Shown here: in pieces, positions 1 through 64,000 of the stretch
How the letters are laid out: every line of letters begins with the position of its first letter
Numbering within the stretch: the first letter of the stretch is position 1
Assembly (NCBI GenBank): GCA_000824845.1
Contig: CCNC01000094.1
Span: forward strand, 62,001 to 126,000
Source: Mesorhizobium sp. ORS 3359
GTDB taxonomy: Bacteria; Pseudomonadota; Alphaproteobacteria; Rhizobiales; Rhizobiaceae
Direction of reading: 5' to 3'
Length of the DNA: 64,000 nt
The notes under the pieces: model-generated
Told to the model about the DNA's origin: nothing
What the model saw: only the letters and a program-made list of their open reading frames with translations
The model's database searches: none
Translations under genes and position numbers: made by a program

Positions 1-357
1 CACTCGATACGGCTGCTGCAGCGCGTGAAAGAACTCGATCCGTCGATCTTCACCAAATCCGGCATCATGGTCGGCCTCGGCGAGGAGCGGAACGAGGTGC
101 TGCAGCTGATGGACGATCTGCGGTCGGCCAATGTCGACTTCATGACCATCGGCCAGTACCTGCAGCCCTCGAAGAAGCACCATCCGGTGATCCGCTTCAT
201 CCCGCCGGACGAGTTCAAGTCCTACGAGACGATCGGCAAGACCAAGGGTTTCCTGCTCGTCGCATCGAGCCCGCTGACGCGTTCCTCGCACCATGCCGGC
301 GAGGATTTCGCCAGGCTGCGCGCGGCGCGCGAGGCGCAGCTCGCGAAGGCCAGCTGA
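1..357 (+). CDS. lipA: Lipoyl synthase, C-terminal part (5' end outside window)
   Basis: The window opens inside this gene; the frame is open from base 1 and ends in TGA at 355-357, leaving about 118 C-terminal residues. The stretch with [20 protein letters not shown] and the tail motif [15 protein letters not shown] matches the end of the radical-SAM barrel and the C-terminal region of LipA. That enzyme inserts two sulfurs into protein-bound octanoyl groups to make lipoyl cofactors for 2-oxoacid dehydrogenases. The CxxxCxxC cluster motif must lie upstream of the window. The next gene starts 6 bases after the stop, so the two are probably co-transcribed. Confidence 0.93.
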
Positions 358-363
358 CCTTCA

Positions 364-819
364 ATGCCGAAATTCGAGGCGACACGCCGCGTCGCGCATA
401 CGCCGCAAGAAATGTTCGCGCTGGTGGCGGACATCGAGGCCTACCCGCAATTCCTGCCGCTCTGTGAATCGCTCACCGTGCGCTCGCGCAAGGAGCGGGA
501 CGGCCGCACCATCCTGGTTGCCGACATGAGCATCGGCTACAAGGCGATCCGCGAGACCTTCACAACACAGGTGCTGCTGAAGCCCGACGAGAACGCCATC
601 GACGTCAAATACATCGACGGCCCGTTCAAATATCTCAGCAACATCTGGCGCTTCGACCCAGCCGATGGCGGCTGCGAGGTGCATTTCTTCATCGACTATG
701 AATTCAAGAGCCGCATTCTCGGCGCGCTGATGGGCACGATGTTCGACCGCGCCTTCCGCATGTTCTCGGAAGCCTTCGAGAAGCGCGCCGATGTCATCTA
801 TGGCGCGAAGCCGGCCTAA
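364..819 (+). CDS. Coq10/RatA-type START-domain protein (SRPBCC superfamily)
   Basis: A 151-residue single-domain protein. It opens PKFEATRRVAHTPQEMFALVADIEAYPQFLPLC, continues with a beta-rich middle, and has the long C-terminal helix with FDRAFRMFSEAFEKRA expected of the helix-grip fold. Family members include mitochondrial COQ10, which binds ubiquinone, and proteobacterial RatA, annotated both as a ribosome-association toxin and as a ubiquinone-binding protein. The sequence does not decide between these roles; in an alphaproteobacterium next to lipA a respiratory quinone role is the more likely reading. No signal peptide or membrane segment is visible. Confidence 0.85.
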   Translation: MPKFEATRRVAHTPQEMFALVADIEAYPQFLPLCESLTVRSRKERDGRTILVADMSIGYKAIRETFTTQVLLKPDENAIDVKYIDGPFKYLSNIWRFDPADGGCEVHFFIDYEFKSRILGALMGTMFDRAFRMFSEAFEKRADVIYGAKPA

Positions 820-1304
820 CTTTCGCCGAGCGCGCGCAAGCCGAGTTGCAGCGCGTGCCGCACCGTCTCGTGCCGGATGAATTCGCGGCCCTTCTGGCCG
901 AACAGCTGCTGTTCGGCGGCAATCGGCTGTCCGGCCAATCCGATCCCGAACCAGACAAGGCCCACCGGCTTGTCCGCCGAGCCGCCGCTCGGACCGGCAA
1001 TGCCGGTGACGGCGAGCGACAGGCTTGCCCGCGAATGCGCCAGCGCGCCGGCCGCCATCTCCAGCACTGTCTCGCGCGAGACGGCGCCATGCGCGCTCAG
1101 CGTGGCGGCGGAGACGCCGAGCATCTCCATCTTGGCTTCGTTGGAATAGGTGATGAAGCCACGATCGACCACGGCGGACGATCCGGCAATGTCGGTCAGC
1201 GCGGCAATGATCAGGCCGCCAGTGCAGCTTTCAGCCGTCGCCAGCATGATGCCGCGATCCTGACACGCCTGGAGCAAAGCGATGGCGAGTTCGGCGTTGC
1301 TCAT
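816..1304 (-). CDS. pncC: CinA C-terminal domain protein, nicotinamide-nucleotide amidase
   Basis: A 162-residue stand-alone CinA C-terminal domain, predicted to deamidate NMN to nicotinate mononucleotide in pyridine-nucleotide salvage. The family signature TAESCTGG is near residue 22 and the later [12 protein letters not shown] is intact. The start at 1304 is chosen because its ATG overlaps the ispDF stop (ATGA, 1301-1304), a normal translational-coupling arrangement; the frame stays open upstream but only inside ispDF. The last 4 bases overlap the end of the convergent START-domain gene. Confidence 0.88.
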
Positions 1305-2530
1305 GCCGGCACCTCTCCCGGATAGACGACGCTGGCCGTGGCGATCGCCGCGATGCCTTCGCCGCGCCCGACAAAGCCGAGCTTCTCGTTGGTCGTTGCC
1401 TTGATCGAGATGCGCTCGGGCGCGATGCCGAGCATGGCCGAAAGCGCCTCCGTCATCGCCGCGCGATGCGGCCCAACCCGCGGCGCCTCGCAGATCAGCG
1501 TGATGTCGGCATTGGCGATGCGACCGCCGCGCTCGCGCACCAGCTTGGCCGCGTGCTCGACGAAGATTTTTGAGGCTGCACCCTTCCATTTCGGGTCCGA
1601 TGGCGGGAAATGCGTGCCGATGTCGCCGGCGCCGCAGGTGGCAAGCAGCGCGTCGGTCAGCGCATGCAGCCCGACATCGGCATCCGAATGGCCGGAGAGC
1701 TTGCGGTCATAGGGAATAGCGACGCCGCAGAGCGTGACATGGTCGCCGGGCTCGAACGCATGCACGTCGTAGCCATTGCCGGTGCGAATATCCGGGAAGC
1801 GCTGCTGCGCGTTTGAGAGCCGCTCGTCGGCCAATGCAATGTCCCTTGCCCAGGTGAGTTTGACGTTGTCTGGCGATCCGGGAACGATCTTGACCGGTAT
1901 CTGCGCCCATTCGGCGATCGCCGCGTCATCGGTGAATTCCGTCTTGCCGAGATGATGGGCCTTCTCATGCGCCGCAAGCAACGGCCAGAACGGAAATCCC
2001 TGCGGCGTCTGCGCCGCATGGAGGCCGGCCCTCGACACCGTCTCGTCGATCATGCCGGTGGCCGATTCCCGCTTAAGCGTATCGGCGACGGGCAGTGCCG
2101 GCAGGGCGCCGTGGCGCTCCCCGATGGCCTCGATGGTGCGATCGATCAGCCCGGCATCGACGAACGGGCGCACGGCGTCATGCACAAGCACCTTTTCGGG
2201 TGCCTGGTCCCTCAGCGCGAGGAGGCCGAGCCGGACCGACGCCTGGCGCGACGGGCCACCGATGACGGTGATGAGACGTTCGGCGTGTGCCCCCGCGGCG
2301 CGTTGCAACAGCTCGGCATCGTCAGCGTGGATGGCGACAACAACCGGGCCGATCAACGGATGCGAAAGAAAGATATCCAGAGTATGGGCGATAACGGCCC
2401 GGCCGCCGATGCGCTGATATTGCTTCGGACCGTCGGCCTGTCCGGCGCGCGCGCCACGGCCGGCGGCGACGATCACCACTCCGATCCCGCCGCCTGGGGA
2501 CGCCGCTTGCTTTTCGCTTGCCTCGCTCAT
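1301..2530 (-). CDS. ispDF: Bifunctional IspD/IspF isoprenoid biosynthesis enzyme
   Basis: 409 residues with two catalytic domains of the MEP pathway. Residues about 16-240 are IspD (4-diphosphocytidyl-methylerythritol synthase), with the nucleotide-binding loop [13 protein letters not shown] and the VHDAVRPFV motif. Residues about 249-409 are IspF (MEcPP synthase), with the metal ligands D255 and H257 in GYDVH and the [18 protein letters not shown] motif. IspD-IspF fusions are usual in Rhizobiales. IspE, which acts between them, is not in the window. The gene is followed by pncC with a 4-base overlap. Confidence 0.96.
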
Positions 2531-2540
2531 TCCAATCGGT

Positions 2541-2660
2541 CCTAGAGCCGGATGATTTCAGGTCGATTCGACCTGAAATCTGAATTCGTCTCTAAATCAA
2601 AGAAGTAGAGCATGATGTCGGCCGAAAACCGCTCACACTTTTCGGCATCATGCTCTAGTC
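2541..2660. repeat. Rhizobial intergenic palindromic repeat, two hairpins
   Basis: This fills most of the gap between the divergent ispDF and dusB genes. The first hairpin has perfect 11-base arms ATTTCAGGTCG (2555-2565) and CGACCTGAAAT (2569-2579). The second has 12-base arms TAGAGCATGATG (2606-2617) and CATCATGCTCTA (2646-2657) around an inner pair built on CCGAAAA and TTTTCGG. Related blocks occur at 10175, 29265, 30226 and 37600. It looks like a dispersed element rather than a gene-specific signal. Confidence 0.7.
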
Positions 2661-2783
2661 GGGGTGATGGCCGAAGGCCAGCATTTTCCAAAATGCGCCT
2701 TAATGTGACGTCATTGCGCGTTGCACAACGCCACACTTCTGGCTAGAGAATGTGCAACGATCCAACATGCTTGGTTTTTGTGC

Positions 2784-3812
2784 ATGGCTGAACTGACCAC
2801 ATTGGCATCGCCACTCGATGTCGGCGGGGTAAAAATCCGCAATCGGGTTTTCCTCGCGCCGATGTCGGGCATCACCGACGAGCCGTTCCGGCAGCGCGCC
2901 CACGCGCATGGCGCGGGGCTGGTCGTATCGGAAATGGTGGCGAGCGGCGAGCTGGCCAAGGGCAGGGCGGGCTGCGACCTGCGTATACGCCATTCCGGCC
3001 TGCCGGTACATATGGTGCAACTGGCCGGCCGTGAAGCCGTCCATATGGGCGAGGGCGCGCGAATTGCGGCGGGCGAGGGCGCTGATATCATCGACATCAA
3101 CATGGGCTGCCCGGCGAAGAAGGTGACCGGCGGCTATGCCGGCTCGGCGCTGATGCGCGACCTCGACCATGCGCTGTCCCTGATCGAGGCGGTGGTCGGC
3201 GCCGTTTCGGTGCCGGTGACGGTCAAGATGCGGCTGGGCTGGGACGAAAGCGCTCTCAACGCCCCGATGCTGGCACGCCGCGCCGAACAGGCCGGCGTCA
3301 GCATGGTGACCGTGCATGGCCGCACGCGCTGCCAGTTCTATCAGGGCAAGGCCGACTGGCGCGCCATCGCGCGCGTCAAGCAAGCCATCTCGATCCCGGT
3401 GGTGGCCAATGGCGATGTCGGCTCGCCTGAGGAAGCAGCGGCGATCCTCAAACTTTCCGGCGCCGACGCGGTGATGATCGGCCGCGCGCATTACGGCGCG
3501 CCGTGGATCGCCGGCGGCATTGCGGCAGTCGCGGCAGGCGCAAACACACGGGGAATTCCAACGACGCCGCAAGAGTTAACCGATTACGTTGTCTCGCATT
3601 ACGAGGACATGCTCGCGCTCTACGGCGTCGAAAGCGGGCTGCGCCAGGCGCGCAAGCATCTCGGCTGGTATCTTGACCGCCATGCTCCAGGTGTTTGCGC
3701 CGAGCAGCGCAAACGTATCCTCACATCGTTCGAACCGGCCAAAGTCGTCGCCGAATTGCGCCGCGTATTCACCGACAGCTTGCCGTCGGACAGCCTGCGG
3801 AGCGCTGCATGA
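2784..3812 (+). CDS. dusB: tRNA dihydrouridine synthase B (NifR3)
   Basis: 342 residues from the ATG at 2784; the frame is open to 2721 but homology begins at [20 protein letters not shown]. It is an FMN-dependent TIM-barrel enzyme that reduces uridine to dihydrouridine in the tRNA D-loop. Visible landmarks are the FMN-site start [14 protein letters not shown], the catalytic cysteine C109 in [28 protein letters not shown] and the late phosphate-binding segment [10 protein letters not shown] followed by [13 protein letters not shown]. In alphaproteobacteria this gene is the first of the ntr operon (historically nifR3), and here it overlaps ntrB by 4 bases (ATGA at 3809). Confidence 0.95.
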
Positions 3813-4941
3813 AAGCCGATGCCCCGCAGCAGGTGGCGGACGCCGCCAACATCGTGCTCAACACCATTCGCCGCCCGGTGATCATGGTCGATCCTGACGG
3901 CTTCATCACTTTCGCCAATGCGGATGCCGAGGATTTCTTCCGCTCCAGCGCGACCATGCTCGCCCGCAACACGCTGTCCAAGCTAGTGCCCTTCGGGAGC
4001 CCGCTGCTGACGCTTGTCGACCAGGTGCGCGAGCGCCGCGCGCCGGTCAATGAATACCGCGTCGACGTCTCGTCGCCGCGCCTCGGCATCGAAAAGATGG
4101 TCGATCTCTATGTCGCGCCGGTGCCGGAGTTTCCGGGGTCCGTCGTCGTGATGTTCCAGGAACGGTCGATGGCCGACAAGATCGATCGCCAGATGACGCA
4201 TCGCGGTGCTGCGCGCTCCGTCACCGGCCTGGCCGCCATGCTGGCGCACGAGATCAAAAACCCGCTCTCCGGCATCAGGGGCGCGGCGCAGTTGCTCGAA
4301 CTGTCGGCTTCCGACGAGGACCGGGCGCTCACCCGCTTGATCACGGACGAAACCGACCGCATCGTCTCGCTGGTCGACCGTATGGAAGTGTTTTCGGACG
4401 AGCGGCCGATCGAGCGTTATCCCGTCAACATTCACGTCGTCCTGGATCACGTGAAGGCCATCGCCAAGAACGGTTTTGCTAGGCGAATCAAGATCTTGGA
4501 AGAATATGATCCATCACTGCCTCCGGTCTTCGCCAACCGCGACCAACTGATCCAGGTCTTCCTCAACCTGGTCAAGAACGCCGCCGAGGCGATCGGTGCC
4601 GACCAGCAGGGCGAGATTGTGCTGTCGACGGCATTTCGTCCCGGCATCCGCGTTTCCGTACCTGGAACGCAGGACCGCGTCTCGCTGCCGCTGGAATTCT
4701 GTGTGCACGACAACGGGCCCGGCGTCTCGGAAGACATCCTGCCGATCCTGTTCGATCCGTTCATCACCACCAAGCCGAATGGTTCCGGCCTCGGGCTGGC
4801 GCTGGTCGCCAAGATCGTCGGCGAGCATGGCGGCATCATCGAATGCGATTCGACGCCGCGGGGCACCACGTTCCGCGTCCTGATGCCGGCCTGGAAGGAG
4901 ACTTCGCCCGGCTCAGGCGATGAAGCAGAAGGAGACCGCAA

Positions 4942-4945
<4 letters not shown>
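3809..4945 (+). CDS. ntrB: Nitrogen regulation sensor histidine kinase NtrB
   Basis: 378 residues and no membrane segment, so cytosolic as expected. An N-terminal PAS-like domain (about 10-120) is followed by a dimerisation/phosphotransfer helix with H147 in [19 protein letters not shown], then the ATPase core with the N box ([10 protein letters not shown]), the G1 box (HDNGPGV) and the G2 box (GSGLGLALV). It phosphorylates or dephosphorylates NtrC in response to PII status. The start at 3809 overlaps the dusB stop, and the stop overlaps ntrC by 4 bases, giving a tightly coupled dusB-ntrB-ntrC unit. Confidence 0.96.
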
Positions 4946-6402
<1,457 letters not shown>

Positions 6403-6529
6403 CGCAGCCTCGTGCTTGCGATAATTGGCGAATTGACGGGGGAAAGATTTCGTCCTCGGCCACGCTTGTTGCATAATCGCCACAATGCGTTGCATACATC
6501 CGACGCAATGACCGACTCTGTACCGCGAT

Positions 6530-8821
6530 ATGGCAGCTGAGGCTCCGACCCTGAACCAACCGCTTTTCAGCCAGGCTGGCACACGTGACGGCCGACGGCT
6601 GCTGGCGCTGCCCGGCGTGGTGGCCATCGCCGGCGCGGTGATCACAGCGGCAATCTCGTTTGCTATCCTGGTCGGCGCAACGCCGATCGCGCCGACCGCC
6701 GACACGACCTGGGTGCTCGTCGCGGCCAATGCCATCTTCGTTCTGTTCCTGATCGCGCTGATCGCCCGCGAGGTGCGCCGCATCGTCCTGGCGCGGCGCC
6801 ATGGCAGGGCCGCCTCGCGGCTGCATGTGCGCATCGTCGCGATGTTCGCGCTGGTTGCCGCCATCCCGGCCATCATGGTGGCGATCATCGCCTCGATCAC
6901 ACTCGACATCGGCCTAGACCGCTGGTTCGAGATCCGCACCAAGACGATCGTCAACTCATCGCTGTCGATCGCCGACGCCTATGTACAGGAGAACGCGCGC
7001 AACCTGCAGGGCACGACATTGTCGATGGCATACGATCTCGATGCCTCGCGCACGCTCTACGGCCTCGACCAGGGTGGGTTCCTCGATCTGCTGAACAAGG
7101 AAGCCGTTGGGCGCGGACTGGCTCATGCGGCCCTGATCAAGCCCGACGGCTCGTTCGTCATGAACGCCAAGACCGATGCCGATTTCCCGATGCCGGCGCC
7201 ACCCTCGGGCGCCGTCGAGACCGCGTCCGGCGGCAAGCCGGTTCTGATAGAGCCGCGCACCCGCAACATCATGGGCGCCATCATCAAGCTGCGCGAGATC
7301 GAAGGGCTTTACCTCTACACGATCCGGCTGGTCGATCCCGACGTGATCAAGGCGCGCCAGATCGTTAAGGCCAACACCGACGAATACCGCAATCTGGAAG
7401 ACAACCGCCGGACCTCGCAGGTCGCCTTTGCGCTGCCTTACCTGTCGCTCACGCTGATCATCATCCTATCGGCGATCTGGACCGGCATCGCCGTCGCCGA
7501 CCGGATCGTGCGGCCGATCCGCCAGCTGATCGGCGCCGCCGACGAGGTGGCCACCGGCAATCTCGACGTCGCCGTGCCCGTGCGCCAGTCCGACGGCGAC
7601 GTCGCCTCGCTCGGCGATACCTTCAACAACATGATCCTCGAGCTCAAATCGCAGCGCAACGAGCTCCTTTCGGCCAAGGATCTGATCGACGAGCGCCGGC
7701 GTTTCTCCGAGGCGGTGCTGGCCGGCGTCACCGCCGGCGTCATCGGCGTCGATCCCTACGGCATCATCACCATCGTCAATCGCTCGGCCGAAACCATGCT
7801 GGCGATTTCGGCAAGTGCGACGCTCGGCCAGAACCTTTCGGCGGTCCTGCCCCTTGTCGGCCGGGTCTTTGAGATCGGACGCCAGTCGGGCAAGCCGGTC
7901 TACCGCGAGCAGGTGACCTTCTTCCGCGCGGGCCTGGAGCGCACCTTCAACGTCCAGGTCACCATCGAGTCCGGCGACGACGGCGAGGAAGAGAAATCCT
8001 ACGTCGTCACGGTCGACGACATCACCGATCTCGTCCAGGCGCAGCGTTCTTCGGCCTGGGCGGATGTGGCGCGGCGCATCGCGCATGAGATCAAGAACCC
8101 GCTGACGCCGATCCAGCTCTCGGCCGAGCGCATCAGGCGCCGCTACGGCAAGGTCATCACCGAGGATCGCGAGGTCTTTGACCAGTGCACCGACACCATC
8201 ATCCGCCAGGTTGAGGACATCGGCCGCATGGTCGACGAATTCTCGGCCTTCGCCCGCATGCCGAAGCCGGAGATGAAGGCGATCGACCTGCGTGAGTCGC
8301 TGCGCGAGGCCTCCTTCCTGGTCGAGGTCAGCCGCCCCGACATCGGCTTCGAGCGCGATTTCGGCAGCGAGCCGTTGAAGGGCACTTTCGACAGCCGCCT
8401 GATGGCGCAGGCCTTCGGCAACGTCATCAAGAACGCCGCCGAGGCGATCGATGGACTTGATCCGGCGGATCGTTCGGACGGCACAATCCGGATTCAAGCC
8501 GGGCGCCAAGATGGCGCCATACGAATCGACGTTATCGACAACGGCAAAGGGCTGCCGCGCGAGAATCGCCAAAGACTTCTCGAGCCCTATATGACGACGC
8601 GCGAGAAGGGGACCGGGCTCGGCCTCGCTATCGTCAAGAAGATCGTGGAGGACCATGGCGGCCGTCTCGAGTTGCACGACGCGCCAGCGGATTTCCATGG
8701 TGGCCGGGGCGCGATGATCTCGATCATCCTGCCGCCGGCGACGATCGTAGCCACGCCGCCACGCGGTGAAGGTCGAAACGAACACGAACGAGAAACTGAA
8801 AAGGTCGGTAATGGCGTCTGA
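6530..8821 (+). CDS. ntrY: Membrane sensor histidine kinase NtrY
   Basis: 763 residues. The N-terminus has several hydrophobic segments (about residues 24-48, 58-80 and 101-125) before an extracytoplasmic sensing region. A membrane segment near 303-325 leads into a HAMP domain (about 325-380), then a PAS domain, then the kinase core with H519 in [21 protein letters not shown], the N box (NVIKNAAEAI) and the G boxes (DNGKGL, GTGLGLAIV). It is partner to NtrX, with links in the family to nitrogen and redox control. There is a 127-base gap after ntrC, so a separate promoter is possible. Its end overlaps ntrX by 11 bases. Confidence 0.96.
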   Translation: MAAEAPTLNQPLFSQAGTRDGRRLLALPGVVAIAGAVITAAISFAILVGATPIAPTADTTWVLVAANAIFVLFLIALIAREVRRIVLARRHGRAASRLHVRIVAMFALVAAIPAIMVAIIASITLDIGLDRWFEIRTKTIVNSSLSIADAYVQENARNLQGTTLSMAYDLDASRTLYGLDQGGFLDLLNKEAVGRGLAHAALIKPDGSFVMNAKTDADFPMPAPPSGAVETASGGKPVLIEPRTRNIMGAIIKLREIEGLYLYTIRLVDPDVIKARQIVKANTDEYRNLEDNRRTSQVAFALPYLSLTLIIILSAIWTGIAVADRIVRPIRQLIGAADEVATGNLDVAVPVRQSDGDVASLGDTFNNMILELKSQRNELLSAKDLIDERRRFSEAVLAGVTAGVIGVDPYGIITIVNRSAETMLAISASATLGQNLSAVLPLVGRVFEIGRQSGKPVYREQVTFFRAGLERTFNVQVTIESGDDGEEEKSYVVTVDDITDLVQAQRSSAWADVARRIAHEIKNPLTPIQLSAERIRRRYGKVITEDREVFDQCTDTIIRQVEDIGRMVDEFSAFARMPKPEMKAIDLRESLREASFLVEVSRPDIGFERDFGSEPLKGTFDSRLMAQAFGNVIKNAAEAIDGLDPADRSDGTIRIQAGRQDGAIRIDVIDNGKGLPRENRQRLLEPYMTTREKGTGLGLAIVKKIVEDHGGRLELHDAPADFHGGRGAMISIILPPATIVATPPRGEGRNEHERETEKVGNGV

Positions 8822-10172
8822 CATTCTCATCGTCGATGACGAGGAAGACATCCGCGAACTTGTCGCCGGTATCCTGAGCGACGAGGGTCATGAAACTCGT
8901 ACGGCGCATGACGCCGACAGCGCGCTTGCGGCGATCGCCGACCGCGCGCCGCGGCTGATTTTCCTCGACATCTGGCTGCAGGGCTCGCGCCTCGACGGCC
9001 TGGCGCTGCTCGACGAGATCAAGACCATGCACCCGAACATGCCGGTCGTGATGATCTCCGGCCATGGCAACATCGAAACGGCGGTGTCGGCCATCCGGCG
9101 CGGCGCCTACGACTTCATCGAGAAGCCGTTCAAGGCCGATCGCCTCATCCTGATCGCCGAGCGCGCTCTGGAGACGTCCAAGCTGCGGCGCGAGGTCTCC
9201 GACCTTAAGCAGCGCAGCGGCGAGACCTTCGACCTGATCGGCATGTCGTCGGCCATGAGCCAGCTGCGGCAGACCATAGAGCGCGTCGCACCGACCAACA
9301 GCCGCGTCATGATCGTCGGCCCGTCCGGCTCCGGCAAGGAGCTGACGGCGCGCGCCATCCACGCCCTGTCGTCGCGCAAGGCCGGCCCGTTCGTGACGCT
9401 GAGCGCGGCCACCATCACGCCCGAGCGTATGGAAATCGAACTGTTCGGCACCGAATCGAACGGCACCGAGCGCAAGGTCGGTGCGCTGGAGGAAGCGCAT
9501 CGCGGCATCCTCTATATCGACGAAGTCGCCGACATGCCGCGCGAAACGCAAAACAAGATCCTGCGTGTGCTGGTCGAGCAGCAGTTCGAGCGGGTAGGCG
9601 GCACCAAGCGCGTCAAGGTCGATGTCCGCATCATCTCCTCCACCTCGCAAAACCTCGAGGCGATGATCGCCGATGGCCGCTTCCGCGAGGACCTCTACCA
9701 CCGCCTGGCGGTGGTTCCGGTCATGGTGCCGGGGCTTGCCGAGCGGCGCGAGGACATTCCCTATCTCGTCGACAATTTCATGAAGCAGATCGCACGCCAG
9801 GCCGGCATCAAGCCGCGCCGGATCGGCGACGATGCGCTGGCCGTGCTGCAGGCGCATAACTGGCCGGGCAACGTTCGCCAGCTGCGCAACAATGTCGAAC
9901 GCCTGATGATCCTGGCGCGAGGGGAAAATCCCGATGCTCCGATCACCGCCGACCTTCTGCCGTCCGAGATCGGCGACGTGATGCCACGCACGCCCAATCA
10001 GTCGGACCAGCACATAATGGCGCTGCCGTTGCGCGAGGCGCGCGAGCAATTCGAGAAGGACTATCTGATCGCTCAGATAAACCGCTTCGGCGGCAACATC
10101 TCGAAGACGGCCGAGTTCATCGGCATGGAGCGGTCGGCCCTGCATCGCAAGCTGAAGTCGCTGGGTGTGTAG
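8811..10172 (+). CDS. ntrX: Response regulator NtrX
   Basis: 453 residues from the ATG at 8811; an upstream GTG in frame (8766) would add 15 residues lying inside ntrY. The receiver domain has D53 (LIFLDIWLQGSR). The AAA+ domain has Walker A GPSGSGKE (170-177), the Walker B-type segment ILYIDEVADM and arginine fingers near FREDLYHRL. A Fis-type helix-turn-helix ends the protein (NISKTAEFIGMERSALHRKL). The sigma-54 contact loop GAFTGA is absent: after ELFG comes TESNGTERKVGALEEA. The protein probably acts without sigma-54. Confidence 0.95.
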   Translation: MASDILIVDDEEDIRELVAGILSDEGHETRTAHDADSALAAIADRAPRLIFLDIWLQGSRLDGLALLDEIKTMHPNMPVVMISGHGNIETAVSAIRRGAYDFIEKPFKADRLILIAERALETSKLRREVSDLKQRSGETFDLIGMSSAMSQLRQTIERVAPTNSRVMIVGPSGSGKELTARAIHALSSRKAGPFVTLSAATITPERMEIELFGTESNGTERKVGALEEAHRGILYIDEVADMPRETQNKILRVLVEQQFERVGGTKRVKVDVRIISSTSQNLEAMIADGRFREDLYHRLAVVPVMVPGLAERREDIPYLVDNFMKQIARQAGIKPRRIGDDALAVLQAHNWPGNVRQLRNNVERLMILARGENPDAPITADLLPSEIGDVMPRTPNQSDQHIMALPLREAREQFEKDYLIAQINRFGGNISKTAEFIGMERSALHRKLKSLGV

Positions 10173-10174
10173 AA

Positions 10175-10230
10175 GCACTTCCAGGAAAAGTGCGTAGCGG
10201 GTTTCCGTCCGGAATTGCGTAAGACTCCCA
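10175..10230. repeat. Dispersed intergenic repeat
   Basis: A short block after ntrX with AGCACTTCCAGGAAAAGTGC, then GGGTTTCCG and GGAATTGCGTAAGA. The same modules (TTCCAGGAA, GGTTTTCCG, GGAATTGCGTAA) occur at 29265-29310. It probably separates the ntr operon from the aminotransferase gene; I see no clear terminator T-run. Confidence 0.5.
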
Positions 10231-10306
10231 GGGCTGACTTGGCCCACGCGATTGTTCATTACGGCAAGGGCAGAATCGCCTAAGAAAACCCGATATTTCC
10301 CCGAGG

Positions 10307-11176
10307 ATGCCCATGCCGCGCATTTCCTATGTCAACGGGCGCTATGTCGTCCATTCCCAAGCCAGCGTCCATATCGAGGACCGCGGCTACCAGTTCGCCG
10401 ACGGCGTCTATGAGGTCTGCGAAGTGTCGCGCGGCCATATCGTCGACATGCCGCGCCATCTTGCCCGGCTCAAGCGCTCGCTGAAGGAACTGTCGATCGC
10501 CTGGCCGGTATCGGAAGGCGTCTTGCCGCTGCTGCTGCGCGAGGTGGTCAACCGCAACGGCGTGGTCAACGGCCTTGTCTATGTGCAGGTGACGCGCGGC
10601 GTCGCCAGCCGCGAGTTCGTTTTTCCGCCGGCAGGCACGCAATCTTCCCTGGTCATAACCGCCAGGAAAGCCGACCCGGCGGCGAATGCGAAGCGGGTGG
10701 AGACCGGCATCAAGGTCATCACGGTTCCGGAGAATCGCTGGGACCGCGTCGACATCAAGAGCACGGGGCTCTTGCCCAATGTGCTCGCCAAGCAGAGGGC
10801 CAAGGAAGCCGGCGCCCAGGAAGCCTGGTTCGTCGACGCCGATGGCAACGTCAAGGAAGGCGGCTCGTCAAACGCCTGGATCGTCACAAGAGACGGTGTC
10901 CTGGTGACCCGGCCGGCCGAGCACGGCATCCTGCGCGGCATCACCCGCACGACGCTTTTCGATGTCGCCGCCAAGCTCGGGCTCAAGATCGAGGAGCGCG
11001 GTTTTTCGGTCACTGAGGCCAAGGCTGCCAGGGAGGCGTTCATCAGTTCGGCGACCACAATCGCCATGCCGGTGGTCGAGATCGACGGTGCGCCAATCGC
11101 AAATGGCCATCCTGGCTCTATGACACTTTCGTTGCGGCAGGCTTTTTTTGACGTTGCGGAAAAAAGTCCAGCCTGA
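10307..11176 (+). CDS. dat: D-amino-acid aminotransferase (PLP fold type IV)
   Basis: 289 residues (287 if the second ATG at 10313 is used). This is a branched-chain/D-amino-acid aminotransferase fold. Visible features are the start PRISYVNGRYVVHSQASVHIEDRGYQFADGVYEV, the PLP-lysine region DIKSTGLLPNVLAKQ near residue 148, the glutamate-containing segment VKEGGSSNAWIV and the phosphate-cup motif GILRGITRTTL. It is predicted to interconvert D-alanine and D-glutamate with 2-oxo acids, feeding peptidoglycan precursors. A gene of this kind between ntrX and hfq is a recurring rhizobial arrangement. Confidence 0.88.
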   Translation: MPMPRISYVNGRYVVHSQASVHIEDRGYQFADGVYEVCEVSRGHIVDMPRHLARLKRSLKELSIAWPVSEGVLPLLLREVVNRNGVVNGLVYVQVTRGVASREFVFPPAGTQSSLVITARKADPAANAKRVETGIKVITVPENRWDRVDIKSTGLLPNVLAKQRAKEAGAQEAWFVDADGNVKEGGSSNAWIVTRDGVLVTRPAEHGILRGITRTTLFDVAAKLGLKIEERGFSVTEAKAAREAFISSATTIAMPVVEIDGAPIANGHPGSMTLSLRQAFFDVAEKSPA

Positions 11177-11318
11177 TAACCGCACAACTGGAGTTAACCT
11201 CAACTATCTCGTTCTGCTTGCCTTTGTATCGGCAAGAGGGGGTTTGCGCGCTTGACACGTGCCGCGTAATTTGGCGCATTGGCTGCAAACCGAAGGGGAT
11301 CGGCGAAAGACAAGAAAA

Positions 11319-11564
11319 ATGGCGGAACGATCGCAAAACCTTCAGGACCTGTTCCTGAATTCAGTTCGCAAGAGCAAAAATCCACTTACCATCTTCCTCA
11401 TCAACGGCGTGAAGCTGACCGGCGTCGTCACTTCGTTCGACAATTTTTGTGTGTTGTTGCGGCGTGACGGGCACTCCCAGCTCGTCTACAAGCACGCCAT
11501 TTCCACGATCATGCCGAGCCAGCCGGTTCAGATGTTCGATGGCGAGGAAAGCCAGGGCGCCTGA
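11319..11564 (+). CDS. hfq: RNA chaperone Hfq
   Basis: 81 residues. Sm1 ([38 protein letters not shown], read in pieces) and Sm2 ([10 protein letters not shown]) are both complete. The start at 11319 gives the usual [11 protein letters not shown]-terminus; the in-frame extension to 11259 has no homology. Hfq hexamers pair small RNAs with mRNAs and are needed in rhizobia for nifA expression. hflX starts directly at the stop codon. Confidence 0.97.
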
Positions 11565-12953
11565 TTGGCACGTGATAAGGACGCGGACCGCAGCGTTCGC
11601 GGAAAACAAGGACATCAACTCGGGCCGGAAGCCAAGGATCCGACCCGGGCTGTTGTTATTGTGCCGGTGCTTACCCGCCCGCCGCGCGGCGACGATGAGT
11701 CGAGCCGCCCGCGGCTGAGCCGCTCGGCCGATGCCCGCCATGACGAGGCGGTAGGGCTTGCCAGCGCCATCGACCTCAACCCGGTCCACACCGCTGTGGT
11801 GACGGTCGCCGACCCGCGTCCGGCGACGCTGCTCGGCAGCGGCAAGGTGGCCGAGTTCGCCGACATCGTGAGGGAACGCAAGGCGGAGCTGGTCATTGTC
11901 GACCATCCGCTGACGCCGGTTCAACAGCGCAACCTTGAAAAGGAACTGAATGCCAAGGTGCTCGACCGCACCGGGCTCATTCTCGAGATCTTCGGTGAGC
12001 GGGCGCGCACCAAGGAAGGCACGCTGCAGGTCGAGCTTGCGCATCTCAACTACCAGAAGGGCCGGCTGGTGCGCAGTTGGACCCACCTCGAACGGCAGCG
12101 CGGCGGCGCCGGCTTCCTCGGCGGCCCCGGCGAAACCCAGATCGAATCCGACCGCCGCATCCTGCAGGACAAGATCACCAAGCTGAAGCACGAGCTGGAA
12201 ACGGTGCGGCGCACGCGCGACCTGCACCGCGCCAAGCGCAAGAAGGTGCCGTTTCCGGTGGTGGCGATCGTCGGCTACACCAATGCCGGCAAGTCGACGC
12301 TGTTCAACCGGCTGACCGGGGCAGGGGTGCTGGCCGAGGACATGCTGTTCGCCACGCTCGACCCCACCTTGCGGCGCGTGCGGCTGCCGCACGGCACGCC
12401 GATCATCCTGTCGGATACGGTCGGCTTCATCTCCGACCTGCCGACGCATCTGGTGGCCGCCTTCCGGGCGACGCTGGAAGAGGTGGTTGAGGCCGATCTG
12501 GTGCTGCATCTGCGCGACATCTCCGATCCGGACACGGCGGCCCAGGCTGAGGATGTCGAACGCATCCTTGCCGATCTCGGCGTCGACGCCGCCGACACGA
12601 ACCGCGTGATCGAGGTCTGGAACAAGATCGATCTGCTCGACGAGGGCAATCGCGAGCGGCTGCTTACGGAGGGCGCGAGCGGCAAGTCGCCGCCGATCGC
12701 GATTTCGGCGGTGACCGGCGAGGGACTGGACACGCTGAAGGCGCTCATCGAGACGCGCGTGTCGGGCGAGCTGGAAACGATGACGGTGACGTTGAGCCCG
12801 GCCCAGCTCGGCCAGGTCGACTGGCTGTACCGCAACGGCGACATCGTTTCGCGCACCGACAATGAGGACGGCAGCGTCACTCTCTCGCTCACGGCCACGC
12901 ACAGCGCCCGGCAGGAGATCGAGAGCCGCCTGCATCGCAAGAGCGGCAGCTAA
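11565..12953 (+). CDS. hflX: Ribosome-associated GTPase HflX
   Basis: 462 residues from a TTG that follows the hfq TGA with no gap; a later GTG near 11660 is another possible start. The N-terminal HflX domain includes the glycine-rich segment RGGAGFLGGPGETQIESDRR and the following coiled coil. The G domain carries G1 (GYTNAGKST), G3 (DTVGFI) and G4 (NKID). HflX splits stalled or heat-damaged ribosomes. Its stop lies 8 bases from the convergent mazG stop. Confidence 0.94.
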   Translation: MARDKDADRSVRGKQGHQLGPEAKDPTRAVVIVPVLTRPPRGDDESSRPRLSRSADARHDEAVGLASAIDLNPVHTAVVTVADPRPATLLGSGKVAEFADIVRERKAELVIVDHPLTPVQQRNLEKELNAKVLDRTGLILEIFGERARTKEGTLQVELAHLNYQKGRLVRSWTHLERQRGGAGFLGGPGETQIESDRRILQDKITKLKHELETVRRTRDLHRAKRKKVPFPVVAIVGYTNAGKSTLFNRLTGAGVLAEDMLFATLDPTLRRVRLPHGTPIILSDTVGFISDLPTHLVAAFRATLEEVVEADLVLHLRDISDPDTAAQAEDVERILADLGVDAADTNRVIEVWNKIDLLDEGNRERLLTEGASGKSPPIAISAVTGEGLDTLKALIETRVSGELETMTVTLSPAQLGQVDWLYRNGDIVSRTDNEDGSVTLSLTATHSARQEIESRLHRKSGS

Positions 12954-12961
12954 CCGGCTGT

Positions 12962-13786
12962 TTACTTGGCGCTTTTGGCCTGCTGCCAAAGCGCTTCCAT
13001 CTCGTCGAGCGTAGCCTTCTCCAGCGAATTGCCCGAAGCCGCCAGGGCCTGCTCGACATAGTGGAAGCGGGAGCGGAACTTTTCATTGGTGCCGCTGAGC
13101 GCCGCTTCCGAATCGAGCTTGAGATGGCGGCCGAGATTGACGACGGCAAACAGCATGTCGCCGAACTCGTCCTTGATGGGCGCGGCATCGCCCGTGGCAA
13201 GCGCCTCGCGCAATTCGCCGATCTCTTCCTCGATCTTGTCCAGGATGGGGGCAGCCTCGCTCCAGTCGAAGCCGACGCGCGCTGCCTTCTCCTGCAGCTT
13301 GAGCGCGCGTGTCAGGGCAGGGAGCGCCACCGGAACACTGTCGAGAAAACCCTTGCCGTGATCCTCCGGATCGAGCCCGCGCGCGATTCGGGCACTGCGC
13401 TTTTCCGCCTTCTCCTCAGCCTTGATCTTCTCCCACATGCCCTTGGCCATGCCGGCGCTGCGCGCCTTCTCATCGCCGAAGACGTGCGGATGGCGGCGGA
13501 CCATCTTGGTGGTGATGGCCTCGACGACATCGCCGAACGCGAACTCGCCGATCTCCTCGGCCATCTGCGCGTGGTAGACGACCTGCAGCAGCAGATCGCC
13601 CAGTTCCTCGCGCAGGTCGTCGAAATCGCCGCGCGCGATGGCATCAGCCACTTCATAGGCCTCTTCGATCGTGTAGGGCGCGATGGTCGAAAAGTTCTGC
13701 TCGATATCCCAGGGGCAGCCGGTCTTCGGCGCGCGCAACGCCGCCATGATCTCGATCAGCCGGGAAATGTCTTTCGAGGGTTTCAT
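12962..13786 (-). CDS. mazG: Nucleoside triphosphate pyrophosphohydrolase MazG
   Basis: 274 residues with two MazG repeats. The first has the metal-binding pattern CPWDIEQNF, EEAYEVADAI and EELGDLLLQVVYH. The second has KIEEEIGELREAL and DEFGDMLFAVVNLGRHL. It is predicted to hydrolyse aberrant or excess NTPs to NMP and pyrophosphate. The start at 13786 is the natural one (MKPSKDISRLIEIMAALR). The gene stands alone on the minus strand between hflX and the aminotransferase. Confidence 0.94.
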   Translation of the reverse strand: MKPSKDISRLIEIMAALRAPKTGCPWDIEQNFSTIAPYTIEEAYEVADAIARGDFDDLREELGDLLLQVVYHAQMAEEIGEFAFGDVVEAITTKMVRRHPHVFGDEKARSAGMAKGMWEKIKAEEKAEKRSARIARGLDPEDHGKGFLDSVPVALPALTRALKLQEKAARVGFDWSEAAPILDKIEEEIGELREALATGDAAPIKDEFGDMLFAVVNLGRHLKLDSEAALSGTNEKFRSRFHYVEQALAASGNSLEKATLDEMEALWQQAKSAK

Positions 13787-13866
13787 GGCCTCAAGCTAGC
13801 GCGCGGCCCGCAAGTCGGCCATGCCGGCGGCTCGCCGGCGTGACTTGTCCACAGCTGTCGCGGGCT

Positions 13867-15051
13867 TCAGTCGAGCACTGAGACAATCGCCTTGGCGAGA
13901 TCGTCCATGCCGTCCTCCGGCAGGCCGGCGACGTTGATGCGGCTGTCGCCGACCATGTAGACGGCGTGATCGGTGCGCAGGCGCTCCACCTGTGCCTCCG
14001 TCAGTCCGAGGCGGGAGAACATGCCACGATGGCTGGCGACGAAATCGAAGCGATCCGAGTTGGACTGCCGGCGCAATGCTTCGGCAAAAGCGACGCGCAA
14101 CCTCAGCATGCGCAGCCGCATCTCCTCGAGCTCCGTCTCCCAGTCTTTCCTCAGGCCGGCGTCTTCCAGCACCATGCGCACCGCCGCGGCGCCATGATCC
14201 GGCGGCATCGAATAAAGCGCCCGCGCCGCCGCCAGCATCTGGCTCATCGCCACATCGGCCTGCGCGCCGTCCTTGGCCATGATCATCGCAGCACCCACGC
14301 GGTCGCGATAGACGGCGAAATTCTTCGAGCAGCTCGAAGCGACAACCATCTCCGGCACCTTGTCGGCCAAGAGCCGCAGACCCGCGGCATCGGCGTCCAG
14401 GCCCTCGCCAAATCCCTGATAGGCGATGTCGACGAAAGGCAGCAGGCCGTGCTCCAGGAGAACGTCCGCGACCTTCGCCCACTGCGCGGCGTCGAGATTG
14501 GCGCCGGTCGGGTTGTGGCAGCAGCCATGCAGCAGCACGACGTCGCCGCTGTTGGCCGTCCTGAGCGTCGCCAGCATCTCGTCGAAGCGCACAGCGCCGG
14601 AGGCGGCATCGAAATAGGGATAGTTGCGAACCTCAAGGCCGGCGGCCCGCATCACCGGCGGATGGTTCGGCCAGGTCGGGTCGGAAAGCCACACCGTCGC
14701 GCCGGGACGCGTGCGCTGCAGCAGCTCGGCCACCAGCCTGAGCGCGCCGGATCCGCCCGGCGCCTGAGCCGCGCGTATGCGCGAATGATCGGCCTTTTCG
14801 CCGAAGGCGAGCTTGATCATGGCGGCGTTGAAGCCGGTGTCGCCGGCAAGGCCGAGATAGGTCTTGGTGTCCTGGCTCGCCAGCAGCCGCTTCTCGGCCT
14901 CGCGCACGGCGCGCATTACCGGCGTCTCGCCGTCGATGTCCTTGTAGACGCCGACGCCGAGGTCGACTTTGCCCGGACGTGGATCGTTGCGGTAGAGGCC
15001 GATCAGGGCAAGGATTTTGTCGGCGGGCGCGGGCTGCAGGGTCTCGAACAT
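13867..15051 (-). CDS. Aromatic/aspartate aminotransferase (class I, AAT subgroup I-alpha)
   Basis: 394 residues from the ATG at 15051 (MFETLQPAPADKILAL); the frame runs to 15087 but those 12 extra residues look like leader. Fold-type I PLP enzyme: VDLGVGVYKD at the N-terminus, LHGCCHNPTGANLD, the PLP lysine in SCSKNFAVYRDRVG near residue 245, and the carboxylate-binding arginine in the late DSRINVAGL. This subgroup (TyrB/AspC type) transfers amino groups between aromatic amino acids or aspartate and 2-oxoglutarate; substrate preference cannot be read from the sequence. Confidence 0.9.
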   Translation of the reverse strand: MFETLQPAPADKILALIGLYRNDPRPGKVDLGVGVYKDIDGETPVMRAVREAEKRLLASQDTKTYLGLAGDTGFNAAMIKLAFGEKADHSRIRAAQAPGGSGALRLVAELLQRTRPGATVWLSDPTWPNHPPVMRAAGLEVRNYPYFDAASGAVRFDEMLATLRTANSGDVVLLHGCCHNPTGANLDAAQWAKVADVLLEHGLLPFVDIAYQGFGEGLDADAAGLRLLADKVPEMVVASSCSKNFAVYRDRVGAAMIMAKDGAQADVAMSQMLAAARALYSMPPDHGAAAVRMVLEDAGLRKDWETELEEMRLRMLRLRVAFAEALRRQSNSDRFDFVASHRGMFSRLGLTEAQVERLRTDHAVYMVGDSRINVAGLPEDGMDDLAKAIVSVLD

Positions 15052-15169
15052 CGAAAAGGACTCCAATGGCGGCGGAGTGATACGCAAATCGATCTCGCCG
15101 CGCCAGCGGTTTCCTCAACGCGCCGGCGATGCATAAAGAAAATGCCGGGCAGGGGATTAAATTCCCTAC

Positions 15170-15721
15170 ATGCTCCGTAAACAGGGCATGAAACGGTCTA
15201 TGGCACGCTTCGATATTGTCGGGCAGTTGGGATCGCTGCGGCGTTACGCGCGTTCACTGACGCGCGACAGCACTGATGCCGAGGATCTCGTCCATGACGC
15301 GCTGGTGCGCGCCTATGAGCGGCGCGCGACCTTTCGCTCGGGCGGCAATCTGCGCGCCTGGCTCTTGGCGATCGTGCACAACATCTTCATCGACCGCATG
15401 CGCTCGCGCCGCTCCGAGGCGGCGCGCATCGAACAGGCCGGCCTGGTCGCCGACCAGAGCGTGCCGGCCTCGCAGGACCATTCCGTGCGCCTGTCGCAGG
15501 TCCGGGAAGCGTTTCTTTCGCTCCCCGAGGAACAGCGCTCCGCGCTCCATCTCGTCGCCATCGAGGGGCTGTCCTATCAGCAGGCGGCGGAGGTCATCGG
15601 CGTGCCGCTCGGAACCTTGATGTCGCGCATCGGCCGCGCGCGCGCCGCGCTGCGCGAGATGGAGGAGGGCGCGCCGCAGAAAGCCAAGCCGCATCTCAGG
15701 ATCGTGGGAGACGATCAATGA
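15170..15721 (+). CDS. ECF-type RNA polymerase sigma factor
   Basis: 183 residues from the first ATG; ATGs at 15188 and 15200 are equally possible starts and homology begins about FDIVGQLGSLRRYARSL. Region 2 contains DAEDLVHDALVRAYERRATFRSGGNLRAWL (read in pieces) and HNIFIDRMRSRR; region 4 contains LSLPEEQRSALHLVAIEGLSYQQAAEVIGVPLGTLMSRIGRARA. Regions 1 and 3 are missing, as in ECF sigmas. The next gene is its likely anti-sigma and overlaps by 4 bases, so the pair is translationally coupled. Confidence 0.9.
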   Translation: MLRKQGMKRSMARFDIVGQLGSLRRYARSLTRDSTDAEDLVHDALVRAYERRATFRSGGNLRAWLLAIVHNIFIDRMRSRRSEAARIEQAGLVADQSVPASQDHSVRLSQVREAFLSLPEEQRSALHLVAIEGLSYQQAAEVIGVPLGTLMSRIGRARAALREMEEGAPQKAKPHLRIVGDDQ

Positions 15722-16491
15722 CCGTCATTGTCGACCCCGTAACCGATGCCGATCTCGACGCCTATGTCGACGACCAGCTGGATGTCGCCCGCCGCATCGA
15801 GGTCGAGGCGCACCTCGCCGCGCGCCCGGAAGCGGCGGCGCGCGTGATGTCGGACCTGAGGACGCGCGACGAACTGCGCGTCGCGCTTGCCGGACCTGTC
15901 GGCACGGCGCGTCCGGCCACGACCGAAGCGGCGCGGCGGCTGGAAAGGGCGCTTGCCAGGGGGCGTATGCTTGCCGTGCTGCAGCGCGCCGCGGCGGCGG
16001 CCGTGCTGGTCGCCGCGGGCTGGCTTGCCAACGGCATTTTCGGACCGATCGCGGTGACCAAGGTGGTCGCCTCGACGCAGCCGCCGGCCTATGTCGAGGA
16101 TGCGGTGAGAGCGCACCGGACGACCTTGATGCGCGAGACAATGCCGTCGCAGCGGGAAGCACCGGGCTATGATGCCGATGAGATCCGCGCCGCCACCGCA
16201 ATCGTCATGCCGTCGCTGCCCGACGACTGGAAGATTCGCGACGTCCAGGTCTATCCCTCTCAATTCGGGCCGAGCGTCGAGATGGCGGTCCAGACCGAGG
16301 ACCTCGGCCTTATCTCACTGTTCGCCATCAGGCCGGGCACGTTCGACGTCGTGAAGCCGACGGTCGCGCCCGCCGACGACATCTCAACCGCCTATTTCCA
16401 GATCGGCGAGGTCGCCTATGCGGTGGTCGGGCGCGGCGACGCCGGCAGCCTCGACCGTGCCGCCGAGAAACTCGCCAGAACTCTCTACTGA
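15718..16491 (+). CDS. Transmembrane anti-sigma factor
   Basis: 257 residues. The N-terminal 55 residues form an acidic helical domain (TDADLDAYVDDQLDVARRIEVEAHL) like the sigma-binding helices of anti-sigma factors, but without the zinc HxxxCxxC motif. One membrane segment lies at about residues 86-110. The C-terminal about 145 residues would be periplasmic and include SLPDDWKIRDVQVYPSQFGP. It presumably holds the upstream ECF sigma at the membrane until a periplasmic signal releases it. Assignment rests on topology and on its coupled position. Confidence 0.8.
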   Translation: MTVIVDPVTDADLDAYVDDQLDVARRIEVEAHLAARPEAAARVMSDLRTRDELRVALAGPVGTARPATTEAARRLERALARGRMLAVLQRAAAAAVLVAAGWLANGIFGPIAVTKVVASTQPPAYVEDAVRAHRTTLMRETMPSQREAPGYDADEIRAATAIVMPSLPDDWKIRDVQVYPSQFGPSVEMAVQTEDLGLISLFAIRPGTFDVVKPTVAPADDISTAYFQIGEVAYAVVGRGDAGSLDRAAEKLARTLY

Positions 16492-16508
16492 GAACCAAGG
16501 AGAACCAA

Positions 16509-17225
16509 ATGAACAGCCCCAATCTGGGATACCGAATGGGCACCGGCGTCCAGGCCGGAGCCGTCTATGACGAGGGCCTGCGCAAGCACATGCTGCGCGT
16601 CTACAACTATATGGGCCTCGGCCTCGTCGTCACCGGCCTCGTCGCCTTCTTCGTGGCCTCGACGCCGGCGCTCTACGTGCCGATCTTCTCCAGCCCGCTG
16701 AAATGGGTGGTGATGCTGGCGCCGCTAGCCTTCGTCATGCTCTTCTCTTTCAAGATGCAGACCATGTCGGCCGCGAGCGCGCAGACGATGTTCTGGGCCT
16801 TCTGCGCGGTGATGGGCCTGTCGCTCGCCTCGGTGTTCCTGGTCTTCACTTCGACCAGCATCGCCCGCACCTTCTTCATCGCCGCCACGATGTTCGGCGC
16901 CACCAGCCTCTACGGCTACACGACCAGGCGCGACCTGACGCAGTTCTCGTCCTTCCTGATCATGGGCCTGATCGGCGTGGTGATCGCCAGCCTCATCAAC
17001 CTGTTCCTCGGCTCGACCGCGCTGCAATTCGCCATCTCGGTGATCGGCATCGCTGTTTTCGTTGGCCTCACCGCCTGGGACACGCAGACCATCAAGGAGC
17101 AGTATGCGGAGAATTTCGATGCGGAATCGCAGCAGAAGCTCGCCGTCTTCGGCGCCTTCTCGCTCTATCTGAACTTCGTCAACATCTTCCAGCTGCTGTT
17201 GAATTTCACCGGCGAGCGCGAATAG
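16509..17225 (+). CDS. Bax inhibitor-1/YccA family membrane protein
   Basis: 238 residues with seven hydrophobic segments spread from about residue 35 to 228. Family marks are YNYMGLGLVVTGLVAFFV near the first helix and FVGLTAWDTQTIKEQY before the last, the latter carrying the Asp of the conserved pH-sensing region. Members conduct calcium or modulate membrane protease activity. It follows the anti-sigma gene by 17 bases with a close AAGGAG sequence, so it may belong to the sigma-factor operon. A strong terminator follows. Confidence 0.9.
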   Translation: MNSPNLGYRMGTGVQAGAVYDEGLRKHMLRVYNYMGLGLVVTGLVAFFVASTPALYVPIFSSPLKWVVMLAPLAFVMLFSFKMQTMSAASAQTMFWAFCAVMGLSLASVFLVFTSTSIARTFFIAATMFGATSLYGYTTRRDLTQFSSFLIMGLIGVVIASLINLFLGSTALQFAISVIGIAVFVGLTAWDTQTIKEQYAENFDAESQQKLAVFGAFSLYLNFVNIFQLLLNFTGERE

Positions 17226-17262
17226 TTCGGGCCGTAGCAGGCAACACTGCTGACGTCGGCGT

Positions 17263-17292
17263 GGCCGGAGGGAAACCTCCGGCCATTTTTGT
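17263..17292 (+). terminator. Rho-independent terminator after the Bax-inhibitor gene
   Basis: A perfect 9-base stem GGCCGGAGG (17263-17271) / CCTCCGGCC (17276-17284) with a GAAA tetraloop is followed by ATTTTTGT. It lies 38 bases after the stop codon. Confidence 0.88.
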
Positions 17293-17401
17293 CTACCGGC
17301 GCCCAAAGCGTCCACGCCAAGGTGGTTCTGCCTACCGTGCTTGAGTTCACGCGCGGCCTTTTGCTAGCCTGCCGACCCAACCAGCCAGCCGCGAGGACGC
17401 A

Positions 17402-18277
17402 ATGGAACAGGTGACGCTTCACGCTGACGGTATCTCGGCGACCATCGTCGGGCAGGGAGCCGAGCTGGTCTCGCTGCGCGATGGCGACGGCACCGAGCTT
17501 CTGTGGCAGGCGGGGCCAGAGTGGCGGCGCCACTCGCCGGTCCTGTTCCCGATCGTCGGCCGCCTGAAGGGCGATCAGCTGCGCCATCGCGGTCAAACCT
17601 ATCCGATGACGCAGCACGGCTTTGCCCGAGACCGGCGCTTTGCCTGGGCGGAGCAGGGGCCCACCTCCTGCACATTGGTCCTGTCGGATGACGTCGAGAC
17701 ACGGACGCACTATCCCTTCGCCTTCCGCCTCGCCATCGGCTACGAACTGAAACCCCGGCAGCTCAATGTGACCTTCGAGATCACCAATACCGGCGACGAG
17801 CCGCTGCCGGCCTCGATCGGTGCGCATCCGGCGTTCAACTGGCCGCTGTGGCCGAAACTGCCCAAGGAGGCCTATCGGCTGACCTTCGCCGACAATGAAC
17901 CGGCGCCGGTGCGCCGCCTGAAGGACGGCCTGCTGTTGTCGGATCCGCAACCCACGCCCATCGAGGGAAAGATGCTGCCGCTTTCCGAAAAATTGTTCGT
18001 CGACGACGCCGTCATCCTCGACAAGCCGGCCAGCACCAGCGTGCGCTATGGCGCAAGCCAAGGTCCGGCGATCAAGATGTCGTGGCAGGGCTTTAACGAG
18101 CTGGGCATCTGGTCCAAGCCCGGCGGCGCGCCGTTCCTGTGCATCGAGCCTTGGCACGGCATCGCCAGTCCCGCCGATTTCGACGGCGAGTTCGCCGACA
18201 AACCGGGTGTCATGCTGATCGAACCGCGCGCCCGGCGCGTCCTGAGCTACCGGATCGGCCTCAGCCGGGAACCGTAG
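17402..18277 (+). CDS. Aldose 1-epimerase family protein
   Basis: 291 residues with the GalM/LacX beta-sandwich pattern: an early GAELVSLRDGDGTELLWQ, SPVLFPIVGRLKGD, MTQHGFARDRRF carrying a candidate catalytic His, the substrate-site histidine in IGAHPAFNWP, and a late CIEPWHGIASP. It probably binds or mutarotates a sugar hemiacetal; the physiological sugar is unknown. The next small gene starts 3 bases after its stop. Confidence 0.85.
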   Translation: MEQVTLHADGISATIVGQGAELVSLRDGDGTELLWQAGPEWRRHSPVLFPIVGRLKGDQLRHRGQTYPMTQHGFARDRRFAWAEQGPTSCTLVLSDDVETRTHYPFAFRLAIGYELKPRQLNVTFEITNTGDEPLPASIGAHPAFNWPLWPKLPKEAYRLTFADNEPAPVRRLKDGLLLSDPQPTPIEGKMLPLSEKLFVDDAVILDKPASTSVRYGASQGPAIKMSWQGFNELGIWSKPGGAPFLCIEPWHGIASPADFDGEFADKPGVMLIEPRARRVLSYRIGLSREP

Positions 18278-18280
18278 GGC

Positions 18281-18691
18281 ATGGCATACGCCATCAAGAC
18301 CGAGATGGAGGACACGCGGGCGAGAACGTTCGTCTTCGCCGCCCAGAAGACCATGTATGGCGGCAAGCACATTGCCGAAGGCGACGTCGTCTTCCTGTTC
18401 GCCAGCGAGAACGAAGGCGGGCAGGGGCTGATCGCGCGCGGCGTCGTGACCTCATCGGAGGCCACACCCAGGCGTCCCGATCTCGAACGGCAGACACCGC
18501 GTGTCAGCATTACCATCCGCCGCACCGCCTTGGCGACGAGGCGGCTAGGCGGCGATGAGCTCAGGCGATTCAAGGATTGGAAGGACGGCCGGCCCGAGAC
18601 CGAGCTCAATTTCAAATTCTACCGCCAAGCGACGAACAAGATCGTCGGCATCTCGGACGCGACGGCGGCGTTTCTCGAAAGGTTTTTCTAG
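18281..18691 (+). CDS. Small EVE/PUA-like protein of unknown function
   Basis: 136 residues, no signal peptide or membrane segment. The layout (AYAIKTEM, then KTMYGGKHIAEGDVVFLFASENEGGQGLIARGVVTS, ending with RQATNKIVGISDATAAFLERFF) resembles EVE/PUA-like folds that read modified bases: a strand, a loop binding G-G-x-x-I, and a central FLF-ASE-x-x-G-G-x-GL-AxG strand pair. I infer the fold by pattern only; the function is not known. It is packed against the epimerase gene, 3 bases apart. Confidence 0.7.
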   Translation: MAYAIKTEMEDTRARTFVFAAQKTMYGGKHIAEGDVVFLFASENEGGQGLIARGVVTSSEATPRRPDLERQTPRVSITIRRTALATRRLGGDELRRFKDWKDGRPETELNFKFYRQATNKIVGISDATAAFLERFF

Positions 18692-18709
18692 CTTCGATTT
18701 CTTCCGATG

Positions 18710-19633
18710 CTAGCCCTCCAAGCGTGGCTGCCGCACGATCGCACCTATCGCGTTGACGAGAAGTCGTGAAGCGGTGAGGGCGGAGAGGCCGTCAATATCG
18801 GCGGGTGGGTAGAGTTCGACGAGATCGAATCCCGCGATCCTGGCCCGCTTGCCGAGGCCCGCGATCAGGTCGATCGCTTGCGTGTAGGTGAGGCCGCCAG
18901 GCGTGCGCGCTGCCACGCCCGGCATGATCGAGGGATCGAGGCTGTCGCAGTCTAGGGTGACGACGACACGCGATCCTTCCGGAATGTGGCGCAAAGCGGC
19001 TTCGACGCCCTGGGCGTGAACCTCGCGCGCTGTGACGAACCGGCTGCCGTAGCGCCGCGCCGCTTCGACTTCGGTATGGCGTGCGCTACCGACGCTGCGC
19101 AGGCCGACTTGCACCATGCCCGCCACATGCGGCATCTCGCTCGCCCGCCGCATCGGGCTCGAATAGCCGTAGCGTTCGCCATGCACCTCGTCGCGCCAGT
19201 CGATATGGGCGTCGATCTGCAGGATCCAGATGGGTCCACGGTCGGCAAAGCCGGCAAGGAACGGAACAACGACGGAATCGTCACCGCCAAGCATGATCGG
19301 CACGGCCGGTAGAGATAGGACTTCGCGCGTCTTTGCCTCGATCCGAGCCCGGTTGCCGGCATTGTCATGCAACATGGTCAAGATGTCGCCGGTGTCGGTG
19401 CAGCAGCCCGGTCCGCCATTGAACAGCGGGCCACCGAGATCGAAATCCCAGTGCTCGACCAGCGTGGCATCGCCCTGGCTGGCGGTGCGGATGGCGTTGG
19501 CGGCCTCGGCATAGCCGCTGCTGTCCTTGCCGCGATAGGTGCTTCCGTGACCAGCTCCGAAGATCACGGCTTGCGGCACGCGGCCGTCGGTGAGGTGATC
19601 GGGAAAGCCGAGAAAGGAAGGCAAGGTGGTCAT
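18710..19633 (-). CDS. Agmatinase/ureohydrolase family protein with altered metal ligand
   Basis: 307 residues of the arginase/agmatinase fold. Manganese-site motifs are DAHIDWRD (D141, H143, D145) and TLDCDSLDP (D228, D230), both intact. The first motif, normally GGDHS, reads GGDDS (116-120), so the usual histidine ligand is Asp119. It is probably a guanidino-group hydrolase on agmatine or a related compound, but the substitution leaves substrate and activity open. The gene is single, with the convergent EVE-like gene ending 18 bases away. Confidence 0.85.
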   Translation of the reverse strand: MTTLPSFLGFPDHLTDGRVPQAVIFGAGHGSTYRGKDSSGYAEAANAIRTASQGDATLVEHWDFDLGGPLFNGGPGCCTDTGDILTMLHDNAGNRARIEAKTREVLSLPAVPIMLGGDDSVVVPFLAGFADRGPIWILQIDAHIDWRDEVHGERYGYSSPMRRASEMPHVAGMVQVGLRSVGSARHTEVEAARRYGSRFVTAREVHAQGVEAALRHIPEGSRVVVTLDCDSLDPSIMPGVAARTPGGLTYTQAIDLIAGLGKRARIAGFDLVELYPPADIDGLSALTASRLLVNAIGAIVRQPRLEG

Positions 19634-19750
19634 TTTCCGGATGCTTTCATTGTTGCGCTTTCGGTATCTTCGTGGCCATACAGAAAAGTCGCATAAGATA
19701 GATTATGGAACTTGCGTGTTACGCGCTCCGAAATTTGCCGCGGCTTTCGC

Positions 19751-19777
19751 CATTGGCGCCATTGGCGCCATTGGCGA
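19751..19777. repeat. Three tandem 9-base repeats
   Basis: CATTGGCGC is repeated at 19751-19759 and 19760-19768, with a third copy (CATTGGCGA) at 19769-19777. It sits in the 238-base gap between the ureohydrolase and the metallo-hydrolase genes, where I see no gene. Confidence 0.7.
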
Positions 19778-19871
19778 CAAACTTTGGACTGGCTGCGTGC
19801 GCCGCCTCGCGAATTCGGGTACCAGCCAAACGCACGAATGACGGGCTGCGACCCCGACTGAGCAGTCGCCG

Positions 19872-20693
19872 CTATCGTTCTGACTCGTAAGGAATTTCGA
19901 GCACCAGGCCATCATAGGCCGGCGCCACGTGCTCCGGCGTCTCGGCCATCACCACGGCGTAGTCCAGCGGCACGTGCATATGCGTCAGCACGGCCTTGTT
20001 CGGAGCCAGTTTCTCGATCCAGCCCAGAGCTTGGCCGAGCGACAGATGGCTGGGATGGGTGTTGTACTGCAGCGCGTCGATCACCAGCATGTCGAGGCCC
20101 AGCAACCGCTCGGCCGTGGCGGCCGGGAAGTCGCTGATATCCGGGCAGTAGGCAAGCCCGCCGATGCGGAAGCCCAGCGAAGTGATGTCGCCATGGATCT
20201 GCGGCAGTGGCTCAAAGGTGAGGGCGCCCCCCTCGCCTTCGATCACAACCGGTCTTGCATGGTCGATGATATGGGCCTTGACGATCGGCGGATAGGCGCT
20301 GCCGGGCGGCGTCTCGAAGCAATAGCCGAAGGCCTGGCGCAGCCGCTCCATCGTCGGTTCGTCGGCGTGGATGTCGATCCTGTGCCGCTGGTCGTGCACA
20401 AAGCCGCGCAGATCGTCGATGCCATGGATATGGTCGGCATGCGGGTGAGTATAGACGACGGCGTCGACACGCCGGACCGAAGCCATCAGCATCTGCTGGC
20501 GAAAATCCGGTCCGGTGTCGATGACGACCGTGGTGCGCGCGCCATTGGCGGCAATGCGCTCGACCAGGGCCGCCGTGCGCATGCGCCGGTTCTTCGGATT
20601 CGCGGGATCGCAATTGCCCCAATCGCCGGTGATGCGCGGCGTGCCGGGCGATGAGCCGCAGCCAAGAATGGTGAAGCGCAGCCGGTCGCTCAT
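19872..20693 (-). CDS. MBL-fold metallo-hydrolase (PhnP-like)
   Basis: 273 residues of the metallo-beta-lactamase fold: GCGSSPGTPRI at the start, the zinc motif THPHADHIHGIDDLR (HxHxDH), VIDTGPDFR, and a late LTHMHVPLDY. The proteins nearest in pattern are phosphodiesterases of the PhnP/RNase Z type; the substrate is unknown. The start overlaps the tatD stop by 3 bases (ATGA at 20690-20693), making a metG-tatD-MBL chain as in other Rhizobiales. Confidence 0.88.
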   Translation of the reverse strand: MSDRLRFTILGCGSSPGTPRITGDWGNCDPANPKNRRMRTAALVERIAANGARTTVVIDTGPDFRQQMLMASVRRVDAVVYTHPHADHIHGIDDLRGFVHDQRHRIDIHADEPTMERLRQAFGYCFETPPGSAYPPIVKAHIIDHARPVVIEGEGGALTFEPLPQIHGDITSLGFRIGGLAYCPDISDFPAATAERLLGLDMLVIDALQYNTHPSHLSLGQALGWIEKLAPNKAVLTHMHVPLDYAVVMAETPEHVAPAYDGLVLEIPYESER

Positions 20694-21484
20694 ATCCGCG
20701 CCATGTCCGGACGCGGCATCTTGGTGAACAACCTGAAGAAATTGCCGGTGGTGATATAGGCGATCTCGGTTTCGCTGACACCGATGGTCTCGGCAAGAAC
20801 CTTCGCCGTGTTTGTGACATAGGCCGGTTCGTTGCGTTTTCCCCGATGCGGGATCGGTGCGAGATAGGGCGCGTCGGTCTCGACCAGCAGCCGATCACGC
20901 GGAACATCCGCCGCGATGGCGCGCAAATCGGGGGAATTCTTGAAGGTCAGGATGCCGGAGAACGAGACATAGCCGCCCAGCGCCACGCCGACTTCGGCCA
21001 GCCTGCGTCCGGACGAAAAACAGTGCAGAATGAAGGGGAAGGCGCCCTTCCCTGTCTCGTCCTCGAGGATCGACGCCATGTCGTCGTCGGCATTGCGCGC
21101 ATGGATGACCAGCGGCAGGCCGGTCCGGCGCGCAGCAGCGATATGGGCGCGAAAACCTTGCGCCTGCGCATCGCGCGGCGCCTTGTCGTAGTGGTAATCC
21201 AGCCCGGCCTCGCCGATCGCCACCACCTTTGGGTGACCGGAAAGCCGCACCAGCTCGTCGGCGGTGACGTCGAGTTCTTCCGCCGCATTGTGCGGATGGG
21301 TGCCGACCGAGCAATAGACTTCGTTGAAAGTTTCAGCGATTTCAACGATCTGCTGGAAGCGCCTCACGCGCGTCGAGATCGTGACCATGCGGCCTACCCC
21401 GGCGGCGAGCGCGCGGACGACGATAGCCGCGCGCTCCTCGGCGAAGTCCGGAAAGTCGAGATGGCAGTGGCTGTCGACCAGCAT
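20690..21484 (-). CDS. TatD-family metal-dependent hydrolase
   Basis: 264 residues from the ATG at 21484 ([14 protein letters not shown]); the frame extends upstream but only within metG. TIM-barrel amidohydrolase with metal ligands in DSHCHLD, GEAGLDYHY, VIHARNADDD, HCFSSG and ETDAPYLAP. Family members are Mg-dependent 3'-5' DNA/RNA exonucleases or D-aminoacyl-tRNA deacylases. It overlaps the metG stop by one base and the next gene by 3, so the three genes form a coupled unit. Confidence 0.92.
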   Translation of the reverse strand: MLVDSHCHLDFPDFAEERAAIVVRALAAGVGRMVTISTRVRRFQQIVEIAETFNEVYCSVGTHPHNAAEELDVTADELVRLSGHPKVVAIGEAGLDYHYDKAPRDAQAQGFRAHIAAARRTGLPLVIHARNADDDMASILEDETGKGAFPFILHCFSSGRRLAEVGVALGGYVSFSGILTFKNSPDLRAIAADVPRDRLLVETDAPYLAPIPHRGKRNEPAYVTNTAKVLAETIGVSETEIAYITTGNFFRLFTKMPRPDMARI

Positions 21485-23028
21485 CAGGCGCTCTGCTCGA
21501 CATAACGCGGGAACACGCCCTCCGGCGCCGGCAAGGCGGCGCCGGGCACCAGCGCGTGATCGGCATGGACGTGCTCGAAAGCACGCTTGTCCGCAGGCAC
21601 AGCCAGCAGGTCGAGCAGCTTGGCCGCCGATCCCGGAATGAAGGGCTGGCAAAGGAGTGCCACGCGTCGTACCAGTTCGGCCGTTGTCCACAAGACCGTT
21701 TCCATCCGCTCCGGATTGGTCTTCTTCAGTGCCCACGGCTCCTGGGAAGCAAAATAGCGGTCCGCTTCCGCCACCACGCCGAAGATCGCGGCCAACGCCA
21801 AATGGATGCCCTGCTCCGCCATCGCCCGGCGCGAAACGGCCAGCGCTTCAATCGCCTGGTCGAGGATCGCCGTATCGGCCTCCGTCAGCTCGCCGCGTCT
21901 CGGCACCGCGCCGCCGCAATTCTTGGCGATCATCGACAGCGACCGCTGCGCCAGATTGCCAAGGCCGTTGGCGAGATCCGCGTTGGTGCGGTTGACGATC
22001 GCCTCATGGCTGTAGTTGCCATCCTGGCCGAACGGCACCTCGCGCAGGAAGAAATAGCGCACCTGGTCGACGCCGTAATGGTCCACCATCGTGAACGGGT
22101 CGATGACGTTGCCGACTGACTTCGACATCTTCTCGCCGCGGTTGAACAGGAAACCGTGGCCGAAAACGCGCTTCGGCAGCGGAATTCCGGCCGACATCAG
22201 GAAAGCCGGCCAATAGACCGTATGGAAGCGCACGATGTCCTTGCCGATGATGTGCGCGTCGGCTGGCCAGAAACGCCATTTCTCATCCTTTTCATTGGGA
22301 TAGCCGACGCCGGTGATGTAGTTGGTCAAGGCGTCAACCCAGACATACATCACATGCTTCTCGTCGCCAGGCACCGGCACGCCCCAGTCGAATGTGGTGC
22401 GCGAGACCGACAGGTCCTTCAGCCCGGATCTGACGAAGCTCATCACCTCGTTGCGACGCTCGGCCGGACCGATGAAATCGGGCTGGCTCTCGTAGAGCGC
22501 GATGAGCTTGTCCTGATAGGCCGACAGGCGGAAGAAATAGCTTTCCTCCTCGACCCATTCGACAGGCGTCCCCTGCGGCCCGTAGCGCACATTGTCGGCG
22601 CGAACCTCGGTCTCCTCCTCGCCGTAATAGGCCTCGTCGCGCACCGAATACCAGCCGGCATAGCCGCCCTTGTAGATGTCGCCATTGGCCGCCATCGCCT
22701 TCCAGATCGCCTGGGAGGACGCATAATGCCGTTCCTCGGTGGTGCGGATGAAATCGTCGTTGGAAGCGTTCAGCGCGCTCGCCATGCGCTTGAACTCGGC
22801 CGAATTGCGGTCGGCGAGCTCGCGCGCGGCGATGCCTTCCTTGCGCGCCGTCTGCAGCATCTTGATGCCGTGCTCGTCGGTGCCGGTCAGGAAGAACACG
22901 TCCTTGCCGTCGAGGCGCTGGAAGCGGGCAAGCGCGTCGGTGGCGATCAGCTCATAGGCATGGCCGATATGCGGCTTGCCGTTCGGATAGGAGATCGCGG
23001 TCGTGATGTAGAATGTGTCGCGTGACAT
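21484..23028 (-). CDS. metG: Methionyl-tRNA synthetase
   Basis: 514 residues from the ATG at 23028 ([26 protein letters not shown]); the longer frame to 23109 lacks homology. Class I synthetase signatures are PHIGHAYE (HIGH) and [10 protein letters not shown] (KMSKS). No zinc-knuckle cysteine quartet and no C-terminal tRNA-binding domain are present, consistent with the shorter MetG form of alphaproteobacteria. It heads the metG-tatD-MBL unit. Confidence 0.95.
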
Positions 23029-23155
23029 GAATGAACCGTCATGAATATCTGAATGTGAGTTGTGGCGGTGGATATCGCATCGGAACGTCGATTGCCATCC
23101 CGAGGCCAATGCACGCCGCCCGAAAGTGGGCCAACGGCATGCATCGAACGAGCCG

Positions 23156-24211
23156 TCACATTCGCATCGCAGAATTCAGGCGGTCGATCATGATCAGGGC
23201 GTGCTGCTTCTTGTCGAGGTTGTAGGTCTCGGCCTCAGATATCGTGTTCAACGCCTCCTGCCAAGCCTCGGACAGCGTTTTGGCCCTGGCGAGGTCGCCG
23301 CACAGCGCCGCTTCGCTGGCGGCGGCCGAAAGCAGGTCGAGCGCGCGGCGGTTGAAGATGTCGAACTGGATCGCCTGGTCGCGTCCCGCCACGGCCTCGG
23401 CGAGGCGGTGGGCGCCGGCAATGTCGGGCTTCCCGGCCGTCACCAGTGCGTCGAGCGCGCCGGCGATCTCCAGCCCGCCATATTGGGTGAGCAGGATGGC
23501 GTTGCGCGCGCTGCCCCCTGCCCGCTCGGCGAGCGCCGCGCGTGCGGCCTGATCATCCGGCGGCGGCGGTTCGATAGTCTCCAGCACGGCTATCAGCTCG
23601 TCGGCCGCGAGCGGCGCCAGCCGCACCATCTGGCAACGCGAGCGGATCGTCGGCAGCAGGCTGCCCGGCGCGTGCACGATCAGAATGAACAAGGTGCGCG
23701 CCGGCGGCTCCTCGAGATTCTTGAGCAAGGCATTGGCGGCGTTGGTGTTCATGTCGTCGGCCGGGTCGACAATGACGACGCGGTAGCTGCCGTCATGCGA
23801 GGTCATCGACAGGAAGCGGCTGACCCTGCGGATTTCGTCCACGGTCAGCACTGTCTTGAAGCTCTTGGTCTTGTCGTTGGCGGGGCGCGTCAGATGCAGC
23901 ACGCCCGGATGCGCGCCGGTGGCGATCTGGCGAAACAGCGGGGACGCCGGATCGGGAACGGCAAGCGTGTCGGGCGCTGTCCTGTAATCCGGATATTTCA
24001 GAAGATGGTGCGCCAGATGGAACGCCAGCGTCGCCTTGCCGATGCCGAGCGGCCCGGCAAAGATCAGCGCATGTGGCAGCTTGCCCGCGCGGTAGGCGCC
24101 AGCGAGCATCCCGCCCGCCGTCGCGTGACCGATCAGCCGCGGCGTTTCGGCCGGCTCGGGCACGCCGTCCAGCGTGTCGTGCTGCTCTGGGGCGATGCGT
24201 TCGAAGATCAT
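23156..24211 (-). CDS. holB: DNA polymerase III subunit delta'
   Basis: 351 residues of the clamp-loader AAA+ type: P-loop-like [57 protein letters not shown] and a late [11 protein letters not shown]. The P-loop ends GKA rather than GKT/S, in keeping with delta' not needing ATP hydrolysis. It overlaps the tmk stop by 4 bases; the tmk-holB order is conserved. Confidence 0.93.
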
Positions 24212-24882
24212 GCCGGCGCCGTCTCGATCCTTTGGGCCGGCATCCTCTCTTCCAGCGCCGCGAAGATGGCGGCGGTGACGACATTTTCCACCGTATCGGG
24301 ATCGGCGGCCGCGTCGATGACGATGCAGCGCTCCGGCTCCGCCGCGGCGATGGCCAGGAAAGCCTCGCGCCGCCGCTGGTGGATGGCCAAGGTCTCCTTC
24401 TCGAAGCGATCGGCGGCGTCACTCGCGCCGCGCCGCGCCGCCGCCCGCTTCAGGCCTTCGGCCGGATCGATGTCGAAGATCAGCGTCATGTCCGGCATCA
24501 AGCCGTTGATGGCCACCGCCTCCAGCGCCTTCATGAAGTCCGCGTCGAGCCCACCCGTGACGCCCTGATAGACGCGCGAGGAATCGATGAAGCGGTCGCA
24601 CAGCACGATCGAGCCGCGCTCGACCGCCGGCCGGATGATCTGCTCGACATGGTCGGAGCGCGCGGCGGCGAACAGGATTGCCTCCATCTTCGGGCCGAAC
24701 GGCTCGGCCGCGCCGGAAAGAAGCACGTGCCTTACCGCCTCGGCGCCGGGCGATCCACCCGGCTCGCGGGTGACCAGGACCTCGTATTTCTTGGCGCGCA
24801 TGCGCCGCGCCAGCCGCTCGATCTGCGTCGACTTGCCTGCTCCTTCGCCGCCCTCGAAGGTGATGAAAAATCCGCTCGCCAA
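24208..24882 (-). CDS. tmk: Thymidylate kinase
   Basis: 224 residues from a TTG at 24882, preceded by AAGG; a GTG at 24942 would add 20 residues that do not look like the family. P-loop [13 protein letters not shown], the DR motif [14 protein letters not shown] and the LID-like region near [11 protein letters not shown] are present. It phosphorylates dTMP to dTDP. It sits between the dacF-like gene and holB on the minus strand. Confidence 0.93.
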
Positions 24883-24954
24883 TCGAGACTGCCTTTGCCC
24901 GTGCTGGCCGCTGTCATAGCTCCCGTCCGACAAAAGGTCCACGAACTTGCCCGA

Positions 24955-26133
24955 TCACAAATGTTTCTGACGCAGCCAGCCGACAGCGAGTTCCTTGGCC
25001 GCGTCGAGCGCACGCTGCGGCAGTGTGCCCACCTTCACCGACTCGGCGGCATAGAGCGGCGTCTGCTGGCTCAGCGTATCGCCTATCCAAACGCGCAGCT
25101 CACCGACCGGTTGCCCTTCCTCGACCGGCGCCGACACTGGACCCTGATAGACGATCCTGGCGGTCAGCTTGTCGCGGTTGGCTATCGGCAGAAAGATGTC
25201 CACGGGGCCTTTGGCTTTCAAGGCCAGGCCGGATTTGGCGCCGCCGAAGACCTGCGCTTCCCCGACCACCTCGTCCTTGGCGAAGATCTCGGTCTTCTGG
25301 AACGACCGCGAGCCCCAGTCGAGCAGCTTGCGCGCCTCTTCGGAGCGTTCGCGGTCATTCGCCAGCCCGGTGAGCGCGGCGATCACGCGGATGCCGTTGT
25401 GACTGACGGTGCCGACCAGGCCGAAGCCCGCCTGTTCGCTGGCGCCGGCGACAAAGCCGTCGGCTTCGATGCCCATGGCGATCAGCGGATTGCGGTTCCT
25501 CTGCGCGATCTTGTTCCAGGTGAAGTCCGGCTGGCCGTAATAGTGGAAGAACTCCGGGTAGTCGCGCCACAGATGCAGCGCCAGCATCGTCAGCTCGCGC
25601 ACCGTCGTCTGCTGGCCGTCGGCAGGCAGGCCGGTCGAATTGACGAAGGTCGATTTCGACAGGCCGAGCTGGCGGGCGCGATCCGTCATCTGCGCGGCGA
25701 AATTCGCCTCCGAGCCGGCCATGCCCTCGGCAAGCACGATGCAGCCGTCATTGGCGGCCTGCACGGTGACCCCCTGAATCAGGTCCTCGACGCGGACCTC
25801 GGATTTGAGCTTGGCGAACATGGTCGAGGTCCCGGACGGCGCGCCACCGGTGCGCCAGGCGTTTTCGCTGACGACGAACGTGTCGTCGAGCGTGATCCGC
25901 TTCGCCTTGAGAGCGTTGAAGACCACCTCCATCGTCATCAGCTTGGCCATCGAGGCCGGTGGGATCGGCTTGTCGGGGTCCTTGGCGAAGAGCACCGTGC
26001 CGGTGTCCGCATCGATCATTAACGCCTGCGTCGCCTTGGTCTCGAACAGCTGCGCGCCCGCCGGGGCGGCGCACAACAGCGCCAGCACCAATCCCAGAAG
26101 GCTGGCGAAAGGCGGAAGAATGCGCAATTGCAT
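24955..26133 (-). CDS. D-alanyl-D-alanine carboxypeptidase family protein with degenerate motifs
   Basis: 392 residues from the ATG at 26133 (a TTG at 26157 is also in frame). A signal peptide ends about APAGA-QLFETKA. This is the PBP5/6 family (S11) with the acyl-serine motif S61-M-A-K64. The other two motifs are altered: SxN reads AAN (126-128) and KTG reads VAG (228-230). A C-terminal PBP5-type domain follows (PVDIFLPIANRD onward). Predicted role is trimming peptidoglycan pentapeptides, but the missing Ser and Lys question its activity; related alphaproteobacterial copies may share these changes. rlpA lies just downstream, also in the envelope theme. Confidence 0.85.
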   Translation of the reverse strand: MQLRILPPFASLLGLVLALLCAAPAGAQLFETKATQALMIDADTGTVLFAKDPDKPIPPASMAKLMTMEVVFNALKAKRITLDDTFVVSENAWRTGGAPSGTSTMFAKLKSEVRVEDLIQGVTVQAANDGCIVLAEGMAGSEANFAAQMTDRARQLGLSKSTFVNSTGLPADGQQTTVRELTMLALHLWRDYPEFFHYYGQPDFTWNKIAQRNRNPLIAMGIEADGFVAGASEQAGFGLVGTVSHNGIRVIAALTGLANDRERSEEARKLLDWGSRSFQKTEIFAKDEVVGEAQVFGGAKSGLALKAKGPVDIFLPIANRDKLTARIVYQGPVSAPVEEGQPVGELRVWIGDTLSQQTPLYAAESVKVGTLPQRALDAAKELAVGWLRQKHL

Positions 26134-26249
26134 GAAATTTCGACCCAATCTGAGCAAAACCGGAGAGTCGCCCGGAATTGCGCCAAGACTACCCCGCGGT
26201 CAAGCTAGCAGGGTTTTTTCGGCCGGATCAACGTGCAGTGCAAATTTGA

Positions 26250-27515
26250 TCAGTTACGCACAACCAGCGCGTCCGGCGCGCCATGTGACCACGCTGCCTG
26301 GAGCAGGTCGTCAATGCTGCCGTGCCCATCCGGATAGACATTGACCGCGTACCAATCATTGCCGTCGAGCTCGGTGCGCTGGATCTCGGTCCGGCCGAAC
26401 GGCTCGAGCGCCGCGGCCACACGCTTGGCGTCGGCGGCTTCGTCGAAGGAACCGGCGGCGATGTAGTCGGATCCAGGCGCCTGTTCCTGGCGGTTCGATT
26501 TCTTCCACGATTGCAGGATATCGGCCGGCGACATGCCGCCGGCATCGAGCGCGGCAAAGACATCGGCGCGCTTCACCCGCTCATCCGCATAGGAGAGCGA
26601 AGCCATGGCGAAGGGCGAGTTCGGCGGCAAGGCGAAATCCGGCCGTTCGGGCACGATCGGTCCGAAATCGGGCAGCACGACATCGCCGGCGCCTTGCACC
26701 GAGAACGCTGCCGGCTGCACGGTCGGCTGCTCCGACAGGCCCGGCTGCGCGGCAAAGGCCTGCCCCGAATTGGTCAACTGTCCAGGGAACGGCACGGCAG
26801 CCGGCGGCGCGCCCACCGACAGGCTCGGCGACGGGCCGTTCATGGCCACCATCACACCGGTCGGCAGGCCGTCAGACGGATCCGGCCGGTTGTTGCCGGG
26901 GCGGTAGGAGGCCACCAGATATTGGTCGTCGTCGCCATCGAGCGGTGCGCGGCCGACATATTCGACTTTGACCCGGGCCGTGCCAACCTTGTCATAGTCG
27001 AGCATCTGCGCGGCGCGTTCGGAGACATCGATGATGCGGCCTTCATGATAAGGGCCGCGGTCGTTGACGCGAACGATCACGGAACTGCCGGTCTCCAGAT
27101 TGGTGACACGGGCGTAGCTCGGCAACGGCATCGTCGGATGCGCCGCCGTCAGATGTGTCATGTCGTAGACTTCGCCATTGGCGGTCAAACGGCCGTGAAA
27201 GGCATCGCCATACCAGGAGGCCAGCCCGACCTTGGTGAAGCCCTTCTTGTCTTCCTTCGGATAATACCACTTGCCGCGAACCTGATAGGGTTTGCCGAGC
27301 TGGTCGCGGCCGCCGCCCCGGCGCATGAACTGGACGCGCGGGCTTGCCTTCACGCCATATTCGGATTCGGCAAAATATTCCTTGGGACGAGCCTTCTTGT
27401 AGACCATCCCCTTCGTCTCGGGTTGTGAGGCGCAGGCGGCCAGCAGCAGGCCCGAAAGGGCGCACAGGGCGAAAGCAGAAGCGCGACGAAGACGCGGGCG
27501 CGTCGGAGTCTGCAT
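26250..27515 (-). CDS. rlpA: Septal ring lytic transglycosylase RlpA-like lipoprotein
   Basis: 421 residues. A lipoprotein signal with lipobox LLAAC ends near residue 28. The double-psi beta-barrel (about 92-190) has GLASWYGDAFHGRLTANGEVYDM and VRVNDRGPYHEGRIIDVS, with the catalytic-type Asp of NDRGP. A proline-rich linker leads to a C-terminal SPOR-like domain (about 345-421), which would bind denuded glycan strands at the division septum. The upstream 577 bases carry the RiPP-like gene and a tRNA. Confidence 0.9.
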   Translation of the reverse strand: MQTPTRPRLRRASAFALCALSGLLLAACASQPETKGMVYKKARPKEYFAESEYGVKASPRVQFMRRGGGRDQLGKPYQVRGKWYYPKEDKKGFTKVGLASWYGDAFHGRLTANGEVYDMTHLTAAHPTMPLPSYARVTNLETGSSVIVRVNDRGPYHEGRIIDVSERAAQMLDYDKVGTARVKVEYVGRAPLDGDDDQYLVASYRPGNNRPDPSDGLPTGVMVAMNGPSPSLSVGAPPAAVPFPGQLTNSGQAFAAQPGLSEQPTVQPAAFSVQGAGDVVLPDFGPIVPERPDFALPPNSPFAMASLSYADERVKRADVFAALDAGGMSPADILQSWKKSNRQEQAPGSDYIAAGSFDEAADAKRVAAALEPFGRTEIQRTELDGNDWYAVNVYPDGHGSIDDLLQAAWSHGAPDALVVRN

Positions 27516-27775
27516 GTTTTCGATTGTCCCCTACCGTGCTGCACCCGACGGAGCCAGAAGTCGCCCATCAGGCCAACACCTTGATCCCCAAATCCCTTTT
27601 TGCACAGGAATTGCTTATCACGATGTTAATTGATTATGGCCGCAACAGGGCGAGATTGTGGCGCGGACGCAGACTGCCGCTCGGAAAGTCGGTGCTCGTT
27701 CGAGAATGCCCTGCTACCGACAACGCCGACGAGATGCCAGCGCGTTAAATTCGAATAGGAGTAATCTTTTGCCCG

Positions 27776-27865
27776 CTATTGCAGGTTGGATGGCAACTGC
27801 TGGGCCGTCGCGCGAGACAGCACCTCGCGCTTTGTCAATACGGGTTTCTCGTAGGTTTTCTTCAT
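27776..27865 (-). CDS. 29-residue RiPP-precursor-like peptide
   Basis: A very small frame with a perfect ribosome binding site: AGGAGG (complement of 27871-27876) lies 5 bases before the ATG. The peptide starts MKKTYEKPVLTKREVL and goes on to SRATAQQLPSNLQ. The YxxPxL pattern (Y5, P8, L10) is the leader motif read by the recognition element of lasso-peptide maturation systems, and a Thr (T20) stands near where the leader would end. The possible core QQLPSNLQ has no Asp or Glu, so it could not form a lasso ring. No maturation enzyme lies nearby. I am fairly sure it is translated and unsure what it does. Confidence 0.6.
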   Translation of the reverse strand: MKKTYEKPVLTKREVLSRATAQQLPSNLQ

Positions 27866-27900
27866 GATTGCCTCCTGCTTGCAATATTAGCGGATCGAGA

Positions 27901-27927
27901 TTGACAGGCTGTTGACGGTATTGTCAA
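27901..27927. promoter_or_regulatory. Inverted repeat upstream of the RiPP-like gene
   Basis: TTGACA (27901-27906) and TGTCAA (27922-27927) form an inverted pair around 15 bases that contain a further TTGAC. It lies 36 bases upstream of the small gene's start. A TAATAT box (complement of 27884-27889) lies between the two. It could be an operator; the protein that would bind is unknown. Confidence 0.35.
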
Positions 27928-27991
27928 TGCGTCGACCGGCTTTCCGCCACCACCGCAGCCCCGCAAACAATGGTTTGAGCTGTTCCGGCGA

Positions 27992-28020
27992 TTGACAGAT
28001 CTTTGCCCGTGGCACTAGAG
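27992..28020 (+). promoter_or_regulatory. Promoter of tRNA-Ser
   Basis: TTGACA (27992-27997), 17 bases, then CTAGAG (28015-28020), about 72 bases upstream of the tRNA 5' end. The -35 box is perfect and the spacing ideal; the -10 box is weaker, as usual in alphaproteobacteria. Confidence 0.6.
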
Positions 28021-28092
28021 CATGGGCGCTCTCGATCCCGTCAGCACGGCCTTACGGTCAGCGGAACGAGGCGCCTCGTGAAAGATCACGAT

Positions 28093-28182
28093 GGAGGGAT
28101 GGCCGAGCGGTTTAAGGCACCGGTCTTGAAAACCGGCGTGGGCGCAAGTTCACCGTGGGTTCGAATCCCACTCCCTCCGCCA
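28093..28182 (+). tRNA. tRNA-Ser (UGA anticodon)
   Basis: A 90-base class II tRNA with encoded CCA. Acceptor arms GGAGGGA (28093-28099) and TCCCTCC (28172-28178) pair fully. The anticodon arm is CCGGT-CTTGAAA-ACCGG (28120-28136) with anticodon TGA. A long variable arm (GTGGGCGCAAGTTCAC) and a T-arm with GGTTCGAATCC follow. The long variable arm and anticodon agree on serine (UCA codons). Confidence 0.97.
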
Positions 28183-28283
28183 TAAATCCAATAAAATCCC
28201 TAACTTAAGCCAAGTCGTCGGGCCGAGGCATAGCTTTTAGCCTAACCCGGATATGAAAGGGCCCGGCAAGCCGAGGCTGGCCA

Positions 28284-28550
28284 TCAATAACCAGTTGGGA
28301 TCCACGGATCGGTGTCGTACCCCAAGCGATGGTCCAGGAAATTTGCGGCTTGATTTGACGGACGCGCAACAACCACCGTGCCTGTTGATTTGCAATCCAG
28401 TTTCGGTGCCGGCTTGCCGCTGCCAGCCTTCATATGTGCTGCAGGACAAGAGATTGCTGCCTGAGCGGTGGCTACCTTTTTCTTCTCTTTCGCGACAGCT
28501 GCTCCGGTGGCCGCCAATACCATTGCTACGCCAAACACAACGAGTTTCAT
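28284..28550 (-). CDS. Small secreted protein of unknown function
   Basis: 88 residues from the ATG at 28550. A clear signal peptide (MKLVVFGVAMVLAATGAAVA, cut before KEKKK) is followed by a Lys-rich stretch and a short region with two cysteines (SCPAAH, KLDCKS) that could form a disulfide. The tail DHRLGYDTDPWIPTGY is aromatic. I do not recognise the family. Confidence 0.55.
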   Translation of the reverse strand: MKLVVFGVAMVLAATGAAVAKEKKKVATAQAAISCPAAHMKAGSGKPAPKLDCKSTGTVVVARPSNQAANFLDHRLGYDTDPWIPTGY

Positions 28551-28873
28551 TGAAACGCCCTCACCCTGCACAAGCCGAAATGGTCGCGCCTACGTTAACG
28601 TTACGTCAACTATATGTTGTCCGCAACAGGTGGAAGGCTTCCGCCTGGTACAGAACCAGCGCCAGAAGTCGCCTGGCTCATACTGGTCAGCACTCCAAGC
28701 CCGCCGGCCCGGACCTTTGTGCGCATTAGCGGTTCTGCAAGTCGCAGGCCACCAAGAGTTGCGCGCCTATATCAGTTGGCGGCCTGAAGCGGTCCTGACG
28801 CCCATGGCGGTCAACCGTTGGTGAAACACCGTTTATTTGATTTCTCGGACAAAATATGCTGCTTCTCGCGCCC
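28551..28873. other. Intergenic region, no gene seen
   Basis: About 320 bases between divergent small secreted-protein genes. It should hold both promoters. GTTAACGTTACGTCAAC near 28593-28609 is AT-richer than its surroundings and contains short mirror elements, but I cannot assign a site. Frames on either strand look like chance. Confidence 0.4.
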
Positions 28874-29263
28874 ATGAAAAAGCTCTGCCTGATGGTTCTG
28901 GCGTCGCTGACGCCGGTCTTGCCGGCCAAGGCGATGGACAATGCGTTGCGCGCCGGCTTGATGAAACTCGATCCCGAAACCCGCCTCGAGCAGCGGTGCG
29001 ATGCCGAAGTGCTCGACCGGATCAGCCACGACGATCGCAACTACAAGGCCGACCGGGTCGTGGCCTACGCCTTCGCCACGCCGCAGATGAGCGCCGATGC
29101 CATCAAGAGCTCGGGCGCCGCCTTCCGCAGCAAGGGCCAATGGTACCGGCTGAAGTTCAAATGCCAGACCGCGCCGGACCATATGCAGGTGCTGCAGTTC
29201 CGCTATAAGATCGGTGACGAAATCCCCGAATCCGACTGGGCCAAATACAATCTCTACGATTAG
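28874..29263 (+). CDS. DUF930-type secreted protein
   Basis: 129 residues from the ATG at 28874 (an ATG at 28856 adds six residues). The signal peptide MKKLCLMVLASLTPVLPAKA is followed by MKLDPETRLEQRCDAEVLDRISHD, ADRVVAYAF and FRSKGQWYRLKFKCQ, the pattern I associate with rhizobial DUF930 proteins. Two cysteines may bond. Function unknown; periplasmic. Confidence 0.7.
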   Translation: MKKLCLMVLASLTPVLPAKAMDNALRAGLMKLDPETRLEQRCDAEVLDRISHDDRNYKADRVVAYAFATPQMSADAIKSSGAAFRSKGQWYRLKFKCQTAPDHMQVLQFRYKIGDEIPESDWAKYNLYD

Positions 29264-29264
29264 A

Positions 29265-29362
29265 GCAATTCCAGGAAGTGTGAGCGGTTTTCCGCCCGGA
29301 ATTGCGTAAAAACAAAGGGGTAGAGCGGTTCGCCGTTTCCGTGAAACGGTGAACGGCTCTAG
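29265..29362. repeat. Dispersed intergenic repeat with hairpin
   Basis: The first module runs AGCAATTCCAGGAAGTGTGA, GCGGTTTTCCG, CGGAATTGCGTAA (29265-29309) and matches the block at 10175. A second module (29321-29361) is a long imperfect hairpin, TAGAGCGGTTC...GAACGGCTCTA, around GTTTCCGTGAAAC. It lies just after the DUF930 gene and could also stop transcription. Confidence 0.6.
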
Positions 29363-29529
29363 TTTCCGCCCGTCCGCCTGACCGGCGAACACCCGAAATC
29401 GTTGAGGGCTTGCGCTGGCGGCGCCGTTTTCCGGCGATGTCCAAGCCTGCGTCTTGACGCCGATGGACCATGCCTTTAGGCCCGTCCGGGTAAAGGGCCA
29501 TGTTCATTTCAGGCAAGGATTTCTAGTCG

Positions 29530-30216
29530 ATGGAAATATTCACTGCCACAGGCCTTTCAGCTCTCCTTCAGGTCGTCGCAATCGATCTCGCGCTCGCCGG
29601 CGACAACGCAATTGTGATTGGCCTCGCGGCCGCCGGCCTTCCGGCGGATCAGCGCAAGCGCGCCATCATTGTCGGCATCGCCGCGGCCACGGTCCTGCGC
29701 ATCGTCTTCGCCCTCATCACGCAATGGCTGCTGAGCATCGGCCCGATGCTGCTCATCGCCGGCGGGCTTCTGCTTCTGTGGGTCTGCTGGAAGATGTGGC
29801 GCGAATTGCGTGTCAGCCATGACGACGAGCGCGACGCGACCGAAGCGCTGTCGAACAGCGACTACAACAAGGACGGATCCGTCGCCGGCAAGGGAGCACG
29901 CAAGACCTTTTCGCAGGCCGCCTGGCAGATCGTCATCGCCGATGTTTCGATGTCGCTCGACAATGTGCTCGCCGTCGCCGGCGCCGCCATGAAGCATCCG
30001 ACGGTGCTGATCATCGGGCTGGCCCTTTCCATCGCCCTGATGGGTTTTGCCGCTTCCTTCGTCGCCCGGCTGCTGCATCGATATCGCTGGATCGCCTATA
30101 TCGGCCTGCTGATCATCTTGTACGTGGCGATCAACATGCTTCTCGGCGGCGCCGTGCAGCAGTTCCCCGACCATTTTGCCTTCCTGGCGCCCTGGTTCGG
30201 ATCGGACGGTCACTAG
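29530..30216 (+). CDS. TerC/YjbE-family integral membrane protein
   Basis: 228 residues with about seven hydrophobic segments. Family marks are LALAGDNAIVIGLAAAGL near residue 20 and SMSLDNVLAVAGAA near residue 145; both carry the intramembrane Asp-Asn pairs typical of TerC. Members have been linked to tellurite resistance and to manganese export during metalation of exported proteins. Ion specificity is not readable here. Confidence 0.88.
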   Translation: MEIFTATGLSALLQVVAIDLALAGDNAIVIGLAAAGLPADQRKRAIIVGIAAATVLRIVFALITQWLLSIGPMLLIAGGLLLLWVCWKMWRELRVSHDDERDATEALSNSDYNKDGSVAGKGARKTFSQAAWQIVIADVSMSLDNVLAVAGAAMKHPTVLIIGLALSIALMGFAASFVARLLHRYRWIAYIGLLIILYVAINMLLGGAVQQFPDHFAFLAPWFGSDGH

Positions 30217-30225
30217 CGCTCTTAA

Positions 30226-30325
30226 AGCATGTCTCCCGAAAGTGGGAACCGGTTTCGGGGTAAAGACATGCGTAAGATCAAAAAAGCGCATGGAGCGAAT
30301 CTGAAAGATCGCGACGCGCTTTAGG
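30226..30325. repeat. Dispersed intergenic repeat pair
   Basis: Two adjacent modules between terC and rimO. The first is GCATGTCTCCCGAAAGTGGG with ACCGGTTTCGGGG and ACATGCGTAA; its arms GCATGTC and GACATGC pair. The second is AAGCGCATGGAGCGAATC with GATCGCGACGCGCTTT; its arms AAAGCGC and GCGCTTT pair. Both are patterns I remember as common between Mesorhizobium genes. Confidence 0.6.
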
Positions 30326-30492
30326 GCGAATGTCTGACGCACGCCTCTTGTCCTGGCCGGCGGCAGGTTTGCTTCTGTGCCGAAGCGTGCTATTGCGCCG
30401 CGCGAAACGGCCAAAAGCCGCGCCGTAGATCGACCTTCAGAGCCAAAGGCTCAATCCTCGATCTCGCCTTCACCTCTTGGAAAACAAAGTTT

Positions 30493-31806
30493 ATGTCCGC
30501 CCCACGCGTCAGTTTCGTCAGTCTTGGATGTCCGAAAGCTCTCGTCGATTCCGAGCGCATCATCACGCGGCTCCGCGCCGAAGGTTATGAGATCGCGCGC
30601 AAGCATGACGGCGCCGACCTCGTCGTCGTCAACACCTGCGGCTTCCTCGATTCCGCCCGCGACGAGTCACTCAACGCCATCGGTTCCGCGCTTTCCGAAA
30701 ATGGCCGCGTCATCGTCACCGGCTGCCTCGGCGCCGAGCCGGAGGTCATCCGCGAGAAGCATCCCAATGTCCTGGCGATCACCGGCCCGCAGGCATATGA
30801 GAGCGTGATGGCGGCGGTGCACGAGGCGGCTCCGCCCAGCCACGATCCCTATGTCGATCTGCTGCCGCCACAGGGCGTGAAGCTCACGCCGCGCCACTAC
30901 GCCTATCTGAAGATTTCCGAGGGCTGCAACAACCGCTGCACCTTCTGCATCATCCCGGCGCTGCGCGGCGATCTCGTTTCGCGGCCGGCGGCGGACGTGC
31001 TGCGCGAAGCCGAAAAACTCGCCAAGGCCGGCGTCAAGGAAATCCTCGTGATCTCGCAGGACACCAGCGCCTACGGCGTCGACATCAAGTACCAGACGTC
31101 GATGTTCGGCGACCGCGAGGTGCGGGCGAAATTCCTCGACCTTGCCGAGGAGCTCGGCAAGCTCGGCATCTGGATACGCATGCATTATGTGTACCCCTAC
31201 CCGCATGTCGCCGACGTCATTCCGCTGATGGCGGAAGGAAAGATCCTGCCCTATCTCGACATCCCCTTCCAGCACGCCTCGCCGCAGGTGCTGAAGAACA
31301 TGCGGCGCCCCGCGCATGGCGAAAAGACGCTGGACCGCATCCGCGGCTGGCGCGAGGTCTGCCCGGATCTCGCCATCCGCTCCACCTTCATCGTCGGTTT
31401 CCCCGGCGAGACCGAAGACGATTTCCAGATGCTGCTCGACTGGCTGGATGAGGCCAAGATCGACCGCGCCGGCTGCTTCAAATATGAGCCGGTCAAGGGC
31501 GCGCGCTCCAACGACCTCGGGTTGGAACAGGTGCCGCAAGAGATCAAGGAAGCGCGCTGGCACCGCTTCATGCAGCGCCAGCAGAAGATTTCGGCCGCGC
31601 AGTTGGCCAAGAAAGTCGGCAAGCGCCTGCCGGTGCTGGTCGACGAGGCGCATGGCGCATCCGGCAAAGGCCGCACCAAATACGATGCGCCGGAGATCGA
31701 CGGCTCGGTCCACATCCAGTCGCGGCGGCCGCTGCGCGCCGGCGAGATCGTCACCGTCAAGATCGATCGCGCGGACGCTTACGATCTTTATGGATCGGCC
31801 GTCTGA
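30493..31806 (+). CDS. rimO: Ribosomal protein S12 methylthiotransferase RimO
   Basis: 437 residues in three parts: an N-terminal UPF0004 domain with cluster cysteines ([28 protein letters not shown]), a radical-SAM barrel with [11 protein letters not shown], and a C-terminal TRAM domain (about 372-437). It adds a methylthio group to an aspartate of ribosomal protein S12. [10 protein letters not shown] near the start distinguishes RimO from MiaB. Confidence 0.96.
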
Positions 31807-31833
31807 CGGACCGCGCGAAAAGCTGGCATTTCC

Positions 31834-31873
31834 CACGTGAAAAAGGGCGCCCTGCGGCGCCCGTTTTCACGTG
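31834..31873. terminator. Bidirectional terminator between rimO and the small minus-strand gene
   Basis: A nearly perfect long hairpin: CACGTGAAAA, GGGCGCC, a short loop, GGCGCCC and TTTTCACGTG. A-rich and T-rich edges on both sides suit termination in both directions for the convergent genes. Confidence 0.8.
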
Positions 31874-31901
31874 ATAGCCCTGCCCATTTGGCAACTCCTC
31901 G

Positions 31902-32339
31902 TCAGAGCTTCACCGCCTCGATTGCAGAGAGCGAACGGTCGATCGCCTGATCGAGAGTTTTGTCGAGGCGCGTGCCGGTTTCGATAGCTGACAACCGAGC
32001 GGCAAACCCAAGATGATAGTCGACAAACCACTCGGGGCGCGGCTCCGGCTCCGGCGGAAACGGTCCCCACCACGGCGGCAGCTTCGGGATCTTGGGTCGG
32101 GTGGGGCACCAATCGTCGAGATCGCTCACCAGCACCTTCATATCGAGCCCGCCCCGCTCGGCCACCCAAGCGCAGCGCACAAATTCCTCCGCCACCGCAG
32201 CGCCCAGTTCATGCGGCGGAAGCGGCTGCGGATTGAGTGCGACACGCGCAAGGGCGCCCTGTGGTCCGCGCGGGATAACATCGTAGATGGCGGGAAAGCG
32301 TTTCCCGATGATTGCCAGAAGCTTCTTATTCAATTGCAT
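31902..32339 (-). CDS. Hypothetical protein with LNPQPLPP motif
   Basis: 145 residues, no signal peptide or membrane segment. The motif LNPQPLPP (about residues 36-43) sits between an N-terminal basic helix and an acidic AVAEEFVRCAWVAERGG segment. A proline/tryptophan run (PKLPPWWGPFPPEPEPRP) follows, then a C-terminal helix. I remember this octapeptide from otherwise unrelated bacterial proteins of unknown function. A clean start with no overlap and an own terminator make it a likely real gene. Confidence 0.65.
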   Translation of the reverse strand: MQLNKKLLAIIGKRFPAIYDVIPRGPQGALARVALNPQPLPPHELGAAVAEEFVRCAWVAERGGLDMKVLVSDLDDWCPTRPKIPKLPPWWGPFPPEPEPRPEWFVDYHLGFAARLSAIETGTRLDKTLDQAIDRSLSAIEAVKL

Positions 32340-32663
32340 AAGACCCCCTTCTGCTGACGCTCGTCACGTCGACTGATTTGTCCAAGTTGCATGACCAGCA
32401 TAGAAGTAGAGGTCGCCGGCATATGTGAAAGTGATTACGCAAATTGCAAAAATATTACATCGACCCTGAAAATGTGCCGAAGTTTGTAAAATATGAAGCG
32501 AAATTGATCTTAACTGTCGACATGCAAGACCAGTGAGCGGCCCTTGGGAGGGCTGGCGAAAATCAGGTTTATCTCCCGGCCCACCCGCAAAAGTCCTGAT
32601 AGTCGCTCTCCAACGAAAAAGGGCGCCTAGCGGCGCCCTTCCGGTTCGAAGCGTCGCCACCGC
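32340..32663. other. AT-rich intergenic region upstream of the LNPQPLPP gene
   Basis: 324 bases between two minus-strand genes. The part at about 32395-32525 is clearly AT-richer than the window and should hold the promoter of the gene at 31902. The right end holds the terminator of the BMP binding-protein gene (32616-32640). A minus frame through it has no family resemblance. Confidence 0.4.
32616..32640 (-). terminator. Terminator after the BMP binding-protein gene
   Basis: On the minus strand AGGGCGCC, a short CTAG-containing loop, GGCGCCCT and a T-run (complement of GAAAAA at 32615-32620). It lies 23 bases past the stop of the binding-protein gene. Confidence 0.75.
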
Positions 32664-33731
32664 TTACTGCGGCAGCTTGTCGTCGACGCCCTTGACGTAG
32701 AAATTCATGCCGAGCAGCGTGCCGTCGTCGGCAACCTCGCCGTCCTTCAGCCAGGGCGAGCCGTCCTGCTTGGAGACCGGTCCGGTGAAGGGGTTCCAGC
32801 CGCCGGCGATTTTCTTCGTGGTCGCCTCCGCCATAGCCTTCACGTCGTCGGGCATGTTGGTGAAGGGCGCGAGCTTGACGGCGCCGTCCTTGATGCCGAG
32901 CCACACATTGTCCGGCTTCCAGGTGCCGTCGAGAGCCGCCTGCACACGGCTGATGTAGTAGGGACCCCATTCGTCCGTGAGCGAGGTGAGCTGCGCGTTC
33001 GGCGCGAACTTGATCATGTCCGACGACTGGCCGAAGCCGTGCAGCTTGCGCTCCTCGGCGACCTGCAGCGCGGCGGTGGAATCGGTGTGCTGCACGATGA
33101 TGTCGGCGCCCTGGTCGAACAGCGCCTTGGCGGCGTCGGCTTCCTTGCCCGGATCGAACCAGGAATTCACCCACACGATCTTGACCTTGAAGTCGGGATT
33201 GACCGACTGCGCGCCGAGCATGAAGGAGTTGATGCCCATCACCACTTCCGGGATCGGGAAGGAGACGATGTAGCCGGCAAGGCCCTTCTTCGATTCCTTG
33301 GCCGCTATCTGGCCGAGCACGTAGCGGCCTTCATAGAAGCGGGCGTTGTAGATGCCGAGATTCTTGCCGGTCTTGAAGCCGGTGGCATGTTCGAACATCA
33401 CCTTGGGGAACTTCTTCGCGACCTTCACTTCGGCGTCCATGAAGCCGAAGGAAGTGCCGAAGATGATCTTGCAATTCTCGCGCGCCAGGCGCTCGAAGGC
33501 GCGGTCGGCGTCGGGGCCTTCCGAGACGTTTTCGAGATAGGCGGTCTCGACCTTGTCGCCCAGCGCCTTCTCGACCTCGAGCCGGCCCTGGTCGTGCTGG
33601 TACGAATAGCCGAAGTCGCCGATCGGACCCGTATAGACCCAGCAGGCCTTCAGCTTGCCGGCCGCCTCGGCGGTCGCCGCCAGCGACAGGGCCGCAGCCG
33701 TGGTCATCAATGCAATAAGCAGTTTTTTCAT
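32664..33731 (-). CDS. BMP-family ABC transporter substrate-binding protein
   Basis: 355 residues with a signal peptide (MKKLLIALMTTAAALSLAATAEAA). The Bmp/Med-type domain is seen in KACWVYTGPIGDFGYSYQHDQGRLEVEKAL, ENCKIIFGTSFGFMDA, GYIVSFPIPEVVMGINSFMLGA and GADIIVQHTDSTAALQVAEE. Characterised relatives bind nucleosides or purines. With the two permeases and the double ATPase upstream it completes an importer; gene order on the minus strand is ATPase, permease, permease, binding protein. Confidence 0.92.
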   Translation of the reverse strand: MKKLLIALMTTAAALSLAATAEAAGKLKACWVYTGPIGDFGYSYQHDQGRLEVEKALGDKVETAYLENVSEGPDADRAFERLARENCKIIFGTSFGFMDAEVKVAKKFPKVMFEHATGFKTGKNLGIYNARFYEGRYVLGQIAAKESKKGLAGYIVSFPIPEVVMGINSFMLGAQSVNPDFKVKIVWVNSWFDPGKEADAAKALFDQGADIIVQHTDSTAALQVAEERKLHGFGQSSDMIKFAPNAQLTSLTDEWGPYYISRVQAALDGTWKPDNVWLGIKDGAVKLAPFTNMPDDVKAMAEATTKKIAGGWNPFTGPVSKQDGSPWLKDGEVADDGTLLGMNFYVKGVDDKLPQ

Positions 33732-33782
33732 TGTGTTACCTCTCTGAGTTAAGCCTTGGAGCTTCCCGTCTTTTTGTTGTTG

Positions 33783-34703
33783 TCAACGATCCGGAACGAA
33801 TGGCTGCCCCAACGAAGCCGGCGTGTTCATCATCGTCAGCCGCTTGTTGCGCGAGATTAGAACGAGAACCACGATGGTTGCCAGATAGGGCAGCGAAGAA
33901 AGAAACTGCGACGGCACCGGAATGCCAAAAGCCTGTGCATGAAGCTGGCCGATCCACACCGCGCCGAAGATGTAGGCGCCTGCCAGCACCCGCCACGGAC
34001 GCCAGGATGCGAACACCACCAGCGCCAGCGCGATCCAGCCGCGGCCCGCGCTCATGTTCTCCACCCATTGCGGCGTGTAGACCAGCGACAAATGCCCGCC
34101 GGCAAGGCCGGCGCAGGCGCCACCGAAGATCACCGCCAGGTACCGGTAGCGGAAGACCTTGATGCCCAGCGCATGCGCCGACGTATGGCTGTCGCCGATC
34201 GAGCGAAGCGTAAGCCCCGTGCGCGTCCTGAACAGGAACCACATGACCGCCGCGGTCAGCGCGATCGAGATGTAGAAGACCGGATCCTGGCCGAAGATCA
34301 GCCTGCCGACGACCGGTATCGAGCTGATCACCGGGATATCGAGATTGGGCAGTCTCACGCCCGGCTGACCGACGAAGCTGGTGCCGATCATGCCGGAAAG
34401 GCCGAGGCCGAGCAGCGTCAGCGACAGGCCGGTCGCCACCTGGTTGGTCGCGAGCGACAGCGTCATGACGGCGAACAGCAGCGAGAACAGCGCGCCGACG
34501 ATGATTGCGGCGAGCAGGCCGATCCACGGTGACCCGGTGAGATAGCCGGCGCCGAAGCCGCCGACGGCGCCCATGATCATCATGCCCTCGACGCCGAGAT
34601 TGAGCACGCCCGAGCGCTCGACGACCAGTTCGCCGATCGCCGCGATCAGCAGCGGCGTCGCGGCGGTCGCAATGGTCAAAAGGATGTTGACGGTGATGTC
34701 CAT
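33783..34703 (-). CDS. ABC transporter permease, BMP/nucleoside type (second subunit)
   Basis: 306 residues with about eight to ten hydrophobic segments. Landmarks are GELVVERSGVLNLGVEGMMIMGA near residue 25, as in YufQ/NupQ-type permeases, and the cytoplasmic loop TGLTLRSIGDSHTSAHALGIKV that contacts the ATPase. It overlaps the end of the first permease gene by one base. Confidence 0.92.
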   Translation of the reverse strand: MDITVNILLTIATAATPLLIAAIGELVVERSGVLNLGVEGMMIMGAVGGFGAGYLTGSPWIGLLAAIIVGALFSLLFAVMTLSLATNQVATGLSLTLLGLGLSGMIGTSFVGQPGVRLPNLDIPVISSIPVVGRLIFGQDPVFYISIALTAAVMWFLFRTRTGLTLRSIGDSHTSAHALGIKVFRYRYLAVIFGGACAGLAGGHLSLVYTPQWVENMSAGRGWIALALVVFASWRPWRVLAGAYIFGAVWIGQLHAQAFGIPVPSQFLSSLPYLATIVVLVLISRNKRLTMMNTPASLGQPFVPDR

Positions 34704-35826
34704 CAGCGTGCCTCCTCGAGCTTGGGCGCTGCATCGAGCTTCGCGGCGTTCGGCTTCATCAGCGCCACGCCGATCAGGCGAATGCGGTAGTGGATGAGCG
34801 TGTCGCAGCCGAGCACGAAGAACAGAAGCATGCCCTGGAACACGCGCGCCACCTTGTCGGAGATGCCGAGCGCGCTCTGCACCGCCTCACCGCCAAGATA
34901 GGTCAGCGCCAGCACAAGGCCCGCGGCCACGATCCCCAGCGGATTGAGCCTGCCGAGGAAGGCGACGATGATGGCGGTGAAGCCGTAACCGGGCGAGATC
35001 ACCGGCTGCAATTGGCCGATGGCGCCGGAAACTTCCGAAATGCCCGCCAGACCGGCCAGCGCGCCGGACAGAAGGAAGGTGAAGAACACCATCCGGTTCA
35101 AGCCGAAGCCGGCAAAGCGCCCTGCCCTTGGGCTGGAACCCAGAACGCGCACCTCGAAGCCTTTCAGCATGCGGCTCATCATCAGCCAGATCGCTACGGC
35201 GGCGACCAGGGCGAAGACGAAGCCCCAATTGGCGCGGCCGGCATCGGGCATCAGCTCCGGCAGCACCGCGGAATCGCCGAACTGGATGGTCTGCGGGAAG
35301 CCATGGCCTTGCGGGTCACGCCATGGGCCGCGCACCAGCCAGTCGAGGAAAAGCTGCGCGACATAGACCAGCATCAGACTGGTCAGGATCTCATTGGTGC
35401 TGAAGCGGGTCTTCAAAAACGCCGGGATCGATGCGTAGAGGGCGCCGCCGACCATGCCGAGCAAGAGCATCAGCGGGATCACCAGTGGGCCCTCGAATTG
35501 CGGGAACAGCACCGGAATGATGGACCCAAAGATCGCGCCGAAGATGAACTGGCCTTCGGCGCCGATGTTCCAGATGTTGGCCTTGTAGCAGACCGACAGT
35601 CCGACCGCGATCAGGATGAGGGGCGCCGCCTTGATGGCCAGCTCGTGCAACTGCCAGACTTCGCTGATCGGCTGGATGAAATAGATGTTGAATGCATCCA
35701 GCGGATTGACGCCGAGCAAGGCGAACATGATAGCGCCGGCGATCATCGTCAGCGCGAAGGCAATGAACGGCGACAGCACAGAAAACAGCGCCGAGCGCTG
35801 CGGACGTTTGACCAGTTCGATGCGCA

Positions 35827-35830
<4 letters not shown>
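34703..35830 (-). CDS. ABC transporter permease, BMP/nucleoside type (first subunit)
   Basis: 375 residues. Landmarks are the cluster KANIWNIGAEGQFIFGAIFGS of the YufP/NupP type, TRFSTNEILTSLMLVYVAQ and the loop FEVRVLGSSPRAGRFAGF. About ten membrane segments. It overlaps the ATPase stop by 4 bases, so the two are translationally coupled. Confidence 0.92.
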
Positions 35831-37404
<1,574 letters not shown>

Positions 37405-37599
37405 CCGGCTTCCCGGATATGTTCTGTGTTCCCGAAAGCATGGTATGCGCGGCCGGCTCCCATCGGAAAGCAGCACCCAACTTGAAAGAGCTTCAAGAAT
37501 TTCAGCGGAAACTCAAGGGCTAAGATAGACCTCTTGAGAACAGTAGCAAATCCGCATCGCGTTTCAGGGAAGCCGTGCCTTCGGGCACGGCAAGCCGCT

Positions 37600-37675
37600 G
37601 AAAAACAGGGCAGTTGCCTAAGGTATAACGCCGAAAAGTGCGAGGCGGTTTTCGGACGACATCATGCTCTAGGGA
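37600..37675. repeat. Dispersed intergenic repeat, partial
   Basis: The end of this block (CGAAAAGTGCGAGGCGGTTTTCGG then ACATCATGCTCTAG) repeats the right half of the element at 2606-2657. It fills the gap between the quinone oxidoreductase and the ABC operon. Confidence 0.5.
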
Positions 37676-38646
37676 ATGAGGACGGTCGTTCCCGTCGTCT
37701 TGCGGGCTTCGAGATCGGCTTGCGCCTTTCCTGCGTCCTTCAGTGAATAGCGCTGGTTGATCTTGATCTCGACGGCGCCGCTCTTGACCACATCGAAGAG
37801 CGCCTCGGCCGACGCTACCAGATCCTCGCGCTTGGCGTTGTAGACGAAGAGCGTCGGCCGAGTCGCGAAAAGCGAGCCTTTCTGGGCGAGAAGCGATATC
37901 GGGAAAGGCGGGACCGGCCCCGACGACGAGCCGAAGCTGACGAACATGCCGAGCGGCCGCAGGCAATCGAGCGAGGCGGGAAAAGTATCGGCGCCGACGG
38001 AATCGTAGACGACGTCGCATTTTCTCCCGCCGGTGAGCGCCGCGACGCCGGCGACGAAATCCTGCTCCTTGTAGTTGATGACATGATCGAAGCCATGCGC
38101 CCGCGCGAGCTCGATCTTGTCGGAAGAACTCGCGGTGCCGATCACGGTCGCGCCGAGATGCTTTGCCCATTGGCCGAGGATAAGGCCGACACCGCCGGCG
38201 GCCGCATGGTAGAGGATCGTGTCGCCGGCCTTGACCGGGAAGGTTCGACGCAAGAGGTATTCCGCCGTCATGCCCTTCAGCATCATCGCCGCCGCCTGCT
38301 CGTCGCTGATGCCGTCCGGCACCTTGACCACGCGGTCGGCTGCGATCACGCGCTGCTCGCTATAAGCGCCGACATTGACGGCATACGCGATGCGGTCGCC
38401 TGGCTTCAGCCAGTCAACGCCGGCGCCGAGCGCCAGCACGACGCCCGCCGCCTCGCTGCCGGGGATCAGGGGAAAACCACCCGGGGGCGGATAAAGCCCC
38501 GAGCGGTAGTAGACGTCGATGAAGTTCAGGCCGATCGCCGTGTGCCGGATCAGGATCTGGCCTTCTCCCGGCTGGCCGGGATCGGCATCCTCGTAAGCCA
38601 GGACTTCGGGACCGCCATTGGCGTGAATGCGGATTGCCTTGGACAT
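37669..38646 (-). CDS. NADPH:quinone oxidoreductase (MDR family, zinc-free)
   Basis: 325 residues of the medium-chain reductase family, quinone oxidoreductase branch: VLAYEDADPGQPGEGQILIRHTAIGLNFIDVYYRSGLYP at the N-terminus (read in pieces), PGSEAAGVV, and the NADPH-binding AAAGGVGLILGQWAKHLGATVIGTASS. No zinc-binding cysteines. It reduces quinones by one or two electrons with NADPH; the real substrate is unknown. It stands alone. Confidence 0.9.
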   Translation of the reverse strand: MSKAIRIHANGGPEVLAYEDADPGQPGEGQILIRHTAIGLNFIDVYYRSGLYPPPGGFPLIPGSEAAGVVLALGAGVDWLKPGDRIAYAVNVGAYSEQRVIAADRVVKVPDGISDEQAAAMMLKGMTAEYLLRRTFPVKAGDTILYHAAAGGVGLILGQWAKHLGATVIGTASSSDKIELARAHGFDHVINYKEQDFVAGVAALTGGRKCDVVYDSVGADTFPASLDCLRPLGMFVSFGSSSGPVPPFPISLLAQKGSLFATRPTLFVYNAKREDLVASAEALFDVVKSGAVEIKINQRYSLKDAGKAQADLEARKTTGTTVLIP

Positions 38647-38776
38647 CGCTCAACTCTCTGAAGGGTACGTAAACTGGAGCATGAGCCCGAAATGGCCAGC
38701 CGATGTTCGGAAGATCATGCGCCGATAGACAGCTAGGTTAGGATGACCATTCGAGCAAAAATATCCTGATCCAGGA

Positions 38777-39595
38777 TCAGGACTTCCTGGCGCCCAGACT
38801 GGGGAACATCTGCATGATGCCCCCGATACAGGCAAGATAGAGGCCGGTGATGGTGATGCCGATCTTGGTGAAGTCGCTGACCTGCTCTCCCAGCACGCCG
38901 ATCTTGTCATAGAAGGCGGCAAGCGCTGCCTGCGCCAGCGCCAGCGCGCCGAAGGCGCACCACAAAAGCGTCATGCCGAGATTGACCGGCCTCAGCCGCA
39001 CGACGCGCACCGGATGGATGAAGTTGATCGGCAGGAAGGTCAAAATACCGGCAACCACCACCACGGCGAACGATACCCATTGCCCCGGCTCGATGACGAA
39101 CAGCGTGAACACCACCATGTTCCAGACGACAGGGAAGCCTTTGAAGAAGTTCTCCTTCGTCTTCATGCCGGTGTCGGCGTAATAGATCGCGCTGGAGACG
39201 ACGATGATGGCCGCCGACAGGAAGGAGAGGTTCTCGCCCATGAAGCCGCGCTGATAGAGTGCGAAGGCCGGGATGAGCACGTAGGTGACGTAGTCGATGA
39301 TGTTGTCGAGGAGTTCTCCCGACCATGTCGGCAGGATTTCCTTGACCTCGAGCTTCCTGGCGATCGGGCCGTCGATGCCGTCGACGAACAGCGCCAGCCC
39401 CAGCCACCAGAACATCGCCGTCCAGCGTTCCTCGCTCGCCGCCACCAGCGACAGGAAGGCCAGGAACGACCCTGACGCGGTCAGCAGATGGACGGAGAAC
39501 GCGCGCGCCTGTGGCCACGTCACCTTCTTCTTCGGCAACGGGATCCGCTGCGCGATCTTCTTCGCCGCTTTCCTGGCCGTTGTGTTCTTGCTCAC
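38777..39595 (-). CDS. pcs: Phosphatidylcholine synthase
   Basis: 272 residues from a GTG at 39595 whose bases overlap the stop of the DUF1326 gene (GTGA); a longer frame upstream has no homology. About eight membrane helices. The CDP-alcohol phosphotransferase motif is present as DGIDGPIARKLEV followed by GELLDNIIDYVTY, giving DGx2ARx8Gx3Dx3D. Pcs condenses choline with CDP-diacylglycerol directly, a pathway found in rhizobia and other host-associated bacteria; phosphatidylcholine matters in symbiosis. Confidence 0.93.
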   Translation of the reverse strand: MSKNTTARKAAKKIAQRIPLPKKKVTWPQARAFSVHLLTASGSFLAFLSLVAASEERWTAMFWWLGLALFVDGIDGPIARKLEVKEILPTWSGELLDNIIDYVTYVLIPAFALYQRGFMGENLSFLSAAIIVVSSAIYYADTGMKTKENFFKGFPVVWNMVVFTLFVIEPGQWVSFAVVVVAGILTFLPINFIHPVRVVRLRPVNLGMTLLWCAFGALALAQAALAAFYDKIGVLGEQVSDFTKIGITITGLYLACIGGIMQMFPSLGARKS

Positions 39596-40206
39596 GGTCC
39601 CCGCCAGTCCAGCTTGCAGATTTCGGCCGATCGGCCGGCGAAATTCCAGTTGCGGCCGAAGGCGCGCATCTTGCTCTTGTCGGACTTCGCCACGATGATT
39701 TCCGGCGCGATCCAATATTCGGAATTGGTGATCACCGTATCCTTCTCACGGTCCTTGCCGGGGATCGGCGTCACCGCGCCGTCGATGATCTTCGGTATCT
39801 GGAAGACGCGCGTCCTGTCACGCGTCTCATAGGTGATCGGCACCTGCTCGACGCCGAGGAATTTCCCGACGAGGATCGACAGCAGCGAGGTGGTGCCGCC
39901 GGCCTTGCCCGTGAAGATCTTGGTCAGCGCTTTGACCGCATAAACTGACGCCCGCTTGTCGATGAACAGTCCGGCGCTCCAGTTGCCGCGGCTCATATAG
40001 CCGGGGATTTCCATGACCAGGCCGAGATTGAGACCCGAAAGGTCGACTTCGCCGAAATGGCCGGCATCGATGCGGAAGCCTGCCCAGGTCTGGCAGTAGC
40101 CTTCCGTCGGCGGGTGGCTGCCGAGCGACAGCACGCAGGGGCAGAAAACCGTGCAATTGCAGGAGAGTACCAGCTCCCCTTTCATCGCCCAGCTTTGGTC
40201 GGTCAT
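39592..40206 (-). CDS. DUF1326-type cysteine-rich protein
   Basis: 204 residues, no signal peptide. The N-terminal cluster SCNCTVFCPCVLSLG (four cysteines) is the family hallmark and suggests metal or redox binding. The rest includes WAGFRIDAGHFGEVDLSGLN and YWIAPEIIVAKSDKS. Function is unknown. It lies between the DUF2182 gene (13 bases) and pcs (4-base overlap). Confidence 0.8.
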   Translation of the reverse strand: MTDQSWAMKGELVLSCNCTVFCPCVLSLGSHPPTEGYCQTWAGFRIDAGHFGEVDLSGLNLGLVMEIPGYMSRGNWSAGLFIDKRASVYAVKALTKIFTGKAGGTTSLLSILVGKFLGVEQVPITYETRDRTRVFQIPKIIDGAVTPIPGKDREKDTVITNSEYWIAPEIIVAKSDKSKMRAFGRNWNFAGRSAEICKLDWRGP

Positions 40207-40218
40207 CGAATTCTCCCC

Positions 40219-41109
40219 TTACGCCGAAACTAATAGCAGGGCTGCCGCCCACACAAGCAGTATCGTACCGGCGACCCGGCTGGCCACCCTGCCGGTGGTC
40301 TGTTTTTCGATCAGGGTGAACAGGCCGATCAGCGCCATCCAGAAGATGTTCATCGCGCCGACGGCGAACATCACCAGCATCAGCGCCCAGCAGCAGCCAA
40401 GGCACCAGACGCCCTGCTCCACTCCTAGGTGGAAGATGCGGCCCGGCTTCGCGCTCCAGTTGGCGAACAGGATCGAGAACGGGTTGCGGCATTTTTCCAG
40501 GCACGCCTGTTTCAAGCCGCTGAACTGATAGAAGCCAGCGACAAGCAGTGCCGCGGCGCCGGCAATACCGACTGCAGGATCGAGCATCCGGCCGGAACCG
40601 GCAAAAGCGTAGACCGCGAGCGTCAGCGCGGCGAAAGCCGCGGACGCGCCAAGCCAAGTGGTGAGGTATCCGGTAACGAGCACCAGCGGATGAACAACCG
40701 GCTCGCCCCTGATCCTCGCTGTGTCGGCAATCTCGCAATAGGTGCGGATCAGCGGCGCGGCGGAGGGCAGCATGGTCGCCACCGCCATCAGGAACCACAT
40801 CAGCACAAGCGCCGGTACCTGCAGGCCAACCGGGCCGGCAAGCGGTGCAGGCGCAAGGCAGAGAGCAAAGAACCGGTCGAGAAAATCCGGCAGAGGCAGG
40901 CTCGGGAGATTCTTGAGCAGCAAATCGCCGGGCCAGCCGGCAAGGCTGCCTTCAGCGCCGCGGATCGCCATCGCGCCGAGAAGCAACCATGCAAGGACGA
41001 TGGCGACACCCACCGTGAGCGTCACCGCAAAGCGCGGACTGCGCGCCACGCCGGCCGTCGCGCGTCCCGCGCGGTCGAGATGGTTGAAATCCTGCTGCTC
41101 CCCGCTCAT
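40219..41109 (-). CDS. DUF2182-type membrane protein
   Basis: 296 residues from the ATG at 41109 (MSGEQQDFNHL); the frame extends further without homology. Six to eight membrane helices. Conserved cysteine segments are LKQACLEKCRNPFSIL and GVWCLGCCWALMLVMF, typical of the family annotated as predicted metal-binding membrane protein. DUF2182 and DUF1326 genes are, as I recall, usually neighbours, so they probably act together. Confidence 0.8.
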   Translation of the reverse strand: MSGEQQDFNHLDRAGRATAGVARSPRFAVTLTVGVAIVLAWLLLGAMAIRGAEGSLAGWPGDLLLKNLPSLPLPDFLDRFFALCLAPAPLAGPVGLQVPALVLMWFLMAVATMLPSAAPLIRTYCEIADTARIRGEPVVHPLVLVTGYLTTWLGASAAFAALTLAVYAFAGSGRMLDPAVGIAGAAALLVAGFYQFSGLKQACLEKCRNPFSILFANWSAKPGRIFHLGVEQGVWCLGCCWALMLVMFAVGAMNIFWMALIGLFTLIEKQTTGRVASRVAGTILLVWAAALLLVSA

Positions 41110-41136
41110 GGCAACCGAATGGGCTGAATCGCCGCG

Positions 41137-42423
41137 TTGATCAAGCCGGCTGATCTGACCTATATCCTGGAGAAAGGCACGACGGGTCGCCTTCCAACGT
41201 GGAAGCTTGGCGTGGATCATAACGACAGAGCCTGCATCCTGGTTGCCGGCAGCGGTCCGGCCGGCCTTATCGCATCGCTCGGCTTTGCCCAGGCCGGTTT
41301 TCAGGTGACGCTGGTGGGCCCTGAGGCCAACACCACCGATGGCCGCACCACGGCGCTCATGAACCCCGCCCTGAAAGTTCTGGAACGGCTGGGCGTCCTT
41401 GCCGAGCTCAGGCCGCAGGCCGCGGCGCTCAAGGTGATGCGCATCGTCGACGCGACAAGGCGCCTGATCCGCAGCCCAACCGTGACCTTCCGCGCCAGCG
41501 AGATCGGCGAGGAGCAGTTCGGCCTCAATCTGCCGAATAATGCCCTTATTCCGATCCTCGCCAAGGCGGCTTCAGTGCATGGCGGCATTCATTGGCTGAA
41601 ATCCACGGTCGAATCCTGGAGCCTCGACGCCGACCAGGCCCGTGCAAGGCTGGCCGACGGCGGCGAAATCTCCGCATCCCTGGCGGTCGCCGCCGACGGG
41701 CGCCTGTCTCCAGCGCGGGAGGCCGCCGGCATTCGCGCTTTCGCGCGGCCTTATCCGCAATCGGCGCTTGTCCTCAATTTCGGCCACCGCAGCGATCACG
41801 GCTTCGTGTCGACCGAGTTCCACACCGAAACAGGGCCGTTCACCCAGGTGCCGCTGCCCGGCAGGCGCTCGAGCCTTGTCTGGGTCGTGAAGCCGGAGAC
41901 GGCGCAAGAGCTTGCCGCGCTCGATGATGCAACCCTGTCGGAGCGTATCGAGCAGCAGATGCAATCGGTGCTTGGCCGGGTCTCAGTCGAAGCGGGACGC
42001 CAGATCTATCCTTTGTCGGCGGCTTCGCCCGCCCGGTTCGCGCAGAATCGCGTTGCGCTGGTCGGCGAGGCGGCGCATGTGTTTCCGCCAATCGGCGCCC
42101 AAGGGCTCAACCTCGGCATCAGGGACATCGACGATCTGATTGGAATCGCCAGCGAAAACCGCGGCGATCCGGGGTCGAGCAGGAGTCTTGCCGCTTATGA
42201 TACCAGGCGCCGACCCGACATATGGGCGCGCAGCGGCGCGGTGAACCTGCTCAACATGTCGCTGCTGTCCGACATGCTGCCCGCACAGCTGGCGCGCAGC
42301 GCCGGCCTCAATGCGCTGGGCAGCTTCGCGCCGCTGCGGGCCTTCTTCATGCGCGAGGGATTGCGGCCGGGCAGCGGCTTTCGCGCCATTGCCGGCGGCT
42401 TACGGAAAGAGGTCGGCCGGTAG
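41137..42423 (+). CDS. UbiH/UbiF-family FAD-dependent monooxygenase
   Basis: 428 residues from a TTG; a GTG at 41212 would give 403 and fits the homology better (ILVAGSGPAGLIASLGFAQAGF). Class A flavoprotein hydroxylase marks are GSGPAG, DGRTTALM, and the late GD-type FAD motif LVGEAAHVFPPIGAQGLNLGIRDIDDL. Likely a ring hydroxylase of ubiquinone synthesis, though the exact position is not determinable. It converges on the AEC transporter gene with a 24-base 3' overlap. Confidence 0.88.
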   Translation: MIKPADLTYILEKGTTGRLPTWKLGVDHNDRACILVAGSGPAGLIASLGFAQAGFQVTLVGPEANTTDGRTTALMNPALKVLERLGVLAELRPQAAALKVMRIVDATRRLIRSPTVTFRASEIGEEQFGLNLPNNALIPILAKAASVHGGIHWLKSTVESWSLDADQARARLADGGEISASLAVAADGRLSPAREAAGIRAFARPYPQSALVLNFGHRSDHGFVSTEFHTETGPFTQVPLPGRRSSLVWVVKPETAQELAALDDATLSERIEQQMQSVLGRVSVEAGRQIYPLSAASPARFAQNRVALVGEAAHVFPPIGAQGLNLGIRDIDDLIGIASENRGDPGSSRSLAAYDTRRRPDIWARSGAVNLLNMSLLSDMLPAQLARSAGLNALGSFAPLRAFFMREGLRPGSGFRAIAGGLRKEVGR

Positions 42424-43362
42424 GATTCCGTGTCGGATCGCGTAGAGCAGCGCGGTCACCGTAACCACCGAGAAGCATGTCGTGATCAGCACGCTGGCCG
42501 AAGCGCGCTGCACCCACACGTCGTACTGCTGCGCGATGACGAACACGTTGGTCGCCGTCGGCAGCGCCGCCAGCAGCATCGCTGAAAAGACCCAGGTCGG
42601 GGAGAAATCGCCGATCCAGCTCAGCACGACATAGCAGAGCAGCGGATGGACGATCAGCTTCAACCCGGCAATCAATGCCAGTTCGTGCGGCACGCGGTTG
42701 AGCGGCCTCAACGCCAGCGTGACGCCCATGGCGAACAAGGCGCAAGGCGCGGCCGCGCGGGCGAGATAGTCGAGGAAACGATCGACAGGCAGCGGCGGGC
42801 GGAACTCCACATAGGCGGCGCCAACGCCAAGCGCCGTCGCGATGATGAAGGGATGCAGCGCGATCTTCTTCACGACGCCGAGCGCCAGTTGGAGCGGCGG
42901 CGCCTTCTCCTTGCCCGACAGCGCCATCATCATCGGCGCGACCGTGAAATGCACGATGTTCTCGAAGCAGAAGATCAGCGCCACGGGCACCGCCGCCTGC
43001 TCGCCGAACGCAAGCAAGGCAAGGCCCGGCCCCATATAACCGATGTTGCCGTAGGCGGCGGCAAGGGCGGTGATCGTCGCGGGCGCGACGCCGCCGCGGG
43101 AGACGAAAATCGACCAGGCGAACATCAGCGTGAAGACGACATAGGTGGCGATGAGCGAGCCAAGGATGAAGCTCCATTCGGTCAACCGCTCGAACGGCGT
43201 CCTGGCGAGCAGTTGGAAGAACAACGCCGGTAGCGCGACATAGACGATGAAAATGCTCATCCAGCCGAGCGCCTCCAGCGGCTGCCGGGTGATGCGCGCC
43301 ACCAGGAAACCGATGAAGATCATGCCGAAGAAGGGAAGGACGAGACCGATGACGTCAGACAT
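42400..43362 (-). CDS. AEC-family (auxin efflux carrier type) transporter
   Basis: 320 residues from the ATG at 43362 (MSDVIGLVLPFFGMIFIGFLVAR). Ten hydrophobic segments in two bundles of five. The segment AAAYGNIGYMGPGLALLAFG carries the family's central N-x-G/GYMG signature. Substrates of bacterial members range over small organic acids such as malonate; none is indicated. Its 3' end overlaps the convergent UbiH-like gene. Confidence 0.87.
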   Translation of the reverse strand: MSDVIGLVLPFFGMIFIGFLVARITRQPLEALGWMSIFIVYVALPALFFQLLARTPFERLTEWSFILGSLIATYVVFTLMFAWSIFVSRGGVAPATITALAAAYGNIGYMGPGLALLAFGEQAAVPVALIFCFENIVHFTVAPMMMALSGKEKAPPLQLALGVVKKIALHPFIIATALGVGAAYVEFRPPLPVDRFLDYLARAAAPCALFAMGVTLALRPLNRVPHELALIAGLKLIVHPLLCYVVLSWIGDFSPTWVFSAMLLAALPTATNVFVIAQQYDVWVQRASASVLITTCFSVVTVTALLYAIRHGILPADLFP

Positions 43363-43572
43363 TTTTTGCTCAGGCGGGAAAACTCCCGCGCGGGCTAGCC
43401 CGTTGCTTCGTCCGAGGTCAAGGACTTGGCTATTGAATTGCGCCTGCGCCTGCGCCAAATAGGCCCAGTCGAAAGTCGGAGTCGATTTTTGGCTGCGTGA
43501 TGTGTAAATTCAAGGTCTTAGGCGCCCTGTGCGCGGCCACGAAGGCGCCTCGGAACCTGAGTGGTGAATGCG

Positions 43573-43896
43573 ATGAAAACGGCCAAATTCTCGATCGGGC
43601 AAGTGGTTCGCCACAGGCTGTTTCCGTTCCGCGGCGTGATCTTCGACGTCGATCCCGAATTCGCCAACACCGACGAATGGTACGAGGCGATTCCGGCCGA
43701 CGTGCGGCCGCGCAAGGACCAGCCTTTCTACCATCTTCTGGCGGAAAATTCGGAGACCGAGTACATCGCCTATGTGTCCGAGCAGAACCTGCTCGAGGAC
43801 CGGTCGGGCGAGCCGGTGCGGCATCCGCAGATCGGTGAGATGTTCGACAAGCTGCCGGACGGCCGCTACGAGCCTAAGCGCCAGTCGAAGCATTGA
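43573..43896 (+). CDS. hspQ: Heat shock protein HspQ
   Basis: 107 residues from the ATG at 43573 (a GTG at 43561 would add four). The start MKTAKFSIGQVVRHRLFPFRG, IFDVDPEFANTDEWY, and DQPFYHLLAEN...YIAYVSEQNLLED are the HspQ/YccV pattern. HspQ binds hemimethylated DNA in vitro and is a specificity factor for Lon protease. A bidirectional terminator follows. Confidence 0.94.
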   Translation: MKTAKFSIGQVVRHRLFPFRGVIFDVDPEFANTDEWYEAIPADVRPRKDQPFYHLLAENSETEYIAYVSEQNLLEDRSGEPVRHPQIGEMFDKLPDGRYEPKRQSKH

Positions 43897-43914
43897 ATGC
43901 GATGGCCTTGAAGT

Positions 43915-43951
43915 AACAAAAAAGCGGAGCATTTGCCCCGCTTGTTTTGTT
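43915..43951. terminator. Bidirectional terminator between hspQ and the IalB-like gene
   Basis: AACAAAAAAGCGGAGC, ATTT, GCCCCGCTTGTTTTGTT: a nine-base GC stem with one mismatch extended by A/T arms on both sides. It serves both convergent genes. Confidence 0.8.
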
Positions 43952-43972
43952 GTCCGAGGATGCGCTCGGCGA

Positions 43973-44593
43973 TCAGTTCGCGGTCTTGGCCTTGTCCTGC
44001 TCATCCTTGAGCTTCTTGGCGAAATCCTGGTTGTTCTTGGCAACGAAATCCTGCAGCTTCTTCTGCCGGTCCTCGATGTCCGACTGCTGCAGAGGCGGGC
44101 CATCATAAGCGCCGCTGAAGCCGGTGAGCGCGATCTTGATCGGGTTCGGCTGGTTCTGGAAGTTGATCGAGGTCAGGGAAATCGCCTGACCCTTCTTGAA
44201 AGACGCCACGAGTTGGTCCGTCAGCGGCACTTCGGCGACGCAGCGGTCCGGGAAGCAGATCACATAGTCAAGCTTCTGCGCTTTCCCGCCATCGATCTGC
44301 AGGCCGATGCCGGGAGGCACGAGGCGACCGGTCGGGACCGTGACCTGGAAGACCTTGCGGTTCACCTTGCCCTTGAGCTCGATCAGGCTGACGCCGGTGA
44401 CGAGCTGGCCATTGCCGGCGGTGACGATGTTCTGCACATTGCAGATGTCGACGTCTGCCTGCTTGGTGCAGGCCTTGAACCAGCCCTGAGGAATCTGCGG
44501 CTGCTGTTGGGCCGAGGCACCGAAAAGCCCGGCGCCCAGAACGCCGACCACGCCTGCGGCCAGCACCGAAAGGCGGTACGCGTTGATCGTCAT
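43973..44593 (-). CDS. Invasion-associated locus B (IalB) family protein
   Basis: 206 residues from the ATG at 44593. A signal peptide ends about LFGASA-QQQPQ. The IalB core follows: GWFKACTKQADVDICNVQNIV, then VTVPTGRLVPPGIGLQIDGGK, and YVICFPDRCVAEVPL, whose cysteine pairs would form disulfides. A charged coiled C-terminal tail (about 175-206, QKKLQDFVAKNNQDFAKKLKDEQ) is added. In Bartonella the family aids erythrocyte invasion; in free-living rhizobia the role is unknown. Periplasmic. Confidence 0.88.
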   Translation of the reverse strand: MTINAYRLSVLAAGVVGVLGAGLFGASAQQQPQIPQGWFKACTKQADVDICNVQNIVTAGNGQLVTGVSLIELKGKVNRKVFQVTVPTGRLVPPGIGLQIDGGKAQKLDYVICFPDRCVAEVPLTDQLVASFKKGQAISLTSINFQNQPNPIKIALTGFSGAYDGPPLQQSDIEDRQKKLQDFVAKNNQDFAKKLKDEQDKAKTAN

Positions 44594-44656
44594 ATGGTGC
44601 ACTTTCCTCTCAAATGATACCGGGGACCGGCTTCTTCGTGCCGTGTGGTCCAGCTA

Positions 44657-44681
44657 CCTGTTGCCCAAATGAGGCAACAGG
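44657..44681. promoter_or_regulatory. Perfect 9-base inverted repeat in a divergent gap
   Basis: CCTGTTGCC (44657-44665) and GGCAACAGG (44673-44681) around 7 bases. It lies in the 295-base gap between the divergent IalB-like and solute-binding genes. There is no T-run, so an operator is more likely than a terminator; the regulator is unknown. Confidence 0.5.
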
Positions 44682-44888
44682 ATGACTTCGGAGCGCGTGT
44701 TACACTGCCAGCGGCGTCGAATCCAGCCGGTTTCCGCGATTTCTTGGTGGTTTCGTGTCCCCAGGAGCGAGCATCGATCGGCGATGGAGCGGCTGAACCC
44801 GATTCCCGTTGGCGCGCCGATTCAATCAGATGGCGAAATGCTCTACGGTGCATGGCGAATCACAAAGCCGCCCGGCAAGGAGACGGTC

Positions 44889-46709
44889 ATGGACCGCATT
44901 CTCGTCCAACTGATCGCCGCGACCTCGTTTCTGGCTCTTTCGCTCCTTCCGGCGCAATCGGAGCCGAAGCACGGCATTGCCATGCAGGGTGAGCCGGCGC
45001 TGCCGCCCGATTACAAGCATTTCGACTATGTCAATCCGGACGCGCCGAAAGGCGGAAGCGTCACCTATTGCGTCGTCGGCTCTTTCGACAACCTCAACCC
45101 CTTCATCCTGAAGAGCCTGCGCACCACCGCGCGCGGCATGATCGATACCGTCTACGGCAATCTCGTCTTCGAGCCGCTGATGCAGCGCAACTACAACGAG
45201 CCTTTCAGCCTCTACGGCTTGCTTGCCGAGAGCGCCGACATGGATCAGGAGCGCAAGTCGATCGAGTTCCACCTCAATCCCAATGCAAAATGGTCGGACG
45301 GCCAGCCGGTGACGCCGGAAGATGTGCTGTTCACCTATGACGTTTTCAAGGACAAGGGCCGCCCGCCCTATAGCGACCGCATGAGCATGATCGCCAAGCT
45401 GGAGAAGACCGGCGAGCACAGCGTGAAATTCACCTTCAACGACAAGGCCAACCGCGAATTCCCGCTGATCGTCGCGCTGACGCCCATCGTCCCCAAGCAC
45501 GCCTTCGACAAGGAGACGTTCGACAAGACGACGCTGAAGCCGCTGATCGGCAGCGGCCCCTACATCGTGGACAAGGTGTTGCCCGGGCAGCGCATCGTCT
45601 TCAAGCGCAATCCGGATTATTGGGGCAAGGACGTCCCGTCCAAGCGCGGCTTCGACAATTTCGACCAGGTCACCATCGAGTATTTTCTCAACGCCAATGC
45701 CAAGACGGAGGCGTTCAAGAAAGGCATCTGCGCTCTCGATGATGAGACCGATCCGGTCAAGCGTGAGCGCGACATCGACTTTCCGGCATTCCGAAGGGGC
45801 GATGTAAAGGAGGAGTATTTCAACACCGGCATCCCGCCGGTGGTGACCGGCTTCCTGTTCAACACGCGGCTGCCCAAGTTTGCTGATCCCGTGGTCCGCC
45901 GCGCGCTTGGCATGCTCTACGACTTCGAATGGGCAAACAAGAACCTGTTCGGCGGCAAGTTCAACCGCACCATGAGCTATTGGCAAAATTCCGAGCTGTC
46001 CGCGCTCGGTCACCCGGCCGACGATCGCGAAGAGGCGCTGCTTGCCCCCTACCCCGGCCGTGTGCCTGCCGATGTCATGGACGGCACCTGGCGGCCGCCC
46101 GTGACGGATGGTTCGGGCCAGGATCGCAAGGTGCTCAAAGCCGCCTTCGAATTGCTGAAGAGCGCAGGCTTCCGCGTCCAGGACGGCAGGATGCTCGACC
46201 CGCAGGGAAATCCGTTCGGCTTCGAGATCCTGACCTCATCGCAGGATGAGGAGCGGCTGGCGGCGATCTACCAGCGCACGCTGGAAAAGATCGGCATCGA
46301 CGTCGGCATCCGCTCGCTCGACGGCGACCAGATCCAGTCGCGCAAGCAGCGTTACGACTTCGAGGTGCTGATCGGCACCAGCGGCTTCAACAACTCCTTG
46401 TCGCCCGGCAGCGAGCAGCTCGGCCGCTGGGGATCGGTTGCCGCGAAAACGGAAGGGTCGTTCAATCTCGCTGGGGTCGCCGATCCTGCCGTCGACGCCG
46501 CGATCGACGCGATGCTGAACGCCCGCACCAAGGAAGACTATGTCGCTGCCGTCCGTGTCCTCGATCGCCTTCTGATCTCGGGCTACTATATCGTGCCGAT
46601 GCAATACAACACCCAGCAATGGCTCGCTTACTGGAGTTATCTGGAACATCCGCAAAAGACCCCCATATTCGGTTATCAGTTGCCGACCTGGTGGCGAAAG
46701 CCCAACTGA
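44889..46709 (+). CDS. Extracellular solute-binding protein, family 5 (oligopeptide type)
   Basis: 606 residues from the ATG at 44889, which has AAGGAGA five bases upstream; longer in-frame starts lack this. Signal peptide (VQLIAATSFLALSLLPAQS). SBP family 5 features are HFDYVNPDAPKGGSV near the N-terminus, LAESADMDQERKSIEFHLNPNAKWSDGQPVT (in pieces), GSGPYIVDKVLPGQRIVFKRNPDYWGKD and the C-terminal VLDRLLISGYYIVPMQY. This resembles YejA-like microcin/peptide binding proteins. No permease or ATPase gene is adjacent, so it is an orphan component. Confidence 0.9.
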   Translation: MDRILVQLIAATSFLALSLLPAQSEPKHGIAMQGEPALPPDYKHFDYVNPDAPKGGSVTYCVVGSFDNLNPFILKSLRTTARGMIDTVYGNLVFEPLMQRNYNEPFSLYGLLAESADMDQERKSIEFHLNPNAKWSDGQPVTPEDVLFTYDVFKDKGRPPYSDRMSMIAKLEKTGEHSVKFTFNDKANREFPLIVALTPIVPKHAFDKETFDKTTLKPLIGSGPYIVDKVLPGQRIVFKRNPDYWGKDVPSKRGFDNFDQVTIEYFLNANAKTEAFKKGICALDDETDPVKRERDIDFPAFRRGDVKEEYFNTGIPPVVTGFLFNTRLPKFADPVVRRALGMLYDFEWANKNLFGGKFNRTMSYWQNSELSALGHPADDREEALLAPYPGRVPADVMDGTWRPPVTDGSGQDRKVLKAAFELLKSAGFRVQDGRMLDPQGNPFGFEILTSSQDEERLAAIYQRTLEKIGIDVGIRSLDGDQIQSRKQRYDFEVLIGTSGFNNSLSPGSEQLGRWGSVAAKTEGSFNLAGVADPAVDAAIDAMLNARTKEDYVAAVRVLDRLLISGYYIVPMQYNTQQWLAYWSYLEHPQKTPIFGYQLPTWWRKPN

Positions 46710-46748
46710 CGCAAGCCCAGCCCAATCGAGACCAAACAGGAGACGAGC

Positions 46749-47432
46749 ATGAGCGCCGAGAACTCCATCACTGTCGATGTTGTGTCCGATGTCGTCTGCC
46801 CCTGGTGCTTCATCGGCCAGAAGCGGTTGGACAAGGCCATTGCTGCCGCAAGCGATGTCGACGTGAGTGTCAGTTGGCGACCATTCCAGCTCGATCCGAC
46901 CATCCCGCCTGGAGGCATGGATCGCCGCCAATACATGCTCGGCAAGTTCGGCAGCGAGGAACGCATTCAACAGATCCATGCGCGCATCGAGCCGCTGGGC
47001 GAAGCCGAAGGCATCAATTTCGCATTCGGCGCTATCAAGGTCGCGGCCAACACGCTGGACGCGCATCGCGTCATCCGCTGGGCGGGCGCCGCGGGCGAAG
47101 ATGTGCAGAACCGGCTGGTGCGCCGCCTCTTCCAGCTGAATTTCGAGGAAGGCGCCAATATCGGCGACCATGCCGTGCTGGTGAAGGCCGCCGGCGAGGC
47201 CGGCATGGATGCATCCGTGGTCGAGACGCTGCTGCCGACCGACGCCGACGTCGAAGCCGTCCGCAACGAGATCGCCACCGCTTCGCGCATGGGCATCACC
47301 GGTGTGCCCTGCTTCTTGCTTGAGGGCAAATACGCGGTGATGGGCGCACAAGATGCCGACACCCTTGCCGACGCGATCCGCCAGGTGGCCCGGGCCAAGG
47401 CGCGCGGCGAATTGGAAGCCGTCGCGGGCTGA
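46749..47432 (+). CDS. DsbA-family oxidoreductase (FrnE-like)
   Basis: 227 residues, no signal peptide. The thioredoxin-fold active site VVCPWCFIGQ holds the CxxC pair near residues 18-21; later FGAIKVAANTLDAHRVIRWA and GITGVPCFLLEGKYAVMGAQ (with the cis-proline TGVP) are typical of cytosolic FrnE/2-hydroxychromene-2-carboxylate isomerase-like proteins. It follows the solute-binding gene by 39 bases with AGGAGA before the start. Confidence 0.9.
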   Translation: MSAENSITVDVVSDVVCPWCFIGQKRLDKAIAAASDVDVSVSWRPFQLDPTIPPGGMDRRQYMLGKFGSEERIQQIHARIEPLGEAEGINFAFGAIKVAANTLDAHRVIRWAGAAGEDVQNRLVRRLFQLNFEEGANIGDHAVLVKAAGEAGMDASVVETLLPTDADVEAVRNEIATASRMGITGVPCFLLEGKYAVMGAQDADTLADAIRQVARAKARGELEAVAG

Positions 47433-47473
47433 GCATCCGTCCGGCGCAGCTCGGACGAAAGGCTACGGTTCTC

Positions 47474-47908
47474 CTATTTCGCGGTCACCTTGGCCTTGCT
47501 CAGGAAGAATCCGTGGCCATTGCTGCCGGTGCAGCTCAGTCCCTTCATCGACGACTGGCAGGAAAACGGCCCCTGGCTCCAACTGTTGCCGTAGCCGAGA
47601 TTGGTCGCGTCGCTGCAACAACCCTGCTCGCCGGGATTCTTGATCAGCCTCGCCGGCCCTTTGGGTCCCAAAATCACCGTGACGTAGCTCGGCTCGACGC
47701 GCGAGCAGGAAAGCTCCGGCCCGCCATCCCGCGGCTGGTAGGTGCTGGTGCCGCCCTTCGGCGTATAGATGCAGCCGATATTGCCGGACGGCGTGTTGAA
47801 TTCGACTTGGCCTTCCGCGCTGGCCGGAATACTTTGACTGCCGGCATGCGCCGCCGACAGACAGATGAAAATGCTGAGCAGCCCGGCGGCGATTTTGCGT
47901 GCAGGCAT
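47474..47908 (-). CDS. Secreted cysteine-rich protein (DUF6636-like)
   Basis: 144 residues from the ATG at 47908. Signal peptide (MPARKIAAGLLSIFICLSAAHA). The core has FNTPSGNIGCIYTP, LSCSRVEPSYV, GEQGCCSDA, GPFSCQSSMKGLSCTGSNGHGFFLSKAKV: seven cysteines in the mature part. The F-x-x-PSGNIxC start and terminal NGHGFFLSKA match what I recall of DUF6636. Function unknown. Confidence 0.7.
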   Translation of the reverse strand: MPARKIAAGLLSIFICLSAAHAGSQSIPASAEGQVEFNTPSGNIGCIYTPKGGTSTYQPRDGGPELSCSRVEPSYVTVILGPKGPARLIKNPGEQGCCSDATNLGYGNSWSQGPFSCQSSMKGLSCTGSNGHGFFLSKAKVTAK

Positions 47909-48066
47909 GTCATCCCCCTCGACATAAACCATCGCCGGGCAGATTCGACCCGGCAGGCGGGCGTTGTCAAATCCTGTTCAGCCGCCAAAACACGATCTGG
48001 TGAATCGCCCCGAACACCGCGCTGAGCTAGGAACGGCAAGGGTCAGCTGATTTGAAGGGTCACCGA

Positions 48067-48564
48067 ATGGCGGTCAGGCGTCGCGCATTGTCGTTGTTGT
48101 GCTTGCCACTCGCCCTTGGGCTTCCGCTGACATTGCAGCGCGTGTCCGCCGAGGAAGCCGTCATGTCGGCGATTTTCGAGGGCAAGCCCTGGACGGCGTC
48201 CTTCACCTTGGCCCAGACGATGCAGATGGGCGGCAAGCCGATGCTGAACTTGTCGGGCACAGAACAGGGGGCGCCGACCATGACCTTCAATTCGATGCTC
48301 GAGCTGAAGGATCCGAACGACCTTGCCGGCGGCTATCCGCTCAAGACGGGCTCCCCCGCCAACAGCGCCAACTTCAACATTCTCGATTCCGGCGCCATGG
48401 TAGGCCATGTCCGTTTCAGCAGCGGGAAGATCGTCATTGACAAATACGACGCAGCCGCAAAGACCATTTCCGGTCATTTCAGCGCCTCCGGAAAAGCCGA
48501 ATCGGGCAAGCCCGAAGAGGTCACCGACGGCAGATTTTCGGGCATTCCGGTCACTGCCCAGTAG
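48067..48564 (+). CDS. Secreted protein of unknown function
   Basis: 165 residues from the ATG at 48067 (a TTG at 48052 is also in frame). A signal peptide ends near QRVSA-EEAV. The mature part is beta-rich: IFEGKPWTASFTLAQTMQMGGKPMLNLSGTEQG, GHVRFSSGKIVIDKYDAAAKTISGHFSASG. The pattern F-x-G-x-PWTA...ISG-x-F suggests a single beta-sandwich domain; I do not recognise a named family. Confidence 0.65.
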   Translation: MAVRRRALSLLCLPLALGLPLTLQRVSAEEAVMSAIFEGKPWTASFTLAQTMQMGGKPMLNLSGTEQGAPTMTFNSMLELKDPNDLAGGYPLKTGSPANSANFNILDSGAMVGHVRFSSGKIVIDKYDAAAKTISGHFSASGKAESGKPEEVTDGRFSGIPVTAQ

Positions 48565-48772
48565 CCATTTCGGCTGATCGGCACCCCTTTTCGTTCACAA
48601 ACCCGTGTTTTTTGCTTCCCTAGGGGAAGCTTTTCGCCTGGCGGCTAAATTGCCCTTAAGGCGCTGGAATAAAAGCGGAATTCACCGAGACAAATCCTAT
48701 CCGCGGATTGGCTTTCTGTTGCCCTCGCGCCACGGCGAGTAACCCTGCTCACATTCCTCGTCAGAAAATTAA

Positions 48773-48806
48773 TTGAAAATGATCAATTGGTGTTACCATG
48801 TGTAAC
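48773..48806 (+). promoter_or_regulatory. FNR-like half sites and GTTAC palindrome before the SbmA-like gene
   Basis: TTGAAAATGATCAA (48773-48786) matches the FNR/FixK box TTGAT-N4-ATCAA with one mismatch. GTTAC-CATGT-GTAAC (48792-48806) is a separate palindrome. Both lie within 50 bases of the TTG start at 48821. A true FNR site is possible but unproven. Confidence 0.35.
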
Positions 48807-48820
48807 AAAACTAGAAAGGT

Positions 48821-50812
48821 TTGGGCGGGATCGTGACTGGGGTCGGTAGACCGCAACGTACAGTACCGGAGCAAACATCCAGTGAGGCAAGGACCTCGCA
48901 CCTGACGCCGGTATCGTCGATGCGTACATTCTGGGGGCTGATGCGAGCCTACTGGTTCTCCGACCGGTGGAAAGAAGCCTGGACGCTCACCTTCGTCATC
49001 GCCGCCCTCACCGCTCTCTCCAGCAAGGCCGGCGTTTGGTTTGCCGTGGCGTTGGGCGAACTCGGCAATTCGATCGCCTTCCTCCACGATGCCGCCAACA
49101 CCCATCCGCTGCAGACCATCCTGACCAACGCCGGCATACTGGTACTGCTGGTGATCCTGAAGGATGCCGGCTTCACCGGCGTGCGCAACCTCGTTTCAAC
49201 GACCCTGCACCGCAAATGGCGCGGTTGGCTGGACAACCAGTTCAACCAAGCCCTGCTAGACGGCAATCATACCCATTTCCATGCCCAGCATGGTTCGGCG
49301 GCGGGCGGCGTCGTCGCTCCCGACAATATCGACCAGCGCATCCAGGAATCGATCAAGGACATGACCGGCGGCGCCATCGGCCTCGCCATGGGCGTGCTTG
49401 GCGTGGCGACTTCGCTTTATTTCATTGGCGAAAACCTGATCGGATCGTCGGTCGAGGTCAAAGGCCTGGAATTCCTGGGCGGCTATGGCACCGCGGTGCT
49501 GGCTTTCCTTGCCGTCGCCATCTACGTTCCGCTGAACACTTGGATCGCGGTCAAGCTCGGACGCCTGCTCGAGCGGCTCAATGTCCGCATGCAACAGGCG
49601 GAGGGCAGCTACCGCAGCGAACTCATTACATTCCTGCGCCGCAGCTTCCACGTTGCCGCCTCGCATGGCGAGGACGTGCAGAAGTCGATGCATGACAGGC
49701 TCTATGTCGATATCGACAAGACATGGGGCCGACTGAATATCGTCAACACCAGCTACACCTCGTTCGAGCTGATCTACAATTTCGTCGGCGCCCGTATCGT
49801 TGCCTACGCGCCAGGCCTCTTGTCGTTCATCCACAACCGCCTCGACTACAAAGGCTACATCACCGGTTCCGAAATGGTCGCGCAGTTGATCAGCCAGTGC
49901 TCGTGGTTCATCCATGTCATGCCGGCGATTGCGACGCTCAGAGCCAACAGCCAGCGCGTTACCGAGCTCGCCAACGCGATTGAGAACGTCCAGCGCCCGC
50001 GGGAATTCTACCAGCAGACCGGCCGATCCGACTTCAGCTACGCGAGCCAGAATCCGGTTTTCGGTCTCACGATCCAGAAGCTGGAACTCGCCCATCAAGG
50101 CGAGGACGCCACACCTTTCCTCAGCGCCGCGAACCTCCGTTTCCGCCGCGGCGAATGGACCTTCCTCAAGGGCGAGTCCGGCTGCGGCAAGACTTCGCTG
50201 ATCAAGGCGATCAATGGCCTCTGGCCCTATGGGCGCGGCACCATCGTGTTCCCGGAAAGCGTGACGAGCTTCTATGCCGCGCAGGAAGTCAAGCTTCAGC
50301 AGGTCTCACTGAAGCAGCTCGTTTGCCTGCCGGGCTCAGAGCACGACCACGGCGATATGCAAGTTGCGGCCGCCCTGCACAAGGCCGGCCTCGGCGACTT
50401 CATCGAACACCTGGCCGACGAGAGCCGCGAAGGCAAGATCTGGGACCAGGTGCTTTCGGGCGGCCAGAAGCAGAAGCTGGTGGTCGCGCGCATCATCCTG
50501 CAGCAGCCCGGGCTTCTCTTCCTCGATGAGGCGACCGGCGCGCTCGACCCCGATGGCAAGATAGCCTTCCACCAGGCGATCAAGGACAATTGTCCGAACG
50601 TCACCGTCATCAGCGTCATGCACGAGGCAGTGCCGCCGCGCTCGCTTTCCGGCGAGGAGTTCTATCACAGCGTGGTCGCGATCGCCGACGGCGTCGCCAC
50701 CAAGAAGCCCCTCGCTCCCAGCCTGCCGCGCGAGCTCACCACGATCCTCACTCAGCCGCCGCGGCCGACCGAGGACAAATGGCTGCGCTTCCGCCGGCTG
50801 AAGCAGAAATAG
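48821..50812 (+). CDS. SbmA/BacA-like ABC transporter with fused ATPase
   Basis: 663 residues from a TTG. The N-terminal SbmA/BacA-like membrane domain (about 35-420) has FWGLMRAYWFSDRWKEAW, NLVSTTLHRKWRGWLDNQFNQALL and about six helices. The C-terminal ATPase (about 430-640) has Walker A GESGCGKTS, signature LSGGQKQKLVVARIIL and Walker B LLFLDEATGALD. This ABCD-type architecture (YddA-like) exports or imports peptides or very-long-chain fatty acyl groups. In rhizobia BacA relatives matter for bacteroid survival against plant peptides; a similar role is inference only. Confidence 0.9.
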   Translation: MGGIVTGVGRPQRTVPEQTSSEARTSHLTPVSSMRTFWGLMRAYWFSDRWKEAWTLTFVIAALTALSSKAGVWFAVALGELGNSIAFLHDAANTHPLQTILTNAGILVLLVILKDAGFTGVRNLVSTTLHRKWRGWLDNQFNQALLDGNHTHFHAQHGSAAGGVVAPDNIDQRIQESIKDMTGGAIGLAMGVLGVATSLYFIGENLIGSSVEVKGLEFLGGYGTAVLAFLAVAIYVPLNTWIAVKLGRLLERLNVRMQQAEGSYRSELITFLRRSFHVAASHGEDVQKSMHDRLYVDIDKTWGRLNIVNTSYTSFELIYNFVGARIVAYAPGLLSFIHNRLDYKGYITGSEMVAQLISQCSWFIHVMPAIATLRANSQRVTELANAIENVQRPREFYQQTGRSDFSYASQNPVFGLTIQKLELAHQGEDATPFLSAANLRFRRGEWTFLKGESGCGKTSLIKAINGLWPYGRGTIVFPESVTSFYAAQEVKLQQVSLKQLVCLPGSEHDHGDMQVAAALHKAGLGDFIEHLADESREGKIWDQVLSGGQKQKLVVARIILQQPGLLFLDEATGALDPDGKIAFHQAIKDNCPNVTVISVMHEAVPPRSLSGEEFYHSVVAIADGVATKKPLAPSLPRELTTILTQPPRPTEDKWLRFRRLKQK

Positions 50813-50917
50813 CAATCAGGCCAAGCTTTTACCTGCTTCCATAGCTTGGCTGCTGCGGCTGCCGATCACAGTCTCGCGATCCGGCCTCACCTCACCCGAT
50901 TTCCGAGCTTTTGACAA

Positions 50918-50945
50918 TTGACTCGGCAAAAAGCGCTCCTATGTT
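50918..50945 (+). promoter_or_regulatory. Possible promoter of mgtE
   Basis: TTGACT (50918-50923), 16 bases, TATGTT (50940-50945), 146 bases before the start. No magnesium riboswitch structure is evident in the leader. Confidence 0.35.
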
Positions 50946-51091
50946 GCGCCCGCTCGCCAAATTCAAACTCGAACCCCGCGAGCAGAAAGGTCAACCCGCC
51001 ATGCCTGGCGACAGTCACAGTCGAACGCAACCGCCGTCCGCCCTGACGTGACCTGATGGCTCACGTCCTGCCGGACGGCAAGGAGTGAGCC

Positions 51092-52456
51092 ATGAACGAA
51101 TTCGCACCCGTATCGGACGACGAAGCCGTCGCTGTCGCCCGTGTTCTTGCCAACGATCACGTCGCCGACGTCGTCGAAGCCCTCAACCATGAGCCTCGCG
51201 AAACAGCCATCGAGCTGCTCTGCGCCGTGCCGTTCGAGCGGCTGGTCGAGATTTTCGATCAGCCGGAACTCGAAAGCGCTCCGGACCTCGCGGAAGCACT
51301 GCCACGCGCCAAGGCGAGCAAGCTTTTGACCGCCATGTCGGTCGACCGCGCGGCCGACATCCTGCGCGAGCTGGATGAACCGGCCCGCTCGGAGTTGCTC
51401 GGCGCGCTTGCCCCGCCGCTGCGCGCCACGCTGCTGTCCATCCTCGGATACCCAGAAGGCAGCGCCGCCTCGATCATGACGACCGAATTCGTCAGCGTGC
51501 CTTCCGACTGGACCGTCGGCCGCACGCTCGACTACATCCGCAAGGTCGAGCGCACGCGCGAAACCATCTACGCCATCTACATCGTCGATCCGGAGACGCA
51601 GCTCCTGCTGCGTTCGACCGGGTTGCGCCGGTTGATCACCGGCAACCCGGAGGATTCGATCCTGTCGGTGGCGCCTGATCGCATGCCGGTGACGGTGACG
51701 CCGCTCACCGATCGCGAGAACTTGGCGCAGACCATCTCGAAATACGACCTGCTCGCCTTGCCTGTCGTCGACCAAGGCAGGATCCTCGGCATCGTCACCG
51801 TCGACGACATCATCGACACGATGATCGAGGAAACGACCGAGGACGTGCATCGTTTCGGCGGCATGGAGGCGTTGGACGAGCCTTATATGAAGATGGGCTT
51901 CCTCGCCATGATCCAGAAGCGCGCCGGCTGGCTCTGCGCGCTGTTCCTCAGCGAGATGCTGACGGCCAACGCCATGCAGTCCTATGAGGGCGAACTGGAG
52001 AAGGCGATTGTGCTGACGCTGTTCATTCCGCTGATCATGAGCTCAGGCGGCAATTCCGGCTCGCAGGCGACATCGCTCGTCATCCGCGCGCTGGCGCTGC
52101 GTGAAATCGGCCTGCGCGACTGGTGGCGGGTGGCGCTGCGCGAGCTGCCGACCGGGGTGGTGCTCGGCTCGATCCTCGGCGTCGTCGGCATCTGCCGCAT
52201 CGCGCTCTGGCAGTATTTCGGCTTCTACGACTACGGTCCGCACTGGATGCTGATCGCGGCGACGGTCGGCGCGGCGCTGATCGGCATCGTCACCTTCGGC
52301 TCGCTGTCGGGATCGATGCTGCCTTTCGCGCTGAAGCGGATCGGCTTCGACCCGGCAAGCGCCTCTGCGCCGTTCGTCGCTACGCTGGTCGACGTCACCG
52401 GGCTGGTAATCTACTTCTCGGTGGCGCTGGTGATCCTGCGCGGCACGCTGCTTTAA
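51092..52456 (+). CDS. mgtE: Magnesium transporter MgtE
   Basis: 454 residues in family order: N-terminal superhelical domain (about 10-130), tandem CBS domains (about 135-255, with TVGRTLDYIRKVERTRETIYAIYIVD and LPVVDQGRILGIVTVDDIID), then five membrane helices (about 280-454) with the conserved MSSGGNSGSQATSLVIRALA. CBS and N domains sense cytosolic magnesium and close the channel. A convergent terminator separates it from gor. Confidence 0.95.
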   Translation: MNEFAPVSDDEAVAVARVLANDHVADVVEALNHEPRETAIELLCAVPFERLVEIFDQPELESAPDLAEALPRAKASKLLTAMSVDRAADILRELDEPARSELLGALAPPLRATLLSILGYPEGSAASIMTTEFVSVPSDWTVGRTLDYIRKVERTRETIYAIYIVDPETQLLLRSTGLRRLITGNPEDSILSVAPDRMPVTVTPLTDRENLAQTISKYDLLALPVVDQGRILGIVTVDDIIDTMIEETTEDVHRFGGMEALDEPYMKMGFLAMIQKRAGWLCALFLSEMLTANAMQSYEGELEKAIVLTLFIPLIMSSGGNSGSQATSLVIRALALREIGLRDWWRVALRELPTGVVLGSILGVVGICRIALWQYFGFYDYGPHWMLIAATVGAALIGIVTFGSLSGSMLPFALKRIGFDPASASAPFVATLVDVTGLVIYFSVALVILRGTLL

Positions 52457-52461
52457 AAATC

Positions 52462-52492
52462 TTGGGGTCGCTGGCGTCGCCAGCGGCCCCAA
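52462..52492. terminator. Bidirectional terminator between mgtE and gor
   Basis: TTGGGG-T-CGCTGG paired with CCAGCG-G-CCCCAA around CGTCG. A and T tracts stand on either side. It serves the two convergent genes. Confidence 0.75.
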
Positions 52493-52500
52493 AGCTGCAA

Positions 52501-53889
52501 TCAAACGCGCTCGCCGTTCTTCACGCGGTAGGTCGGCTTGTACATCGTGACCAGTTCCTCGGCCGCGGTCGGATGCACGGCCATGGTGCGGTCGAAATCG
52601 TCCTTGGTCAGCCCCGCCTTCAGCGGGATGCCTAGAAGCTGCGCCATCTCGCCGGCATCGGGACCCAGGATATGAGCGCCGAGCACCTTCCTGGACGCGC
52701 CGTCGACCACCAGCTTCATCAGCATCTTCTCGTCGCGGCCGGACAGCGTGTGCCGCATCGGACGGAAGGACGCGCGATAGATCTCGACATCGGGGAAGCG
52801 CTTGACCGCGTCGTCCTCCGACAGGCCGACGGTTCCAATCTCCGGCTGGGAGAATACAGCGGTCGGGATGGTGTCGTGATCCGGCGCGGTCGGATTGCCC
52901 TTGAAGGCGGTCTCGATGAAGCACATCGCCTCGTGGATAGCGACCGGCGTCAGTTGCACGCGATGGGTGACGTCGCCGATCGCCCAGATGTTGTCGAGGT
53001 TGGTGCGCGAATATTGGTCGACCATGATCGCGCCCGTCTTGCTGAGTTCGACGCCGACGCCTTCCAGGCCCATATTCTCGGTGTTGGGAATACGCCCGAT
53101 CGCCAGCATCACCTGGTCGACCGTCAGGGTCTGGCCAGAAGACAAAAGCACGTCGAGCCTGCCTTCCGGGGTCTTGCGCACCCACTCCGAAACCGCGGGG
53201 CAAAGGATCTTGATGCCCTTCTTCTCCATGGTCTCATGCAGCGAGCGGCGCAGATCCATGTCGAAGCGGCTGAGGATTTCCTGGCCGCGATAGACCAGCG
53301 TGGTGTCGACGCCCAGCCCATGGAAAATGTTGGCGAATTCGACGGCGATATAGCCGCCGCCCTCGATCATGATCGCCTTTGGCAGTTCCTTGAGATCGAA
53401 GGCCTCATTGGAGAAGATGCAGTATTCGTGGCCCGAAAGCGCCGGATGCGGCGCCGGCCTGCCGCCGGTGGCGATCAGGATCTGGTCGGCGCTGACGGTG
53501 CGGTCCTCGGCTTGCAGATAGATGCTGTGTGGATCGACCAGCACAGCGCGCGAGTGGAAGGTCTCGCCGCCTGAGCCCTCGACATTCCTCTTGTAGATCG
53601 CTTCGAGCCGCGCGATCTCCCTGTCCTTGTTGGCGACCAGCGTCTTCCAGTCGAAGCTCGCCTCGGGCACCGTCCAGCCATAGCCGGCGGCGTCGGTGAA
53701 ATGCTCGGGAAATTGCGAGGCATAGACATAGAGCTTCTTCGGCACGCAGCCGCGGATGACGCAGGTGCCGCCGAAGCGGTATTCCTCGGCGATGGCCACG
53801 CGCTTGCCGAGGGCCGCCGCCACCCGGGCCGCCCTGACCCCACCGGACCCGCCGCCGATGACGAACAGATCATAGTCATAACCGGCCAT
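52501..53889 (-). CDS. gor: Glutathione-disulfide reductase
   Basis: 462 residues from the ATG at 53889 (MAGYDYDLFVIGGGSGGVRAARVAA); 19 upstream residues in frame are not family-like. FAD motif GGGSGG, redox-active pair GGTCVIRGCVPKK, NADPH motif EGGGYIAVEFANIF, and the C-terminal interface motif VHPTAAEELVTMYKP with the proton-relay His-Glu. It recycles oxidised glutathione with NADPH. Confidence 0.94.
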   Translation of the reverse strand: MAGYDYDLFVIGGGSGGVRAARVAAALGKRVAIAEEYRFGGTCVIRGCVPKKLYVYASQFPEHFTDAAGYGWTVPEASFDWKTLVANKDREIARLEAIYKRNVEGSGGETFHSRAVLVDPHSIYLQAEDRTVSADQILIATGGRPAPHPALSGHEYCIFSNEAFDLKELPKAIMIEGGGYIAVEFANIFHGLGVDTTLVYRGQEILSRFDMDLRRSLHETMEKKGIKILCPAVSEWVRKTPEGRLDVLLSSGQTLTVDQVMLAIGRIPNTENMGLEGVGVELSKTGAIMVDQYSRTNLDNIWAIGDVTHRVQLTPVAIHEAMCFIETAFKGNPTAPDHDTIPTAVFSQPEIGTVGLSEDDAVKRFPDVEIYRASFRPMRHTLSGRDEKMLMKLVVDGASRKVLGAHILGPDAGEMAQLLGIPLKAGLTKDDFDRTMAVHPTAAEELVTMYKPTYRVKNGERV

Positions 53890-53950
53890 CGTGGTGGGCT
53901 CCTGGGGATGAGAAAGACGGGTCACAGGTAGGCTGCCAAGCGGCAAAAGA

Positions 53951-53984
53951 AAAGCCCGGGCAAAGCCGGGCTTTGTGGTCCAGC
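53951..53984 (-). terminator. Terminator after the DUF2059 gene
   Basis: On the minus strand AAAGCCCGG (complement of 53966-53974), loop, CCGGGCTTT, then TTCTTTTG. It lies 35 bases after the DUF2059 stop and upstream of gor. Confidence 0.8.
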
Positions 53985-54008
53985 GGCCGACGGCCGGATT
54001 GAAGCCGA

Positions 54009-54608
54009 TCAGTTCGCGGAATTGTCGGCGGGCGCCGAGCCATCGGCCGGAGCGGAATTGTCGGCCGGCGCGGTGGCGTCCGGAGCCGGCGCTGCCGGCG
54101 CCGCGGCCTTGGCGGCGGCGGCGAGCGTCTCGCCGACCTGCTGCGCGAGATCGCGGGCAACGCCGTTCTGCCAGATGTCGGCCGCCTTCACGAGATCACG
54201 CGTCACCGCGGGGCCGCTGTCCAGCAACTTCTTTCCGGAATCGGAGCTGTAGAAGGCGGCGATGTCGTTGAGCTCCTTCTCGGAAAACACCTTGGCATAG
54301 GCAAGCGCTGCTTCCTTTTCGAGGTCGGCGCGACGCGATGCCATGCCGAGCGCCTTCTCGGTCACGGTCTTGCCGATCAGCTCCTGCATGTCGGGGTTCT
54401 TCTGGATGAGCTGCGACTCCAGCGCGGCAGCGGCCTGCGGCAGGATGTTGTCGAACGAGTCCGTGGCATGGATCGCAGCGACGGCCGCGCGCGCGGCCTT
54501 CAGGTGCGACTCGCTGACGTCCTGCGCAAACACCGGCGAGGACAGCGCGAGGACGGCCGAGGCCGCCAGAAACATCGAAAGGCGGCGAACCCGTTTATGC
54601 AAGATCAT
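54009..54608 (-). CDS. DUF2059 family secreted protein
   Basis: 199 residues from the ATG at 54608. Signal peptide ([19 protein letters not shown]). The DUF2059 helical core spans about 30-165: [25 protein letters not shown], and [28 protein letters not shown], the family's best-known stretch. The last 30 residues are a low-complexity Ala-Pro-Asp-Ser tail ([18 protein letters not shown]). Periplasmic, function unknown. The start overlaps the rpiA end by 14 bases. Confidence 0.85.
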
Positions 54609-55326
54609 GGTCGATAGAACTCCCTGGTTTTCGGGCGACATGGACGGTCTCGATACCGTCGCCGCCGGCGATGATGGCCGTTGACGCCAGCCCGATGAAT
54701 AGACCGTGCTCGACAACGCCTGGAATGGCGAAGAGAGCATTCGAAAGCGCTCTTGTATCCGGAATGCGGCCAAAAGATGCATCGAGGATAAAGTGGCCGC
54801 CGTCTGTAACAAATGGCTGGCTTCCCGTCATCCTCAATGTAACCGGGCCGGAAAGGCCGAGCCTTGCCGCGGCGGCGCGAACCGCGATCTCGGTGGCGCG
54901 CAGGCCGAATTGGTTGACCTCGATCGGCAGCGGGAAGCGGCCGAGGGTCCCGACCAGCTTGGACTTGTCGGCGATCACGATCATGCGCCCGGATGCGGCC
55001 GCGACAATCTTCTCGCGCAGCAGCGCGCCGCCGCCGCCCTTGATCAGGGTCAGGTCCGGATCGATCTCGTCGGCGCCGTCGATGGTAAGGTCGAGTTCCG
55101 GCGTGTCTTCGAGCGTGGACAGCGGCACACCCAGCTCGCGACAGAGCGCCGCGGTGCGCTCGGAAGTCGGCACGCCGATCACCTTGAGACCGGTCGCAAC
55201 CTTCTCGGCCAGCAGCCGCACGAACTCTTCCGCCGTGGTGCCGGTGCCGATGCCGAGCCGCATGCCGTCGCCGACATGGGCGAGCGCTGCCCGCGCGGCT
55301 TCGACCTTCAACTGCCTTGCATCCAT
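54595..55326 (-). CDS. rpiA: Ribose-5-phosphate isomerase A
   Basis: 243 residues from the ATG at 55326; the longer frame upstream runs through the divergent gph gene. Marks are [53 protein letters not shown] (in pieces) and the late [14 protein letters not shown]. It interconverts ribose-5-phosphate and ribulose-5-phosphate in the pentose phosphate pathway. Confidence 0.94.
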
Positions 55327-55486
55327 GGGGAGCCCTGATTTCGCCGGTTTCGCGCGCCTCCTAGCATTTTTGCCTGTCCCGTCAAAGGCTCCCTCGTCAA
55401 AGGCTCTGTGGACCGATCGAGGCTTCTTGCTTGAACCCTGGCCAGCCTGTATCGGCTGCAGCAATGAGAATTTCGCAGGACCGCCC

Positions 55487-56167
55487 ATGACCCGCCCGAT
55501 CATTGTCTTCGACCTCGACGGTACGCTGGTCGACACCGCGCCGGACTTGCTCGACAGCCTCAACCACAGCCTGGCGGCGAGTGATCTGGCCGCCGTCGAC
55601 GAAGCCGGTTTCAGGCGCTTCGTCGGCCATGGCGGCCGCGTCATGATCGAACGCGCGCATGCCGCGCAGAACAAGGCGCTGATGGCCGAAGAGCACGACC
55701 GGCTGCTGAAGCTCTTCCTCGACCATTACACGCTGAACATCCCCGGAAAGTCGCGCCCCTACCCCGGCGTGATCGCCGCGCTCGACCGTCTCCAGGCCGC
55801 CGGATACCTGATGGCGGTCTGCACCAACAAATACGAAGCCAATTCCGCGACGCTGATCGGCGCGCTTGGCATGTCGGACTATTTTGCCGCGATCTGCGGC
55901 CAGGATACGTTTGCCTTCCGCAAGCCCGACCCGCGCCATCTCACCGAGACCATCCGGCTGGCCGGCGGCGATCCGAGCAGCGCCGTGATGGTCGGCGATT
56001 CGCAGACCGACATCGACACCGCCAAGGCAGCCGGAATTCCCGTGGTCGCGGTCGATTTCGGCTACACCGACCGTCATGTGAGCGAATTCGAACCAACCCT
56101 GGTGATCTCGCATTTCGACACGCTGACGCCGGACTTGGCGGAACGGCTGATGGCGGCGGCGCGCTGA
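55487..56167 (+). CDS. gph: Phosphoglycolate phosphatase (HAD superfamily)
   Basis: 226 residues from the ATG at 55487. HAD motif I is [21 protein letters not shown], motif II is [11 protein letters not shown], motif III is around FAFRKPDP and motif IV is [17 protein letters not shown]. It removes phosphate from 2-phosphoglycolate arising in DNA repair and carbon metabolism. It is divergent from rpiA with about 160 bases between starts. Confidence 0.9.
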
Positions 56168-56235
56168 GCCGGCGCCAAATCCCGCCGACGGAAAATCAGA
56201 GAAATCAAACCGCGGAATAACCTCGGGACATCGCC

Positions 56236-56264
56236 TTGACTTCCCGCGCCCGCCTACCTTATAT
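56236..56264 (+). promoter_or_regulatory. Promoter of tRNA-Val
   Basis: TTGACT (56236-56241), 17 bases, TTATAT (56259-56264), 31 bases before the tRNA 5' end. Both boxes and the spacing are good. Confidence 0.75.
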
Positions 56265-56295
56265 CGCGGCTCGCTTCGGCCTTCGGGCCAAAGGC

Positions 56296-56370
56296 GGGCG
56301 ATTAGCTCAGCGGGAGAGCACACCCTTCACACGGGTGGGGTCGTAGGTTCAATCCCTACATCGCCCACCA
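56296..56370 (+). tRNA. tRNA-Val (CAC anticodon)
   Basis: 75 bases with encoded CCA. Acceptor GGGCGAT (56296-56302) pairs with ATCGCCC (56360-56366). The anticodon arm is CACCC-TTCACAC-GGGTG with anticodon CAC, reading GTG codons. D-arm AGCTCAGCGGGAGAGC and T-arm AGGTTCAATCCCT are normal. A short TCTAACC/GGTTAGA hairpin follows (56372-56395). Confidence 0.96.
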
Positions 56371-56659
56371 TCTAACCTCCCGAAATGGTTAGATGATTTA
56401 GTTTCCAAGCAATTCCTTGAGAATGTCTCCGGGGCGCACTGTCGCGCAGCGATTTTTTGACCTCGGCTCACTGCAGAATCCGGACTGGCTGAACGCCGAG
56501 GTTCCAGGTTCTCCTCGATCGTTTGAGCGGCGGCCGTCGGCGCGAAGCGCGGAGCCGTTGGCAATTCGAAAAAATGGAGATGCCATGTCGGTTCGGCGGA
56601 CGGTCAAGCGTCTTCAAGGAGGCGCCGGGATCGGCATCTCGACAACGAAGGAATGACCG

Positions 56660-57073
56660 ATGAGCAAGAAGATCTTTGTGAGCCTGCCAGTTACCGACGT
56701 AATGGCGTCCAGGGCTTTCTACGAATCCCTTGGTTTTAAGAACAATCCTGAATTTCCCGATGAGGCAGCGGCCTGGATGGTGTGGAGTGAAGACATCAAC
56801 TTCATGCTGCTCAGCCGGGAAAAATGGCAGATGATGACGACGCGCCCGATCCCGCCATCAACGTCGAGCGAGGTGATGTTGGCGCTCTCTCTGGACAGCC
56901 GCGACGCCGTCGACGCAATGGCCGCCGCTGCGGCCGCTAACGGCGGCACGGCCGACATCAATCCAGTCGAAGACCATGGGTTCATGTACACTCGCGACCT
57001 TGCCGACCCCGATGGTCATGCCGTGGGAGCGATGTGGATGGACGTCTCCGCAATGACTTCGGCGTCGTCATGA
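56660..57073 (+). CDS. VOC-family (glyoxalase/bleomycin resistance) protein
   Basis: 137 residues: KIFVSLPVTDVMASRAFYESLGF, FMLLSREKWQMM, DHGFMYTRDLADPDGHAVGAMWMD. This is a single VOC module pair; the DPDGH-x-x-x-x-W ending resembles 3-demethylubiquinone-9 3-methyltransferase-like and lactoylglutathione-lyase-like proteins annotated only as VOC. Substrate unknown. A good AAGGA precedes the start. Confidence 0.82.
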   Translation: MSKKIFVSLPVTDVMASRAFYESLGFKNNPEFPDEAAAWMVWSEDINFMLLSREKWQMMTTRPIPPSTSSEVMLALSLDSRDAVDAMAAAAAANGGTADINPVEDHGFMYTRDLADPDGHAVGAMWMDVSAMTSASS

Positions 57074-57109
57074 CGCCTTGACGTTGCCGGACACCAATGC
57101 CGCAGGCGC

Positions 57110-57280
57110 CTAAATCAGCCCCCGTCTCACATTCATGCGCGTTACCCCGGTCACCAGGACTGCGCCGGTCATGAAATAGAGCGTGGCTATGATGTGGCCC
57201 TGGTGGAAGTGCAGCCCGGCAAACAAAAGGGCCGTGACCACGGCAAGGAAGGCGATGACGCGGGAGAAGGCATCGGGCAT
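57110..57280 (-). CDS. Small two-helix membrane protein
   Basis: 56 residues from the ATG at 57280 (MPDAFSRVIAFLAVVTALLF), with earlier in-frame starts at 57337 (ATG) and 57361 (TTG). Two hydrophobic segments (about residues 7-24 and 29-47) are joined by GLHFHQGH, which holds two histidines, and the protein ends VRRGLI. Unknown function. A perfect CRP palindrome stands at 57381-57396, about 108 bases upstream of this start, so it may belong to the Crp-like regulon. Confidence 0.5.
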   Translation of the reverse strand: MPDAFSRVIAFLAVVTALLFAGLHFHQGHIIATLYFMTGAVLVTGVTRMNVRRGLI

Positions 57281-57361
57281 GGGGCGACCTTGTGCAATGT
57301 GTTGACTGGCCGCCCTCAATTCGGCCGATCGCTCCATAGATCGGTTTTCGATTTTTCGCAA

Positions 57362-57784
57362 TCAGGCCCAGTGGCGCATCTGTGACCACCTTCACATACG
57401 TCAGACAGGGTTTGCGCGCAGATATCGTAACGGGGGCGCCAACGGCTTGGCTGACCTGCAGATCCCGAAGACGGCCTCCGGACTGGATGCAGTTTCGCAG
57501 GAAGCAATTTGATCACCTAGCCATTTTCAGATTTGCTGTCTGCGCGCTGGGCACCTCCCACCCAAGCGCGCGGACGGCGTTCTCGAAGGATCGGTCCGTA
57601 ACCGCCAGTGCGCCCGGTCTCCTTACAGTTTGCCGGCTTATCCGGTTTCGACGTGTCGGGCATGACATTGGAACGTCTGCCAACCACCCGCCGAATTCGG
57701 AGAGTCACCGTAGAAGGAGACGACGCTTTGATCGAGCACGCACTTATCCTACAATTTCCGTCTAACCAGAGGCGGAATCGTATC
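57362..57784. other. Intergenic region upstream of the Crp-type gene
   Basis: About 420 bases between the divergent small membrane gene and the regulator. It holds the CRP palindrome (57381-57396) and the ribosome-binding sequence GAAGGAG (57713-57719) that would serve a TTG at 57728. Open frames here have no recognisable family. Confidence 0.5.
57381..57396. promoter_or_regulatory. Perfect CRP-type palindrome (TGTGA-N6-TCACA)
   Basis: TGTGA (57381-57385), CCACCT, TCACA (57392-57396). Both five-base half sites match the CRP consensus exactly. On the minus strand it lies about 108 bases before the ATG at 57280, a distance that would allow a class I promoter with TATGGA (complement of 57333-57338). 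On the plus strand the Crp-type gene starts about 390 bases away. Confidence 0.65.
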
Positions 57785-58468
57785 ATGGCTACAGACGGCG
57801 CGGACGACAGCAACCTGCCGCGCCTGGCGCGCATCGATCCGCGCCACTTCGACCTGCTGTTCGGCGGCTGCAAGCTGGAGCGCTACGCCGCCGGCCAGCA
57901 TTTGTTCGTCCAAGAGGATGCCTCCGATCGCATCTATGGTGTGATAAGCGGCACGGTCGAGATCTCGATCTATTCGCCGGGCGGGCAGAAGCTGGTGGCC
58001 AATATCGAGCTGTCGCGCAGCCTTGTCGGCGAGATCGGGGCACTCGACGGACGCCCGCGCACGGCCACCGCCAGCTGTCTCACGGCATGCGAGCTGGTTT
58101 CGCTGAGCCGGACACAGCTCTTTGACCGCATTGAGAAAAACCCGTCTCTCGCGCGAGCGATGATCGAATTGCTGTGCACGCGGCTGCGCTGGGTCAGCGG
58201 CGAGTTGGGCGACCAGGCCTTTTTCGGCATCGAGGCCCGGCTGGCGAAGCGGCTGGTGTTCCTGAGCGGGGTCATGGCCGACTCCGCCGGCTGGATTCCG
58301 ATTTCGCAATCCGAACTCGGCGAATTCCTCGGCGCGACGCGCGAATCCGTCAACAAGACGCTCAACGACTGGCGCAACCGGCAGATGATCGCCATCAAGC
58401 GCGGCGGCCTGCGCATCATCAACGCCGCGGCGCTGAACCACATCGCCGAATCGCAGGACGACGACTGA
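57785..58468 (+). CDS. Crp/Fnr-family regulator with cyclic-nucleotide pocket
   Basis: 227 residues from the ATG at 57785; a TTG at 57728 with GAAGGAG eight bases upstream would add 19. The cNMP-binding domain (about 20-135) keeps the pocket signature GEIGALDGRPRTAT, with E83 and R92 as the sugar and phosphate contacts. No FNR-type N-terminal cysteines. The helix-turn-helix (about 172-195) reads SQSELGEFLGATRESVNK; R186, E187 and K191 line up with the CRP residues that read TGTGA. It converges on the P450-DyP gene, 49 bases apart. Confidence 0.9.
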   Translation: MATDGADDSNLPRLARIDPRHFDLLFGGCKLERYAAGQHLFVQEDASDRIYGVISGTVEISIYSPGGQKLVANIELSRSLVGEIGALDGRPRTATASCLTACELVSLSRTQLFDRIEKNPSLARAMIELLCTRLRWVSGELGDQAFFGIEARLAKRLVFLSGVMADSAGWIPISQSELGEFLGATRESVNKTLNDWRNRQMIAIKRGGLRIINAAALNHIAESQDDD

Positions 58469-58517
58469 ACAGGCTCGGCGACTTCGCCCAAGCAGCAGAC
58501 AGCCTAAGCGCCCCTGA

Positions 58518-61500
58518 TCACAACCGCGAGATCATGTAGCGCAGCGCCGAGCGGCTCGGCATGAAGAAATAGCCGCCGCCTTTCGTGGTGACGAACTTCG
58601 GCACATCCTTGAGCACGGTGACCTTTTCCCAGGACGGGATCGAGAACCGGCCGCCGCCGCCCCTTGCCCCGATTGTCGGATCCGTCTCCCCGACAAGACC
58701 CTGGAACGAGCTCGACGAGACCCAGGTCTGCTGGATGAACTCGTATTGGCGCTCGATATCGGCGTTGAGACACATGAAGAGCAGTCCCTTCTCTGTCTTC
58801 CCGCTTCTGTCCTTTTTCTCGTAGGTGCGGCCGACGCGCAGGATGCGATGGCGCTTGCCGATCCTGATCTGCGTCTCGCGATCCTCGCCGAGCGAATCGC
58901 GCGGGTTGGAACGGCGTATGTGGGAGCCGAGCGGACAGGCGTGCCCCTGCGGATCCTCGGCGCCGAGCGCGAAATCATTGTCGACGCCGCGGCCCGGCCG
59001 CCCGTTCGGATTGCGCACGAGCGAGCTGCCGTCCTGCCAGCGGCCGAGCATCTTCGCGGCCACCCAGCGTTGATCGATGGCGGGATCACCGGTCTCATTT
59101 GCGGCCTGCGTCGCCGCCCGCCTGCAATAATCGTCAAACAATTCGACATGCTGCTCGAACTGGCGCATGACGAGGAAGGTGCCGTTGCGGCCGAAATCGC
59201 GCGGCGGAGGCGGTTGCCCGGGTATCTGGCGGTTGCGCCGCACCTGCGACAGGATGCCGGCGCGGTCCAGCGCCGCCTCGACCGAGGGCGAAGACGGGTA
59301 GAAGCCATGCTCGTCGCGATAACCGAACAGGAACTCGCCCGGCGCTAGCAGATGCATGGGCGCGGCTCCCTTGGCGGCGCGCGCCGTACCCCGAACGATC
59401 GGTTGCGAGATGCCGTCGACGAAGCCGAAATGCTCGACCGCCCGCTTGCCTTCGCGCTTCACCTTCAGCGGCAGTTCGGCGGTCACCGACATCCCGGCGC
59501 CTGCCGTCCGTCGCTTCATGGCCGTGATCTCGGCCTTAAGCGAGGACGGTGTCTCGGCATAGCAGACGATGACGGCATCGACGGGCTTGGCGGAAGACCC
59601 CCACTGCCATTTGTCGGGCGCGTCAGGGCCGGTGTCGTTAAGGATGCGGCTGCGCTCGGGCGTGCCCATGCCTTGCCGGAAGGCGACCGGGAACGTGTCC
59701 AGCGGTTCGTCGTCGACGCCGCCTTCAAGCCCAAGCCGGCGCAGTCCGTTAGGGCCGAACGCCACCGTCATGGCGCGGCCCGCGGGCACCCCGTCGCCGA
59801 AGCTGGTTTTGCCGATGACGAAGTCGAGCCACGCCTTGCGCTTCGCCGCCGGCAGGCCGTCCGGCACCTGGATCGCAAGCATATGCGCGTCGCCGAGCGC
59901 GCCGAACGGCCCGAAGAAGATCGACTGGATTTCGCCGGATTCCAGCGCTTCGAGGGGCGACGACGGGGGCTCTGGCAGGCTCTTCGCATCAGCCGGCAGC
60001 GCTTTCGGACGCGGCAGGGAACCGAAAAGGCTCAGCCAGTCGCGCGCCTCGTTGCCGGTAGCTGAGGCGATGCCGCGCCTGATCCTGGAGTTGATGCGAA
60101 TCCGCGTGGTGTTGAGGTGCGGATAGGCGGTGTACCAGAACAGCGTCGGCACCTGCTGGCGCCGCGCCCAGCGCTTGAAGCGATCGCCGTCGCGCGCGCC
60201 GTCCAGGAACAGCCAGCGCGTGCGCGGATAGCCGTCGGTGTTGCTCCATACACAGGTCAAGCCGGCCGAGGCCTTGGCGATGAAGTCCTCGAGATAGCTT
60301 TCCCAACTGCCTCCGTAATTGGAGAAGAACATCAGCCTGTTGGTGCCGGGCAACAGCACCCAGCGGGCGAAATGAATGGTGTTGATGGTAGCGAGGAAGC
60401 CTGGCCTGAACACCTTCTGCGCCGATATCGAGATCAGATAGAAGGAGAGCCGCAGCGCCAGCCGCCGCAAGATGCCCGCCTTCATCGTCGAGATCGCCGT
60501 CAGATTGTTCTGCGCGGTGTGGTCCTCATGGGCTAGGATCTTTTCGAGCGCGCCAATCTCGACAGGGGTACTCGCCGGCTGGTCCTTGTCCTCGAGCCGC
60601 CGCAACGCCAGGAAGCAAAGCCCGACGAACAGGGCGAGAATGGCCAGCAGACCGAGGACTGAAAGCAGAAGCGAGGTGCCCGCAATCGCGATGTTGGTGA
60701 AGGTGATCCCATGCGGGTTTCCGAACACGAGCACATAAGTCATGCGCCAGAAGGCCAGAATGACGATCGCGACGGTGGCGAACATCGCCGGCGTTAGCAG
60801 CGTCGTCGTCAGCGCCCGCCACCAGTGGCCGGACGGTCTTTCCAGCAGGCTTTCGGCGGGCTCGAATGCCCAGCCGAATTGCCCGAGGCACCGGACATGG
60901 TGGCGCGCCTCGGCAAGCACATCCATCGCATTGCCGGCGCCCGCGCGCGGCTTTTCGACGATCTCACGCACGCTGTCGGCGAGCTTGGCCTCGGCCAGGA
61001 TCCGCCGCACGGAATGTCCCGGCGTGCCGGAGAAAACCAGCCCGGCGGCGCTGCCGAAAGACGGCGATATCTCGATGTGCTTCCTCTTCAGGAAGTCTTC
61101 CAGCGAACCGCCATCCGGGAGGCCGCAGACATCCCTGAAGATCGGCCGCAGCCGGTGACCGATCGCCTGCGCTATGGCGGCAATGACATCGTCGGTGCTG
61201 CCGTCGCCGGAGATTTCCAGCACCAGCGCGCCGGTCTCGGTCCCCGATTTTTCGTCTTTGCCGGTAGGAGCGACGGCCAGGCTGGTGAAATGGATGGTGC
61301 CGACCTTGTCGAGCGCGGCCCTGATCTCGCCGATCGCCGGATTGCCAAGATCCGCGACCTTGTCGCGCACCGCATCGAGCGGCATCGGTCGGGTGATCGG
61401 GCACACCACGGTCACCATCGACTGCTCGGCTGTGCGGCAAAGCGGCGAGCGCTCGAAATCGACCTTGAGGCTTGCCGGGTAGGCGCCGACATTGACCATC

Positions 61501-62744
61501 TTGCCGGCCCTGCCCCGCGCGCGGGTCAGCTTCGGTTTGCTGAACAGGGCGCGGATGCATTCACCGATCTGAATGCGGGCGATTTCGGCGCCGATGCACA
61601 AATGGATGCCGTAACCGAACACCATGTAGTCGCGATGCGGGCGCGACGTATCGAACGCGTTCGGCCGCTGTACGATCTCCGGATCGAACATCGCCGAGAG
61701 TGTCGCCGGCATGACGACCGTTCCGGCTTTGACCACGCGCTCGCGACGGGTGCCCTTGCCGATGACCGCGTCACGCCTGGTGTAGCGCCAGGGTCCGATC
61801 CAGATCGGCTTGAAGCGCATGGCTTCCATGATCGCCCGGTCGAGCTTGCCGGTATCGCCGGCGCCGAGGGCCTCATCCACGGCCTGCCGTGCATCGGTTC
61901 GCGACAGGATCACATCCAGGCAATTGCTGCCGGCGAGCACATTGGTCGGCACGAAGCCGGCGACCATGCCGAGCATGATGGAATGGATGTCGGGCAGCGA
62001 CAGGCGTCCCTGGTCCATTAACGCAACCAAGCGGGCAAGCGGCCTGTCATCCTTGTCCGCCTTTTCCCGGACCGCGGCGATCGAGCGGTCGATAATTTTG
62101 ATCAGGCGATCTCCCCCGACCACGGCAAGCTGGCGCGTGGTGGGATTTGCCGTCGGATCGGAAAAGAACAGCGCGCTGAGCGCGATCGACCAGTCGGCGA
62201 ATTCGGTCTCATCGTCGATCTGAAGGCCGAAATAATCACGGCAGATGCGCACCGGAACGATCTTCATCAAGCCTGCAATGGCATCGAAGCCGGGGCTGGC
62301 GCGGGTCATGATCTCGCGCGAATGGCGCTCGGCGATCGGCCTGACGGTTGCTTCGACCTCCGCCGGTGGGAACGCGCTCAGCACGGCCGATTTCATCTGC
62401 CGGTATGCAGCGCCATCCTGCATGCCGAGAATGAAATTCGAGCCCCGGGCCAACTCGGCCATTTCCGGCCCGTAAGGCGTCTCGAACTCGTCGCCGCGCT
62501 CCAATATGTCGCGCACATCCGCGCCCTTGGTGACGAGCAGGAAATTGCCGAAGCCGGGATTCGGCCAGAAGCGGCGCAGCAGCGCCAGCAGCCAGCGCGG
62601 ATCGCCGAGAAGAAAGCCGGCGACACGCGAGGCGATGCCGCCCTTGGAACGCAGCCGATAGATGTCAAACGGCGGCATTTCGGCGACGGGACGCTGGCTC
62701 TTCTGGGCGGCCCGGACAGCGTCGAAGTACTTCAGTGTGATCAT
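58518..62744 (-). CDS. Cytochrome P450 - membrane region - DyP-type peroxidase fusion
   Basis: 1408 residues in one uninterrupted frame. Residues 1-440 are a P450: ExxR at E307-R310 and the haem loop FGYGIHLCIG with Cys383. The I helix reads AGFVPTN, with Pro266 where an acid usually precedes Thr267. Residues about 443-640 and 730-930 are uncharacterised; hydrophobic spans at about 649-674 and 684-714 separate them. Residues about 935-1408 are a DyP peroxidase: distal Asp1110 in GFVDGISQP, proximal His1275 in GSHIRRSNPR and distal Arg1303 in HRILRVG. Two haems in one membrane-anchored chain are predicted. No ferredoxin or reductase domain is present. A perfect CRP box lies 79 bases upstream of the start. 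Confidence 0.9.
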   Translation of the reverse strand: MITLKYFDAVRAAQKSQRPVAEMPPFDIYRLRSKGGIASRVAGFLLGDPRWLLALLRRFWPNPGFGNFLLVTKGADVRDILERGDEFETPYGPEMAELARGSNFILGMQDGAAYRQMKSAVLSAFPPAEVEATVRPIAERHSREIMTRASPGFDAIAGLMKIVPVRICRDYFGLQIDDETEFADWSIALSALFFSDPTANPTTRQLAVVGGDRLIKIIDRSIAAVREKADKDDRPLARLVALMDQGRLSLPDIHSIMLGMVAGFVPTNVLAGSNCLDVILSRTDARQAVDEALGAGDTGKLDRAIMEAMRFKPIWIGPWRYTRRDAVIGKGTRRERVVKAGTVVMPATLSAMFDPEIVQRPNAFDTSRPHRDYMVFGYGIHLCIGAEIARIQIGECIRALFSKPKLTRARGRAGKMVNVGAYPASLKVDFERSPLCRTAEQSMVTVVCPITRPMPLDAVRDKVADLGNPAIGEIRAALDKVGTIHFTSLAVAPTGKDEKSGTETGALVLEISGDGSTDDVIAAIAQAIGHRLRPIFRDVCGLPDGGSLEDFLKRKHIEISPSFGSAAGLVFSGTPGHSVRRILAEAKLADSVREIVEKPRAGAGNAMDVLAEARHHVRCLGQFGWAFEPAESLLERPSGHWWRALTTTLLTPAMFATVAIVILAFWRMTYVLVFGNPHGITFTNIAIAGTSLLLSVLGLLAILALFVGLCFLALRRLEDKDQPASTPVEIGALEKILAHEDHTAQNNLTAISTMKAGILRRLALRLSFYLISISAQKVFRPGFLATINTIHFARWVLLPGTNRLMFFSNYGGSWESYLEDFIAKASAGLTCVWSNTDGYPRTRWLFLDGARDGDRFKRWARRQQVPTLFWYTAYPHLNTTRIRINSRIRRGIASATGNEARDWLSLFGSLPRPKALPADAKSLPEPPSSPLEALESGEIQSIFFGPFGALGDAHMLAIQVPDGLPAAKRKAWLDFVIGKTSFGDGVPAGRAMTVAFGPNGLRRLGLEGGVDDEPLDTFPVAFRQGMGTPERSRILNDTGPDAPDKWQWGSSAKPVDAVIVCYAETPSSLKAEITAMKRRTAGAGMSVTAELPLKVKREGKRAVEHFGFVDGISQPIVRGTARAAKGAAPMHLLAPGEFLFGYRDEHGFYPSSPSVEAALDRAGILSQVRRNRQIPGQPPPPRDFGRNGTFLVMRQFEQHVELFDDYCRRAATQAANETGDPAIDQRWVAAKMLGRWQDGSSLVRNPNGRPGRGVDNDFALGAEDPQGHACPLGSHIRRSNPRDSLGEDRETQIRIGKRHRILRVGRTYEKKDRSGKTEKGLLFMCLNADIERQYEFIQQTWVSSSSFQGLVGETDPTIGARGGGGRFSIPSWEKVTVLKDVPKFVTTKGGGYFFMPSRSALRYMISRL

Positions 62745-62822
62745 GCGCGTTCAAGCCCCCCGGCTGTCCACGTCAATGCAATGCCGGCACCGTCTGGCCT
62801 AGGTTTGCATCGGTCCGGCGTA

Positions 62823-62838
62823 TGTGAATTCGCTCACA
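62823..62838. promoter_or_regulatory. Perfect CRP-type palindrome (TGTGA-N6-TCACA) before the P450-DyP gene
   Basis: TGTGA (62823-62827), ATTCGC, TCACA (62834-62838). Its centre is about 86 bases upstream of the P450-DyP ATG and beyond the stop of the next gene, so it sits in the only promoter space for the fusion gene. Together with the Crp-type gene at 57785 this suggests direct control. Confidence 0.7.
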
Positions 62839-62861
62839 GTCATCTGTTGTCGGCCCGGCAA

Positions 62862-64000
62862 TCATGCGGCTGACTTGGCCCGATCGAAATTGGCGATCAG
62901 GAAATTGTTCTTGGCCGGGTCAACGAACGGTATCCAGCGTATCCTCTGCTCGGAAAAGTCAGGATGCCGAGTCATGAAAATCGCAAGCTCGCGCTCTGCC
63001 TCGTCATGCCTGCCGCTCCTGATCAGGGCGCCTATCTTCAGGAACCTGGCGTAGAAGTAACTTGGCGACAGGTTGAGCGAGCGCTCGGCTGTGGCGATCG
63101 CGGCCGGCCAGTCCTCGACGAAGCAATAGGCGGCGGCCAGTTCGCCCAGATTATGGAAGCGATAGAGGTCGAACGGGCTCAACCGCTCGGTATCGAGGAA
63201 GAACGGGATCGCGCCGGCCGCGTCGCCAAGCAAAAGGCGCGCGCTGCCCATGGCCGAGCGGGCGAAGGCGAAGCTCGGATTGATGTGGATCGCCTCGGCA
63301 AGGTGCTCGGCCGCCAATGCCGGCAGGCCGCGCATGATGTCGGCCGCGCCAAGATAGGCATGCGGGCGCGCGTCGAGGCTGTCCATCAGCAGCGCCTTGC
63401 GCGCAAGCTCCTCTACCTTTTCCAGGTCGTCGCTGTCGCCGAAACGCAGCCAGGCCCGCCAGAAATACCACCAGGCCAGTTCGTTGAGCACGGCGCTCGA
63501 GTTCGGATCGTCCCGGTAGGCTCTGTCGAAGAAGTCGAGCGCGATGTCGGTGTCGCGGCGTGTGCGCCTGTTCATGTGCCAGCGGCCGCGCCTGACCAGT
63601 TGCCAGGTCTCAAGGCTCTCCCACGGCACCTGGAAGGTGCGCGCCTGCTCGGCGCGATCGACCTCCTTGTCGAGGATGGAAACGATCTCGCTGCCGACCT
63701 GATCGCGCAGCCTGAAGATGTCGACCAGATCGCGGTCGAAGCGTTGCGACCAGACCAGGCGCCCGTTCGAGGTGTCTGTGAGCGATGCGTTGAGACGGAT
63801 ATGCCTGTCGTGGCGCGCCAGCGTGCCGCTGACGATGTAGCGCGCGCCAAGCGCATTGCCGATGAGTCTTGTGCCCAGGCTGTCGTCGCGAAACTGAAAG
63901 CTGGATCCCTTGGCGATGACCGAAAGCCAGCGCGTGTGGGAAAGACCGTAGATGATGTCCTCGGCAATGCCGTCGGCCATATAGCCGACGTCCGGTTCGC
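62862..64000 (-). CDS. TolB-like/TPR protein, C-terminal part (possible adenylate cyclase)
   Basis: The frame runs off the right edge; about 378 residues are visible. The first part (YMADGIAEDIIYGLSHTRWLSVIAK, IVSGTLARHDRHIRLNASLTDTSNGRLVWSQRFDRDL in pieces) is the TolB-N-like domain, and the rest is TPR-like helical repeats (about residues 145-340). This pair typically follows an adenylate/guanylate cyclase or a CadC-type DNA-binding domain in rhizobia; the N-terminal part needed to tell is outside the window. Same strand as, and upstream of, the P450-DyP gene. Confidence 0.8.
   Translation of the reverse strand, partial: EPDVGYMADGIAEDIIYGLSHTRWLSVIAKGSSFQFRDDSLGTRLIGNALGARYIVSGTLARHDRHIRLNASLTDTSNGRLVWSQRFDRDLVDIFRLRDQVGSEIVSILDKEVDRAEQARTFQVPWESLETWQLVRRGRWHMNRRTRRDTDIALDFFDRAYRDDPNSSAVLNELAWWYFWRAWLRFGDSDDLEKVEELARKALLMDSLDARPHAYLGAADIMRGLPALAAEHLAEAIHINPSFAFARSAMGSARLLLGDAAGAIPFFLDTERLSPFDLYRFHNLGELAAAYCFVEDWPAAIATAERSLNLSPSYFYARFLKIGALIRSGRHDEAERELAIFMTRHPDFSEQRIRWIPFVDPAKNNFLIANFDRAKSAA

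Follow-up and report, generated by a model that had tools for sequence, protein, structure and literature searches.

In the dioxygenase–P450 fusions of fungi, a peroxidase-type domain makes a fatty-acid hydroperoxide that the fused cytochrome P450 rearranges, and the second domain of the oomycete CYP5619 proteins is of the cyclooxygenase type. Passages of two accounts describe the P450s of the fungal fusions (PpoA, the linoleate diol synthases, and 8/9-AOS; CYP6001–CYP6005) as needing no reductase (PMC13049297, PMC4486971), and the reductase-free fungal 9-AOS P450s are described in part of one of them as carrying (V/A)PxT or TPxG in the I-helix, the same helix that is considered below (PMC13049297). 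Excerpted accounts also place a fatty-acid dioxygenase and a diol synthase among the relatives of RoxA (PMC4496055) and report a catalase-related hydroperoxide lyase that acts on the product of a cyanobacterial dioxygenase (PMC13049297). We found no description of a DyP–P450 fusion in the open-licence PMC papers that we searched. The first-pass annotation of the DNA studied here knew of no described enzyme with such a layout, which holds for DyP; however, because fungi and oomycetes are known to have haem peroxidase/dioxygenase–P450 fusions based on another peroxidase superfamily, the novelty of the layout is confined to DyP.

The gene lies on the minus strand of the window, the whole 64,000-nucleotide stretch of DNA that was analysed (Table 1); the plus strand in that frame is interrupted by stops. 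Its coordinates and its reading as a single 1408-residue protein had been given exactly in the first-pass annotation, as had the positions of the catalytic residues: Cys383, Glu307, Arg310, Asp1110, His1275, and Arg1303 are identical in 97/97 full-length rows of our alignment (82 distinct sequences, in 40 clusters under 90% identity), a set in which the window's own copy is counted and some genomes occur twice. No stop or frameshift is present between residues 440 and 930, where one had been named as fatal to the proposal, and an open frame of 1385–1548 residues recurs in the rows of relatives at 46–98% identity (rows L106 and L107 of the identity table being aligned across 716–717 columns only). 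Because such a frame recurs in the aligned rows, the uninterrupted fusion frame is far beyond chance. The matches in a Pfam scan of the whole chain (E up to 1) are limited to p450, two models of DyP, and two membrane models that match weakly; there is neither a redox-partner domain nor the cyclooxygenase-type haem peroxidase domain of the fungal and oomycete fusions. The P450 and DyP peroxidase that had been proposed to share one membrane-anchored chain are thus a genuine fusion of two haem enzymes, and in the Pfam search suggested as a check, p450 and Dyp_perox_C both exceed their gathering scores.

Table 1. Features of the fusion gene and of its conserved neighbours, with positions in the window
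Feature	Residues	Coordinates	Strand	Basis or remark
Whole CDS, 1408 aa		58518..62744	-	ATG to stop; P450 - X - two membrane helices - Y - DyP
Cytochrome P450 domain	31-433	61446..62654	-	Pfam p450, AlphaFold2, fold match
P450 I-helix	250-281	61902..61997	-	Oxygen groove GMVAGFVPTN
Pro-Thr of I-helix	266-267	61944..61949	-	Pro at usual acid column; 97/97 rows; multiple alignment
ExxR of K-helix	307-310	61815..61826	-	Alignment
Haem-thiolate ligand Cys in FGYGIHLCIG	383	61596..61598	-	Alignment
X	441-572	61029..61424	-	Predicted first ferredoxin-like half of split alpha+beta barrel; model and fold match
Membrane hairpin	652-719	60588..60791	-	Hydropathy and predicted helices
Y	745-905	60030..60512	-	Predicted second barrel half; alignment, model, fold match
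DyP-type peroxidase domain	936-1405	58530..59939	-	Pfam, NCBIfam, alignment to solved DyPs
DyP Asp in GFVDG	1110	59415..59417	-	97/97 rows; alignment to solved DyPs
DyP His in CPLGSHIRRSNPRD	1275	58920..58922	-	Candidate haem ligand by alignment; 97/97 rows
DyP Arg in LRVGRTY	1303	58836..58838	-	97/97 rows
Crp/Fnr-type regulator (cNMP_binding and HTH_Crp_2)		57608..58468	+	Convergent, 49 bases off; conserved neighbour
Gene with Guanylate_cyc domain and TPR, 593 aa		62862..64000	-	Upstream, co-directional, conserved; 5' part outside window

The N-terminal domain has the attributes of the P450 superfamily, namely the haem-thiolate motif FGxGxHxCxG, the ExxR motif, and the P450 fold; its Pfam match has an E-value of 2e-10, and its AlphaFold2 model (pTM 0.85) superposes on 3eje with Z 33.7 and an rmsd of 2.8 over 363 residues. 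The acid–alcohol pair of the classical P450 monooxygenase is missing from its I-helix, which has Pro at the acid column and retains the Thr. Residues 253–276 hold no Asp or Glu in the window protein or in 94 of the 97 fusion rows, the other three carrying Asp268, two places on; pairwise alignment to EryK displaces the Pro266 column by one. EryK, an ordinary NADPH-driven hydroxylase with the I-helix AGHITTT, shows that the acid–alcohol rule has exceptions, and since it too lacks the acid, this absence is compatible with monooxygenation. The CYP152 peroxygenases have Arg-Pro in the I-helix; here there is no Arg in residues 253–276, and Pro266 is preceded by Val, Ala, Gly, or Thr. The nearest solved P450s bear hydroxylase names or are unnamed P450s, and CYP74 is not among the solved chains listed from sequence and fold matches, which carries no weight against CYP74 kinship.

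The C-terminal domain combines the GxxDG Asp, the Arg, and a His that we take to be the haem ligand with a match to a DyP profile; it is predicted to bind haem and to act as a peroxidase. Dyp_perox_C is matched with an E-value of 1.1e-4 and 22.4 bits, over a cut-off of 20; DyP_N falls below its cut-off, and the NCBIfam model TIGR01413 (Dyp_perox_fam), with 93.9 bits (E 1.1e-26), comes just short of its cut-off of 100.5.

The region between the haem domains was overlooked in the first-pass annotation and appears to be a conserved split barrel rather than a linker; the membrane spans that were noticed number two, by hydropathy (644–676 and 679–718) and as predicted helices (652–672 and 682–719). 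Y is the most conserved part of the chain, with 42% invariant columns over residues 755–910; residues invariant in the Y alignment include Arg794, Tyr817, and Tyr871. In structure comparison, the X–TM–Y AlphaFold2 model (pLDDT 83.2, pTM 0.81) resembles WhiE-ORFI 9lmn (Z 12.7, rmsd 4.3, 224 residues, spanning model residues 1–439) and the polyketide decarboxylase 9ltx (Z 10.6, rmsd 4.8, 196 residues, model residues 6–436), and the fold of X and Y together is like one ABM/SchA-type barrel split around the membrane hairpin. This reading is based on that second comparison and not on Foldseek, which was weak (best E 9.5e-3, none at E 0.001). DyP-type barrels are absent from the list of the second comparison, which excludes nothing. 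Neither X nor Y matches a Pfam model at E up to 5, and we found no convincing sequence relatives of them in Pfam and PDB.

The same architecture was sought in other genomes, as had been suggested, and was found; a split into two genes is thus not universal among the homologues. Eight named genera have the single-gene form, as do, on plasmids, Pararhizobium, Novosphingobium, and Sulfitobacter; other genomes encode these parts in adjacent genes, and a DyP–P450 fusion in the reverse order also exists. In the relative G051, TAG closes the P450 and the remainder continues in the same frame, so that loss of one stop could produce a fusion. By labels that we assigned to 59 sampled DyP loci, a P450 is adjacent at 24, fused N-terminally at six, and fused C-terminally at two, a catalase-like gene is present at 11 and a RoxA-like gene at two, and no second haem enzyme was recognised at 14. 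The catalase-like label undergoes at least five changes on starred branches of the tree; among the eight of 11 catalase-like genes that were scanned, two lie above the Pfam Catalase cut-off, two lie below, and four have no match, and those of L169 and L170 are on the opposite strand. Y accompanies DyP in 58/60 loci, which were sampled mostly by Y.

The P450s linked to DyP fall, in 36 of 37 rows and together with one lone copy, into one clade (SH-aLRT 100) of a tree that leaves out near-duplicates and one row; a second tree also omits the long-branch rows L182 and L208. The sole linked row outside the clade, L131, has a normal acid, and an AU test does not reject its grouping with the other linked P450s (p 0.12). 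Pro occupies the acid column in 25/32 DyP-linked P450s and in none of the background P450s, which have Asp or Glu in 24/26 rows (20/22 distinct genes). Within the clade, the linked P450s of L141, L163, and L136 retain Asp, and two members that adjoin RoxA-like di-haem genes both retain Glu. A search with the P450 alignment gave no hmmsearch match at E 1e-60 and was rerun at 1e-20. Four of 30 P450 loci (L197, L198, L199, and L205) stand outside the profile pick and the background count; a motif search finds AGHETT in the first three and nothing in L205. One further P450 match (G287 at L229, E 3e-33) was set aside, as it groups among the background P450s.

Of 72 fusions, 69 have a nucleotide cyclase gene and a Crp/Fnr gene as flanking neighbours; upstream in Novosphingobium and Sulfitobacter lies a gene related to the non-catalytic part of the cyclase. 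The neighbours in the window are regulators and housekeeping-type genes rather than lipid genes, and a glutathione-reductase-type frame stands among the latter, 4.6 kb from the fusion. Lipid genes adjoin some split relatives, namely patatin and FadL genes in L191, a FadL gene in L192, and an LCAT-like gene in L141. The scan covered 40 hand-picked proteins, mostly from 325 neighbours and some of them catalase-like genes, so the families found are examples and not frequencies; operon mates were listed by crude 300-base chaining. A lipoxygenase as the source of hydroperoxide was rejected, as only 1/45 genomes with the cassette has one.

We tentatively propose that the protein is a membrane-anchored, two-haem enzyme, free of redox partners and probably facing the cytoplasm, in which the DyP–XY part and the P450 may process a (hydro)peroxide. 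At the membrane, DyP–XY would oxidise or peroxidise a hydrophobic substrate that is probably a lipid, the P450 would then take the peroxide or hydroperoxide and cleave its O–O bond in an isomerase or peroxygenase mode, and the flanking cyclase and Crp/Fnr genes would probably govern expression. The conserved active sites, the single clade, the Pro at the acid column, the exchange of partners, and the lipid neighbours speak for this proposal, as do the RoxA-type dioxygenases, the catalase-related lyase, and the Pro motifs of the fungal 9-AOS P450s. Against it stand the Asp or Glu kept in L141, L163, L136, and the RoxA-linked pair, the three fusions with Asp268, the acid-less EryK, the rarity of lipoxygenase, the neighbours in the window, which are not lipid genes, the 14 loci without a recognised second haem enzyme, and the weak catalase label; moreover, we know of no DyP that produces lipid hydroperoxides. 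In the two-step oxidation that the first-pass annotation suggested, peroxide use would fit the DyP domain and, to judge from sequence, the acid-less P450 groove. A hydrophobic substrate, as that annotation proposed, agrees with the membrane hairpin and with the patatin, FadL, and LCAT-like genes beside a few of the split relatives, whereas little points to the polyphenol that it also considered.

An ordinary P450 monooxygenase, served by a ferredoxin and reductase encoded elsewhere, with the DyP domain oxidising the product further or clearing uncoupling peroxide, is a somewhat doubtful alternative. It would agree with the I-helix Thr present in 97/97 rows, with EryK, and with the hydroxylase names of the closest solved P450s; ferredoxin and FAD-oxidoreductase genes adjoin the P450 in the L131 operon, and a ferredoxin-reductase-like gene lies near that of L172. 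However, the L131 P450 is the one outside the clade with a normal acid, no ferredoxin or ferredoxin reductase is found among the scanned genes nearest the fusion in the window, and exchange of the P450 for a catalase-like partner would be unexpected for such a step. Peroxide detoxification or aromatic/polyphenol oxidation, with the DyP domain as a broad peroxidase and the P450 acting on the same aromatic as a peroxygenase, strikes us as unlikely: abstracts report DyP activity on dyes and lignin model compounds and a Phenol_MetA_deg gene lies near the DyP locus L189, but no N-terminal secretion signal is seen by eye, and the informative neighbours of the P450-bearing split relatives are lipid genes.

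Catalysis might instead lie chiefly with the X–Y barrel, acting as an oxygenase or decarboxylase of the ABM type that needs no cofactor, with the two haem domains supplying or removing peroxide for it. The conservation of Y, its constancy beside DyP, and the two best folds are consistent with such a role, which we nonetheless consider decidedly unlikely given that X and Y match no Pfam family. A haem protein that senses redox state or peroxide and relays this to the adjacent cyclase and Crp/Fnr, instead of acting in metabolism, would account for the flanking genes and for the upstream cyclase relative in Novosphingobium and Sulfitobacter; this seems very improbable, as both enzymes retain their catalytic residues and the flanking genes of the split relatives vary while the enzyme parts persist. 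As for a recent or accidental fusion or an annotation or assembly artefact, the continuity of the G051 frame past a single TAG is all that we can offer for it, and its probability is negligible: it is refuted by the 82 distinct full-length sequences with conserved residues from many assemblies, eight named genera, and three more on plasmids.

That the partners co-occur, fused or adjacent, in many other bacteria suggests an oxidation enzyme not described before and possibly directed at lipids. A fuller scheme, which we consider unlikely as a whole, would have DyP and the cofactor-free XY barrel make a lipid hydroperoxide that the P450 (elsewhere a catalase- or RoxA-like protein) converts to an oxylipin-like product under cyclase and Crp/Fnr control, a logic like that of cyclooxygenase and prostacyclin synthase and of the fungal fusions but independently evolved. 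The fusion points to a P450 lineage and an X/Y barrel without earlier characterisation; if the peroxide reading is true, it would add a further, unrelated evolutionary route by which a self-sufficient P450 became fused with a haem peroxidase, a defined metabolic role for DyPs, whose natural substrates are to our knowledge largely undefined, and, in bacteria of the Mesorhizobium group, perhaps a source of oxylipin-like molecules.

The best solved sequence relatives of the DyP domain (8re3, 8re2, and 4g2c) share its GxxDG Asp, His, and Arg but are chains of 442–493 residues without a P450. Both barrel halves of the ABM/SchA-like proteins 9lmn and 9ltx are matched by the modelled X and Y, whereas here the halves are parted by a membrane hairpin, and no sequence match to those proteins was found. 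Catalase-like and RoxA-like proteins occupy the place of the P450 beside DyP, and RoxA-like proteins at two loci that of DyP beside the P450, although these families are unrelated to P450 and DyP and their role in the loci is conjectural. The oomycete CYP5619 proteins have, as here, the P450 first and a haem peroxidase/dioxygenase second (passages of PMC5919972 and PMC4486971), but they are eukaryotic and carry no DyP, and their haem-binding motif is degenerate (PMC5919972). The fungal dioxygenase–P450 fusions likewise unite a P450 with a haem peroxidase-type domain in one chain, and 9-AOS has Pro in the corresponding segment of the I-helix, according to sections of PMC13049297 and PMC4486971. 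Their cyclooxygenase-superfamily domain is N-terminal, whereas here a DyP domain is C-terminal and a split barrel and hairpin lie between; the likeness is one of analogy, not homology, and the DyP–P450 fusion may be an independent bacterial counterpart of the fungal enzymes.

The first-pass annotation's long open frame at 58518–62744 was confirmed as a 1408-residue ORF, although its coding strand is minus and the plus strand contains stop codons in the same frame. Its two proposed enzyme domains were recovered by Pfam, with p450 and Dyp_perox_C both over their gathering scores; the NCBIfam general DyP model scores 93.9 bits, slightly under its cut-off of 100.5. The catalytic residues (P450 Cys383 and Glu307/Arg310; DyP Asp1110, His1275, and Arg1303) lie at the claimed positions and are invariant in 97 of 97 full-length rows, which include the genome's own copy and genomes fetched twice and represent 82 distinct sequences, or 40 clusters under 90% identity. 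No N-terminal signal peptide was seen on inspection by eye, so that all domains of the fusion are probably located on the cytoplasmic side.

Features of the fusion gene and its surroundings (window coordinates, or residues of the fusion protein)
Feature	Position	Strand	Remarks
Fusion CDS	window 62744 down to 58518	minus	single ATG-to-stop frame, 1408 residues
P450	residues about 31–433	minus	AlphaFold2 pTM 0.85 (35 sequences)
X	residues 441–572 plus helices	minus	model
Membrane hairpin	residues 652–672 and 682–719	minus	
Y	residues 745–905	minus	model
DyP	residues 936–1405	minus	
Nucleotide-cyclase gene with TPRs	117 bases upstream of fusion		
Crp/Fnr-type gene	49 bases downstream of fusion		convergent
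ABC transporter	window 48821–50812		ABC_membrane_2 and ABC_tran domains

The same architecture occurs elsewhere: a pattern scan of the named genome collection found at least 77 loci, a lower bound given that the patterns sit in the P450 and find P450-bearing loci only and that the listing stops at 80. They belong to Mesorhizobium, Aquamicrobium, Zhengella, Nitratireductor, Chelativorans, Aquibium, Shinella, Bosea, and MAGs without a genus name. The closest named match among those listed is 98% identical, which points to Mesorhizobium as the most likely genus of our own genome, and plasmid-borne fusions are found in Pararhizobium (51%), Novosphingobium aromaticivorans (pNL2, 33%), and Sulfitobacter (31%). 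In a survey of 61 genomes (our own and 60 relatives), the full-length single frame is present in our own genome and in 21 of the 36 that share its genus; of the 24 from other genera, one (G051) has all parts at full length, as a P450 gene and an X-Y-DyP gene in the same frame with a single TAG between them. Judged from its sequences, the fusion is a real, old gene.

The middle of the protein, X and Y, has no Pfam match and no convincing PDB match at the sequence level. An AlphaFold2 model of X-hairpin-Y (35 sequences; pTM 0.81, pLDDT 83.2) gives both halves a ferredoxin-like fold, and the two are weakly similar to each other (hhalign probability 56%, E 1e-4). Foldseek matches for the model are weak; VIA-align matches X and Y jointly to a two-half ABM/SchA-like barrel, namely WhiE-ORFI (Z 12.7, rmsd 4.3, 224 residues) and a polyketide decarboxylase (rmsd 4.8 over 196 residues, Z 10.6); in third place is a putative monooxygenase (Z 7.7). 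The modeled region thus looks like a split barrel whose halves are separated by the membrane hairpin. Y is the most conserved part of the fusion, with 42% invariant columns compared with 17% for the P450 and 23% for the DyP (40 clusters).

Searches with Y that included split relatives as queries recovered 11 of 385 genomes in the class sample, 26 of 397 in the order sample, and 27 of 398 in the phylum sample, which overlap and contain our own genome. Y and DyP are jointly present in 58 of 60 loci drawn from the Y searches, the 61-genome survey, and plasmids; the exceptions, one with DyP and P450 (L028) and one with Y (L173), are truncated by contig edges, both in genome G059. By labels assigned by hand, the 59 DyP loci have an adjacent P450 (24), an N-terminal (6) or C-terminal (2) P450 fusion, a catalase-like gene (11, on the opposite strand in L169 and L170), a RoxA-like gene (2), or no recognized partner (14); L131, which carries both P450 and catalase-family genes, was scored under P450, and L137 has a divergent P450. 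The catalase-like label denotes similarity to a Methylorubrum protein annotated "catalase family"; among eight of the 11 genes, two are over the Pfam Catalase cut-off, two under it, and four without a match. On a quick DyP tree of 67 rows (the 59 plus eight fusion representatives), the six labels require 19 changes, versus 37 in shuffles, and the catalase-like label alone changes at least five times on starred branches. These repeated swaps suggest that P450 and catalase-like partners have a comparable role. The C-terminal P450 fusion has one supported origin separate from the N-terminal fusions; its single frames (L143 713–3757; L181 5804–9325) have the reversed, DyP-P450 order and represent a distinct fusion event. 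We also observed a 1209-residue frame (L145 8905–12531, G228) of Y-DyP plus ~465 extra residues, in which Pfam matches DyP alone; a second, unfused DyP in our own genome (L034 8089–10037, contig 198), adjoined by a weak Y-like frame; and, in two genomes, a DUF4331 gene that comes after those for Y and DyP (L030 4700–8906; L031 7083–10243).

In the P450 tree, a branch with SH-aLRT 100 separates 36 of 37 DyP-linked rows and a lone copy from 21 background rows and L131; an AU test does not reject grouping L131 with the other linked P450s (p 0.12). The L131 locus has ferredoxin and FAD-oxidoreductase genes and a normal AGHETT groove. On this phylogeny, the DyP-linked P450s are a separate lineage. 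The lone copy (L029 6768–8453), a 561-residue P450 59% identical to fusion residues 1–439, has no DyP in the ORF list of its locus, and its host genome (G033) has the fusion too. At the acid column of the oxygen groove, an I-helix segment, 32 linked P450s have Pro (25), Asp (3), Glu (1, L131), or another residue (3), compared with Asp/Glu in 24 and Pro in none of 26 background rows; four of the latter are repeats, leaving Asp/Glu in 20 of 22 genes, and related rows are not independent. This alignment is anchored on clade members with GAIDTT/GAVDTT versus GAIPTI/GFVPTN; pairwise alignment to EryK shifts it by one residue, so that Val takes the acid position and Pro that of the alcohol. Under either alignment residues 253–276 lack an acid in the window protein, as in 94 of 97 rows, the other three having Asp at 268. 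In the class sample, with at most four candidates scored per genome, P450 matches at E up to 1e-30 occur in 10 of 385 genomes, seven adjoining Y-DyP. Of the other three, two are in-clade P450s that retain the groove Glu and lie beside RoxA-like di-haem genes (two CxxCH each), with no DyP, in G421 (L227 5329–8696) and G387 (L228 7608–10655); the third, from G287, falls outside the clade.

Among 75 named loci carrying the frame at full length, the cyclase gene adjoins the fusion in 72 of the 73 with sufficient upstream DNA. A Crp/Fnr gene is adjacent in 72 of 74, and 69 of 72 have the two together (misses: L087, L105, and L111). The upstream gene in Novosphingobium and Sulfitobacter matches the cyclase protein only behind its catalytic domain. 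More distant window genes encode HAD, glyoxalase, ribose-5-phosphate isomerase, DUF2059, a glutathione-reductase-type flavoprotein, MgtE, and the ABC transporter, which we take to resemble BacA/SbmA or fatty-acid type half-transporters. Scans around split relatives were selective and found lipid genes in a few loci: L191 has Y, DyP, patatin, P450, and FadL; L192 has FadL by domain scan and an ORF of patatin size; L141 has an LCAT-like hydrolase; and L186 has an esterase-like gene. At other loci the scans turned up unrelated genes, GST C-terminal domains at L177 and L188, and, at L189, a gene of a phenol-degradation family.

Given two haem-enzyme domains with key residues, the hairpin, the modeled barrel, the co-occurrence, and one P450 lineage that is mostly acid-free, we tentatively favor, as the best explanation, sequential action of DyP-XY and P450 on a hydrophobic, probably lipid, substrate, in which the P450 oxidant would be peroxide and not NAD(P)H. 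A conventional monooxygenase relying on borrowed redox partners seems somewhat unlikely; the groove of EryK is AGHITTT, and a missing acid by itself is compatible with monooxygenation. Lower in probability are a broad peroxidase or aromatic oxidizer, which we regard as unlikely, and, slightly more so, the X-Y barrel as principal catalyst; a sensor is very improbable.

The proposal that this layout is undescribed stands in part: fused haem peroxidase-P450 enzymes are already known, whereas a DyP-based one with a split membrane barrel is, on the literature covered, undescribed. A search of open-licence PMC papers returned no description of a DyP-P450 fusion. The P450 halves of fungal dioxygenase-P450 fusions are self-sufficient, and in the fungal 9-AOS P450 the helix that holds the groove in our fusion carries (V/A)PxT or TPxG (PMC13049297). 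Other reports describe oomycete CYP5619, with the P450 placed first (PMC5919972; PMC4486971), and, from Pseudomonas, a fatty-acid dioxygenase and diol synthase related to RoxA (PMC4496055). Pfam detects no cyclooxygenase-type domain in the window protein, and we regard the fungal and oomycete fusions and the Pseudomonas RoxA relatives as analogies to it.
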